A stretch of DNA of 45,703 nucleotides from Chlorobium chlorochromatii (lineage in GTDB: Bacteria; Bacteroidota; Chlorobiia; Chlorobiales; Chlorobiaceae). The notes under the pieces are model-generated. The model was given only the letters and a program-made list of their open reading frames with translations. It had not been told where the DNA came from and searched no databases. A program made the translations under genes and the position numbers. The stretch spans positions 7,601 to 53,303 of the forward strand of contig DYND01000010.1 of the NCBI GenBank assembly GCA_020721255.1, in the 5' to 3' direction. The stretch's first letter is position 1. Each line of letters begins with the position of its first letter. Positions 1 to 45,703 of this stretch are shown in pieces.

Positions 1-14
1 GTTTATAGCAAGAG

Positions 15-776
15 GTCGCGCCCTTCGCGGGCGCGTGGATTGAAACACCTATTACGTTATCACCCTGCACGAAAAGCAGGTCGCGCCCTTCGCGGGCGCG
101 TGGATTGAAACTCAACCGCTGAGTTAAACCCATTACCCATACTGTTCGCGTCGCGCCCTTCGCGGGCGCGTGGATTGAAACATAATATTTGACAATGTGA
201 AAGATTGGGGTGGGTCGCGCCCTTCGCGGGCGCGTGGATTGAAACGTTCATCATAATTCATCCCTTTCTTAGAGATAAAGTCGCGCCCTTCGCGGGCGCG
301 TGGATTGAAACGCCTCCTATAAACCAACCGGTAGATATATATATAGTCGCGCCCTTCGCGGGCGCGTGGATTGAAACTTCACTCCCGGTATATTAATAGG
401 GGGTTGGTCAGTCGCGCCCTTCGCGGGCGCGTGGATTGAAACACCACCTACTAACAAAATGGTGTAATTGTGAAGTGGATCGCGCCCTTCGCGGGCGCGT
501 GGATTGAAACACTAGTAACGTGAGGTGTCGCAAATCAATGCAACACCGTCGCGCCCTTCGCGGGCGCGTGGATTGAAACGACAAAAAGTTTAAAACCGGC
601 ACTTCAAATAATCGTCGCGCCCTTCGCGGGCGCGTGGATTGAAACAGTTCATTGTACTTTGTCATCCCGTCGAACACGGTCGCGCCCTTCGCGGGCGCGT
701 GGATTGAAACTGAAGTGGAATATGTGTTTTTCTGGAAGCCCTGAGTCGCGCCCTTCGCGGGCGCGTGGATTGAAAC
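15..776 (+). CRISPR. CRISPR array, type I-C-like repeat, 12 repeats, truncated by the left window edge
   Basis: Twelve copies of a 32-base repeat begin at 15, 80, 150, 214, 280, 346, 411, 479, 548, 614, 679 and 745. The repeat starts GTCGCGCCC, has a GC-rich stem of GCGCCC with GGGCGC, and ends GGATTGAAAC. All copies read identical except the eighth (479), where the first base is A instead of G. Spacers are 32 to 38 bases, and none is seen twice. Bases 1-14 are the tail of another spacer, so the array continues to the left. The GAAAC end is the 3' side in type I-C, so the leader and cas genes should lie left of the window; no cas gene is present here. The last repeat (745-776) is not degenerate, which is unusual for a trailer end and suggests truncation. 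Short frames open across the array are artefacts of the repeat. Confidence 0.97.
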
Positions 777-893
777 TTGATGTTCGGCGCTCTCTCGGCT
801 TTGCGCGTGAGGCATCGCCCTCTTGTATTCGTTCCAGACAAGGTTCAGGTTATTGATATGCTGAATTTGATATATCTCTTGATAGATACCAAG
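777..893 (-). pseudogene. DNA methyltransferase remnant (copy A) abutting the CRISPR array
   Basis: Read on the minus strand, this stretch encodes a fragment with the core INNLNLVWNE, preceded by GIYQEIYQIQH and followed by KRAMPHAQSRES. The same core occurs in the remnant at 1685-1921, where it follows a recognisable methyltransferase PPYW motif. No start codon or longer frame is present. At the DNA level it forms a diverged direct repeat with the other copy: 787-862 matches 1685-1756, and the 17 bases 832-848 are identical to 1726-1742. It begins directly after the last CRISPR repeat. The methyltransferase assignment for this copy rests on its likeness to the other remnant, so it is an inference. 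Confidence 0.45.
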
Positions 894-939
894 ATTATAT
901 TTAGATTAGCGAAAGTTTTTTTATCAAGGAGGATTACTT

Positions 940-1200
940 ATGCCTGTTACTGCAAAGATTTTTATATCAGGGCGAAGTCAAGCCGTCCGAATACCGAAGG
1001 AGTTCCGTTTCGAGGGAAAAGAGGTCTTTATCCGTCGTGATGCAATTTCCGGCGATATCATTTTATCACACCATCCAGATTCATGGTCAGGGCTGTTTGA
1101 GCTTGATACAACAACTGAAGTATCTGCCGATTTTATGCAAGCTGACGATCGAACGCAGCCAGAGCAATTGCGAGATCCGTTTGAAGAGTGGACAGAATGA
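940..1200 (+). CDS. vapB: VapB-type antitoxin, AbrB/SpoVT fold
   Basis: This encodes an 86-residue antitoxin that would bind the downstream VapC toxin and repress the shared promoter. Residues 3-45 fit an AbrB/SpoVT swapped-hairpin DNA-binding domain: [20 protein letters not shown] is the typical VapB opening, with the SQAVR(I/L)P motif. The acidic C-terminal tail, ending DPFEEWTE, resembles the toxin-clamping tail of VapB proteins. An AAGGAGG ribosome site lies about 8 bases before the ATG, which fixes the start. Its stop overlaps the vapC start in an ATGA arrangement, indicating translational coupling. The pair lies between two methyltransferase remnants and next to a CRISPR array, in an accessory setting. 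Autoregulation is expected from the family, but I saw no clear operator. Confidence 0.9.
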
Positions 1201-1610
1201 GCCTCTACATGCTGGATACGAATATTGCCAGTCATATTATCAAAGGGGACATTCCTCTTGTTCGTGAGAGGCTTGTTGCTGTACCAATACAACGTGTTGT
1301 AGTGTCATCGGTTACGCAGGCTGAATTACTCTATGGCTTGGCAAAACGCGCCTATCCAAAGGGTCTTACAGCCCGAGTCCATGAGTTTTTGATTCGGGTA
1401 AAAATATTGGCTTGGGATAAAGAGGTTGCCGTCTTCTATGGTGATCTTCGAGCCAAGTGTGAAACCGCAGGTGTAACGCTCTCACCACTTGACCTTATGA
1501 TTGCGGCTCATGCTCAGGCAGTCAATGCCGTTCTTGTCACAGGAGATAAAGCGTTTACCAGAGTCCCTGATCAGTTAATTATAGAAAATTGGACACTGTC
1601 ACCATACTGA
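1197..1610 (+). CDS. vapC: VapC-type PIN-domain ribonuclease toxin
   Basis: This is a 137-residue PIN-domain toxin, a Mg2+-dependent endoribonuclease; members of the family cut tRNA or rRNA. The conserved acidic residues of the fold are visible: D7 in YMLDTN, E43 in TQAELLYG, D99 in [11 protein letters not shown] and D117 in VTGDKAF. Length and motif spacing match VapC of the MvpT/FitB type. The ATG at 1197 overlaps the vapB stop. An in-frame ATG three codons earlier (1188) is less likely because SLYMLDTN is the usual N-terminus. The active site looks intact, so the toxin should be functional. The RNA target cannot be read from the sequence. Confidence 0.92.
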
Positions 1611-1684
1611 TCATCATCTGGAACAATCCTGCAAGAATAATTCGTGGGATATTCGGAGGTACGGGAGATAGGCATCGCCGATGA

Positions 1685-1921
1685 GCGCTCTTTCTGCTCT
1701 TTGGTGCGTCGCCTTCTCGCATTCATTCCAGACAAGGTTCAGATTGTTGATGTAGCTTTCGTAACTCTCGTGAAAACCGCTCTGCTTCTCCGTCCCGTAG
1801 TCCTGAGCTGCCAGTACGGCGGTAAAGTGACAACAAGATGCACCGCCCTGTCAGCGAGAAGGTTCATCTGTCGGCTGTCGCCATGGATTATGGAGTGATG
1901 GCTCTTCAAGGTGCGGTTGAG
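1685..1921 (-). pseudogene. Site-specific DNA methyltransferase remnant (copy B), frameshifted
   Basis: On the minus strand, residues HGDSRQMNLLADRAVHLVVT followed by LPPYWQL resemble the N-terminal catalytic motif of N4-cytosine/N6-adenine methyltransferases (usually TSPPYW). After about 1804 the frame breaks. Reading on in the next frame gives DYGTEKQSGFHESYES and then INNLNLVWNEC, the expected continuation, so one base has been lost. The similarity ends near 1700, and the catalytic core and target-recognition region are absent. The usual Ser before PPY is Leu here. The gene is dead. It shares a diverged direct repeat with 787-862 on the other side of vapBC. Confidence 0.6.
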
Positions 1922-2089
1922 TGTCCGGGTTGTATTTATTCCATCTGGAATACTGAGAATAGAGTCCTGCTCTCCCATAAGGCGCAAAGCTTCACGTATA
2001 ACCTCGCTTGCAGAAGTATAAAGTCCTGACTTCACTTTTTGCCGAACCATTTCTTCAAGGAGCGGAGTCAGATTAACATTAATTGGCAT
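1739..2089 (-). pseudogene. ParD-like antitoxin N-terminus fused to the methyltransferase remnant
   Basis: An open frame of 116 codons starts with about 42 residues of a ribbon-helix-helix antitoxin of the ParD/CopG type: VNLTPLLEEMVRQKVKSGLY, then TSASEVIREALRLMGEQD. ParD proteins normally go on for another 35-40 residues that bind the ParE toxin. Here the frame instead runs into methyltransferase sequence from about residue 57 (position 1921) and then out of frame. No ParE gene follows. I read this as a recombination junction between two broken genes rather than a real fusion protein. The N-terminal DNA-binding part could still be made. No clear ribosome site precedes the ATG at 2089. Confidence 0.55.
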
Positions 2090-2410
2090 GACTTCATTTT
2101 TGGTTTCTCAAGCTATCACCGATAACTCACAATAACTCTGCTACTGGCAATTTCTACCAATTATTGAAAAAGATCAAATAACGTCAGTCTCTTTTTACGC
2201 TCCATTAGTCAAGCTTGAGAATGCCATCGCGGAGATAGGGAAAGCTCCCCATAATTGAGGCACTACCGGTGGTATTATCTAACTTTCCGAACACTTTACA
2301 CCGACGAGTGGTATATATTATAATAATAAAATAAGTTACTTGCTATCAGTGCGTATTTCGTCGCTATAAACATAGTTATATTAATAACTATGTCAAAAGG
2401 AGGTTAGCCT
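2090..2410. other. Gene-free stretch between toxin-antitoxin debris and a transposase fragment
   Basis: No convincing coding sequence was found on either strand over these 321 bases. The right half (2310-2400) is AT-rich and contains one strong hairpin at 2370-2393, listed separately. The left half may hold further decayed sequence, but nothing I can name. Confidence 0.5.
2370..2393. promoter_or_regulatory. Perfect 10-bp inverted repeat upstream of a small ORF
   Basis: ACATAGTTAT (2370-2379) pairs perfectly with ATAACTATGT (2384-2393) across a four-base ATTA loop. It lies 17 bases before a small open frame with a strong AAGGAGG site. It could be an operator, or part of the end of a mobile element. 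There is no T-tract, so it is not a typical terminator. Confidence 0.4.
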
Positions 2411-2548
2411 ATGGCTATTCGAGTCCATTATTTCAACAAAAAAACGGAGTCACCATACATATACGCGGCAGTCTCCGTCCACAGTCGTGCCCTTCGAAAA
2501 CGACGGATTACCTCCTTTTTTATGCGAGTTCGGTTTGTTCCGTTTTGA
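2411..2548 (+). pseudogene. Probable N-terminal fragment of an IS transposase, running into CRISPR-like DNA
   Basis: This 45-codon frame has an AAAAGGAGG ribosome site 7 bases before its ATG. The first 23 residues (MAIRVHYFNKKTESPYIYAA and the next three) resemble the opening of IS1634/IS4-type transposases, which often begin with a short beta-rich segment ending in Y-x-x-A-x-S. From residue 24 onwards the frame reads through the first CRISPR-like unit (2484) and is basic nonsense ending at TGA. The transposase assignment is a resemblance from memory and is weak. The abrupt change at about 2480 suggests a junction where the element was cut off. Confidence 0.35.
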
Positions 2549-2685
2549 GCGTCCCGCCCTTCGTTTGCGGGTGGACAGAAAACCAGATCCAACGCTCGAT
2601 ATCAGCGCTGAAAGACACAGTCGTGCCCTTCGAAAACGACGGATTATCCCCTTTTTTATGCAAGTTCGGTTTGTTCAGTTTTGAG
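2484..2685 (+). CRISPR. Degenerate (fossil) CRISPR-like units, three repeats
   Basis: Three segments start at 2484, 2551 and 2620, spaced 67 and 69 bases apart, inside the 64-70 base period of the live array at 15-776. Each keeps the core CGCCCTTCG or GTGCCCTTCG. The middle one (2551-2582) matches the live 32-base repeat at about 25 positions, including GTGGA and GAAA at its end. The outer two (2484 and 2620) match mainly in the first half plus GGATT. All three keep a hairpin: GTCGT with ACGAC in the outer ones, CCCGC with GCGGG in the middle one. The intervals are 34-37 bases. The unit at 2482-2549 is nearly the same as 2618-2685, spacer included, so one unit was duplicated. No cas genes are nearby. 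Confidence 0.6.
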
Positions 2686-2720
2686 GCATATCAACAAAGC
2701 GGATTTCCCGGTAAATTGAT

Positions 2721-2747
2721 AATGCCCCGCTGCTGTGGCGGGGCATT
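2721..2747 (-). terminator. Hairpin downstream of the rhomboid gene
   Basis: AATGCCCCGC (2721-2730) pairs perfectly over 10 bp with 2738-2747, leaving a 7-base loop. It lies 38 bases beyond the stop of the minus-strand rhomboid gene, so it probably ends the mltG-pgk-rhomboid transcript. The tract after it is AT-rich but lacks a long T-run, so termination may be imperfect. Confidence 0.6.
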
Positions 2748-2784
2748 AATCAAGTCAAAAAGCTTCGTAAACCGTAAGAGTTTT

Positions 2785-3630
2785 CTACACCTTACCACTT
2801 GCTTTCAGCAGCTTGCGGCGCTCCTCGGGAGTGAGCGATGCGTACCCTTGTGCAGAAATTTTATCAAGAATAGCATCAATTTCTGCTTCGGTGACTTTTG
2901 ATGGTGGTGGTGCCACTTTGTTCTGAGTATGAAGTCGCGGGGCACTTCTCTTTTTCAGCAGATCATTAACTTTCTCAGTCACATCAGAAATTGTTTCCGA
3001 AAGTGAAAAATTTGCAAAATCAGCTCGTTTAATCGAGATGTAAATAAACCCGATCAACATGCCACCGAGATGCGCAAAGTGCGCAATATTGCTGCCACTG
3101 CCCATCGAACGACTGCCAAAGCCGGAAATAAATTCAATAAGCGCATATCCCGCAATAAAATACTTTGCCTTCACGGGAAAGAGGAAATAGAGAAATATGT
3201 ACCGGTTTGGAAACATCATCCCAAACGCAAGCAAAACGCCGTAAATAGCGCCCGATGCCCCAACTGTTGGGTATATATCCCCAATGGTTGCCAGCAGGTT
3301 GATGATTGCAGCGCCAATCCCGCACACAAAATAGTAGATGTTGAACTGCTTTGTGCCCCAGTGGTTCTCAATTTCAGCGCCAAACATCCAGAGCGCAAAC
3401 ATGTTGAAAAAGAGGTGTGTCATTCCTCCATGCAGAAACATGTAGGTTACTGGCTGCCATAGTCTGAAATTTTCTGAACCGATTGGCCACAACGAAGCGA
3501 ATGCCGAAAGCGCGGCACCAAAAGGTGTCATCTGAAGCAGAAAAACAGCAACATTGATGAGAATAATAGTCTTGATAGCCGGGGGCATAACTTGAAAACC
3601 CCCGGGGCTGTATGGTTGGGATTGGTTCAT
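2785..3630 (-). CDS. Rhomboid-family intramembrane serine protease
   Basis: This 281-residue integral membrane protein should cleave substrate transmembrane helices within the inner membrane. The family signature is complete: HGGMTHLFFNMFALWMFG (about 67-84), the catalytic serine S126 in TVGASGAIYG, and the catalytic histidine H187 in AHFAHLGG. Six hydrophobic segments span about 20-210. The C-terminal 70 residues are hydrophilic and end in a motif, LTPEERRKLL, of a type seen in other rhomboids. An AGAGGAA site precedes the ATG. It is the last gene of the minus-strand group, 21 bases after pgk. The natural substrate cannot be inferred. Confidence 0.93.
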   Translation of the reverse strand: MNQSQPYSPGGFQVMPPAIKTIILINVAVFLLQMTPFGAALSAFASLWPIGSENFRLWQPVTYMFLHGGMTHLFFNMFALWMFGAEIENHWGTKQFNIYYFVCGIGAAIINLLATIGDIYPTVGASGAIYGVLLAFGMMFPNRYIFLYFLFPVKAKYFIAGYALIEFISGFGSRSMGSGSNIAHFAHLGGMLIGFIYISIKRADFANFSLSETISDVTEKVNDLLKKRSAPRLHTQNKVAPPPSKVTEAEIDAILDKISAQGYASLTPEERRKLLKASGKV

Positions 3631-3651
3631 TTCCTCTGGTATAGTTTCTCT

Positions 3652-4845
3652 TTAATCGTTAAGCGCAGAGATGCCTGGCAAATCCTTTCCTTCAAGGAAT
3701 TCAAGACTTGCACCGCCACCGGTTGAAATGTGTGTCATCTCATTCGCCAAACCGGCTTTTGCAATTGCTGCCGCTGAATCGCCACCGCCGATAATGGTTG
3801 TTGCGCCTTTTGCGGTTGCTTCGGCAAGAGCCTTCGCTACAGCCATGGTGCCATTGGCAAAATTATCAATTTCAAAAACACCCATCGGCCCATTCCACAG
3901 CACGGTTCGTGCAGAAAGAATTTCCTGGCGATAAAGCTCAGCAGTCTCTGGACCAATATCAACGCCAATCATATCCGCTGGCATACTGGTAATTTTGTCG
4001 GCGTAAAAGTCAACATCACCTGAAACGGCTGGAGCAAGTACCACATCCGTAGGCAGGAGCAGCTTAATGCCTTTGTTTTTTGCCTGTTCGAGAATTTCAA
4101 GAGCGAGTTCGATTTTGCTCTCTTCAACCAGCGATTTACCAACTTCATAGCCTTGAGCCTTAAAAAAGGTGAAAACCATAGCGCCACCAATCAGTACAGT
4201 ATCAACCTTTTTAAAAAGGTTCTCAAGAACATCAATTTTCCCCGATATTTTCGATCCGCCAAGAATAGCAACAAATGGACGTTCTGGTTCCTGCAGTGCT
4301 TTACCTAAGTAGAGCAGTTCGCGCTCAATTAAAAATCCTGCCACTGCAGTCTGCACATAATGGGTAATGCCCTCTGTGGAAGCGTGCGCACGGTGTGCCG
4401 TACCAAAAGCATCATTCACATACACTTCACCAAGTGATGCAAGCTCTTTTGAGAAATCAGGATCATTAGCCTCCTCTTCAGCATGGAAGCGGAGATTCTC
4501 AAGTAACAGCACTTCACCGTCCTGCATGGCAAGCACCTGCTGCATCACCTCTGTACCAACACAATCTTTAGCCATCGTTACCGGCGAGTCAATTAACTCA
4601 GCAAGTCGAGTGGCTACGGGAGAGAGCGAATACTCCATATTCACTTTTCCTTTCGGTCTGCCAAGGTGCGACATTAAAATCAAGCGACCACCATCTTCAA
4701 GCACTTTCTTGATTGATGGGAGTGACTCTACAATTCGTTTGTCGTCGGTAATCTTTTTGTGCTCATCAAGAGGTACATTGAAATCAACACGCATCAACAC
4801 CCGCTTACCTTGGGTTGATATGTCCGACAAGCTTTTTTTCTGCAT
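3652..4845 (-). CDS. pgk: Phosphoglycerate kinase
   Basis: This is a 397-residue cytosolic enzyme that interconverts 1,3-bisphosphoglycerate plus ADP with 3-phosphoglycerate plus ATP. In an autotrophic green sulfur bacterium it would work mainly in the gluconeogenic direction, drawing carbon from the reductive TCA cycle. Both lobes are present: RVDFNVPLD near residue 20 and SHLGRPKG near 60 (substrate binding), GGSKISGKI near 196 (hinge and nucleotide lobe), then [16 protein letters not shown] and [13 protein letters not shown] at the C-terminus. Length is normal for bacteria. It lies between mltG (109-base gap) and the rhomboid gene on the same strand. Confidence 0.98.
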
Positions 4846-4954
4846 TGCTTCTATGATTAGTTAAAAAAATATTCGCGTTTATAATGCTTATAATAGGAAA
4901 TATAATTAACACGCTGAACAGTCAGATGCTTGGTATTCTTCACTTTCAGTGGTA

Positions 4955-6025
4955 TCAGTTGTTCCGTGCACTTCTATATTTTGCGATATTGCGGGCATGT
5001 TCCGCCAGCGATACGGCAAAATAGTGCCCACCTTTACCTGTTGCAACAAAATAAAGAAATTGTGTCTCTGCAGGATAAAGCACCGCGAGAATTGATGCTT
5101 TCCCTGGGTTGCAGATGGGACCTGGCGGCAATCCCTTATGGCGATAGGTGTTGTAAGGGGAATCAGCCTTCAGGTCTTTGTAGTAGAGCCGTCGAGCGGT
5201 GCCGCCAAGTGCATACTGTACGGTTGGGTCGGCTTGCAGGCGCATCCCTTTTTGTAATCGGTTCAGATAAACGCTTGCCACAAAAGGTTTTTCAGCATTC
5301 AGCGGTGTCTCCGCCTCCACAATTGACGCAATCGTCAGTAACGCAGTGGTCGTTAATCCTTGTCGTGCTGCAATATTTTTAAGGCTGTCGGCATAAAAGT
5401 GTTTAAATCGCCCAATAAGAAATCCAGCGGACTCTTCTGGCGTGCTTGCCCAGACAAAGTTATACGTTCCAGGGAAAAGATAGCCTTCAGCATTACGGGC
5501 GTTAATGCCATGCTTTGCAAGCAGTTTCTTGTCTGATACTGCTGCCATGAAAGCCGTGGAATCCATGTCAAGTTTCCGCGCCAATATGTTGGCAATACGG
5601 GTGAGATCAAGCCCTTCCGGCAGGGTAACGCGCACCTCATCCTGCGGGTGGCTGTGCAGGTAATACAGGAGCCCCAAGTTCGACATTCTCGGTGGTATAA
5701 CATATCGCCCGGGTTTAATGCGGTGCACTTTTGGTACAATGCTTGCCGTTACCAGCGTTGGCCATCTCTCTTGAATTGTGCCGTTGCGGTGCATTTCTGC
5801 AAGAATGGTTCTAAACCCCATCCCGCGATGCACAACCAGGCGAGTAGTTTTTGTTGAAGTGTTGATACCCGGCAGAAACAGGAATAAAAGTAACGCAGAA
5901 AGAACGATAATGCCGATACCAGACAAGAGCGGGTTAAGGCGACTATGGCGACGATGTTTTTTGGATATCATAATGGTTCGAAAAGCGTTCAGGTAGTCTG
6001 GCTGCCCTGCTGCTTGTTTTTCCAC
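4955..6025 (-). CDS. mltG: Endolytic murein transglycosylase MltG (YceG-like)
   Basis: This inner-membrane enzyme cuts nascent glycan strands within the chain and is thought to set strand length. It has a basic N-terminus (KKHRRHSRLN), one transmembrane helix at about 35-52, a LysM-like region (RPTLV to PQDEVRVTLPEG), then the YceG catalytic domain with EGYLFPGTY and SIVEAET, in which E237 is the expected catalytic glutamate. The C-terminal LQADPTVQYAL and SPYNTYRHKGLPPGPICNPG are hallmarks of the family. The start is uncertain. The GTG at 6025 overlaps the chorismate mutase gene by 37 bases, while an in-frame ATG at 5971 (MISKKHRR) would also give a complete protein and lies after that gene's stop. 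Confidence 0.93.
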   Translation of the reverse strand: MEKQAAGQPDYLNAFRTIMISKKHRRHSRLNPLLSGIGIIVLSALLLFLFLPGINTSTKTTRLVVHRGMGFRTILAEMHRNGTIQERWPTLVTASIVPKVHRIKPGRYVIPPRMSNLGLLYYLHSHPQDEVRVTLPEGLDLTRIANILARKLDMDSTAFMAAVSDKKLLAKHGINARNAEGYLFPGTYNFVWASTPEESAGFLIGRFKHFYADSLKNIAARQGLTTTALLTIASIVEAETPLNAEKPFVASVYLNRLQKGMRLQADPTVQYALGGTARRLYYKDLKADSPYNTYRHKGLPPGPICNPGKASILAVLYPAETQFLYFVATGKGGHYFAVSLAEHARNIAKYRSARNN

Positions 6026-6318
6026 TCATGCTGAAAAAGGCGGCTCTCTTCAATAATGCAACGATAGATTTTTTCAAGAGCATGAGCTTTCAAAGGAGAG
6101 TCCGCATGGCTCAACACATTGTGCAGCACCACTTTTTCCCGTTCGGGCTGCAGAACCTCTTCTCCGATTCTCAACTTTAATGCGCTGATATTCTGGGCAC
6201 ATTCCAACCGTTCACAAAGAAGCGTCGAGAGTTGCTGATCAATGGCATCAATTTTTTTTCTCCATTCGTCAAGTTCTTTCCAATGCTCTGTTTTGTTCTC
6301 GATGCTGTCGGACATCAT
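5989..6318 (-). CDS. Chorismate mutase, AroQ type
   Basis: This 109-residue all-helical protein should convert chorismate to prephenate for phenylalanine and tyrosine synthesis. The AroQ pattern is visible: LDEWRKKIDAIDQQLSTLL (helix 1 with the conserved Arg and the ID-x-(I/L)-D-x2-(I/L) signature), ERLECAQNISALKLRIG (conserved Arg and Lys), PEREKVVLHNV, and a third helix with IYRCIIEESRLFQHEW. It is free-standing, without a prephenate dehydratase or DAHP synthase domain. Two adjacent ATGs (6318, 6315) could start it. It is the promoter-proximal gene of the minus-strand group and faces away from the mraZ cluster. Confidence 0.85.
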   Translation of the reverse strand: MMSDSIENKTEHWKELDEWRKKIDAIDQQLSTLLCERLECAQNISALKLRIGEEVLQPEREKVVLHNVLSHADSPLKAHALEKIYRCIIEESRLFQHEWKNKQQGSQTT

Positions 6319-6672
6319 GATGACGGTGGTTAAGGGTGTGTAAAAAATTCTCTTTTAAGTTTACTCTGTTATAGTAATGCTTTTTACCGTTGGGTTCAAT
6401 GAATTTACGGGTTCTGAACACCCTTCAATCCAGAGTAATCGTTTTGTTTTCATAAGGTTGAGCGTGCGTAAAATACGTATCAAGCCAGACTGTTAAAAAT
6501 AGCCAACTATTTTTTTAGTGCATCCTTTTTTTATACATTTTCGAGTGGCAAAAAATGGTAAAAAATGGAGCTTGACTCCTTATCCAGCTCTTTTTTTGAC
6601 AGCCTCAGGCAAAGTAAAGGGTTGAAAGGGAGTGATTATTTCCAAAATGTTGGCGGCACAGGAAACACGACA
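6319..6672. promoter_or_regulatory. Divergent intergenic region between chorismate mutase and mraZ
   Basis: This 354-base region separates two divergent transcripts and must hold promoters for both. It is AT-rich towards the mraZ side. TATACAT at 6532-6538 is a possible -10 for the cell-wall cluster, but no good -35 sits at the right distance. The iterated TGG boxes at 6546-6568 are listed separately. An in-frame ATG at 6565 would extend MraZ by 36 residues, but these do not belong to the family, so I treat 6565-6672 as 5' leader. Confidence 0.5.
6546..6568 (+). promoter_or_regulatory. Candidate MraZ operator: three TGG boxes at 10-bp spacing
   Basis: TGG occurs at 6546, 6556 and 6566, each pair separated by seven bases that are almost all A, so the boxes repeat every 10 bp on one face of the helix. 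MraZ is known to bind iterated TGGG-like or GTG-like boxes upstream of its own gene. The array sits 105 bases before the mraZ start, just after a possible -10 (6532-6538). This points to autoregulation of the whole cluster. Confidence 0.5.
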
Positions 6673-7143
6673 ATGGCTGGGTTTATAGGAAAAGAGCGAC
6701 ATGCCGTTGATGAAAAAGGTCGATTGATGATTCCAGTCAAGTTCCGTCGGAAGTTTGGGCAGAATCTTTCATCGCCTCTTAATGAAGAATTCAATGAGCA
6801 TATTGATTCCCTTTATATAATAAAAACGCCCGATCGTTCGCTTGAGCTGTATGAGCCATTTGTCTGGAACGATATGCGCAAAAGTATTTCGGCGTTGTCC
6901 GATTTTAACCCGGAAGAGCGCTTGTTGAAAATGTTGATGTATGAAAGCCTTGAAGTTGTTGAGCTTGATCGTCAAGGTAGAGTTGCGCTATCGCGGGAGT
7001 TTCTTGATCATGCGGGAATTACAAAGGATGTTGTGATTATCGGGGCAGATACAAAGATGATTATTTGGGAGCCGGAGTGCCTTGCAACTCTTTTGCAGGA
7101 GAGTGCTTCTCGCTTTGCATCACTTGCGGGCAGGTATTTTTAA
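6673..7143 (+). CDS. mraZ: Transcriptional regulator MraZ
   Basis: This 156-residue protein has two SpoVT/AbrB-like MraZ domains and, in bacteria studied, binds repeats upstream of its own gene to control the dcw cluster. The opening GFIGKERHAVDEKGRLMIP contains the conserved DxKGR motif; the second domain carries ELDRQGRVALSREF with the same D/ExxGR pattern. The start at 6673 is chosen because GFIGK matches the usual N-terminus and AGGAAA lies about 9 bases upstream; the longer frame from 6565 adds foreign sequence. The gene is first in the cluster, followed by rsmH after 5 bases. Confidence 0.95.
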   Translation: MAGFIGKERHAVDEKGRLMIPVKFRRKFGQNLSSPLNEEFNEHIDSLYIIKTPDRSLELYEPFVWNDMRKSISALSDFNPEERLLKMLMYESLEVVELDRQGRVALSREFLDHAGITKDVVIIGADTKMIIWEPECLATLLQESASRFASLAGRYF

Positions 7144-7148
7144 CCCAC

Positions 7149-8141
7149 ATGGCACAGGAGCGTTATCACGAGCCGGTACTGGTTACCGAAGTCGTTGCCT
7201 TTCTGGCACGAAAACCAGGCATTTATGTTGATGGTACGCTTGGTGGCGGTGGTCATTCACTGGCGCTTCTCCATGCACTTGGCGATTTGGGCTATGCTGA
7301 GCAATCACTTTTGATTGGTATTGATCAGGATGATGCCGCATTGCGTGAAGCTGCAAGCAAGCTTCAGGTTTATGCTGCGAATACGGCGGTGGTGAAGGGG
7401 AATTTTCAGGATATCGATGCTCTTGTCAAGCGAGTTTGCCTCGAAAAAGGGCTTGAGCCTTGTGTTGCAGGTATCTTGCTTGATCTTGGCGTGTCATCTT
7501 TCCAGATTGATACGGCTGAACGTGGTTTCAGCTATCTTCGTGATGGAGCGCTTGATATGCGCATGAACGGTGCAGGTGATTTAACGGCGGCAGATATTGT
7601 AAACACCTATGAAGAGAGGGATTTAGCAAGGCTTTTCTGGCGATATGGTGAGGAACCACGAAGCCGCAGTCTTGCAAAGGCGATTGCTGCTCACCGTCTT
7701 ACTCATGGTGCCATCAACCGGACACAAGAGCTTGCTGATCTGATTCGCAATCATGCCCATGGTGGTGAAAAGGTGATAAAAACACTCTCGCGAGTTTTTC
7801 AGGCACTGCGTATAGAGGTGAACAGTGAGCTTGATGTGCTTCGTCTGGCGCTTGATGGCGCACTTGATTGTCTTGATGCGCAGGGTCGTCTGGCTGTTAT
7901 CAGCTATCACTCTCTTGAAGATCGGATTGTGAAAACTTTTTTTGCGGAAAAAGCGAAGAGTGATTGGGGACCGAAAGGTGTCGGGTTACGAGAACCGCTT
8001 ACCTATGGCGATATTTCATTGATAACCCGTAAGCCGTTGAGTGCTACACCGCAGGAGATAGCGTTAAACTCAAGGGCGCGAAGTGCGAAATTGAGAGTTA
8101 TTGAAAAAATGCCATTACGGGAGTCGGTAAGTGAAAAATAA
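7149..8141 (+). CDS. rsmH: 16S rRNA (cytosine-1402-N4)-methyltransferase RsmH
   Basis: This 330-residue cytosolic enzyme uses S-adenosylmethionine to methylate the N4 of C1402 in 16S rRNA. The start at 7149 gives the family opening RYHEPVLVTEVVAFL. YVDGTLGGGGHS is the SAM-binding glycine-rich loop, GILLDLGVSSFQID and DMRMN follow, and YHSLEDRIVK near the C-terminus is the RsmH signature. The first 28 codons of the longer open frame are mraZ sequence in another frame. The stop overlaps the GTG start of the next gene by 11 bases, so translation is probably coupled. Confidence 0.97.
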   Translation: MAQERYHEPVLVTEVVAFLARKPGIYVDGTLGGGGHSLALLHALGDLGYAEQSLLIGIDQDDAALREAASKLQVYAANTAVVKGNFQDIDALVKRVCLEKGLEPCVAGILLDLGVSSFQIDTAERGFSYLRDGALDMRMNGAGDLTAADIVNTYEERDLARLFWRYGEEPRSRSLAKAIAAHRLTHGAINRTQELADLIRNHAHGGEKVIKTLSRVFQALRIEVNSELDVLRLALDGALDCLDAQGRLAVISYHSLEDRIVKTFFAEKAKSDWGPKGVGLREPLTYGDISLITRKPLSATPQEIALNSRARSAKLRVIEKMPLRESVSEK

Positions 8142-8586
8142 TAAAGCGATTGAAACGTTTGAACGACTTGCAAAGCATCTCAAAGCCATCGTGACCTCTT
8201 CCCGTAAACCGGTTGCTTCTCCTCAATTTGTTGAAGTGAAAGAGCCGGATCCCATGGTAACTGTTGACGGTGCTCTACCCGTTGATTCTGATATAAAAAC
8301 GTTAAAGTTTGATGTGGCTTCATTGCTGCAGCCAAAAACGTTTCTTTATCTGCTTGGTGTCACGATAATTTTTCTTGCTCAAACATATAATACCCTCGCG
8401 ATTATCAACCTTGCTCGAGAAAGTGAGCAACTTCGAGAGAAAATTATGATGATCTCCAGTGTGGTGACTTCGCAAGAGTTGAAAGTGCATGAACTGCATA
8501 GTATTCACAATATTTCACAAGATGCGTTACTGCTTGGGCTTGAACCCTCAACAGTACCGGCAGTTGAATTGTCCACCGAGAAGTGA
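8131..8586 (+). CDS. ftsL: FtsL-like cell-division protein
   Basis: This 151-residue protein sits where ftsL always sits, between rsmH and ftsI. It has an unusually long hydrophilic cytoplasmic N-terminus (about 70 residues), one transmembrane helix (FLYLLGVTIIFLAQTYNTLA, about 71-90) and a periplasmic heptad region (LARESEQLREKIMMISSVV) that would form the coiled coil with FtsB/DivIC. FtsL sequences diverge strongly, so topology and position carry the assignment. The GTG start overlaps rsmH. FtsL bridges FtsQ and FtsB to the FtsW-FtsI synthase. Confidence 0.8.
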   Translation: MKNNKAIETFERLAKHLKAIVTSSRKPVASPQFVEVKEPDPMVTVDGALPVDSDIKTLKFDVASLLQPKTFLYLLGVTIIFLAQTYNTLAIINLARESEQLREKIMMISSVVTSQELKVHELHSIHNISQDALLLGLEPSTVPAVELSTEK

Positions 8587-8611
8587 AAAATAGATGGCTA
8601 ACACATGAGCT

Positions 8612-10633
8612 ATGACTAATCAGCATAACAACATTTTGCCGGACGATAAAGAGTTTGGTAAACGACTCGGTCTTGTGGTCTTCGGGTTTTCAATGTTTAT
8701 TGCCGCGATTATTGGGATGCTGCTCAATATTCAGGTTGTTAATGTCACAAAATACAAGCAGAAAGCTACAAAACAGTATGAGCGTGTTGTAACGGAAGTG
8801 GCACAGCGTGGCGTTATTCTCGATCGCCATTCGCGCATGTTGGCAGAAAGTATTGAGTCTATAGCATTTTATGCCGATCCCGAAAAAGTTCGTCATACGC
8901 CTGTATTTGATGAAAAAGAGAAGCCGGTGATTGATAAAAAAACTAAAAAGCAGAAAACTTACGACAACACGGAAAAGGTAGCAACGCTTTTTGCCAAACA
9001 TTTGGGACGAAACAGGCTGGAGATTCTTAAAGAGTTAAAAAGAAAAAAAGGTGTTGCGGTTCTTGGCCGTAAAATTCCTGTTGCAAAGGCATTACCATTA
9101 ATGCAGAACAAGCCGCATGGAGTCTGGTTCGATAAAGAGCAGCAGCGCTATTACCTCAACGTTGCAGCTCAATTGATTGGCTCTACCGATAGTAAAAACG
9201 AGGGAAGCAGCGGTCTTGAAATGCAATTGAACAAAGAGTTGAAAGGGCGTGATGGTACACGAATTTTTCAGCGGAATGCCACCGGAGTTCGCTATCCGGC
9301 CCCTGATGCTCAGCAGCAGAGTGCCATACCGGGCAATACCGTACAGTTGACAATTGATGGCGATATTCAAAGCATTGTTGAAGATGAACTTGCAACAGCG
9401 GTAACAACGTTTCAAGCTGAAGCGGCATCAAGTATTGTAATGGATGTGCGCACAGGCGAAATTCTGGCTATGGCGAACAATCCCACGTTTGATCTCAATC
9501 GTCGTGCAACGTGGAAGCCTGAGCTGGCGCGTAATCGGGCAGTTACCGACAGCTATGAGCCGGGCTCAACCTTCAAGCTGATTATGGCCGCCGCCGCAAC
9601 CGATATTCTCAAAAGGAAATCCCAGGATTTGGTCTTCGGCTACAATGGTCTTTTGCCGATCTACAACCTCAAAATAAGAGATCACGAGCCTTACGGGAAC
9701 ATCACGTTTCAAAAGGCTATTATGGTTTCAAGCAATGTGATTGCCGCTAAAACAGCGATGTCCGTCGGACGTGAGAATTTTAACGCTTATACCCGTAATT
9801 TTGGTTTCGGTAAACGCACCGGTGTTGGGCTGCTTGGTGAGTCTTCAGGAAGGGTTCGCTCTCTTTCCCATTGGGATAGAACAACTTTGCCGTGGATGGG
9901 ATTTGGTTATCAGGTAATGGCAACACCGTTACAGACGTTGCAGTCCTATGCCGCAATAGCTAATGATGGCGAACTGATGCGCCCCTACATTATCAAAAAA
10001 ATTGTTGATGCCAACGGCAAGGTTGTTCGTGAAACCGTGCCTGAAAAAGTGCGACGGGTTGTTTCGATTGAAACAGCGCGTTATCTCGGTAAGGAGTATT
10101 TCAAAGCAGTTGTTGATAGTGGTACTGCTAAAAATGCGGCATTACCCGGTATCAGTGTTGCCGGCAAAACTGGGACTGCACGCCGTGCTGCGGGTGGCTC
10201 TTACGCTAATCCAGTCTATGTTGCATCGTTTGTGGGATATTTTCCCGTTGAAGCACCGCGTTATGCCATTATTGTGATTGTGGAAAGACCGCAAGGCGCT
10301 TATTATGCGGCTGCTGTTGCGGCTCCTGTTTTTGCCGGTATTGCCAAGCGCATGATTGCCTGTTCGGAGGAGCTGCAGAAAAATCTTGCAGTTCCCTCTC
10401 CTGAGCAGAAGGCACTTGAAGCGGTTGCAACCGTTGCCGTTCCACACCTTAAAGGGTTAAAAGGTCGTGAGGCACAGCGATTGCTGAAGTGGCTTCAACT
10501 CGATATGGATTATTCCGGTAATTTTGATGGTATTGTGGTTAACCAGAGCGTTGCCCCAGGCAGCATGGTGCAGAGAGAACAAGTCATTAAAGTTGCGTTG
10601 ACTCCTGATAACATGAATAAGGCGGGCTTATGA
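8612..10633 (+). CDS. ftsI: Division transpeptidase FtsI (PBP3) with a C-terminal PASTA domain
   Basis: This 673-residue class B penicillin-binding protein crosslinks septal peptidoglycan. Features in order: a transmembrane anchor at about 20-42; the non-catalytic pedestal with RGVILDRHSRMLA; the transpeptidase domain with S319 in STFK (catalytic Ser/Lys), SSN at 373-375 and KTGT at 519-522; and a PASTA domain at about 603-668 (VPHLKGLKGREAQRLLKWL). The PASTA domain is known in SpoVD/PBP2x-like proteins but absent from E. coli FtsI. All catalytic motifs are intact. Its TGA overlaps the murE ATG (ATGA). A short out-of-frame ATG at 8605 was ignored. Confidence 0.96.
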   Translation: MTNQHNNILPDDKEFGKRLGLVVFGFSMFIAAIIGMLLNIQVVNVTKYKQKATKQYERVVTEVAQRGVILDRHSRMLAESIESIAFYADPEKVRHTPVFDEKEKPVIDKKTKKQKTYDNTEKVATLFAKHLGRNRLEILKELKRKKGVAVLGRKIPVAKALPLMQNKPHGVWFDKEQQRYYLNVAAQLIGSTDSKNEGSSGLEMQLNKELKGRDGTRIFQRNATGVRYPAPDAQQQSAIPGNTVQLTIDGDIQSIVEDELATAVTTFQAEAASSIVMDVRTGEILAMANNPTFDLNRRATWKPELARNRAVTDSYEPGSTFKLIMAAAATDILKRKSQDLVFGYNGLLPIYNLKIRDHEPYGNITFQKAIMVSSNVIAAKTAMSVGRENFNAYTRNFGFGKRTGVGLLGESSGRVRSLSHWDRTTLPWMGFGYQVMATPLQTLQSYAAIANDGELMRPYIIKKIVDANGKVVRETVPEKVRRVVSIETARYLGKEYFKAVVDSGTAKNAALPGISVAGKTGTARRAAGGSYANPVYVASFVGYFPVEAPRYAIIVIVERPQGAYYAAAVAAPVFAGIAKRMIACSEELQKNLAVPSPEQKALEAVATVAVPHLKGLKGREAQRLLKWLQLDMDYSGNFDGIVVNQSVAPGSMVQREQVIKVALTPDNMNKAGL

Positions 10634-12195
10634 CGCTTTTACTGAAAAGCTCTGTCCAGCATTCCGTTCGCTGTGATGCGCTGCTTGCCGTTGTGGCACC
10701 GCTCGCCGTTGCCGGTCAGGTCAGTGGCGAAGCTCTTGTGCGGCATATCACCATTGATTCGCGAGAAGTGCAGCCGGGTTCGCTCTTTGTGGCAATTCGC
10801 GGCTATGCCGCTGATGGTCATCGCTTTATCGCCAGTGCTGTTCAGCGCGGCGCTGTTGCGGTGATTTGCGAAGGGTTCCCATCTGATTTCGTTTCATCCT
10901 GCATGTATCTCCATGTTTCCGACTCTCGCAAAGCGCTTGCTGCTGCGGCAAAACTTTTCTATGGTAATGTCTCTGATCAATTAATGCTTATCGGCGTAAC
11001 GGGCACGAATGGTAAAACAACCACCGCAAAGCTCATTGCCGCCATGCTCAATGCTAACGGTATTCCTGCGGGTTATATTGGTACAAACCTTTGCCAGATT
11101 GGCGAGCAGCATATTCCGCTCGAACGCACAACGCCCGAAGCGCACGAACTGCATTTTCTTTTCACTCAGATGGTTGAGGCAGGCTGCAAAGCAGTGGTCA
11201 TGGAGGTCTCTTCCCATGCGCTGGTGTTGCAGCGCGTTGACGGCTTGCGCTTTCACGCCGCTGTTTTTACCAATCTTACGCAGGAGCATCTCGATTTTCA
11301 TATCTCCATGGAGGAGTATGCTGCGGCTAAACAGCGCTTGTTTGATCAGCTCGCGCCACAGGGGTTTGCAGTTTTCAACAGTGACGATCCCGCTGCCGTT
11401 CAGATGGCTGCACGAGTTGCGCCTGAAAAAATATATTGCTGCACGTTGCAACAAGGGTATCATCCAATTCCTCAATGTCGCCACCATATTGAGGCCGATA
11501 TTCTTGCAAGCAGCATTGCGTCAAGCAGCGTCGAACTCCATTTCCCTCAACATGTTGTGCCGATGCAGGTTGGTCTGCCGGGCAGGTTTAATGTGATGAA
11601 TGCGCTTGAAGCAGCAACAGTTGGCGCTGGTCTTGGGCTTATACCTGAAAAAATATGTCAATCGCTCGCGGCAATCTCTGCAGTTGATGGGCGTATGGAG
11701 CGCGTTGGCGAAGGAAGCCAGGGCTATTCGGTCTTTGTTGATTATGCTCACACGCCCGATGCTCTTTACAAGGTGCTCGATACCTTACGTGCACTCAAAC
11801 CATCAACATCCCGATTGTTTGTCGTCTTTGGGTGTGGCGGAAATCGCGACCACGCTAAACGGCCTGAAATGGGGCGCATTGCGGCGAAACTTGCTGATGT
11901 GGTTATTCTCACCTCCGATAACCCGCGCGATGAAAATCCCGAAGCAATTCTTGACGATATTGTTTCGGGCATAACCGCAGCTCATTATACAAGAATAAGC
12001 AATCGTGCTGATGCTATTCGCCATGCTATAACGCTGCTTCAAGTTGGTGATGTGCTGCTTGTTGCCGGTAAAGGGCATGAGCGCTATCAGGAGATTGCCG
12101 GAAAGAAATACCATTTTTCAGATCAAGAGATTTTGATAAACAGTATGCAGAAAAAGAGTGCCGGAATTTCGGCGAAGGAGCACAATTGCCAGTAA
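10630..12195 (+). CDS. murE: UDP-MurNAc-L-Ala-D-Glu:meso-diaminopimelate ligase
   Basis: This 521-residue cytosolic ligase adds the third residue of the stem peptide using ATP. HITIDSREVQPGSLFVAIRG is the Mur-ligase N-terminal domain; GTNGKTT (125-131) is the ATP loop; SSHAL and FTNLTQEHLDFH belong to the central domain; HTPDAL and the C-terminal DNPRDENP motif indicate meso-diaminopimelate rather than lysine as substrate. The end overlaps the TTG start of murF by 10 bases. Length is slightly above average because of a longer N-terminal segment. Confidence 0.97.
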   Translation: MTLLLKSSVQHSVRCDALLAVVAPLAVAGQVSGEALVRHITIDSREVQPGSLFVAIRGYAADGHRFIASAVQRGAVAVICEGFPSDFVSSCMYLHVSDSRKALAAAAKLFYGNVSDQLMLIGVTGTNGKTTTAKLIAAMLNANGIPAGYIGTNLCQIGEQHIPLERTTPEAHELHFLFTQMVEAGCKAVVMEVSSHALVLQRVDGLRFHAAVFTNLTQEHLDFHISMEEYAAAKQRLFDQLAPQGFAVFNSDDPAAVQMAARVAPEKIYCCTLQQGYHPIPQCRHHIEADILASSIASSSVELHFPQHVVPMQVGLPGRFNVMNALEAATVGAGLGLIPEKICQSLAAISAVDGRMERVGEGSQGYSVFVDYAHTPDALYKVLDTLRALKPSTSRLFVVFGCGGNRDHAKRPEMGRIAAKLADVVILTSDNPRDENPEAILDDIVSGITAAHYTRISNRADAIRHAITLLQVGDVLLVAGKGHERYQEIAGKKYHFSDQEILINSMQKKSAGISAKEHNCQ

Positions 12196-13619
12196 CTGGT
12201 GTTTTGACGATTAACGATATTTGTGAAATTGGAGAGGTTGTATTCTCTGTCATAAGTGCTCCACCGCTTGAAATCGTTGAGCCAAATGTGTCGATTGATT
12301 CACGGGAGATCACCGAAGGTGGCATATTTATCGCGCTCAAAGGCGAACGCACCGATGGGCATTGCTATATCGACGCTGTTTTTCAGCAAGGAGCATGTTG
12401 GGCAATGGTGAACCGCGCGTGGTACGAAGCGGCAGGGTTGCCAGAACCTCCGGTTGGTAAAGGATTTATTATCACAAATGATACGGTGATTGGTTTGCAG
12501 CGCCTTGCATCCATGTATCGTAACACTTTTTCCATTCCGGTCGTCGCTATTGGCGGCAGCAACGGTAAAACAACCACCAAAGAGATGGTTGCTGCCGTGC
12601 TTGGCACCACATTTAAGGTAACCATGAGTCAGGGCAATCGTAATAACCACATTGGCGTTCCCCTGACGCTTTTGCAGCTTCGGCGAGAAACTGGCATTGC
12701 CGTGGTTGAAGTTGGTATCAATCATCCTGGTGAAATGGCAGAGCTTTCCGATATTGTTCGTCCAACTCACGCACTGCTCACCAATATTGGTCACGAACAT
12801 CTCGAATTTCTCATTGATCTTGATGGGGTCGCTGCGGCAGAGCTTCAGCTATTCGATTATCTTCAGGCGAGTGGCGGTACTGCGTTTATCAATCTTGATG
12901 ATGAGCGACTTAAAACGTTATTCACCAAGCTGTCAGCACCATACGGTTACGCTATATCGCAACAGCTCGGAGCATTATGCTGGGCGCATTCGGTGACGGT
13001 TGAGCGCAACGGTCGCCTGACGTTTTCGTTAGCGTCTGAAAAGGGACGCGAAAAGATTATTCTAAACTTTACAGGGAAGCATAATGTTATTAACGCAGTT
13101 GCCGCAGCAACGGTTGGTCTGCATTTTGGTTTGCCGTTGTCCGTTATTTGCAAGGGACTTGAAGCTCTTGTCCCCGTCAAAGGCTGGAAACGGCTTGAGG
13201 TAATGGATGCCGCAGGTGTGCGAATTCTCAACGATACCTACAACGCTAATGCTGATTCCATGCGTCTTGCTATTGATGCTATTTGCGATATGCCTTGCGA
13301 TGGTCTTCGAATTGCGGTATTGGCGGATATGCTTGAGCTTGGTGCTGCCGCTGATGTTGAACACGAACGAATTGGCGAGTATCTTCGTCAGAAGCCTGTT
13401 GATAGAATATTTACCTTTGGAGAAAAAGCGCGGTTGATATGCTGGCAGTGTCTTGAAAAGTGCGGGTGCCATTTTGATACCCAGGAAGCGCTGCTTCATA
13501 CTCTCCTTGCTGAGCTGCATACTGGTGATGTCGTTCTTTTTAAAGGTTCACGAGGCATGAAGCTTGAGCGTGTTGTTGATGCGCTGGTGAAAGCAAAAAC
13601 TATAACCCAAGAGGGATAA
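12186..13619 (+). CDS. murF: UDP-MurNAc-tripeptide:D-alanyl-D-alanine ligase
   Basis: This 477-residue enzyme adds the D-Ala-D-Ala dipeptide, the last cytosolic step of the UDP-MurNAc-pentapeptide. VSIDSREITEGGIFIALKGE is the N-terminal domain, GGSNGKTTTKEM (122-133) the ATP loop, and EVGINHPGEMAEL with LTNIGHEHLE the central domain. NDTYNANADSM and LFKGSRGMKLE at the C-terminus are MurF-specific. The start is TTG at 12186, inside the end of murE; it is chosen because no later start keeps the N-terminal domain complete. The gap to mraY is only 3 bases. Confidence 0.97.
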   Translation: MPVTGVLTINDICEIGEVVFSVISAPPLEIVEPNVSIDSREITEGGIFIALKGERTDGHCYIDAVFQQGACWAMVNRAWYEAAGLPEPPVGKGFIITNDTVIGLQRLASMYRNTFSIPVVAIGGSNGKTTTKEMVAAVLGTTFKVTMSQGNRNNHIGVPLTLLQLRRETGIAVVEVGINHPGEMAELSDIVRPTHALLTNIGHEHLEFLIDLDGVAAAELQLFDYLQASGGTAFINLDDERLKTLFTKLSAPYGYAISQQLGALCWAHSVTVERNGRLTFSLASEKGREKIILNFTGKHNVINAVAAATVGLHFGLPLSVICKGLEALVPVKGWKRLEVMDAAGVRILNDTYNANADSMRLAIDAICDMPCDGLRIAVLADMLELGAAADVEHERIGEYLRQKPVDRIFTFGEKARLICWQCLEKCGCHFDTQEALLHTLLAELHTGDVVLFKGSRGMKLERVVDALVKAKTITQEG

Positions 13620-13622
13620 CGT

Positions 13623-14729
13623 ATGATTTATTATTTGTTAAAGTATATCAATGACATATATCATTTTCCGGCGCTTCGTGTTATTGACTATCTCACCTTT
13701 CGGGCGAGTGCTGTCGCAATCACCGCGTTGCTGATCACTATTTTAGCGGGTCCGGCATTTATCAACTACCTGAAATCGCGCGTTATCGAGCCAATTAAGG
13801 AGGAAGCTCCGCCAGAGCATAAAAAGAAGAAACAGGTGCCAACAATGGGTGGCGTGCTCATCATCTTTTCTATCGAAATGTCGGTGCTGCTCTGGTCGAA
13901 ATTTACCGATCCGCACGTCTGGCTTATCATGCTTGCCGTCCTCTGGATGGGCATTATTGGCTTTATTGATGATTACAGCAAAGTGGTGCTCAAGGTCAAG
14001 GGTGGTCTCTCGGCACGTTACAAACTCATCGGGCAGGTGACACTTGGTCTGGTGATTGGTACTTATACATGGTATGATCCTGCTTTTTCTGTGCTGCTCT
14101 CCTCAACAGCGGTGCCCTTTTTTAAGCAGCTCACCATTGATTACGGAATCTTTTACATTCCAATGGTCATCTTTATTATCACCGCGGTTTCAAATGCTGT
14201 GAATCTTACCGATGGTCTTGATGGTCTTGCTGCCGGAAGTTCTGCCATTGTTTTTATCGGCCTTGCTGGTTTTGCTTACCTTGCCGGTAATGCGGTTTAT
14301 GCCGTTTATCTTAATATTCCTTTTATCCCGGGTGGCGGTGAGGTGGCGGTCGTCAGCATGGCAATTGTGATGTCATGTGTTGGCTTTTTGTGGTTTAATA
14401 CCAACCCGGCAGAGGTTTTTATGGGCGATACCGGCTCTCTTGCCCTTGGCAGTGCCATTGCTGTTATTGCCCTGCTCATCAAACAAGAGTTGCTCTTACC
14501 GTTAATGGCAGGCGTTTTTGTGCTTGAAACGCTCTCGGTATCATTGCAGGTGCTCTACTTCAAATATACTCGCATGATGACAGGCGAGGGTAAACGCATT
14601 TTTTTAATGGCTCCGCTGCACCACCATTTTCAACTGAAAGGGTGGCCTGAGCAGAAAATTGTCATCAGATTCTGGATTTTGACGATTCTCTTTTTTCTCG
14701 CCAGTCTTATGACCCTGAAACTCAGATAA
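13623..14729 (+). CDS. mraY: Phospho-MurNAc-pentapeptide transferase MraY
   Basis: This 368-residue polytopic inner-membrane enzyme transfers phospho-MurNAc-pentapeptide to undecaprenyl phosphate, making lipid I. About ten hydrophobic segments are visible. Family motifs: [13 protein letters not shown] near residue 70, GFIDDYSKV (the Asp pair) near 115, [13 protein letters not shown] near 193, [11 protein letters not shown] near 266 and [13 protein letters not shown] near 326. It is intact and of normal length, 6 bases before murD. Confidence 0.98.
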
Positions 14730-14735
14730 GAACTT

Positions 14736-16124
14736 ATGGATATCAAGGGGAAAAAAATATCGGTTATTGGTGCTGGTAAAAGTGGTCTTGCGGCTGCGGA
14801 GTTGCTCGTCCGTCAGGGTGCATCAGTGCTTGTGAGTGAAATTGGCACGTTTGATGAGCAAACGCGCTTGCATCTTCAGGAGTTGCGGATTTCGTGTGAA
14901 GATGGTGGGCATACCGAGAGTGTGTATGATGCCGATTTTTGTGTCCTTAGTCCCGGTATTCCGCCGCATGTTCCTGTAGTGCAAGCCATGCAGGCGCGTG
15001 GCATTCCTCTCTATAGCGAAATTGAGGTTGCCAGTCTCTTTTGTCGTGCTCGGATTGTCGGCATTACCGGTACCGATGGTAAAACAACAACATCCACCAT
15101 TGTTCATCGTATTTGTGAAGAGGAAGGTCGTCGCAATGGTTATCGTTCGTTCAGTGTCGGCAATATTGGTATCCCCTTCTCCTCCATGGTAATGGAGATG
15201 CACGAGAACGATGTTGCTGTTGTTGAATTGAGCAGTTATCAGCTTGAACGTTCTCCAACTTTTCGCCCTGATGTTTCGGTTATCACCAACATTACCCCTG
15301 ATCATCTCGACCGTTATGGTGGAGAAATGCAGCGGTATGCGGCAGCAAAGTTTCGTATTTACGCTAATCAGTGTTCGCAAGATACGCTCGTCTATAATGC
15401 GGATGATGGCCTGTTGAACGCTCATTTTACGGCGCAAGACGCATCTTTTCAGTTTCAGCTCATTCCATTCGGCATGGAGCCTGTGGCGGATGATTCTCTT
15501 GATTGTCGCACCATTCTCCTCGATAATGAGGTGATTATTGCTCGAACAGCCGAGGCTGATGAGCCGATTATTGCTATAACAGAGTTTTTGAAAAACAGTT
15601 TTCGTGGTCGGCATAATATCTCCAATGTGCTTGCTGCGATAGCTGTTGCTCGCGCGTTGGGAATTTCCCATGAAGCAATTGTAGCCGCCCTTAAAGCTTT
15701 TGACGGTGTTGAGCATCGTCAGGAATTTGTCAAAACCATTAATGGTGTCGATTGGGTCAACGACTCAAAAGCTACGAACCTTAATGCTATGCGGCAGGCG
15801 CTTGCCTCATTGCCGGCTACAGCAGTGTTGATTGCAGGCGGTAGAGATAAAGGCAACGACTACTCCACCGTTGCTGATCTGGTGCGTGAAAAAATTACAC
15901 TCCTTATCGCTATCGGTGAATCAGCACCTAAAATTATCGCAGCATTTGACGGTGTTGTTCCTCTGAAAGCAGCAAGCTCATTGGAAGAGGCGCTTCGCTT
16001 CGCCCGTGAAGCTGCTGTGCAAGGTCAAACCGTGCTTTTTTCACCCGCGTGCGCCAGCTTTGATATGTTTGATAATTTTGAAGATCGCGGTCGGCAGTTT
16101 AAACAATGTGTTCATCGTCTCTAA
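14736..16124 (+). CDS. murD: UDP-MurNAc-L-alanine:D-glutamate ligase
   Basis: This 462-residue cytosolic ligase adds D-glutamate to UDP-MurNAc-L-Ala. The N-terminal Rossmann part has ISVIGAGKSGLAAAELL and LSPGIPP, typical of MurD. GTDGKTTT (112-119) is the ATP loop. ELSSYQLE and ITNITPDHLDRY belong to the catalytic centre, and NDSKATNLNA, AGGRDKGNDY and SPACASFDMFDNFEDRG are strong MurD C-terminal signatures. All key residues are present. It lies between mraY and ftsW with gaps of 6 and 3 bases. Confidence 0.98.
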   Translation: MDIKGKKISVIGAGKSGLAAAELLVRQGASVLVSEIGTFDEQTRLHLQELRISCEDGGHTESVYDADFCVLSPGIPPHVPVVQAMQARGIPLYSEIEVASLFCRARIVGITGTDGKTTTSTIVHRICEEEGRRNGYRSFSVGNIGIPFSSMVMEMHENDVAVVELSSYQLERSPTFRPDVSVITNITPDHLDRYGGEMQRYAAAKFRIYANQCSQDTLVYNADDGLLNAHFTAQDASFQFQLIPFGMEPVADDSLDCRTILLDNEVIIARTAEADEPIIAITEFLKNSFRGRHNISNVLAAIAVARALGISHEAIVAALKAFDGVEHRQEFVKTINGVDWVNDSKATNLNAMRQALASLPATAVLIAGGRDKGNDYSTVADLVREKITLLIAIGESAPKIIAAFDGVVPLKAASSLEEALRFAREAAVQGQTVLFSPACASFDMFDNFEDRGRQFKQCVHRL

Positions 16125-16127
16125 CTT

Positions 16128-17348
16128 ATGGTTACTCCTGACTCTTCTGCGGTAACTTCAACCACTCCGGTTATGGAGCCATTGTCCTCGCCTTCGATTG
16201 GCGAGGTCATTGCCGGCAAACTCTTGATGCTCATTGTGTTTTTGATGATGTGCATTGGCATTGTCATTGTCTATAGTAGTGGCGCTGGCTGGGCGGAGAC
16301 CAAGTATGCAAGCTCAGAGTATTTTCTCTGGCGTCAGCTTACCTTTGCGGTGGTGGGCTGTTTTACGGTGTTGCTGGTGGCGCAGATTGATTACCATGTT
16401 TTCTGGAAAACAAGTAAAATTATTCTTTTTGCGAGTATTATACTTCTCACGTTGCTGTTGTTGTTGAAGGTCGTTGGTATTATTTCCGGTGCGGCGCGAT
16501 GGATAGGGTTTGGTCCAATTAAATTTCAGGTTTCTGATTTTGCAAAATACGCTATTATTTTTCACTTCTCGCGGCTGATTACCGAAAAACAATCGTACAT
16601 CAAGGATCTGCATAACTCCTATTATCCCCTGTTAACCCATTTGATGACGGTTGTTGCGCTTGTGGCGCTTGAGCCAAATTTCAGCACAGCATCGCTGATT
16701 GCCATTATTGGATTTACCCTTATGTTTATTGGTGGCGTGAATGTTCGCTATCTTGCAACCACCTTTTCGCTGCTGCTGCCAATTGCTGCGGTATTTGCTA
16801 TAGCCGCCCCTTATCGTGTGGCACGGTTGCTCTCTTTTTTCAGCGGCAATGAAAAAGGGTTGAGCTATCAGGTTGTTCAGGCATTGATCGGTCTTGGCAA
16901 TGGAGGCTTGTTTGGTCTCGGAATCGGTGCCAGCAAGCAACGCGATCTCTACCTGCCGCTTTCCTATAACGACTTTGTTTTTGTTGTGATTGGTGAAGAG
17001 TATGGCTTTGTTGGTGCAGTGGCGGTTATTACGCTTTTTGCGGGATTTTTTATCTGTGGAATTATTATTGCCAAACATGCTCCTGATAGTTTTGGGCGAT
17101 ATGTGGCAAGTGGCATCACCATTGCAATTTCGCTGTTTGCCTTCATCAATATTGCCGTGGCGTGTCACCTGCTGCCGACAACCGGTGTCGCACTCCCCTT
17201 TATCAGCTATGGAGGTACCGCACTTCTTTTCAATTCTCTTGGGGTAGGAATTCTCATGAGTATTTCTCGATACAAAAAAAAGCAGCTTCAAAAAAATGCA
17301 ACGCCCGATGTTGTTGACGGAATGACGCAACAAGGGAGTGTTGCATGA
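16128..17348 (+). CDS. ftsW: Septal peptidoglycan glycosyltransferase FtsW (SEDS family)
   Basis: This 406-residue membrane protein has about ten transmembrane segments and polymerises glycan strands at the septum together with FtsI. The cytoplasmic N-terminus (about 25 residues) is rich in Ser, Thr and Pro. SEDS motifs include [21 protein letters not shown] near 122 and the C-terminal signature [19 protein letters not shown] near 350. Gene position between murD and murG supports FtsW over RodA. Its stop overlaps the murG start (ATGA at 17345). Confidence 0.95.
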
Positions 17349-18442
17349 AAATTCTTTTTGCCGGTGGTGGTACGGGCGGTCATTTATATCCAGGTATTGC
17401 TATGGCTGGAGAGCTGAAAAAGCTTGTGCCCAATGTCGAACTCTCATTTGCTGGTACAACCAGCGGTATTGAAGCAACGGAGGTGCCACGGCTTGGCTAC
17501 AAGCTCCATCTTCTTCCAGTTCGTGGGCTGAAGCGCGGTAATCTTCTGGCAAATATGGTTTCCAATGTCGGCGTGCTTGCTGATTTTGTAAGGGCGTTGA
17601 GGCGTGCTGTTTTACTTGTCAAGCTCGAAGCTCCTGATGTCGTTGTCGGTACTGGAGGATTTGTCAGTGCTCCGCTGCTGCTTGCCGCACAGCTCATGCG
17701 TAAAAAAACGCTCATTCAGGAGCAGAACGCTTTTCCTGGCGTAACAACCAAACTTCTCTCAGTTCTTGCCGGTGAAGTGCATCTTTCATTTGAGGAGGCG
17801 CGAAAATTTCTGCCGAAAAACTCACGAATATTTGTCTCCGGCAATCCTGCACGCTCGTTTGAGGGTGTGGATGCTCTTCGGGCGCGAACTCATTTTAGTA
17901 TCGATGCCTCCCGCCCGACGCTGCTGGTGTTTGGTGGCAGCCGTGGTGCTCGTGCCATCAACAATGCGGTGTTAACGCATTTTCAGAAGATTACTTCGTC
18001 AGCTAACCTCATCTGGCAAACGGGTGCACTCGATTATGAACGCATTAAAGGGCAGCTATCACCGTCACCATCACTCTGGGTGGCACCATATATCGAAGAT
18101 ATGGGTTTAGCATACAGCGCTGCCGATCTTGTACTTTGTCGGGCAGGCGCCTCATCTATTGCGGAGTTGACCAATCTTGGTAAACCGGCAGTACTGGTGC
18201 CTTATCCCTTTGCCACTGGCGATCATCAGCGTCACAATGCGCGTGCTTTGGTGATAAATGGAGCCGCTCTTGTTATAGAGGATGATCATCTTGGTGAGCA
18301 AGCTTCATGGAACAATATTCTTTCGCTTGTGCAGAATCGCGATACCTTACAGAATATGGGCGCAGCTTCACGGAAGCTTGCCTATCCTGATGCAGCGCAC
18401 CAGCTTGCTTTACGTATTCTTGCGCTTGCACAACAACATTAA
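17345..18442 (+). CDS. murG: UDP-GlcNAc:undecaprenyl-PP-MurNAc-pentapeptide GlcNAc transferase MurG
   Basis: This 365-residue peripheral membrane GT-B enzyme makes lipid II from lipid I. The N-terminal glycine-rich loop [15 protein letters not shown] (residues 6-20) and [12 protein letters not shown] mark the acceptor domain. [16 protein letters not shown] near 192 and the donor site [24 protein letters not shown] near 259 mark the UDP-GlcNAc domain. [10 protein letters not shown] follows as expected. It is intact; murC follows after 13 bases. Confidence 0.98.
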
Positions 18443-18455
18443 TCGAGGAGCATGT

Positions 18456-19856
18456 ATGGAACTTGGCAGAACAAAAATCGTTCATATCGTTGGTATCGGT
18501 GGTGCCGGCATGAGCGCTATCGCAGAATTGCTCCTGAAGTCAGGCTTTGGTGTTACAGGTTCAGATCTCTCATCAAGTGACGTTACCGATAAACTTATTG
18601 AACATGGTGCCGTTATTTATAAAGGGCATAGCGCCGAACAGGTTGCCTCATGTGATGTGGTTGTCTATTCTTCCGCCATAAGGGCGAATGAGAATGTTGA
18701 AATTCTTGCCGCCCAGAAAGCAGGGATTCCAGTCATCAAGCGTGATGAAATGCTGGGCGAGCTGATGCGTTATAAATATGGTATCTGTATTTCGGGAACG
18801 CACGGTAAAACCACAACAACCGCCATGATTGCCACAATGCTTATCGAAGCAGGTGAATCGCCAACGGTGATGATTGGTGGTGTTTCGGATTACCTGAAAG
18901 GAAGCACGGTGGTCGGTGAGGGGAAATTTATGGTTATTGAGGCCGATGAGTACGACCGTGCTTTCCTTAAACTGACACCAACAATTGCCATTGTCAACAG
19001 TCTTGAGTCTGAGCACATGGACACCTATGGCACGCTTGATGAACTGAAGCAGGCATTTCTCACTTTTGCCAACAAAGTGCCCTTTTACGGACGCGTTATT
19101 TGCTGCGTTGACTGGCCGGAGATTCGTAAAATAATTCACTTAATGAATCGACGTTACACAACATTTGGTATTGAAGAGCTTGCTGATGTTATGGCGACTG
19201 ATGTTGTGCTTGAAAAATCTCGAGCCATTTTTACCATTCAAGCATACGGTAACGAGTATCGTAATGTCTGCATCAACGTTCCCGGTCGTCATAATGTGCT
19301 CAATGCACTTGCGGCCTTTTCCGCAGGGCTTGAACTTGGCATTCAGCCTGAGCTTCTTATTGCAGGACTTGGCCGGTACAGCGGAATGCGGCGCCGTTTT
19401 CAAATGAAATATGATAATGGCATGGGGTTGATGGTGGTGGACGATTATGCGCATCATCCCTCAGAGGTTAAAGCAACAGTCAGGGCGGCGAAGAGTGGCT
19501 GGCCAGATTCTCGTGTGGTTGCTGTCTTTCAACCGCATCTCTTTTCGCGCACGAAGGAGTTTGCCGACGAGTATGGCTGGGCGCTTTCACGGGCAGATGT
19601 GGTTTATGTGGCAGATGTGTATCCTGCTCGCGAAAAAGCTGAAGATTACGTGGGAGTTACTGGTGAACTGGTTGCAGCAGCGGTACGTAAAGCTGGCGGC
19701 AAAGATGTGCAGTTTTTTGCAGATCGTGAAGCTCTTTTTGCCGCAACAATGCGGTGCGCGGTTAACGGCACCATGCTGCTTTTTATGGGCGCAGGAGATG
19801 TTACCCATCTTGCCTCCAGAGTTGCTGAATGTTGCAAAACCGACGGAACCGCTTGA
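18456..19856 (+). CDS. murC: UDP-N-acetylmuramate:L-alanine ligase
   Basis: This 466-residue cytosolic enzyme starts the stem peptide by adding L-Ala to UDP-MurNAc. [19 protein letters not shown] is the N-terminal nucleotide-fold motif, GTHGKTTTT (114-122) the ATP loop, [12 protein letters not shown] and NSLESEHMD the catalytic region, and [14 protein letters not shown] and [15 protein letters not shown] the C-terminal MurC signatures. The start at 18456 has a GAGGAG site 6-11 bases upstream and gives the usual N-terminus; an upstream in-frame ATG inside murG is rejected. In many bacteria murB or ddl follows; here ftsQ comes next. Confidence 0.97.
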
Positions 19857-19895
19857 TACGCATACCCGTTCGAGCTGAATTAAATTGATGTTGTT

Positions 19896-20774
19896 ATGCC
19901 TGATTTTGAACCAAGCAACTCTCCCGACTCTTTGACGGAGTCCGAGCTTGATGCGCAAGTGTCCCCATCATCATCTGATACTGCATCGCGCTTTTCTGGT
20001 GGTAAATTGATGCTCTTCACGCTCCTTCTCCTCGCTCTGGCTGGACTTGCGTCGTTGGCAATGTCAGCCTCACATTGGAAAAAAGAGGTCATTGTCCGCG
20101 ATTTTGTTATTGATGGAGAAGCAATTATTCCCGAGTCAGAGTTGCTTGCACGCATAGCAATGTATAAAGGATCGAATCTTCAGGAGCTTCAGGTTAATGA
20201 GCTGAAGCAGCGGTTGATGGAGCTTCCTTATCTTCGTGACGTCGTTGTCAGTAAAGAGCTGAATGGGTCAGTGCGGGTTGAGGTTGTGGAACGTCAGCCT
20301 GTTGCTCTGGTACTGCTTGGTCAAAGCCGTATGGTGATGGATCGTGATGGATTTCTTCTGCCGTGGAAAAAAGAGGTCGCTGCCCGCTATCCAGACTTGT
20401 TTCCTGTTTCAGGAGTAAGTCGAGTGCAAATTGCAAACAATGGGTTGCAGCAACTCGATAAGCGCGATGTCTATTTAATTACCACGTTTCTTGCTGCCCT
20501 GTCGTCGAAGGATTATGCCAGTTTATTGATCAAGGAATTTCATCTTGCTGGCAATAATTTAAGCTGGTGTCTTGCCTCGCAGGCACCTACTCGTTTTATT
20601 GTTGGCAATGATGGCAACTTTAAGGAAAAGTTGAAAAAATTTGAGATATTCTGGCAACAGGTGGTTTCAAAAAAAGGGTTTGGCTTTTATGACACGGTGG
20701 ATCTGCGTTTTCGGGAGAGAATTTTCGCCACTGCTCCTGCTGCCACAGAGGTACAGCCGAGTCTTCCCCAGTGA
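19896..20774 (+). CDS. ftsQ: Cell-division protein FtsQ/DivIB
   Basis: This 292-residue bitopic membrane protein has a 35-residue acidic, Ser-rich cytoplasmic tail, one transmembrane helix (LMLFTLLLLALAGLASLAM, about 38-56) and a periplasmic part. A POTRA domain follows the membrane (RDFVIDGEAIIPESELLARI and LPYLRDVVVSKELNGSVRVE), then the FtsQ beta domain with ERQPVALV and DRDGFLLPW. It would connect FtsB/FtsL to the divisome. Sequence identity in this family is low, but domain order and position before ftsA are decisive. Length is normal. Confidence 0.92.
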   Translation: MPDFEPSNSPDSLTESELDAQVSPSSSDTASRFSGGKLMLFTLLLLALAGLASLAMSASHWKKEVIVRDFVIDGEAIIPESELLARIAMYKGSNLQELQVNELKQRLMELPYLRDVVVSKELNGSVRVEVVERQPVALVLLGQSRMVMDRDGFLLPWKKEVAARYPDLFPVSGVSRVQIANNGLQQLDKRDVYLITTFLAALSSKDYASLLIKEFHLAGNNLSWCLASQAPTRFIVGNDGNFKEKLKKFEIFWQQVVSKKGFGFYDTVDLRFRERIFATAPAATEVQPSLPQ

Positions 20775-20795
20775 TAATCATGCGAGAGTAGAACG

Positions 20796-22097
20796 ATGCT
20801 GAAAAGCAATATTGCCGTAGGTCTTGATATTGGGACGACGAAAGTTTGCGTTGTAGTTGCCGAAAAAGATGAGATCGGAAAACTTAATGTCCTTGGCAAA
20901 GGTCGCGCAAATTCTGATGGTCTTCAACGGGCTACGGTTGTCAATATCAACAAAACCGTAGCGGCAATCAGGGCAGCAGTTGCTGATGCCGAGCGGGAAT
21001 CCTCTATACGAATTCAAGCCGTTAATGTCGGTATATCTGGCGCACATGTTCACTGCATTCACAGCACCTCTGAAATCAGCATCAATCAAACCGGAATTGT
21101 TAACGAGTCTGATGTAAAGCGTTTTCTCGAGAAGGCTAAAACTAATATTCGCTATCTCGATATTGATAACGAAATCATTCACGTTATTCCTCAGGAATTT
21201 ATTGTTGACGATCAGGATGGTTTGCTTGACCCAATAGGCATGGCTGGTACAACCATGAAAGGGAGTGCATATATTGTTGTCGGGCTGAGAACCAAGATTC
21301 ATAATATCAGGCAATGTGTAGAAAAAGCAGGTCTGGCGATCAGCGCCATTACCTTTGAGCCGGTAGCATCCGGTATGGCAGTTATGAAAGAACGCGAAAA
21401 GAAAAGTGGTGTTGTCGTTATTGACATTGGTGGCGGCACAACGGAGGTGGCTATTTATATAGATGGAGCTATTCGTTATTCTGAAGTCATCAGGGTTGCT
21501 GCAAATGATATTACTCACGATATTGCACATGGTGTAAGAGCACTCTATGAAGTTGCTGAAGATCTCAAGATAAAATATGGTTTTGCATACAGTAAGCTTT
21601 CAGGAGACGATGAAGAGCTGCTCATTGAGGGTATCGAGGGACGTCCACAGAAATCTGTGCCAAAGAGTACGTTGACGATGATTATCGAAGCTCGCATGAT
21701 GGAAATTTTAGAGCTTGTGCGTGACTCAATAAAACGTTCAGCCTATTATGAGTATCTTAATGCAGGGGCAATTTTAACAGGTGGCGGTTCACTTTTACCG
21801 GGTACAGAGGATCTTGCTCACGATATTTTGGCGCTTGATATCCGTATTGGTTATCCAGAAGGTGTCTCTGGAGGTATAAAGGGATCCGTCAATAATCCAA
21901 TGTATGCCACCGTTATGGGGCTTGTTGCGCACACGTTTCAGAACAATCTTTCAGAGAAGCAGGTGTTTGGTCATACAACACCCGTTATTTCCGCCGAACA
22001 GCCACCAGTTCTTAAAGAGGAGCCGGATGCACCTGAGACAAACGCAGCAGGTAAAAAAATTGTTGATAGAATGAAAAGATTTTGGGATAACTTGTGA
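20796..22097 (+). CDS. ftsA: Cell-division protein FtsA
   Basis: This 433-residue actin-like ATPase tethers FtsZ to the membrane. VGLDIGTTKVCVVVAE is the phosphate-1 motif, VVVIDIGGGTTEVAIY the phosphate-2 motif, and GAILTGGGSLLPG the adenosine motif. The 1C domain carries INVGISGAHVHC-like sequence near 70. The C-terminus ends IVDRMKRFWDNL, the amphipathic membrane-targeting helix. All ATP-site motifs look intact. It lies 21 bases after ftsQ and 44 bases before ftsZ. Confidence 0.97.
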   Translation: MLKSNIAVGLDIGTTKVCVVVAEKDEIGKLNVLGKGRANSDGLQRATVVNINKTVAAIRAAVADAERESSIRIQAVNVGISGAHVHCIHSTSEISINQTGIVNESDVKRFLEKAKTNIRYLDIDNEIIHVIPQEFIVDDQDGLLDPIGMAGTTMKGSAYIVVGLRTKIHNIRQCVEKAGLAISAITFEPVASGMAVMKEREKKSGVVVIDIGGGTTEVAIYIDGAIRYSEVIRVAANDITHDIAHGVRALYEVAEDLKIKYGFAYSKLSGDDEELLIEGIEGRPQKSVPKSTLTMIIEARMMEILELVRDSIKRSAYYEYLNAGAILTGGGSLLPGTEDLAHDILALDIRIGYPEGVSGGIKGSVNNPMYATVMGLVAHTFQNNLSEKQVFGHTTPVISAEQPPVLKEEPDAPETNAAGKKIVDRMKRFWDNL

Positions 22098-22141
22098 TGT
22101 TAATGTATTGACTGAGCGGTTTTTAAGTGGAGGAATAAGCG

Positions 22142-23425
22142 ATGGCATTTGAACTTGATCCTGGTTTATTTAATGATGATCAGGGCAAAGGTGTAACGAT
22201 AAGAATTGTGGGTGTTGGCGGTTGCGGTGGTAATGCGGTCAACAATATGATCGACCGTAAAATAAGTGGTGTTGAGTATATCGTTTTTAATACGGATCGT
22301 CAGGCGCTGCTGAATTCTAAAGCTCCGCTTCGTGTGCAGATTGGCAAAAAGGCAACCAGCGGGCTTGGCGCAGGTGCTGACCCCGCAAAAGGCCGCCAGG
22401 CAGCAGAAGATGATCGCGAAATTATTGCGGCTCAGCTTAAAGGAGCCGATCTTGTTTTTATTGCTGCAGGTATGGGCAAAGGTACGGGCACCGGTGCGGC
22501 GCCTGTTATTGCTTCGATTGCACGTAATATGGGTATTCTCACCATTGGTGTTGTGACGCGTCCATTCAATTTTGAAGGTCAGGTCAAGGCAAAAATTGCC
22601 GATGGCGGTATAGCCGAACTCCGAAAATCTATCGACACTCTTATTCTCGTTGAGAATGAGAAAATTCTCAGTATTGCTGAAGAGGGTATCAGTGCAACCG
22701 AAGCGTTCAATATGGCGAACGATGTGTTGTACAGAGCGGCAAAAGGCATTGCTGATATTATTACACGGCATGGTCACGTCAATGTTGATTTTGCCGATGT
22801 ACGCAGCATCATGTCGGGCGCTGGCGATGCTGTTATGGGCTCTGCCGCCGCCGCAGGCGAGCGCCGCGCACTCAAAGCAGCCTCTGATGCTATCAACAGT
22901 CCGTTGCTGGAGGGAGTTTCGATACAAGGCGCAAAAGGGGTTCTCGTCAATATTACTGGCGAAGTCACCATGCGCGATATGTCTGATGCTATGAACTACA
23001 TTGAAGAGCAGGTTGGTAGTGAAGCAAAGATTATCAATGGTTATGTGGATGAACCACAGGTTGCAGGTGAAATTCGTGTGACGGTTATTGTTACCGGTTT
23101 TAAGCGTACTGACCAGGGTACAGACCAAGTTTCTCCAGCACGTCGCCCGCTTGCAGTTGTTCCAATCATGAGGCACGGACAAGTTCCTGCGCCTCCACGT
23201 CAAGCATCATCTCTCTATCCCGAACGTCAAGAAGACGATCTGCGGATTCCCGCATATATTCGCCGACAGTATTCTATTAGTGATCCTCATGATGTAGCAG
23301 CAAAACGTCATACTGCACAATATCCCGACCGGCCTGCACCGCCAAAAGGCGGATGGGGAGAGCAACAAGATTTCATTGAAAAAGGACAGTCCGAAACACC
23401 GGCGTATCTTCGTCGAAAACAATAA
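22142..23425 (+). CDS. ftsZ: Tubulin-like division GTPase FtsZ
   Basis: This 427-residue GTPase polymerises into the Z ring. [15 protein letters not shown] near 23 is the N-terminal nucleotide loop. [10 protein letters not shown] (112-121) is the tubulin signature with a Lys where many FtsZ proteins have Gly. [12 protein letters not shown] carries the T7-loop Asp residues. After residue 325 a Pro/Arg/Gln-rich linker follows. Two peptides resemble the C-terminal FtsA-binding motif: [12 protein letters not shown] near 360 and [10 protein letters not shown] at the very end. A GGAGG site precedes the ATG. It ends the division cluster. Confidence 0.98.
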
Positions 23426-23439
23426 TATAAAAGGTATTC

Positions 23440-24732
23440 ATGCACTATTGTACGCTTTCCGCTGAAGATGCGGTAGCAAAAATAAAGTCAGGAGATCGAG
23501 TATTTTTACACACCGCAGCCGCCACGCCACAGCGCTTGATTGACGCAATGGTCGCGCGTGCGAGCGAACTCAAAAATGTTGAAATTGTCAGTCTTCATAC
23601 TGAAGGAGAAGCCGCCTATGCTCGACCGGAATATCGCGAAAGCTTCAGGCTGAACGCACTGTTTGTTGGCAAAAATGTCCGGCAATCTGTTCAGCAAGGT
23701 CATGGAGACTCTATTCCTGTTTTTTTAAGCGACGTTCCATCTCTTTTTTATAATGAGATTCTTCCGCTGGATGTAGCTCTTGTTCACGTATCTCCACCTG
23801 ATCGACATGGGTATTGCTCGCTTGGTGTTTCAGTTGATGCCAGTTTAGCGGCTGTTCAATCCGCAAGGCTCGTTATAGCTCAGGTGAATCCAAATATGCC
23901 GCGTACCCATGGTGAGGGGTTGCTGCATGCAAGCAAGATTCATGCTATGGTTGAGGTTGATGATCCACTTCTTGAAACGCCGCGTCATCTCATGGACGAT
24001 GTTGAAATCCGTATCGGCAAACATATCGCCTCTATTGTTGAAGATGGCGCCACCTTGCAGATGGGGATCGGTGCAATTCCAGACGCTACACTTGCTGCAC
24101 TTTCTGGTCACAGGGATTTAGGTATTCACTCTGAAATGTTTTCCGATGGTGTTGTTGAGCTGGTTGAAAAAGGGGTAATTAATGGAAGTAAGAAAAAAAC
24201 CCATCGTGAAATTATTGTTGCCAGTTTTTTAGTCGGCACTCGGCGGCTTTATGATTTTGTTGATGATAATCCTCTTGTAGAGATGCTCCCTTCCGATTAT
24301 GTCAACGATACAAGGGAGATCAGAAAAAACCCTAAAGTCACAGCCATTAACAGTGCGCTTGAAATCGACATGTCAGGGCAAGTCTGCGCCGATTCTATCG
24401 GGCAGAAATATTATTCTGGCGTTGGTGGGCAAATGGATTTTATTCGAGGTGCCGCACTTTCTAAAGGTGGAAAACCCATTATTGCATTACCATCAACAAC
24501 CCGCAAAGGCTTGTCTCGAATTGTTCCGCAACTCAAACCTGGTGCAGGAGTGGTTACCACCAGAGCACATGTTCAGTATGTTGTTACGGAATACGGAATT
24601 GTTAATCTTCATGGTAAAAATCTCCGCCAACGTGCAGAGGCGCTTGCCAGTATAGCACATCCCGATTTCCGCGAAGACATAGCGCGTCAAGCGCATGAGC
24701 TTTACGGTTCTTATGGTCGTCGCTTCATGTAA
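23440..24732 (+). CDS. Acetyl-CoA hydrolase/transferase-family CoA-transferase
   Basis: This 430-residue cytosolic enzyme belongs to the family that includes acetyl-CoA hydrolase, succinyl-CoA:acetate and 4-hydroxybutyrate CoA-transferases. Support: DVALVHVSPPDRHGYCSLGV near 108, GIGAIPDATLAALSGH near 208, GIHSEMFSDG with the expected catalytic glutamate E232, GVGGQMDFIRGA near 327 and VTEYGIVNLHGKNLRQRA near 384. The substrate cannot be told from sequence; acetate with succinyl-CoA or propionyl-CoA is possible. It lies 14 bases after ftsZ on the same strand, so it may be cotranscribed with the division genes, with no obvious functional link. Confidence 0.9.
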   Translation: MHYCTLSAEDAVAKIKSGDRVFLHTAAATPQRLIDAMVARASELKNVEIVSLHTEGEAAYARPEYRESFRLNALFVGKNVRQSVQQGHGDSIPVFLSDVPSLFYNEILPLDVALVHVSPPDRHGYCSLGVSVDASLAAVQSARLVIAQVNPNMPRTHGEGLLHASKIHAMVEVDDPLLETPRHLMDDVEIRIGKHIASIVEDGATLQMGIGAIPDATLAALSGHRDLGIHSEMFSDGVVELVEKGVINGSKKKTHREIIVASFLVGTRRLYDFVDDNPLVEMLPSDYVNDTREIRKNPKVTAINSALEIDMSGQVCADSIGQKYYSGVGGQMDFIRGAALSKGGKPIIALPSTTRKGLSRIVPQLKPGAGVVTTRAHVQYVVTEYGIVNLHGKNLRQRAEALASIAHPDFREDIARQAHELYGSYGRRFM

Positions 24733-24738
24733 AACAGA

Positions 24739-25533
24739 CTACCGCAGTCCTATAAGGCTTACCATACGTCCAGTTATTCCATTGTCGCGGCGGTACGAAA
24801 AAAACATTGTACTGTCGCGATAAGTGCAGTAGGGCGATTGCTCAATATGCGATTCAGGTATTCCTGATGCAGAGAGTTGCTGGTGATTGATCAACCCAAG
24901 ATCAAGCAAGTATTTCTCATTATTCCCTGCGCATCCTGAAGTATAACGGCAATCTGATGGAAACCTTTCAGCAACAGCGCGATCTACCTCATACGCTTCT
25001 TTCGAAATACCTGTGCCGATGTAAGCAAAGCACTTATCAGGACAAGTTTTAAACTGCCGTTGCATCGCTCTTATTGTTTCCATCACAATGTTACCGGCAG
25101 TACCTTTCCAGCCGGCATGAACAGCGCCAACAGCATGATGTTGCGGATCATAGATCAGAATGGGATAGCAATCAGCCGTAAAAATACAGAGGAAAAGATT
25201 CTCTTTATTGGAAATGATCGCGTCATAACCCTTATAATGGCCAGGCATCTCAGCCATCAAGACGCTTGTTCCATGAACTTGTTCGGAGCTGACAAGCCGT
25301 TCGTGATCAATATTGATTGATTTGCACAATCGTATAAAGTTTTCATGAACATTTGCTGCAGAGTCGCCAGTATTATTTCCAAGATTCAGCGAATTATAGT
25401 TATCGTGGCTTACTCCGCCCGTTCTTATGCTTTGAAGGGCAACAAGCTTTGTGTGTTTTTCTATAATTATGGGTTTAATATAGCTTGGGGTACTAAAATG
25501 TCCGGTAGAGGGTTCTGCATTTGGTGCTTTCAT
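24739..25533 (-). CDS. pgeF: YfiH/PgeF-family (DUF152) multicopper-oxidase-like protein
   Basis: This 264-residue protein belongs to the YfiH/LACC1 family. Members have been described as purine nucleoside phosphorylase/adenosine deaminase enzymes and as peptidoglycan editing factors. Conserved features are RTGGVSHDNYNSLNLG near 37, the Cys in FTADCYPILIYD, HAVGAVHAGWKGTAGNIV (metal-binding His) near 132, IGTGISKEAYEVD and the C-terminal IEQSPYCTYRD and FFSYRRDNGITGRM. The stop faces the end of the CoA-transferase gene 6 bases away. Because of the neighbouring wall genes an editing role is attractive, but that is inference. Confidence 0.9.
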   Translation of the reverse strand: MKAPNAEPSTGHFSTPSYIKPIIIEKHTKLVALQSIRTGGVSHDNYNSLNLGNNTGDSAANVHENFIRLCKSINIDHERLVSSEQVHGTSVLMAEMPGHYKGYDAIISNKENLFLCIFTADCYPILIYDPQHHAVGAVHAGWKGTAGNIVMETIRAMQRQFKTCPDKCFAYIGTGISKEAYEVDRAVAERFPSDCRYTSGCAGNNEKYLLDLGLINHQQLSASGIPESHIEQSPYCTYRDSTMFFSYRRDNGITGRMVSLIGLR

Positions 25534-25686
25534 AATGAAACGCTCAAAAAATTGTTGGTAACCTCCAAAATAGTTTTTTCTCTCACCTTAAGTATTCGTG
25601 CTTAAACGTTCTTATTTCATAAAATGAGTGTTATCTTTGACTTACAAATGATAAGATTTTTTGGGATTATTAATGGATAGCGATTT

Positions 25687-25932
25687 ATGGAGAGAGATGG
25701 AAATGAACGATTTCCTGATAAATTCGGAAATTCAGTTCGGGCAATTTCTGATTATTTGGGTATAGGTTTACAAATTGCCGCAAGTTTTGCTTTTTTTGTT
25801 TTCCTTGGTTATTGGGTCGATACTCAGTTTGGCTCGTCGCCACTCTTTCTCTTGGCGGGAGTTGTTGTTGGTATGGCGGGCATGGCACTAGTTCTTATGA
25901 AGATTATCAGGATTGCAAATACAAAAAAATAG
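25687..25932 (+). CDS. atpZ: AtpZ-like small membrane protein of the ATP synthase operon
   Basis: This 81-residue protein has two transmembrane helices (about 25-46 and 53-73) with GYWVDTQFGSSPLFLLAGVV between them, the pattern of the AtpZ/AtpI 'F0F1-ATPase subunit' family. Members are thought to help assemble the c-ring or carry Mg2+; the exact role here is not known. The gene starts the F0 gene group, with GGAGAG-like sequence near the start codon. The 150 bases before it, shared with the divergent pgeF gene, should hold the operon promoter. Confidence 0.82.
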   Translation: MERDGNERFPDKFGNSVRAISDYLGIGLQIAASFAFFVFLGYWVDTQFGSSPLFLLAGVVVGMAGMALVLMKIIRIANTKK

Positions 25933-25990
25933 CCTTTTTTGTAAATTATAGAAGTGTTTATGCATCTTTATACAGAAAGTGAGTGATGTT

Positions 25991-26377
25991 ATGAAGCCTT
26001 TATTTGAATTTTTTATTAAGTTGTTTATCTTGTCCGTCATTTTATGGGGGATTATTTATGCAGGATTAGAGTCAATAGCGGTTGATTATTATTCGCTCTT
26101 CCTTGCTTGGTTCATGGTTGTGGGAAATACCGTTATTGGTTATTTACTCTTTGACTATGCGTTGGATAAAAGCCAGTCTGAGTTTACCAAGTTTGTTTTT
26201 GGTGGGTTGACAGTACGATTACTACTTATGATGGTGATTGTTGCCGTTGTTCTTATCAAAAACGTTGTTGTTGTAAATGATTTTGTCTTTTCATTTTTCG
26301 CTTTTTACTCTATTTATGTGATTGTTGAAATCCTTGGTTATCAAAAGAAAAACAAACAGAAAAAGAATAGTGCATGA
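25991..26377 (+). CDS. AtpI-like membrane protein of the ATP synthase operon
   Basis: This protein of about 128 residues has four hydrophobic segments (about 9-27, 33-54, 66-88 and 93-112) and a very basic C-terminus ([10 protein letters not shown]). Its place between atpZ and atpB and its topology are those of AtpI, but sequence signatures are weak. The open frame begins at a GTG (25979); I prefer the ATG at 25991, which follows an AAAGTGAG-like ribosome site. The end overlaps the atpB start in ATGA form, so it is translationally coupled to atpB. Function is inferred from context only. Confidence 0.7.
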
Positions 26378-27387
26378 AACGCTTAAACGTCTTACAGCCA
26401 AAGGTTCTTCTCAAGGTTATTGCCATCCTTGTTCCTCTTATTGTTAATGTTGGGCAACTTTCTTCATTGTCTTATGCTGAGACTCAGGCTGTACCTGTAG
26501 AAGTAGTTGGAGAACATGCTGCTCCTGCCGCACATGGTGCTGATGCTCATGGCGAAGAGAAAGCTGGGGATGTAATCATGCACCATATTTTTGATAGTCA
26601 TGTCTTTGCTTTTGAACCGTTTGGCGAAATTGATCTTCCTCAACTGCCGCCCGTCGCTGGTATTGATATATCTATCACGAAGCATGTCGTAATGATGTGG
26701 CTTGTTGCAGCTATTCTTCTTGTAGTTTTTTCAATTGTTGGCTCTAAGTATAAAAATATGGGTGCTCGTCAAGCGCCTAAGGGATTAGCTAATGCAATGG
26801 AAGCCTTAGTTGAGTTTATCCGTCTTGATGTAGCGAAGTCAAATATCGGTCACGGTTATGAAAGACACCTCCCATACCTCCTTACTGTTTTTTTCTTTAT
26901 TCTTCTCTGTAATCTTTTAGGTCTTATTCCTTACGGTGCCACGGCAACAGGTAATATTAATGTCACACTTGCGTTAGCAATTTTTACTTTCTTTATAACG
27001 CAGATTGCCGCTCTTAAAGCTCACGGTGTTAAAGGTTTTCTTGCCCATCTTACTGCTGGAACTCACTGGTCTCTTTGGATTATTATGATACCAATTGAAG
27101 TTATTGGTTTGTTTACGAAGCCATTCGCTCTTGCCATACGACTTTTTGCAAACATGACAGCCGGTCATATTGTTATACTGAGTCTTATTTTTATTAGCTT
27201 TATTTTGAAAAGCTATGTTGTTGCAGTTGCTGTATCTGTCCCATTCTCAATTTTTATTTATCTGCTTGAGCTTTTTGTAGCTTTTCTTCAGGCATTTATT
27301 TTTACGATGCTTTCTGCTCTTTTTATCGGGCTTGCTACAGCGCATGAAGGGCATGATGAGCACGAAGCAGAAGCGGCTCATCACTAA
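26374..27387 (+). CDS. atpB: ATP synthase F0 subunit a
   Basis: This 337-residue integral membrane subunit forms the proton half-channels next to the c-ring. The essential arginine is R256 in [17 protein letters not shown]. Upstream, [21 protein letters not shown] marks the conserved helix. The N-terminus is long: an apparent signal-like hydrophobic segment (about 10-36, ending SLSYAE), then a His/Ala-rich stretch ([15 protein letters not shown]), before the core begins near residue 95. The C-terminus is again His/Glu-rich ([14 protein letters not shown]). Long N-terminal extensions are known in Bacteroidetes/Chlorobi subunit a. The function of the His-rich tails is unknown. Confidence 0.95.
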
Positions 27388-27423
27388 TCGAATTTTTTTT
27401 TTGCATAACTGATTTTCACAAAT

Positions 27424-27440
27424 GCTAATTTTTTATTAGC
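27424..27440. other. Short stem-loop ahead of atpE
   Basis: GCTAAT (27424-27429) and ATTAGC (27435-27440) form a 6-bp stem with a five-T loop, 37 bases before the atpE start. It may protect or mark the atpE message, which is usually needed in excess over atpB. It has no T-tract on the plus strand, so it is not a terminator for atpB. Confidence 0.35.
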
Positions 27441-27477
27441 AAAAAACTTACAACAAATAAACGGAGGTAATGACAAG

Positions 27478-27705
27478 ATGGAAGGTTTAGGTTTAGCTTA
27501 TTTGGGTGCCGGTCTTGGTGCTGGTTTAGCTGTTATTGGCGCCGGTCTTGGTATTGGTAACATTGCAGCTTCTGCTGCTGAGGGCACAGCGCGTCAGCCA
27601 GAGGCTACATCGGATATTCGTACTACCATGATTATTGCAGCAGCTCTTATCGAGGGTGTTGCGCTTTTCGGTGAAGTTATCTGTGTGCTTCTTGCTCTTA
27701 AGTAA
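27478..27705 (+). CDS. atpE: ATP synthase F0 subunit c
   Basis: This 75-residue hairpin protein forms the proton-driven rotor ring. Helix 1 is very Gly/Ala-rich (LGAGLGAGLAVIGAGLGIG); the polar loop has TARQPEA (Arg39-Gln40-Pro41); helix 2 carries the ion-binding E59 in AALIEGVALF. A second glutamate, E66, lies seven residues on in FGEVICV, which is unusual for the family. The glutamine 33 residues before the carboxylate that marks Na+ rings is absent, so protons are the likely ion. A strong GGAGG site precedes the ATG, as expected for a highly made subunit. A strong hairpin follows the gene. Confidence 0.96.
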   Translation: MEGLGLAYLGAGLGAGLAVIGAGLGIGNIAASAAEGTARQPEATSDIRTTMIIAAALIEGVALFGEVICVLLALK

Positions 27706-27742
27706 GATTTTTGGAAACTTACAGGTTCGATACAGAAGATAT

Positions 27743-27787
27743 CCCAATTGCGACTCCGTTAATATCTTGTCGCAATTGGGTTTTATT
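27743..27787 (+). terminator. Strong intrinsic terminator or attenuator between atpE and atpF
   Basis: CCCAATTGCGAC (27743-27754) pairs perfectly over 12 bp with 27769-27780 across a 14-base loop, followed by TTTTATT. It lies 38 bases after atpE and 24 bases before atpF, inside the F0 gene group. Partial read-through would give more subunit c than b and delta, matching their stoichiometry. Confidence 0.8.
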
Positions 27788-27810
27788 AATCGTTAACGGA
27801 AACATTCTTC

Positions 27811-28338
27811 ATGCTTACGTCAGGAATCATACTTCTTGAGGCTAATCTTTTGAGTCCGAATCCAGGTCTTATTTTTTGGACAGCCGTAACCTTTGTAATT
27901 GTTCTGCTTATCTTAAAGAAAATTGCATGGGGACCTATTATTACCGCTCTTGAAGAGAGAGAGAAAGGCATTCAGACTTCTATTGATCGAGCACATCAGG
28001 CAAAAGATGAAGCGGAGTCAATACTTCGCAAAAACAAGGAAATGCTTGCTAAAGCAGATGCTGAAGCCGATAAAATTATTCGTGAAGGAAAAGAGTACGC
28101 TGAAAAACTTCGCGCCGACATTACTGGCAAAGCTCAAGAAGAGTCGAAAAAAATGATAGCTTCTGCGGTGAATGCCATTGAGCAGGAAAAACAGCGGGCG
28201 CTGGATGTTTTGAGGAATGAAGTTGCTGATCTTGCTGTTATGGGTGCTGAAAAGATCATCAAAACAGCCCTTAATGCTGATCTGCAGAAAAAAATCGTCA
28301 ACTCCATGCTTGAGGATCTTTCAACAAAACGTAACTGA
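27811..28338 (+). CDS. atpF: ATP synthase F0 subunit b
   Basis: This 175-residue peripheral-stalk subunit has one N-terminal transmembrane helix ([21 protein letters not shown], about 17-37) followed by a long charged helix rich in Ala, Glu and Lys ([20 protein letters not shown] and on) that dimerises as the right-handed coil. The C-terminal part ([20 protein letters not shown]) is the delta-binding segment. Length and topology are normal. It comes after the atpE hairpin and 13 bases before atpH. Confidence 0.95.
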
Positions 28339-28351
28339 TAAAGGTCACGAC

Positions 28352-28897
28352 ATGTCCAGTTTAATTACAAGCCGTCGATATGCCTCTGCACTCTTGTCTG
28401 CAGCAATAGAGGGCAACTTTCTTGAACAGATCATCCAGGAATTACAGATAATTAAGGAGATTCTCCACAACTCCCGTGATCTCGTTCATGTTTTGCAAAG
28501 TCCAGTTGTTAAAAGTGATAAGAAAATTCACATTCTTGAAGAGATTTTGCGAAATTCAGTTGGCGATAAAATGCTGATTTTTTTGAAGCTGGTTGCAAAA
28601 AAAAATCGAGCAGGATTATTACCTGATATTGTTGATGAGTTTTACTCCCTTCTTGATGAGAAGCAAGGCGTTATTAATGTAGAAATTACAAGTGCAGCGA
28701 CGCTCTCTGAAGATCAACAAGCTGAACTTGTTGCACGTCTTGAAACTTATACGGGTAAGAAAGCTCGCCCGAAGATGTTGATTAATGAGGCATTTATTGG
28801 TGGTCTAACCGTAAAAATAGGTGATACCATTTTTGATAATGCTATAAGTCATCAGCTTCAATTGCTCAGGAAAACGCTTGTTTCATCACAGGCATAG
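28352..28897 (+). CDS. atpH: ATP synthase F1 subunit delta
   Basis: This 181-residue subunit links the peripheral stalk to the top of F1. The opening SLITSRRYASALLSAAIEG has the conserved RRYA-x-AL motif; the C-terminal IGGLTVKIGDTIFDNAISHQLQLL is the family signature. The start at 28352 is chosen because the longer open frame includes out-of-frame atpF sequence. The atpA and atpG genes, which often come next, are absent: a terminator and a tRNA gene follow instead, so the ATP synthase genes are split in this genome. Confidence 0.95.
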   Translation: MSSLITSRRYASALLSAAIEGNFLEQIIQELQIIKEILHNSRDLVHVLQSPVVKSDKKIHILEEILRNSVGDKMLIFLKLVAKKNRAGLLPDIVDEFYSLLDEKQGVINVEITSAATLSEDQQAELVARLETYTGKKARPKMLINEAFIGGLTVKIGDTIFDNAISHQLQLLRKTLVSSQA

Positions 28898-28930
28898 TTT
28901 TTGAGTGTGCAGTAGAGGCTTTTAAGCGTC

Positions 28931-28963
28931 AATAGCCTGCAGTCAATGCGGGCTATTTTTTTA
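28931..28963 (+). terminator. Intrinsic terminator after atpH
   Basis: AATAGCCTGC (28931-28940) pairs with GCGGGCTATT (28948-28957) with one T-G wobble, leaving a 7-base loop and running into a T-rich tract. It closes the F0/delta transcript 33 bases after atpH and 13 bases before a tRNA gene. Confidence 0.85.
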
Positions 28964-28975
28964 TCATCTTGATTT

Positions 28976-29048
28976 GGGGCTTTAGCTCAGTTGGTAGAGC
29001 GTCTCGTTCGCAATGAGAAGGTCAGGGGTTCGACTCCCCTAAGCTCCA
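28976..29048 (+). tRNA. tRNA-Ala, anticodon CGC
   Basis: A complete 73-base cloverleaf: acceptor GGGGCTT with AAGCTCC, D stem GCTC/GAGC, anticodon stem TCTCG/TGAGA, anticodon CGC at 29009-29011 (reads GCG), and T arm AGGGG-TTCGACT-CCCCT. The G3-U70 wobble pair, the main identity element for alanyl-tRNA synthetase, is present. The discriminator base is A. The 3' CCA is not encoded and must be added afterwards. Confidence 0.97.
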
Positions 29049-29303
29049 CAAATCTATTCTTTCTTTTTCCCCATTCATCTCTTCTCTATTATCGTTACAT
29101 CTTTTTATAGGTGATAAATATCAGTTTTTCTATTGTTTATCAGTAAAACGGCTTGTAACTTATTCTTTCTGTCGGCTTCGATCGATAAGAGAAGGCGCGA
29201 TTCTTTATGATAGTATATTATTGAGATGGTAGCTTATGAGTTGGTTCAATAATGGCTCGTTTGCCTCTCTGCTTATTTTGTTAACACTATGGAATTATGA
29301 TAT

Positions 29304-30200
29304 ATGCCTAAATTGCTTACCAGATTTGTTTCATCTGCGGCAATATTGTTTTTTGCCACAAGCCCATTCTTGAATTCAGGTTGTTCGTCTTCAAAACCAA
29401 TAACACCCGTAGCAGTTCTTGTTAATGAAGGGTATGCCGAGGCGCTTAAGCTTTACAACAATAAAGAGTACCAGGCAGCGTCGTTGAGTTTAGAATCTCT
29501 TATTTTTACTGCGCGGGCAACGGCGCTTGAAGATGATGCTCTTTATTTGCTTGCCCAGTCATATTATCATTCAGAACAGTATCTTTTAGCCGCCGATATA
29601 TATAGTCGATTGCTGCAGCAAATGCCCTCGTCACCCTACGCAAGTACTTCACAGTTTATGCTTGCAAAATCATACGAGCAATTATCTCCACCGGTTGAGC
29701 TCGATCAACAGCACACTCTTAAAGCTATCGATAACTTTACAACGTATATTGAGCTGTATCCAATGGGAGATTCAGCAAAAATTGCACAGGATGTTGAAGC
29801 ATATCGCGAGTTATTGAAAATTAATCCGGCAAACACATCGTATCAGCAGAACTATTCTTTAGCAAAACAACAATTTGCTCGGATTGACAGTTTGAGATAT
29901 TCGAATAAAGCGATAGTGACGTTGCGAGAAAAATTAGCAAAAAGCGTTCTTGTTGTTGCACGGCACTATGTGCAACTTGGCAAGTACCAGGCAGCAGGAT
30001 TATTTTACGACAAATTGATTACCAATTATGGAGATACCTCGTATGTAAACGATGCCTTTGAGGAGAAGATTTCAGTGCTGATCAAAAGAGAAAAATGGTT
30101 TGATGCAGCCAATACGCTCGACACTTATTTACAGTTTTTCCCTGAGCGGCACAAAGACATGCAACGATTCAAAGAGAACATTGCTCTGCATATAAAATAA
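29304..30200 (+). CDS. bamD: Outer-membrane assembly lipoprotein BamD (YfiO family)
   Basis: This 298-residue lipoprotein would be part of the BAM complex that inserts beta-barrel proteins. A signal peptide ends in the lipobox LNSGC, with C27 to be lipidated. Behind it lie several TPR-like helical repeats: GYAEALKLYNNKEYQAASLS, DALYLLAQSYYHSEQYLLAA, and SQFMLAKSYEQLS with AIDNFTTYIELYP, a typical YfiO sequence. The C-terminal third continues with TPR-like helices (GKYQAAGLFYDKLI). The 255 bases before it hold no gene. It is 9 bases upstream of nadD. Confidence 0.88.
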   Translation: MPKLLTRFVSSAAILFFATSPFLNSGCSSSKPITPVAVLVNEGYAEALKLYNNKEYQAASLSLESLIFTARATALEDDALYLLAQSYYHSEQYLLAADIYSRLLQQMPSSPYASTSQFMLAKSYEQLSPPVELDQQHTLKAIDNFTTYIELYPMGDSAKIAQDVEAYRELLKINPANTSYQQNYSLAKQQFARIDSLRYSNKAIVTLREKLAKSVLVVARHYVQLGKYQAAGLFYDKLITNYGDTSYVNDAFEEKISVLIKREKWFDAANTLDTYLQFFPERHKDMQRFKENIALHIK

Positions 30201-30209
30201 GGAGTTATT

Positions 30210-30791
30210 GTGCATTTGGCAGTGTTTGGCGGAACTTTTGATCCTCCCCACAATGGGCATTTAGCGCTTTCTCTTTTTGCCAGAGAGTTGCTTGCACTTG
30301 ATCATTTGCTTATTTCCGTATCAAATAATCCCTTTAAGCAACAGAAGGCGGTTTCTGATGATCATCGTCTTGCTATGGTAGAGCTGCTTGCCACTGAAAT
30401 AACGCGCACAGGTTGCTGTGTGGAAGTCAGTTGTTGGGAACTTGAAAAACAGCAGCTCTCATATACTGTTGATTTGATTCGTCATCTTCATAAGGTGTAT
30501 CCGCACCACACCTTGTCACTACTTGTTGGTGAAGATAGTTTTGCAGACTTTCCATCATGGAAAGAGCCAGAGAATCTTATGGCGTTGTGTAATGTTGTTG
30601 TTTTTCGTCGAATAACTGTTCCTCACGACCACCACCACCAGCGTTGGCAACCCGCTATAACAACCATTGATTTCTCTTGTGGAATTTCATCAACAGAGGT
30701 GCGGGCACGCGTCTTTTCGGGTCAATCTATAACCCATCTCGTGCCGCCATCCATTCATCGCTACATTGTCGAAAACTCGCTTTATTGCTGA
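30210..30791 (+). CDS. nadD: Nicotinate-mononucleotide adenylyltransferase
   Basis: This 193-residue cytosolic enzyme joins nicotinate mononucleotide with ATP to make deamido-NAD+. FGGTFDPPHNGHLAL (residues 6-20) is the nucleotidyltransferase (H/T)xGH motif region, VSNNPFKQQK follows, LLVGEDSFADFPSWKEPENL carries the GxD motif, and ISSTEVRARV near the C-terminus is the second ATP motif. The start is GTG at 30210, preceded by AAGGAG. It converges on argS with a 60-base gap in which I see no clear terminator. Confidence 0.95.
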   Translation: MHLAVFGGTFDPPHNGHLALSLFARELLALDHLLISVSNNPFKQQKAVSDDHRLAMVELLATEITRTGCCVEVSCWELEKQQLSYTVDLIRHLHKVYPHHTLSLLVGEDSFADFPSWKEPENLMALCNVVVFRRITVPHDHHHQRWQPAITTIDFSCGISSTEVRARVFSGQSITHLVPPSIHRYIVENSLYC

Positions 30792-30851
30792 TGATCACCC
30801 CTTCGGCTCGCGTTCATTTTACTCAAAAACTTTACACCAAAAACTCGGTAG

Positions 30852-32510
30852 TTACATTGACTCTGGAGCTGAAACTCCAAGAATTTTAAAACCATTGCGC
30901 AGCACTTGCCGCGTTGCAAGTGCAAGGAAAAGGCGAGCATTACGAATATCCGGTTCAGCTTTAATGATTGGGCACTCCTGATAAAAGCGATGAAACACTT
31001 CCGCAAGATCGTGCAGATATTCCACCATTTTTTGTGGTTCAAGAAGGCGAATGCTTGTCGTAATCATTCGAGGATAATCCAGCAGCGCAAAGCCAAGCTG
31101 GAGTTCCGCTGGAGAGTTGAGGAGCTGCAGAAGTTCATGCTCTGAGCTGTTTTGTGGGTCAAATCCAGTTTCCTGCAATGCAAGTCGTAAAAGACTGCAA
31201 ATTCGAGCATGAGCATATTGTAAATAAAAAACAGGGTTCTCTTTCGATTGCCGTTTTGCTAATTCAACATCGAAATTAAGATGAGAATCTTTGCCGCGCA
31301 TGATGAAAAAGAAGCGCGTGGCATCGGCGCCTACATCATCAATCAAATCATCTAATAAATCAGCATTTCCTTTTCTTGTTGACATTTTAATGGTCTGCCC
31401 ATCAACTGTTGTGGTTACAAACTGGTTGATAGCAATTTTAATACGTTCGGTGTCATACCCGAGAATTTTGAGTGCTTCAAGCACATCAGGATATTCATCA
31501 ATATGATCAGCGCCAAAGACGTTGACGATGGTGTCGAACCCTCGCTCAAATTTAGTGATGTGATAAGCAATATCGGGCAGTCGATAACTTGGTTCGCCTG
31601 AAGATTTGATTAAAACCTTATCCTTTTCCTGCCCAAGCTTTGTCGTAAGAAACCATGTGGCACCATCGTACTCGCCAATAAACGCTTGGCGGTAAAGAGC
31701 ATCAATAACTCTCTGGTTTGCGCTGACGCCAGTTTTTTCTGCAGTATAAAGTGTATGCTCATTGAAAAAAGAGTCGTGCCGAATAGCAAGGCGCTCTAAT
31801 GTTTTACGTATTGAGGCAAAGATGATGCTCTCTGCACGTTTTTTAAACAATAAAACATCATCGCTTGACTGTAGTGTGTTGCCCTCTTCCTTATAGATTG
31901 ATTCTGCAATATCACGAATATAATCGCCTTGATAATGTGTTGTCGGGAATTCCACGGTTTCGCCACAGTACTCAAGAAAGCGTAGTCTTACGGATTCACC
32001 GAGAATTTGCATCTGCTTGCCTGCATCATTGAAATAGTACTCACGAGTGACGTTATAGCCCTGTGTTTCCATAAGATTAGCTATGCAATCACCAAGAACT
32101 CCACCACGTCCTCGTCCGATTGTCAGTGGTCCGGTTGGATTCGCACTGACGTACTCTACAAGCGCTGTTTTTCCTTGGCCAGTATTCCCCTGCCCATAGG
32201 CAGCACCGTCACGTAACACGTTCCCAACAGAGCGCATGATAAAAACAGGTGCGAGGTAAAAGTTGATGAACCCGGCACCTGCTATGTCAATTTTTGCAAT
32301 GGTCTCTGGCGGAAATACGATATGGCGGATGATTTCCTGAGCAAGTTCGCGTGGATTTTTCTTACGCTCTTTGGCGATGAGCAACGCAATATTTGTTGAA
32401 AAATCCCCAAATTTTTTATCAGCCGGCTGTTCAATCTGAATGGGTTTATCAGTGATAATATTTGCAGAAAGTAGCGCATTCTGAATAATGGGAAGGAAAA
32501 AATCGTGCAT
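30852..32510 (-). CDS. argS: Arginyl-tRNA synthetase
   Basis: This 552-residue class I synthetase charges tRNA-Arg. The Add1 N-terminal domain is seen ([20 protein letters not shown]), then the catalytic domain and a C-terminal DALR anticodon-binding domain ([15 protein letters not shown]). The KMSKS equivalent reads IKMSTRKGN. In the region of the HIGH motif, [14 protein letters not shown] (124-137) stands where most ArgS proteins have PLHVGHxRG, so both usual histidines are replaced (T130, R133). The start at 32510 is chosen over an upstream in-frame ATG because [10 protein letters not shown] is a normal ArgS opening. It is the last gene after trpS and the HAD gene. Confidence 0.95.
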
Positions 32511-32541
32511 AAGTGTTCGTTTATCAAAAAGTCGTGGATGC

Positions 32542-33222
32542 TTATTGGCCGATGAGTTCAACGATTTGTTTTGGATGAATCGTCGTAAAATCGTTAATAA
32601 TGGCGACGACGTTGTCGAAGTTTCTGAAAGCTTCAGCGTTGTTGGTCGTGGTAACGGCAACGCAGCGCATGTTTGCCCGATGGGCAGCCTCTACGCCTGG
32701 CAGCGCATCTTCAAAAACAATGCAGTGCGACGGTGGTATCTCCAGCAATTTGGCGGCACGTAAAAAAATATCAGGATAAGGTTTACCCTGTTGTACTTGC
32801 GAAGGATCAACCAGCGCCTGAAATCGTCCGGTCAACCTGAGTAAGCCAAGAATGTAGTCGATATTTTTCGCTCCAGCGCCCGTGCCTATACCCAGGCGAA
32901 TATGCTTATCGTCAGCGGCATCAAGAAACTGGTGAAGCCCGGGCAAAGCTGTAATGCGTTCCCGCGACATCACTCGGTAAAGAAAGTCTTTGAATTCGGT
33001 TAAACGATTAGCCTCAGTTTCACTGATGTCTGGATCAAGAAAATAGCGAAGCACGTCGTGCCCCTTCATGCCAGCAGTCTCTACAAGATAGCGTTCAGCA
33101 TCAAGTCCCTCAAGCCCAAAGTCTTTGAAAAGTTCAACCCAGGATTCAGCATGAAAGCGCATATTGTCAGTCAGCACTCCATCCATATCAAAAATGAAGG
33201 CATTATTGCTGTTGTTCAGCAT
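32542..33222 (-). CDS. HAD-superfamily hydrolase, beta-phosphoglucomutase-like
   Basis: This 226-residue cytosolic phosphatase or phosphomutase has all four HAD motifs: [10 protein letters not shown] (nucleophile D12, acid D14), GTGAGAKN in the place of the motif II Ser/Thr, K in [11 protein letters not shown] (motif III) and [12 protein letters not shown] (motif IV). A helical cap lies between residues 17 and 85. Closest in style are beta-phosphoglucomutase and phosphatase YcjU/GPH-like proteins; the substrate is not clear. It overlaps the end of trpS by 7 bases and is followed by argS after 31 bases, suggesting cotranscription with two tRNA synthetases. Confidence 0.88.
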
Positions 33223-34277
33223 GATGGTTGCTCTTTCAGGGTTACTGGTTTTGTTTCGCCAAGTCGCATCGCTTCTCGAACCTCTTGCATTGTTGCGTTG
33301 GCAATGCGTTTCGCCTTTATTTCGCCTTCAGCAAGAATCTCTTTGACCTCCTCAACACGTGATTCATAGTATCGGCGCTTTTCGAGGATAGGCGCAATCT
33401 CTTGCGAAATATTTGCAGCACAGAGCTTTTTGCAATCGACGCAGCCAAGCGTTCCTGCACGGCAATCATTGGCGACGGTATCGAGTTCTCCTGTCGACGA
33501 AAATTTGGCATGATAGCTGAAAACCGTACAGACTTCCGGATGCCCGGGATCATTTTTCCTGACTTTCAGGGTATCGGTTACGGCTGTGCGCATTTTCTTC
33601 AATATTTCTTCAGGATTATCTGAGAGAAAAATTGTGTTGCCGAGCGACTTCGACATCTTTGCTTTTCCGTCAAGACCAACCAGACGGGAGAATTTTGTGA
33701 TTTTTGGGGCAGGTTCAGCAAACACTTCACCGATTACCGGATGCAGGTATTGATTGTTGAATTTGCGGGCAATCTCTCTGGTGATCTCGACATGGGGAAT
33801 CTGGTCTTCACCAACAGGCACTACATTTGCTTTATAGAGAAGAATATCTGCTGATTGCAAAACGGGATAGCCAAGATGTCCGTATGTCAGCGACTCCATA
33901 TTCAGGTCGCGCACCTGCTCTTTCAGTGTTGGATTTCTTTCAAGACGCGCGGAGGTAATAAGCATGGCAAAAAGCAGAAAAAGCTCAGCATGTTCTTTTA
34001 CCTGCGATTGGCGAAAAACGGGGCTTTTTTCAGGGTCAATACCGGCAGCAAGCCAGTCAGTCAGCATATCGAGCGAATGGGAGTAAATATCGGCAGTTTC
34101 CAGCGACGTGGTCAAATTGTGATAATCCGCAATAAGAAAGCAGGTATCGTAAGCTCGTTCGCCTGTGTCAAGAAGGAGATTCTGCTGCTCAACCCAATTC
34201 TCCAGAGCACCGGTATAGTGCCCGAGATGGAGTTTGCCGGTTGGGCGCATACCACTTAAAATTCGCTGAGTTCCCAT
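33216..34277 (-). CDS. trpS: Tryptophanyl-tRNA synthetase
   Basis: This 353-residue class Ic synthetase charges tRNA-Trp. ILSGMRPTGKLHLGHYTGAL (residues 5-24) contains the HIGH motif as HLGH. VPVGEDQIPHVEITREIARKF and the KMSKS loop GLDGKAKMSKSLGN follow as expected. The C-terminal part is a normal anticodon-binding helical domain with two short Cys pairs (CVDCKKLC). An in-frame ATG at 34349 would add 24 basic residues not typical of the family, so the ATG at 34277 is preferred; neither has a clear ribosome site. It leads a trpS-HAD-argS unit. Confidence 0.96.
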   Translation of the reverse strand: MGTQRILSGMRPTGKLHLGHYTGALENWVEQQNLLLDTGERAYDTCFLIADYHNLTTSLETADIYSHSLDMLTDWLAAGIDPEKSPVFRQSQVKEHAELFLLFAMLITSARLERNPTLKEQVRDLNMESLTYGHLGYPVLQSADILLYKANVVPVGEDQIPHVEITREIARKFNNQYLHPVIGEVFAEPAPKITKFSRLVGLDGKAKMSKSLGNTIFLSDNPEEILKKMRTAVTDTLKVRKNDPGHPEVCTVFSYHAKFSSTGELDTVANDCRAGTLGCVDCKKLCAANISQEIAPILEKRRYYESRVEEVKEILAEGEIKAKRIANATMQEVREAMRLGETKPVTLKEQPSC

Positions 34278-34461
34278 AGGTTTGATGATTGCTGCCTGAA
34301 CTTGCAGCGGTGTTGCGGCTGTTTGCCGGCGATTGGTTTTACCTTGCATTTAAAAATTCATGAACTTTAAGTTATCATAGTTGATAGAAAGATAAAAGGT
34401 CTTTGTTTGTTTTTGTTTTCACCTGATCAAGCGCTATATTGTGCCACTTGTTTTCGATTTC

Positions 34462-34494
34462 TTGACAAACCGAGAGATTGGAAACCAATATATT
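34462..34494 (+). promoter_or_regulatory. Probable promoter of the SRP RNA gene
   Basis: A consensus -35, TTGACA, lies at 34462-34467. CAATAT at 34486-34491 sits 18 bases on and would serve as -10 for a start near 34496; the better-looking TATATT (34489-34494) is 21 bases away, which is too far. The exact -10 is therefore open. Confidence 0.5.
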
Positions 34495-34495
34495 A

Positions 34496-34595
34496 GAGAG
34501 TAAGTCCTATACAACGCTCAGTTGCCCAACCATGTCAGATCCGGAAGGAAGCAGCATCCGGTAATTTGAGTGTGTGATATAGTCAGCTTACTCTC
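34496..34595 (+). ncRNA. ffs: Small signal recognition particle RNA (4.5S type)
   Basis: The hairpin RNA that pairs with Ffh to deliver membrane proteins. The ends GAGAGTAAG (34496-34504) and CTTACTCTC (34587-34595) pair perfectly over 9 bp. The tip contains the universally conserved Ffh-binding region, with GTCAGATCCGGAAGGAAGCA at 34535-34554 including the GGAA tetraloop and the AGCA internal loop. It has no Alu domain, so it is the short bacterial form. A run of T directly after the closing stem makes the RNA its own terminator. Confidence 0.95.
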
Positions 34596-34636
34596 TTTTT
34601 TTATTTCATCACGTTTCGATCATATCGGGAGTAGTT

Positions 34637-35686
34637 ATGCCGTCATCATTCAAGAAAGAGGAGCTACTAAGTGCACCGGTTTGCCATATTGATATCAAAC
34701 CACTCAACATTGTGCCGCTTGTCGATCAAATGAGCGACACCGCTTTTCAAGCAAGGAATCTTGCCCGAGCAGCGTCAATTGTTGATCTTATGCAGCAGGA
34801 CAGGGAGTGCGCCGTTATTCTCACTCTTGCTGGTTCACTGGTCAGTGCCGGCTTGAAACAGGTGATTATTGATATGATTGATAATAATATGGTTGACGCT
34901 ATTGTTTCCACTGGCGCAAATATTGTTGATCAGGACTTTTTTGAGGCACTTGGGTTCCGCCATTATAAAGGCTCCCAGTTTATGGATGATGCCATTCTTC
35001 GTGAACTGCATATCGACCGCATTTACGATACCTACATTGATGAGGATGATCTCCGTGTTTGTGACGATACTATGGCAATTATCGCGAATTCGATGAAACC
35101 GGGTGCTTACTCTTCACGCGAGTTTATTATTGCAATGGGTAAATACATTGCCGACAATAATCTCGATAAGAACTCCATTGTTTATAAAGCCTACGAAAAG
35201 GGTGTGCCAATCTTCTGCCCCGCATTTTCAGATTGTTCTGCTGGTTTTGGTTTAGTGCATCATCAGTGGCATAATCCCGATGCCCATGTATCCATAGATT
35301 CTGTCAAGGATTTTCGTGAACTCACCAAAATAAAAATCGAGAACGATAAGACTGGTATTTTCATGATTGGTGGCGGTGTGCCAAAAAACTTTACTCAGGA
35401 TATTGTGGTTGCTGCTGAAGTGCTTGGTCACAATGACGTTTCCATGCACACCTATGCGGTGCAGATTACTGTAGCCGATGAGCGCGATGGTGCGCTTTCT
35501 GGTTCAACGCTCAAAGAGGCAAGCTCATGGGGTAAGGTGGACACCGTACACGAGCAGATGGTGTTTGCGGAAGCCACAATTGCGTTACCGCTCATTGCCG
35601 GTTATGCCTATCACAAACGGAGTTGGGAAGGTCGTGAGCCAAAAAATTTCAACGCATTACTTGACGAAAAAATGATAAACTCATAA
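34637..35686 (+). CDS. Deoxyhypusine synthase-family protein
   Basis: This 349-residue protein belongs to the NAD-dependent deoxyhypusine synthase fold. Recognisable segments: [57 protein letters not shown], and [10 protein letters not shown] with K250 at the place of the lysine that forms the enzyme intermediate. Eukaryotes and archaea use this enzyme to modify eIF5A. Bacteria have no eIF5A, and bacterial members act on polyamines, for example making homospermidine. A polyamine role is thus likely but not proven. It lies directly after ffs and 11 bases before a transaldolase. Confidence 0.88.
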
Positions 35687-35697
35687 GGGAGATAATA

Positions 35698-36366
35698 ATG
35701 CAGTTTTTTATTGATACAGCAAATCTTGCTGAAATCGGCACCGCACAGCAGATGGGCGTGCTTGCCGGTGTTACCACCAATCCTTCGCTGATTGCAAAAA
35801 TTGTGGGCGATCCCTCTGCGTTTACATGGCAGATGTTCAAAGATCATATTTCACAAATTTGCCAGATTGTTGATGGCCCTGTCAGTGCCGAAGTGACAGC
35901 GCTTGATGCTGAGGGTATGATAGCAGAGGGTGAAGAGCTGGCGGAAATTGCTGACAATGTTGTTATCAAATGTCCTGTAACGATGGAAGGACTGAAAGCA
36001 ATCACCTATTTTGACAGCCAGGATATTGCCACCAACGCTACGCTTGTTTTTTCAGCCACTCAAGCGCTTCTTGCTGCTAATGCGGGAGCAAGTTATGTCA
36101 GTCCGTTTGTTGGCAGGCTCGATGATATCAGCTCTGATGGCATGGCACTGGTCAAACAAATTGTTACCATTTTTAACAATTACGATTACATGCCAGAGGT
36201 GATTGTTGCAAGTATTCGCCATCCACAGCACGTTATTGATGCTGCAATGGCAGGTGCTGCTATTGCCACCATTCCTTATAGCGTGATTCGTCAACTTCTC
36301 AACCATCCATTGACCGATCAAGGGGTGAAGAAGTTTACAGAAGATGCTGCAATTATGAAAAAGTAG
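35698..36366 (+). CDS. Small transaldolase / fructose-6-phosphate aldolase (TalC/Fsa family)
   Basis: This 222-residue TIM-barrel enzyme is of the short type. The N-terminus [13 protein letters not shown], then [11 protein letters not shown], the Schiff-base K91 in [31 protein letters not shown], and [11 protein letters not shown] are all typical. Short members act either as transaldolase in the pentose phosphate pathway or as fructose-6-phosphate aldolase. Autotrophic green sulfur bacteria need transaldolase for sugar interconversion, so that is more likely. An AAGGGAG site precedes the ATG. The next gene is convergent. Confidence 0.93.
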
Positions 36367-36461
36367 TGAAAGGTGCTGCGTTGCCAGAGTATTAATATTC
36401 CTTTCAAACTTTTTTTTATATTTCTCTTCGATCTTACAATTTTCCTCGATATTGCGAATCA

Positions 36462-36983
36462 TTATCGGTTTGCGATATCGAGTTGTGTAACCTCTTTCGC
36501 AATTACCTCAACTTTGACGGGTGCAGTTCCTTTCTCAAAGAATCCAAGCCGTTTTGCCGCTTCGGCGCTTAAGTCAATAATGCGGTCGCCAATAAATGGA
36601 CCTCTGTCGTTAACACGAACGATGATAGTTGCTTTAGTCTCAAGATTCGTAACCTTGACGAGCGATGGCAGTGGAAGATATTTATGTGCTGCGCTTGGCC
36701 GTGATGGATCAAACACCTCACCGTAAGCGGTCAATTGTCCATTGTTTTGGTCAAGCGTCTCTTGCCCGTACCACGATGCAAGCCCAGTTTCTTCAAAGGC
36801 AACGGCCTCTTCATAACTCATCGGCACATAAACTTTACCATCAATAATGTATGGTGTGTTTTTTAACTTGCCAAGTCGATAAGCTTCTTCAGGTGAAATT
36901 CCACTGAAGTCAAGCCGTGAAGAGGAGCATGAGCTGAGTACAAACGGTAACATCAGTAATCCGGCGAGAAAAAAATGACGCAT
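36462..36983 (-). CDS. rlpA: RlpA-like septal-ring lytic transglycosylase lipoprotein
   Basis: This 173-residue protein starts with a lipoprotein signal (MRHFFLAGLLMLPFVLSSC, lipidated C19). The double-psi beta-barrel domain follows: GLASWYGQETLDQNNGQLTA, then YGEVFDPSRPSAAHKYLPLP and VRVNDRGPFIGDRIIDLS, with the conserved His (AAHKYLP) and Asp (NDRGPF). RlpA removes naked glycan strands at the septum in Pseudomonas. No SPOR domain is present. The start at 36983 is chosen for the signal peptide; the 22 extra codons upstream look non-coding. The DNA between this gene and the convergent transaldolase has no clear terminator. Confidence 0.9.
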   Translation of the reverse strand: MRHFFLAGLLMLPFVLSSCSSSRLDFSGISPEEAYRLGKLKNTPYIIDGKVYVPMSYEEAVAFEETGLASWYGQETLDQNNGQLTAYGEVFDPSRPSAAHKYLPLPSLVKVTNLETKATIIVRVNDRGPFIGDRIIDLSAEAAKRLGFFEKGTAPVKVEVIAKEVTQLDIANR

Positions 36984-37076
36984 TATATCAAGCTTATTGC
37001 ATCGGTTAACATTTTTTTTAATCAATGAAAGGTACAGAATTTCTCTCATTCCATTGTAATCTGGAGTTTATGAACA

Positions 37077-37733
37077 ATGCAGGTTTATGATCTCAGCCAA
37101 CAGCTTGAAGCAGGAATGCCCTGTTATCCAGGAACTCCTGATCCACGGTTTCAGCCAATCAGCACTATCGAATCCAACGGATTTTCAGAGCAACTTCTTA
37201 CAGTTTCTTCTCATACCGGTACTCATATTGACCTGCCATCGCATATTCTTGAAGGTGCGCCATCGCTTGATACATTTGATATCAACTCCTTTTTCGGTAA
37301 TGGTTTAGTGCTTGATGTGCGTAACACGCGTGATGGTTTAATTACCGTTGATATGCTCAAACCATTTCATGCGGATATTGCTGAGTGCGACTTTCTTTTG
37401 CTTTGCTCTGGTATGAGTAACGTATGGGGTACTTCTTCCTATTTTGAGCATTATCCGACACTCTCTATGGAAGCTGCTCAGTGGCTTGCAAGTTGTCCGC
37501 TTAAAGGTGTTGGTGTCGATATGATTTCGGTTGATGCGCCGGATGCCACTGATTTTCCTGTTCATCAGATTCTTTTGCAGCAAGAGTTGATTATTGTTGA
37601 GAATCTGGCAAATCTTTTTTCACTGTTGCATCATACCTTTCTTTTTTGCTGTTTTCCACTCAAGCTATCGCAAGGAGAAGCCTCGCCTGTTCGCGCGGTT
37701 GCATTGGTTGATGATAACAAAACGTTTTCTTGA
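37077..37733 (+). CDS. Cyclase-family metal-dependent hydrolase (kynurenine formamidase-like)
   Basis: This 218-residue protein has the signature HTGTHIDLPSH (46-56), the HxGTHxDxPxH metal-binding motif of the cyclase family (Pfam PF04199) that includes bacterial kynurenine formamidase. MQVYDLSQQLEAGMPCYPG is the typical opening, and GVGVDMISVDAP near 148 carries a further conserved Asp. No tryptophan-degradation genes are nearby, so the substrate is open. It precedes the fumarate reductase genes by about 100 bases on the same strand. Confidence 0.87.
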   Translation: MQVYDLSQQLEAGMPCYPGTPDPRFQPISTIESNGFSEQLLTVSSHTGTHIDLPSHILEGAPSLDTFDINSFFGNGLVLDVRNTRDGLITVDMLKPFHADIAECDFLLLCSGMSNVWGTSSYFEHYPTLSMEAAQWLASCPLKGVGVDMISVDAPDATDFPVHQILLQQELIIVENLANLFSLLHHTFLFCCFPLKLSQGEASPVRAVALVDDNKTFS

Positions 37734-37829
37734 CTTTTATTATTTTATTGGAAGTGAGATAACTGAGCTGTACTTTAGCGCGCAGGCACAGGTGATGTGC
37801 CATTGTTCTTTTTCACTAATCACTATGGT

Positions 37830-38498
37830 ATGAATCTTCTACTTTCATCTTTTTCTTCTCTTACCAATAAAGTGCTGATGGCACTTGCTGGTCTTTTTCT
37901 GGTAACTTTTTTAGGTGTTCATCTTGGCATCAATTTATTGTTGCTGAATAATGACGGAGGTCGGGCATTTACCGCTGCAGCTTCGTTTATGGGTACTAAT
38001 TCCATTATCAAAGTGTTTGAAATCGTGCTTTTCGCAGGATTTTTATTACACATTATTTTGGGAATGATGGTTTCAGGTCAAAACAAAGCGGCGCGTCCCT
38101 CGACTTATGTTGTCAGCAACCACTCTGCTACAGCACCATTCTCCAAGTACATGTTTCACACTGGCATTATCGTTTTCCTTTTTTTGCTGCTCCATTTTTT
38201 TGATTTTTATTTTATCAAGATTGGTCTTGTGGCTCCGCCGGATGGAATCGCCAGCCACGATTTTTACAGTAGAACCCTGCTGTTGTTTTCAACTCCCTGG
38301 TATTCATTACTCTACATTGTCTGTTTTGTCGCACTTGGCATTCACCTGAATCATGCCATACAGTCCGCTTTTCAGACGTTGGGATTAAACCACAGCAAGT
38401 ATATGGATGCAGTTAAAGTTATCGGTTCCGTGTACTCTTTGTTGATTACTGTCGGGTTCAGCATTGTGCCGCTCTTCATTCTCTTTTATCGTCACTAA
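37830..38498 (+). CDS. sdhC: Fumarate reductase/succinate dehydrogenase cytochrome b subunit
   Basis: This membrane anchor of about 222 residues has five hydrophobic helices, the single-subunit diheme type found in Wolinella-like and Bacillus-like enzymes. Histidines lie in or near helices where heme ligands are expected, for example FLGVHLGINLL, LLHIILGMMVSG, LLLLHFFDFYF and LGIHLNHAIQSAF. It exchanges electrons with the menaquinone pool. The open frame begins at a GTG (37797); the ATG at 37830 is preferred because it directly precedes the amphipathic start of helix 1. It is first in the sdhC-A-B order, 46 bases before the flavoprotein gene. Confidence 0.9.
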   Translation: MNLLLSSFSSLTNKVLMALAGLFLVTFLGVHLGINLLLLNNDGGRAFTAAASFMGTNSIIKVFEIVLFAGFLLHIILGMMVSGQNKAARPSTYVVSNHSATAPFSKYMFHTGIIVFLFLLLHFFDFYFIKIGLVAPPDGIASHDFYSRTLLLFSTPWYSLLYIVCFVALGIHLNHAIQSAFQTLGLNHSKYMDAVKVIGSVYSLLITVGFSIVPLFILFYRH

Positions 38499-38544
38499 GC
38501 ATTTCAAATTTGTTGACGAAAATTAACATTCATCATACGTTGCA

Positions 38545-40485
38545 ATGACACGTCTCAACGCCAGAATCCCTGAAGGGTCAGTGGCCAATAAGTGGACGAA
38601 CTATAAATCGGCCTGTAAACTGGTCAATCCCAATAATAAACGAAAGCTTGATATTATTGTTGTTGGCACTGGGCTTGCAGGCGCTTCGGCAGCCGCTTCG
38701 CTTGGCGAGCTTGGGTACAAGGTTAAAGTATTCTGCTATCAGGATACTCCGCGTCGTGCTCACAGCATAGCGGCACAAGGCGGAATAAACGCTGCTAAAA
38801 ATTATCCCAATGATGGTGATAGCGTTTATAGGCTCTTTTACGATACTATTAAAGGTGGCGATTATCGCGCACGTGAAGCTAACGTCTATCGCCTTGCTGA
38901 AGTGAGTAACCAGATTATCGACCTTTGCGTGGCGCAAGGGGTGCCGTTTGCTCGCGAGTACGGAGGATTGCTTGCCAATCGCTCATTTGGAGGCGCACAG
39001 GTATCGCGCACTTTCTATGCCAGAGGTCAGACAGGGCAGCAACTTTTGCTCGGTGCCTACAGTGCACTGAGCCGCCAGATTGCGTTGGGAAATGTGACCA
39101 TGTTCAATCGTCGCGATGTGCTTGACACCGTGCTTGTTGATGGAAAGGCACGCGGAATTATCACCCGAAATCTTGTTACTGGTGAAATCGAACGCCATGC
39201 AGCTCATGCGGTAGTGCTTGCGAGTGGTGGCTATGGCAACGTCTTTTTTCTCTCCACTAACGCCATGGGTTCTAACGTGACACCGATTTGGAGTGCTTAT
39301 AAAAAAGGGGCAATGTTTGCGAACCCTTCTTTTACCCAGATTCATCCGACCTGTATCCCTGTGCACGGTGATGCGCAGTCAAAGCTCACCCTGATGAGTG
39401 AAAGCTTGCGCAATGATGGTAGAATTTGGGTTCCTGCAAAAAAGAGCGATGTTGAGAAGCTGCGCAATCAAACCATAAAGCCATCTGATATTCCTGAAGC
39501 CGATCGCGACTATTACCTGGAACGTCGCTATCCCGCTTTTGGTAATCTTGTGCCGAGAGATGTAGCATCACGAGCCGCCAAAGAGCGATGCGATGCAGGC
39601 TTTGGCGTGGGCAGAACCGGCATGGCAGTATTTCTCGATTTTGCCGATGCTATAAAGCGAAAAGGGCACGATACCATCGATAAGCTCTATGGCAATCTAT
39701 TCCAGATGTATGAGCAGATTGTTGCTGATAATCCTTACGAGACACCGATGATGATCTATCCCGCTGTTCACTATACCATGGGCGGTCTCTGGGTTGATTA
39801 CGATCTTATGACGACGGTACCAGGTCTTTTTGCTCTTGGCGAGTGCAATTTTTCCGATCACGGCGCAAATCGCCTCGGTGCTTCAGCGCTTATGCAGGGA
39901 CTTGCCGATGGCTATTTCATCCTTCCCTATACTATTGGCAACTATCTTGCGGCTGAAATTCATACGCCACGCTTTAACCCTGATGCCACTGAATTCAATT
40001 TTGCCGCTCAAGCAGTTACGGCTCGTCTCAAGCAAATGAAGGGAAGTAGCGGCAAAGAGTCAGTTGATACCTTCCATCGGCGTCTTGGTAAAATCATGTG
40101 GGAGTATTGTGGCATGGCGCGTAACAATGACGGATTGACCAACGCATTGTCGATGATTGCTGAGTTGCGTCACGATTATGCAAAAGGAGTGTGTATTCCT
40201 GGTGGATTGGATGAATACAATCCCGAACTCGAAAAAGCGTGCAGAGTTGCTGATTTTATTGAGCTTGGTGAGCTGATGGTGCGCGATGCTCAGCAGCGTA
40301 AGGAGTCATGCGGTGGCCACTTCAGAGAGGAGTTCCAAACCAATGAAGGCGAAGCACTCCGTAACGATGACGATTTTGCGTTTGTTGCTGCGTGGGAATA
40401 TCAAGGTGCTGAAACTGCGGCAGCTCTTTATCGTGAAGCCCTTCAATTCGATGAAATTAAGCTTTCTCAGCGCTGCTATAAATAA
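38545..40485 (+). CDS. sdhA: Fumarate reductase/succinate dehydrogenase flavoprotein subunit
   Basis: This 646-residue cytosolic catalytic subunit carries covalently bound FAD. The dinucleotide motif is [10 protein letters not shown] (41-50). H73 in [18 protein letters not shown] is the expected FAD-linked histidine. Substrate-site sequences include [35 protein letters not shown] and the C-terminal FAD contact [19 protein letters not shown]. In green sulfur bacteria it works as fumarate reductase in the reductive TCA cycle, making succinate. The sequence alone does not tell direction. It lies 8 bases before the iron-sulfur gene. Confidence 0.97.
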
Positions 40486-40493
40486 CTGTTACT

Positions 40494-41267
40494 ATGAACT
40501 TTACGCTGAAAATCTGGCGCCAGAAAAATGCTGTCGCCAAAGGTGAAATGGTCACCTATGCTGTTTCGGAAATATCACCTGACAGCTCATTTTTTGAAAT
40601 GCTTGATGCTCTGAATCAACAGCTTATTACCAGTGGCGGTGATCCCGTTGCCTTTGATCACGATTGCCGTGAGGGAATTTGCGGTACGTGCAGCCTTTAT
40701 ATTAATGGGCGTCCACATGGACCGCTCAAGGGTGTTACGACGTGCCAGCTTCACATGCGGTCGTTTAAGGATGGTGATACTATTCATATTGAACCGTGGC
40801 GCGCTAAAGCATTTCCCATTATAAGAGATCTTATTGTCGATCGGAGTGCGCTCGATAAAATTATTCAGGCTGGTGGCTATGTCTCCGTCCATACGGGTGG
40901 TGTGCCCGATGCCAATACAATTCCTGTGCCACACGAAAAAGCTGAATCCGCAATGGACGCTGCAGCTTGTATCGGTTGTGGCGCTTGTGTTGCTGCGTGT
41001 TCCAATGCAGCAGCAATGCTCTTTGTCGGGGCGAAAGTTTCGCATCTCGCGCTGCTGCCACAGGGCAAAGTAGAAGCGGCTAAACGGGTACAGAAGATGG
41101 TTGCTTGTATGGATGAGCTTGGATTTGGCAACTGTAGTAATACCTATGCCTGTGAAGCTGAGTGCCCGAAAGGGATATCCGTTGTCAATATAGCGCGCAT
41201 GAATCGGCAATTTCTTGCAGCAAACCTTTTGTCTGAAAGAGAAAAAGTTGTTAATATTTCACTCTAA
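40494..41267 (+). CDS. sdhB: Fumarate reductase/succinate dehydrogenase iron-sulfur subunit
   Basis: This 257-residue subunit carries electrons between the quinone and FAD sites. The [2Fe-2S] cluster ligands are C58, C63, C66 and C84 ([10 protein letters not shown] and TTC). The [4Fe-4S] ligands are in [11 protein letters not shown] (C159, C162, C165), followed by C169; the [3Fe-4S] region is C205-C214 with CEAECPKGI (C220, C224). The wide C205-x8-C214-x5-C220 spacing with a [15 protein letters not shown] motif is characteristic of the Wolinella/Bacteroides type. It ends the operon; the next gene codes for a chlorosome protein 168 bases on. Confidence 0.97.
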
Positions 41268-41435
41268 AACTATTTTTGTATGGTCTGAAAGAGGATTGCA
41301 AGTCGGTGGTAACTTTTTTTTCTATTTGTTCCACAGGTTCAAATGTTTTAACTTATATACATTACTGGAAACATTTCTCAGGAGCGTAGTATTGCAACAA
41401 CAATCTCTCTCCATAACCTCAAAACAATAACAACC

Positions 41436-41660
41436 ATGTCAAACGGAAACAACGATCTTTCAGGTGCTATCAGCAACCTTATGGACACCATGGGCAAACT
41501 TGCTCAGCAGCAGGTTGAGCTTATCAACACTGGCATTAAAACAGCTTCACAGCTTGTTGAGCCACTTGCCAAAACCGCTACCGATCTTCTTGGTAACGTT
41601 GTCAGCACCATGAACCAGATGTTGCAGAGCATCTCTTCAGCAATTGCTCCTAAAAAGTAA
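41436..41660 (+). CDS. csmB: Chlorosome envelope protein, CsmB/CsmF type
   Basis: This 74-residue protein of the envelope around the light-harvesting chlorosome has the CsmB layout: a short polar head (SNGNNDLSGAISNLMDTMGK), amphipathic helices and the tail NVVSTMNQMLQSISSAIAPKK-like ending (final SSAIAPKK). LAKTATDLLGNV is a central motif shared with CsmF. It has no Cys and no signal peptide. The gene stands alone between the fumarate reductase operon and a terminator. The sequence before the ATG (CTCAAAACAATAACAACC) has no Shine-Dalgarno match, odd for an abundant protein. It is the strongest taxonomic marker in the window. Confidence 0.88.
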   Translation: MSNGNNDLSGAISNLMDTMGKLAQQQVELINTGIKTASQLVEPLAKTATDLLGNVVSTMNQMLQSISSAIAPKK

Positions 41661-41677
41661 GTGTTGATTGTTTTCTT

Positions 41678-41719
41678 AAAAGCACCTTCTACGTTTATCG
41701 TACAGGGTGCTTTTTTTTT
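41678..41719 (+). terminator. Intrinsic terminator after csmB
   Basis: AAAAGCACC (41678-41686) pairs with GGTGCTTTT starting at 41706, with partial pairing of the inner arm (ACG/CGT), followed by nine T. It is a clear rho-independent terminator 18 bases after the csmB stop. Confidence 0.85.
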
Positions 41720-41781
41720 GCTCATATGGAATTGTGATTCGAGTTTTTTGTCTGTTGCACCTCTTTTGAAAACGTCATTGT

Positions 41782-42789
41782 ATGGCTACCCTGCAGCATA
41801 TTATCACTCTGTATACTTCCTTTTTTCATAGCGAATCGCTATCGGTTATAAAAATACAGGGCGATGCGTCGAGCCGCCAGTATTTTCGGATGACTGGCGC
41901 TGCAGGTTCTTGCATTGCCTGTTTCGATCCTGCATTTTCAGGCATAGCGGCAGAGCAGTACAATTTTCTGATGATGCAGAAGTTATTGTCAGAAAACAAT
42001 ATTCCAGTGCCCTCTATTATCACCGTTGATGAACAGAACGGTTTACTGCTTCAGGAAGATTGTGGAGAGCTGCTGTTGCAAAACGTTTTTGGAACAGTTG
42101 ATGAACCGACAATCCCCAACCGTTATCGGGAGATTCTTGATCTTCTTGTGCGATTACAGTCCATTTGTGGGGATAAAAAAATGCAGCCCTTTAGCTTGAG
42201 CTTTGACCAAGAAAAGCTGATGTTTGAGTTCGATTTTTTTATCGAGCACGCTTTGCAGAACTATTTTGCTCCACGTTTCAACCACAGCAGCATAAGCGCT
42301 TTACGCAGTGAGTTTGAGAAAATTGCAGAAATTCTTGTTCAGCCTCAACATTTTGTGCTGAATCATCGCGATTTTCACAGTCGTAATATTTTGATTCATC
42401 ATAACAAGCCAGTCATTATTGATTTTCAGGATGCTCGCATGGGCTTGCCACAATACGATGCGGTTTCGCTCATTAAGGATTCCTATATCCAGCTTGATTC
42501 TCCGCTTGTCGAAGAGCTGAAAGTTTATCACTACAACCAGCTCCGCAGTCACGATCTAAGCGCCATGACTTTCGACGAGTATCTCTACTATTTTGATATC
42601 ATGGCGTTTCAGCGAAACATCAAAGCCATTGGCACGTTCTGCTATCAAACGACCGTGAAAAAGAACAGCTCTTTTGAACATTCTATTGCGCCAACGCTCG
42701 CTTATTTGCCTGACTATATTTGCGCTCGTCCTGAATTGAGAGCCGCCGGAAAGCTTTTGCAACCACTTCTCGATGGAGTCGTTGCATGA
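41782..42789 (+). CDS. Aminoglycoside-phosphotransferase-fold kinase, AmgK-like
   Basis: This 335-residue cytosolic kinase has an N-terminal lobe with GDASSRQYFRM (24-37), a motif shared with AmgK, the anomeric N-acetylmuramate/N-acetylglucosamine kinase. The catalytic loop is NHRDFHSRNILIHH with D197 and N202, and the Mg2+ motif VIIDFQDARMG carries D214. It overlaps the next gene by 4 bases. AmgK and MurU together recycle MurNAc to UDP-MurNAc. The gene order and overlap support such a pair, but the sugar substrate is an inference. No murB is seen in the window. Confidence 0.75.
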   Translation: MATLQHIITLYTSFFHSESLSVIKIQGDASSRQYFRMTGAAGSCIACFDPAFSGIAAEQYNFLMMQKLLSENNIPVPSIITVDEQNGLLLQEDCGELLLQNVFGTVDEPTIPNRYREILDLLVRLQSICGDKKMQPFSLSFDQEKLMFEFDFFIEHALQNYFAPRFNHSSISALRSEFEKIAEILVQPQHFVLNHRDFHSRNILIHHNKPVIIDFQDARMGLPQYDAVSLIKDSYIQLDSPLVEELKVYHYNQLRSHDLSAMTFDEYLYYFDIMAFQRNIKAIGTFCYQTTVKKNSSFEHSIAPTLAYLPDYICARPELRAAGKLLQPLLDGVVA

Positions 42790-43799
42790 AAGCGTTTGTG
42801 CTTGCCGCAGGACTTGGCACTCGCCTTCGGCCACTGACTGAGCGTATTCCGAAACCACTGATTCCTGTTCTTAATGTTCCCAGCCTTTTCTATACTATTT
42901 CATTACTGAAACAGGCGGGCATCAGCGAGATTATCTGCAACATCCACCATCATGCGGAAATAATACAACGAGTTGTCGAAGCGAGTAATCTGCCGGATGT
43001 GCATATCACCTTCTCCGAAGAGCCGGTGATTCTTGGCACAGGAGGCGGCTTGAAAAAATGCGAAGCGCTTCTTGGGGATGATGATTTTATTCTGGTCAAT
43101 AGCGATATCATAACTGATATTAATTTCAAGGCACTTGTTCGGCATCACAAGGAATCTGGTCTTCCTGGAACGTTGACGTTGTATGCAACACCGAATGCAG
43201 ATGTGATAGGGTCCGTTGGTGTGGACGGTTGCCTGGTAAAAGATTTTGCGAATCGGCGAAATACTGGATTGTTTTCATCATTCATCTACACTGGTACAGC
43301 AGTGCTTAGTCCGGAAATTTTCCGTTTTATGACGGCGGAGTATTCGAGCATTGTTGATACAGGATTTACAGGGCTTATTGATAACGGTGGTCTTGGCTAT
43401 TATGAACATAAGGGATTGTGGATGGATATTGGCACCATGCAGAGCTACTGGCAGGCGAATCGTGATGCTACAGGTGTGATTCATCAGCTTGTTTTGCCGA
43501 TGAAGCAAGCGCTGGGATGCGCGCCGCATACCATTTCAGCAGAGGCAATTATCAGCGATGATGCAGAGATTTCAAATTCTGTTATTGGTAAAGGATGTCG
43601 TATCGGAGCGCGCAGTATCATCACCAATTCAGTGCTTTTGCCGAATGTTGACGTGCCTTCAGGAAGCGTGCTTTGCAACGCGATTGTTGATCCTTACAGT
43701 ATAACCATCATGGAATATAGATGTTCCCGCGAATCGAGTCTCTCAAGTGAATCTTCATGCATTGTTCACCATAGGGGGAGTAAATTGCATAATGGTTAG
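42786..43799 (+). CDS. Sugar-1-phosphate nucleotidyltransferase with left-handed beta-helix tail, MurU-like
   Basis: This 337-residue protein has an N-terminal nucleotidyltransferase domain with the signature AAGLGTRLRPLTERIPKPLIPV (from residue 7), ILGTGGGLKKCEALLG and VNSDIITDI (metal-binding Asp). From about residue 245 hexapeptide-like repeats occur (ISAEAIISDDAEISNSVIG, then KGCRIGARSIITNSVLL), a left-handed beta-helix. Pseudomonas MurU lacks this tail, so the partner function could instead be a mannose- or GlcNAc-1-phosphate transferase. It overlaps the kinase gene. After it, 349 bases carry no gene. Confidence 0.78.
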   Translation: MKAFVLAAGLGTRLRPLTERIPKPLIPVLNVPSLFYTISLLKQAGISEIICNIHHHAEIIQRVVEASNLPDVHITFSEEPVILGTGGGLKKCEALLGDDDFILVNSDIITDINFKALVRHHKESGLPGTLTLYATPNADVIGSVGVDGCLVKDFANRRNTGLFSSFIYTGTAVLSPEIFRFMTAEYSSIVDTGFTGLIDNGGLGYYEHKGLWMDIGTMQSYWQANRDATGVIHQLVLPMKQALGCAPHTISAEAIISDDAEISNSVIGKGCRIGARSIITNSVLLPNVDVPSGSVLCNAIVDPYSITIMEYRCSRESSLSSESSCIVHHRGSKLHNG

Positions 43800-44148
43800 C
43801 GCCTCGAACGGCCAAGAAATACAATAACAGACTCTCCAATTTTATCGTGAAGGACTCATAGATGGGCTCTGATCACGAAACGGAAAAAATAGCACGCTAA
43901 GAGATTCGATGAAACTGTAAGTCGCGTTAATATATTTATCCTATAATTATAATGGCTTTTTTCTAAACATAAGCCACTTTTATCAGATTTTGATGTGCTG
44001 CTGCCTGAGATCAGAATTGAGTAGTTTCGGTTTAACTAATTATTTTGCTATTCTTTAAAGGATCAGATAAGCTTCAGCATAAAATAAATCTATACCGATG
44101 TAAAACGCTTACCATACTTTAATCTCCCAATTCTGAGGCGATCCCAAA
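43800..44148. other. AT-rich gene-free stretch before the DUF262 gene
   Basis: No convincing coding sequence on either strand. A weak hairpin (TGGCTT at 43953-43958 with AAGCCA at 43971-43976, followed by CTTTT) may end the nucleotidyltransferase transcript. Frames around 43850-43920 are short and interrupted. The promoter for the DUF262 gene should lie in the last 150 bases, but no clear boxes are seen. This is a likely boundary of inserted accessory DNA. Confidence 0.5.
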
Positions 44149-45630
44149 ATGGCGAACGAACTACAATCATTATCCTTACTGTTCCAGAATAGGCTTTTCA
44201 GAATCCCGGACTATCAACGCGGGTACGCTTGGAGGCACGAGCAGCTCGTCGATTTCTGGGAGGACATCATGAACCTCCACGAGGACAGGTATCACTATAC
44301 AGGTTTGCTCTCCTTAAAAGCAGCGGGACGCGAAAGTGTCGCAGATTTCGCTAAGAACGAGTGGCAACCGAGCGGATACAAACTATTCCACGTTGTGGAC
44401 GGGCAACAGCGATTGACGACGTTCTCTATTCTCATGGGTGAGATTACCTCATTTGTCCGAGGACTCTTGGAAAACGATGGGAAAAAGGACGATGAGATTG
44501 TTCTCGGAGACGAAACCCTAAAACAGATTAAGGATAAGTACATCGTTAGGTATCGTCCGTCGATAGAACTCAATATTGTAAAAACATACCTGTTTGGCTA
44601 CGAAACCGACAACCCCAGTGCCGATTACTTGAAGTACAAGGTATTCGAGGAACCGTTCGGTGGGAATGTTTTTGAAACGTATTACACAAAGAACCTGAAA
44701 GACGCGAAGGTCTTCTTTGCCGAGGTGCTTCAGGCATTGTACAAGAGTGAGGAAATTGAGGGCATTGTGCGGGTTTACCGCAAACTGACCCTGCGCCTTA
44801 TGTTTAATCTTCACGAGATTGAGGATGACTATGACGTATTCGTCGCTTTTGAAACTATGAACAATCGTGGCAAAAAGCTGACAAACCTCGAACTGCTGAA
44901 GAACCGACTTATCTACATCACGACGCTCTTCGATGATGGGCAACTGGATTCAACGGAAAAAGAACAGTTACGAAATAACATCAACGATGCCTGGAAAGAG
45001 GTTTACTATCAACTGGGGCGCAACCAAAATGCCTCGATTTCCGATGATGAATTCTTGCGCGCCCATTGGATTACCTACTTCCAATATTCCCGTAAGGGTG
45101 GAGACGACTACATACAATATTTACTCGGAAAGTTCTCCGCAAAGAAGGTCTTTGAAAAATGTGCACCGATACAGGAACATGATGAAGATGGCCCGCTGAC
45201 TGATGTCGATGCCAGAGAAGACGATGAAACGTCAGAGGTTCAGATCGAAGCGGAAGCCCAGTTTGTCAGCAAACTCGCACCAAAGGAAATAAACAACTAT
45301 GTCAACAGCCTTAAATCGCTGGCGGAGTATTGGTATTATAGCTTCTTCTCCTACGAAAGCGACTTTTCGGACGATGAGAAAGTTTGGCTATACAAGCTGA
45401 ACCGTATCGGTATCGGTTATTTTCATCCGTTGGTCGTCGCTGCATTATCAAAGAAGAAAGACACAACACCGACAGAACGCATTGCGTTGTTTAAGTCCAT
45501 TGAGCGCTTTATTTTTGTGTCTTTCCGTATTGGAGGGTTCCAATCGAACTATCAGAGCAGCGTTTATTACAACAAGTCCCGAGACGTGTTGGATGGCAAT
45601 GCGTCCCTTGTTTCGATTTCCGAGGAATAG
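44149..45630 (+). CDS. DUF262-domain protein (GmrSD/type IV restriction-like), possibly interrupted
   Basis: This 493-residue protein opens with the DUF262 domain: FRIPDYQRGYAW (17-28) and VVDGQQRLTTFSIL (83-96), the ParB-like motifs that bind and cleave nucleotides in GmrSD. FVAFETMNNRGKKLTNLELLKN near 225 is the second conserved block. The rest is helical. No C-terminal HNH (DUF1524) motif is seen before the TAG at 45628-45630, yet the same frame stays open to the window end and still reads like a family C-terminus. Codon use (more GAC, AAG, TTC, CGC) differs from the neighbours, suggesting transfer. Such proteins are often phage-defence nucleases acting on modified DNA. Confidence 0.8.
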   Translation: MANELQSLSLLFQNRLFRIPDYQRGYAWRHEQLVDFWEDIMNLHEDRYHYTGLLSLKAAGRESVADFAKNEWQPSGYKLFHVVDGQQRLTTFSILMGEITSFVRGLLENDGKKDDEIVLGDETLKQIKDKYIVRYRPSIELNIVKTYLFGYETDNPSADYLKYKVFEEPFGGNVFETYYTKNLKDAKVFFAEVLQALYKSEEIEGIVRVYRKLTLRLMFNLHEIEDDYDVFVAFETMNNRGKKLTNLELLKNRLIYITTLFDDGQLDSTEKEQLRNNINDAWKEVYYQLGRNQNASISDDEFLRAHWITYFQYSRKGGDDYIQYLLGKFSAKKVFEKCAPIQEHDEDGPLTDVDAREDDETSEVQIEAEAQFVSKLAPKEINNYVNSLKSLAEYWYYSFFSYESDFSDDEKVWLYKLNRIGIGYFHPLVVAALSKKKDTTPTERIALFKSIERFIFVSFRIGGFQSNYQSSVYYNKSRDVLDGNASLVSISEE

Positions 45631-45662
45631 GACTCCAGGGTGGATAATTATAACCACGCAAA

Positions 45663-45699
45663 CAGTTTTATAAAAGTCATCACGCAGTTTTATAAAACT
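45663..45699. repeat. Two iterated near-palindromes at the right window edge
   Basis: CAGTTTTATAAAA occurs at 45663-45675 and again at 45685-45697, 22 bases apart (two helical turns). The second is part of the perfect 14-base palindrome AGTTTTATAAAACT (45686-45699). Such spacing suggests an operator for a gene to the right, but the same bases also read as open protein sequence after the DUF262 stop, so the meaning is uncertain. Confidence 0.4.
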
Positions 45700-45703
45700 C
45701 GAA

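Follow-up and report, generated by a model that had tools for sequence, protein, structure and literature searches.

Three decayed repeat units beside a type I-C CRISPR array in a Chlorobium-like genome are very probably its detached tail

Introduction

Decayed repeats are found at the 3′ end of 27% of CRISPR arrays, nearly half of them severely mutated (PMC7913763), and arrays interrupted by IS elements are also recognised (CRISPRidentify, PMC7913763). Some repeats outside arrays are functional. The creA genes, which specify the antitoxin RNAs of CreTA systems, typically contain degenerate, mutually divergent repeats outside the array (PMC8501985, PMC9458426), and Racr are solitary repeat units (PMC10651486). 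Tails split from an array matter for separating dead repeats from functional ectopic repeats of the CreA and Racr kinds.

Here we describe a stretch of 45,703 nucleotides (hereafter, the window) that forms part of contig C9 of a Chlorobium-like metagenome-assembled genome, 66% complete. Three decayed repeat units, A, B and C, lie about 1.7 kb beyond the end of a live type I-C array (from 776 to 2484). We conclude that they are very probably the old trailer-side end of that array, split off, decayed and functionless. They resemble the degenerate trailer-end repeats of other arrays, including IS-interrupted ones (PMC7913763), in being leader-distal and severely mutated, in keeping the array period and in having debris between them and the array. 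The locus differs in that the gap is filled by a mixture of debris and not by a single clean IS, and in that one unit appears to have been duplicated after decay. Few strongly mutated repeats at a spacing of about 66–67 are likewise what remains of a type I-C array next to the cas genes of a relative from another genus (G001, locus L142), but there no long live array is left, and ATTGAAAC or the stem is better preserved.

Results

The array starts at C9:2598, beside cas4, cas1c and cas2, and extends into the window as far as 776. Its repeat occurs in about 86 copies, nearly all perfect, at a spacing of 64–70. The array begins to the left, where the cas4-cas1c-cas2 genes and its first repeat are; the fossil units are therefore on the trailer side, and they share the orientation of the live array. 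The last live repeat (745–776) is perfect, unlike the decayed terminal repeats of several relatives' arrays, and a gene relic starts about 10 bases further on. The features from the array to the end of the fossils are as follows.

15–776, forward strand: live type I-C array, distal 12 repeats, repeat GTCGCGCCCTTCGCGGGCGCGTGGATTGAAAC
786–880, reverse strand: gene relic, DNA-methylase-like by eye, partly matching a second relic at 1684–1773
940–1610, forward strand: VapB-VapC toxin-antitoxin pair, apparently intact
1644–2089, reverse strand: frameshifted methylase-like relic (by eye) joined to the N-terminal part of a ParD-type antitoxin (by Pfam)
2278–2479, forward strand: first ~200 bp of an IS element, comprising left end, promoter-like sequence and transposase start
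2484–2515, forward strand: unit A, decayed repeat GTCGTGCCCTTCGAAAACGACGGATTACCTCC
2516–2550, forward strand: unit A spacer, kin to the C spacer, with a weak likeness to a dispersed Chlorobium intergenic element
2551–2583, forward strand: unit B, decayed repeat GTCCCGCCCTTCGTTTGCGGGTGGACAGAAAAC, 24/32 to the live repeat
2584–2619, forward strand: unit B spacer, with a 22-base core that has no exact match in viral contigs
2620–2651, forward strand: unit C, decayed repeat, its first 27 bases the same as A's
2652–2686, forward strand: unit C spacer, near copy of the A spacer

The preliminary description of this DNA proposed three fossil CRISPR units in the period of the live array, and this proposal holds. 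The units start at 2484, 2551 and 2620, so that A and B are 67 bases apart and B and C 69, both within the range of the live array. No fourth repeat follows the unit C spacer. Ungapped identity to the live repeat is 24/32 for B and 17/32 for each of A and C, and in 100 dinucleotide shuffles the best identity anywhere on the two strands of the 45-kb window was 22/32; B alone is thus beyond chance as a homologue of the live repeat. Taken one by one, A and C are weak over the whole repeat (their gapped score is equalled in 0.33% of random places), and they are significant through their phase, one array period on either side of B. Both match the first 13 bases of the repeat at 12 positions, a match that occurs 3 times in 736,806 control positions, or with a probability of about 6e-5 for the 14 allowed phases.

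The loop of the repeat hairpin ties the fossils to this particular array. The stem CGCGCCC/GGGCGCG is common to the array loci from about 30 Chlorobiaceae genomes, and the five-base loop varies. In a comparison of these loci, of the sort that the preliminary description had proposed, the loop TTCGC was confined to this genome's own array. The motif CCCTTCG is present in all three units, which together with the private loop indicates that they descend from the array's own lineage. Outside this locus, no A-type repeat with three or fewer mismatches occurs in 86 family genomes, and exact searches of genome and viral collections returned no A-like repeat. We also considered whether A- or B-like repeats might be live variants elsewhere and rejected this, as the array loci examined all have one stem. 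The fossils match nothing in Rfam, where the live repeats weakly resemble CRISPR-DR9, and plasmid searches for the segment and the IS peptide led no further.

The duplication of a whole unit, which had also been proposed, is borne out. The A and C blocks (2480–2549 and 2616–2685) are identical at 66 of 70 positions (94%), and the homologous block equals one repeat plus spacer to within 1–4 bases. The live array, too, appears to contain duplicated repeat-spacer units (locus L002, C9, 3726–3893 and 4598–4827), with the same spacer present in two copies, and duplication of this kind would then not be unique to A and C.

Between the array and unit A lies the toxin-antitoxin and transposon debris of the earlier account, here resolved into the VapBC pair, the IS fragment and gene relics. 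The relics at 786–880 and 1684–1773 are related (-NNLNLVWNE-), both methylase-like by eye, and stand on both sides of the VapBC pair. The fossils themselves are flanked by the IS fragment and by housekeeping genes. Relatives of the IS fragment encode proteins of 525–550 amino acids, which we take, from their N-terminal sequence, to be IS1634-type transposases. The transposase gene is preserved for its first 23 codons (2411–2479) and broken off just before unit A, the fragment ending at 2479/2480. At the same locus, sister genome G067 has restriction-enzyme-like genes (by eye), no array and none of the units; without an array there, G067 cannot date the split.

The abutment of the IS fragment on unit A raises an alternative, in which only B is a CRISPR relic, A consists of the start of the transposase gene followed by a copy of a dispersed element, C is A's duplicate, and the resemblance of both to the repeat is accidental. 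The transposase frame does retain some similarity eight residues into A, and this counts against a detached tail: SRALRKRR, read in frame, is closer to NKELKQSR of the transposase than 99.7% of stretches drawn at random in frame (P = 0.0024). DNA identity to transposase relatives, however, is 58–72% over the 69 coding bases and drops to about 30%, the chance level, from the start of A, and unit C has no transposase sequence in front of it.

The spacers bear on the same alternative. A dispersed 35-base element, with consensus CCTTTTTTATAGGTGTCCGATTTGTCCRGTTTTGA, lies between genes in 10 other Chlorobium genomes, and a control search with the reversed pattern gave no matches. The C spacer differs from the element at 7 of 35 positions, and when the window is scanned with an element profile made from sequences outside it, the two best matches are the A and C spacers (E = 0.01 for A, 3e-4 for C). 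As these two spacers were themselves the query that led to the element, the link is no more than suggestive. The copies elsewhere have no repeat-like sequence upstream, which speaks against the accidental reading, as does the need to put down to coincidence the array phase, the loop private to this genome and a duplication of unit size. We therefore consider it unlikely. An unrelated dispersed repeat had been named beforehand as the observation that would undo the CRISPR interpretation; a likeness of this sort is present, weakly, for the spacer half of A and C and absent for the repeat halves, which have no copies in the 86 genomes. Exact cores of the A/C and B spacers, searched as protospacers, had no match in viral contigs. 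Sites of the dispersed element were recorded at L003, L005, L008, L034, L036–L041 and L043–L050, and by eye some of them lie just past a stop codon or just ahead of a start codon.

It had further been suggested that each fossil keeps a hairpin with changed but matching bases, possibly under selection on the RNA. The stems are present as described, but the changes are not of the expected kind. The stem of A and C pairs positions 1–5 with 17–21, while the live stem pairs 3–9 with 15–21, and pairing in a new register does not represent matched changes within the live stem's pairs. In the B stem there is one true double change (G4-C20 to C4-G20), and two pairs, C8-G16 and C9-G15, are gone. RNA folding z-scores relative to shuffles are −1.1, −1.8 and −1.3 for A, B and C, none significantly better than shuffles, and −2.0 for the live repeat. 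When the live repeat was mutated at random to the same distance, an equal or lower energy was reached in 39% of trials for A and 15% for B; at least one compensatory pair arose by chance in 17% of neutral-mutation trials, and a perfect 5-bp stem is present in 17% of random 32-mers from the window. The shuffle folds and neutral-mutation simulation give no support to selection on the hairpin, and none is needed to account for what is seen. More generally, repeats that decay neutrally often still form a hairpin, and its survival therefore says little about function. The case for stem-preserving change is stronger for GTCGTGCTTTTGATAAGTGCG than for the fossils of the window; that repeat lies at locus L142 of the relative from another genus (G001:C1, reverse strand, 6187–6535), a type I-C cas locus with four recognisable repeats, three of them decayed; there the whole stem is kept by two exchanged pairs and two wobble pairs.

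Discussion

The perfect last repeat, the debris starting about 10 bases beyond it and the transposase homology that stops at unit A suggest that the live array is truncated and that the fossils are its detached tail. We infer that the decay resulted from the split. Through a break or an insertion directly behind the last intact repeat, island debris of about 1.7 kb (gene relics, VapBC and a truncated IS element) would have come to lie between the array and A-B-C. Once separated, the units would have ceased to yield guide RNAs and their repeats would have drifted; one repeat-spacer unit, now represented by A and C, would have been duplicated after much of that drift, and the units would now be without function. 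Besides the similarity of the transposase frame, the resemblance of the A and C spacers to the dispersed element, the low identity of each of these two repeats to the live one and the lack of an array at the sister locus count against this account. In kind, the fossils are ordinary array decay with well-preserved anatomy. If the tail was split off as proposed, the locus documents clearly, in one place, how an array loses its oldest memories: mobile DNA first separates them, and they then decay until nearly unrecognisable.

A second alternative is that the split produced a functional set of ectopic type I-C repeats. They would be transcribed from the promoter of the IS fragment, and Cas5d would process the transcripts into decoy or guide-like RNAs, in the manner of CreA or Racr. 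Like CreA, the units are degenerate repeats outside an array with spacer-like flanks, and mutual divergence is what creA genes typically show; B retains a stem and most of the 3′ part, and about 160 bp upstream, at 2295–2324, there is a sequence resembling a promoter (TTTACA-18-TATAAT, 11/12). A Racr unit would have its promoter within 250 bp upstream, but the site here is the transposase element's own. The 3′ handle ATTGAAAC is lost in A and C, which end in GGATTACCTCC and GGATTATCCCC rather than GGATTGAAAC, and B retains GGATTGAAAC in part. Unlike CreA, the fossils also have no target seed and no adjacent cas genes: across the 53-kb contig, spacer-seed matches beside a PAM-like triplet, the kind by which CreA would pair with a nearby toxin promoter, did not exceed the random rate. 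The units fold no better than shuffles, the sister genome does not have them and no conserved copy was found. Racr units are likewise repeat-like, situated away from cas genes and near a promoter-like site (PMC10651486), and are expected on a virus, prophage or plasmid. The fossils differ from them in being three units in array phase, chromosomal and heavily mutated, outside any virus or plasmid context, and probes from them had no exact match in viral contigs. We find no positive support for a CreA- or Racr-like RNA role; a functional set of this kind is very unlikely, and the units are most likely dead.

It is just as improbable that the units stem from a second, foreign type I-C array or mini-array that arrived with the island DNA: they do sit inside mobile-element debris and are decayed far beyond any repeat of the 86-repeat live array, but they share their loop with this genome's own array only, lie on its trailer side in its orientation, and have no related array in 86 genomes.

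Two other loci from the survey concern repeats outside a continuous array. On a 3.8-kb contig (L143, G031:C124), two intact type I-C repeats at reverse-strand positions 63 and 2859 are 2.8 kb apart and are perhaps another array broken by inserted DNA. At L107 (G077:C135, 1501–1532), a single intact type I-C repeat lies in intergenic DNA and is followed by CTTTTTTTTATAGGG; this candidate solitary repeat unit is situated about 350 bp ahead of a gene resembling that of a [NiFe]-hydrogenase small subunit.
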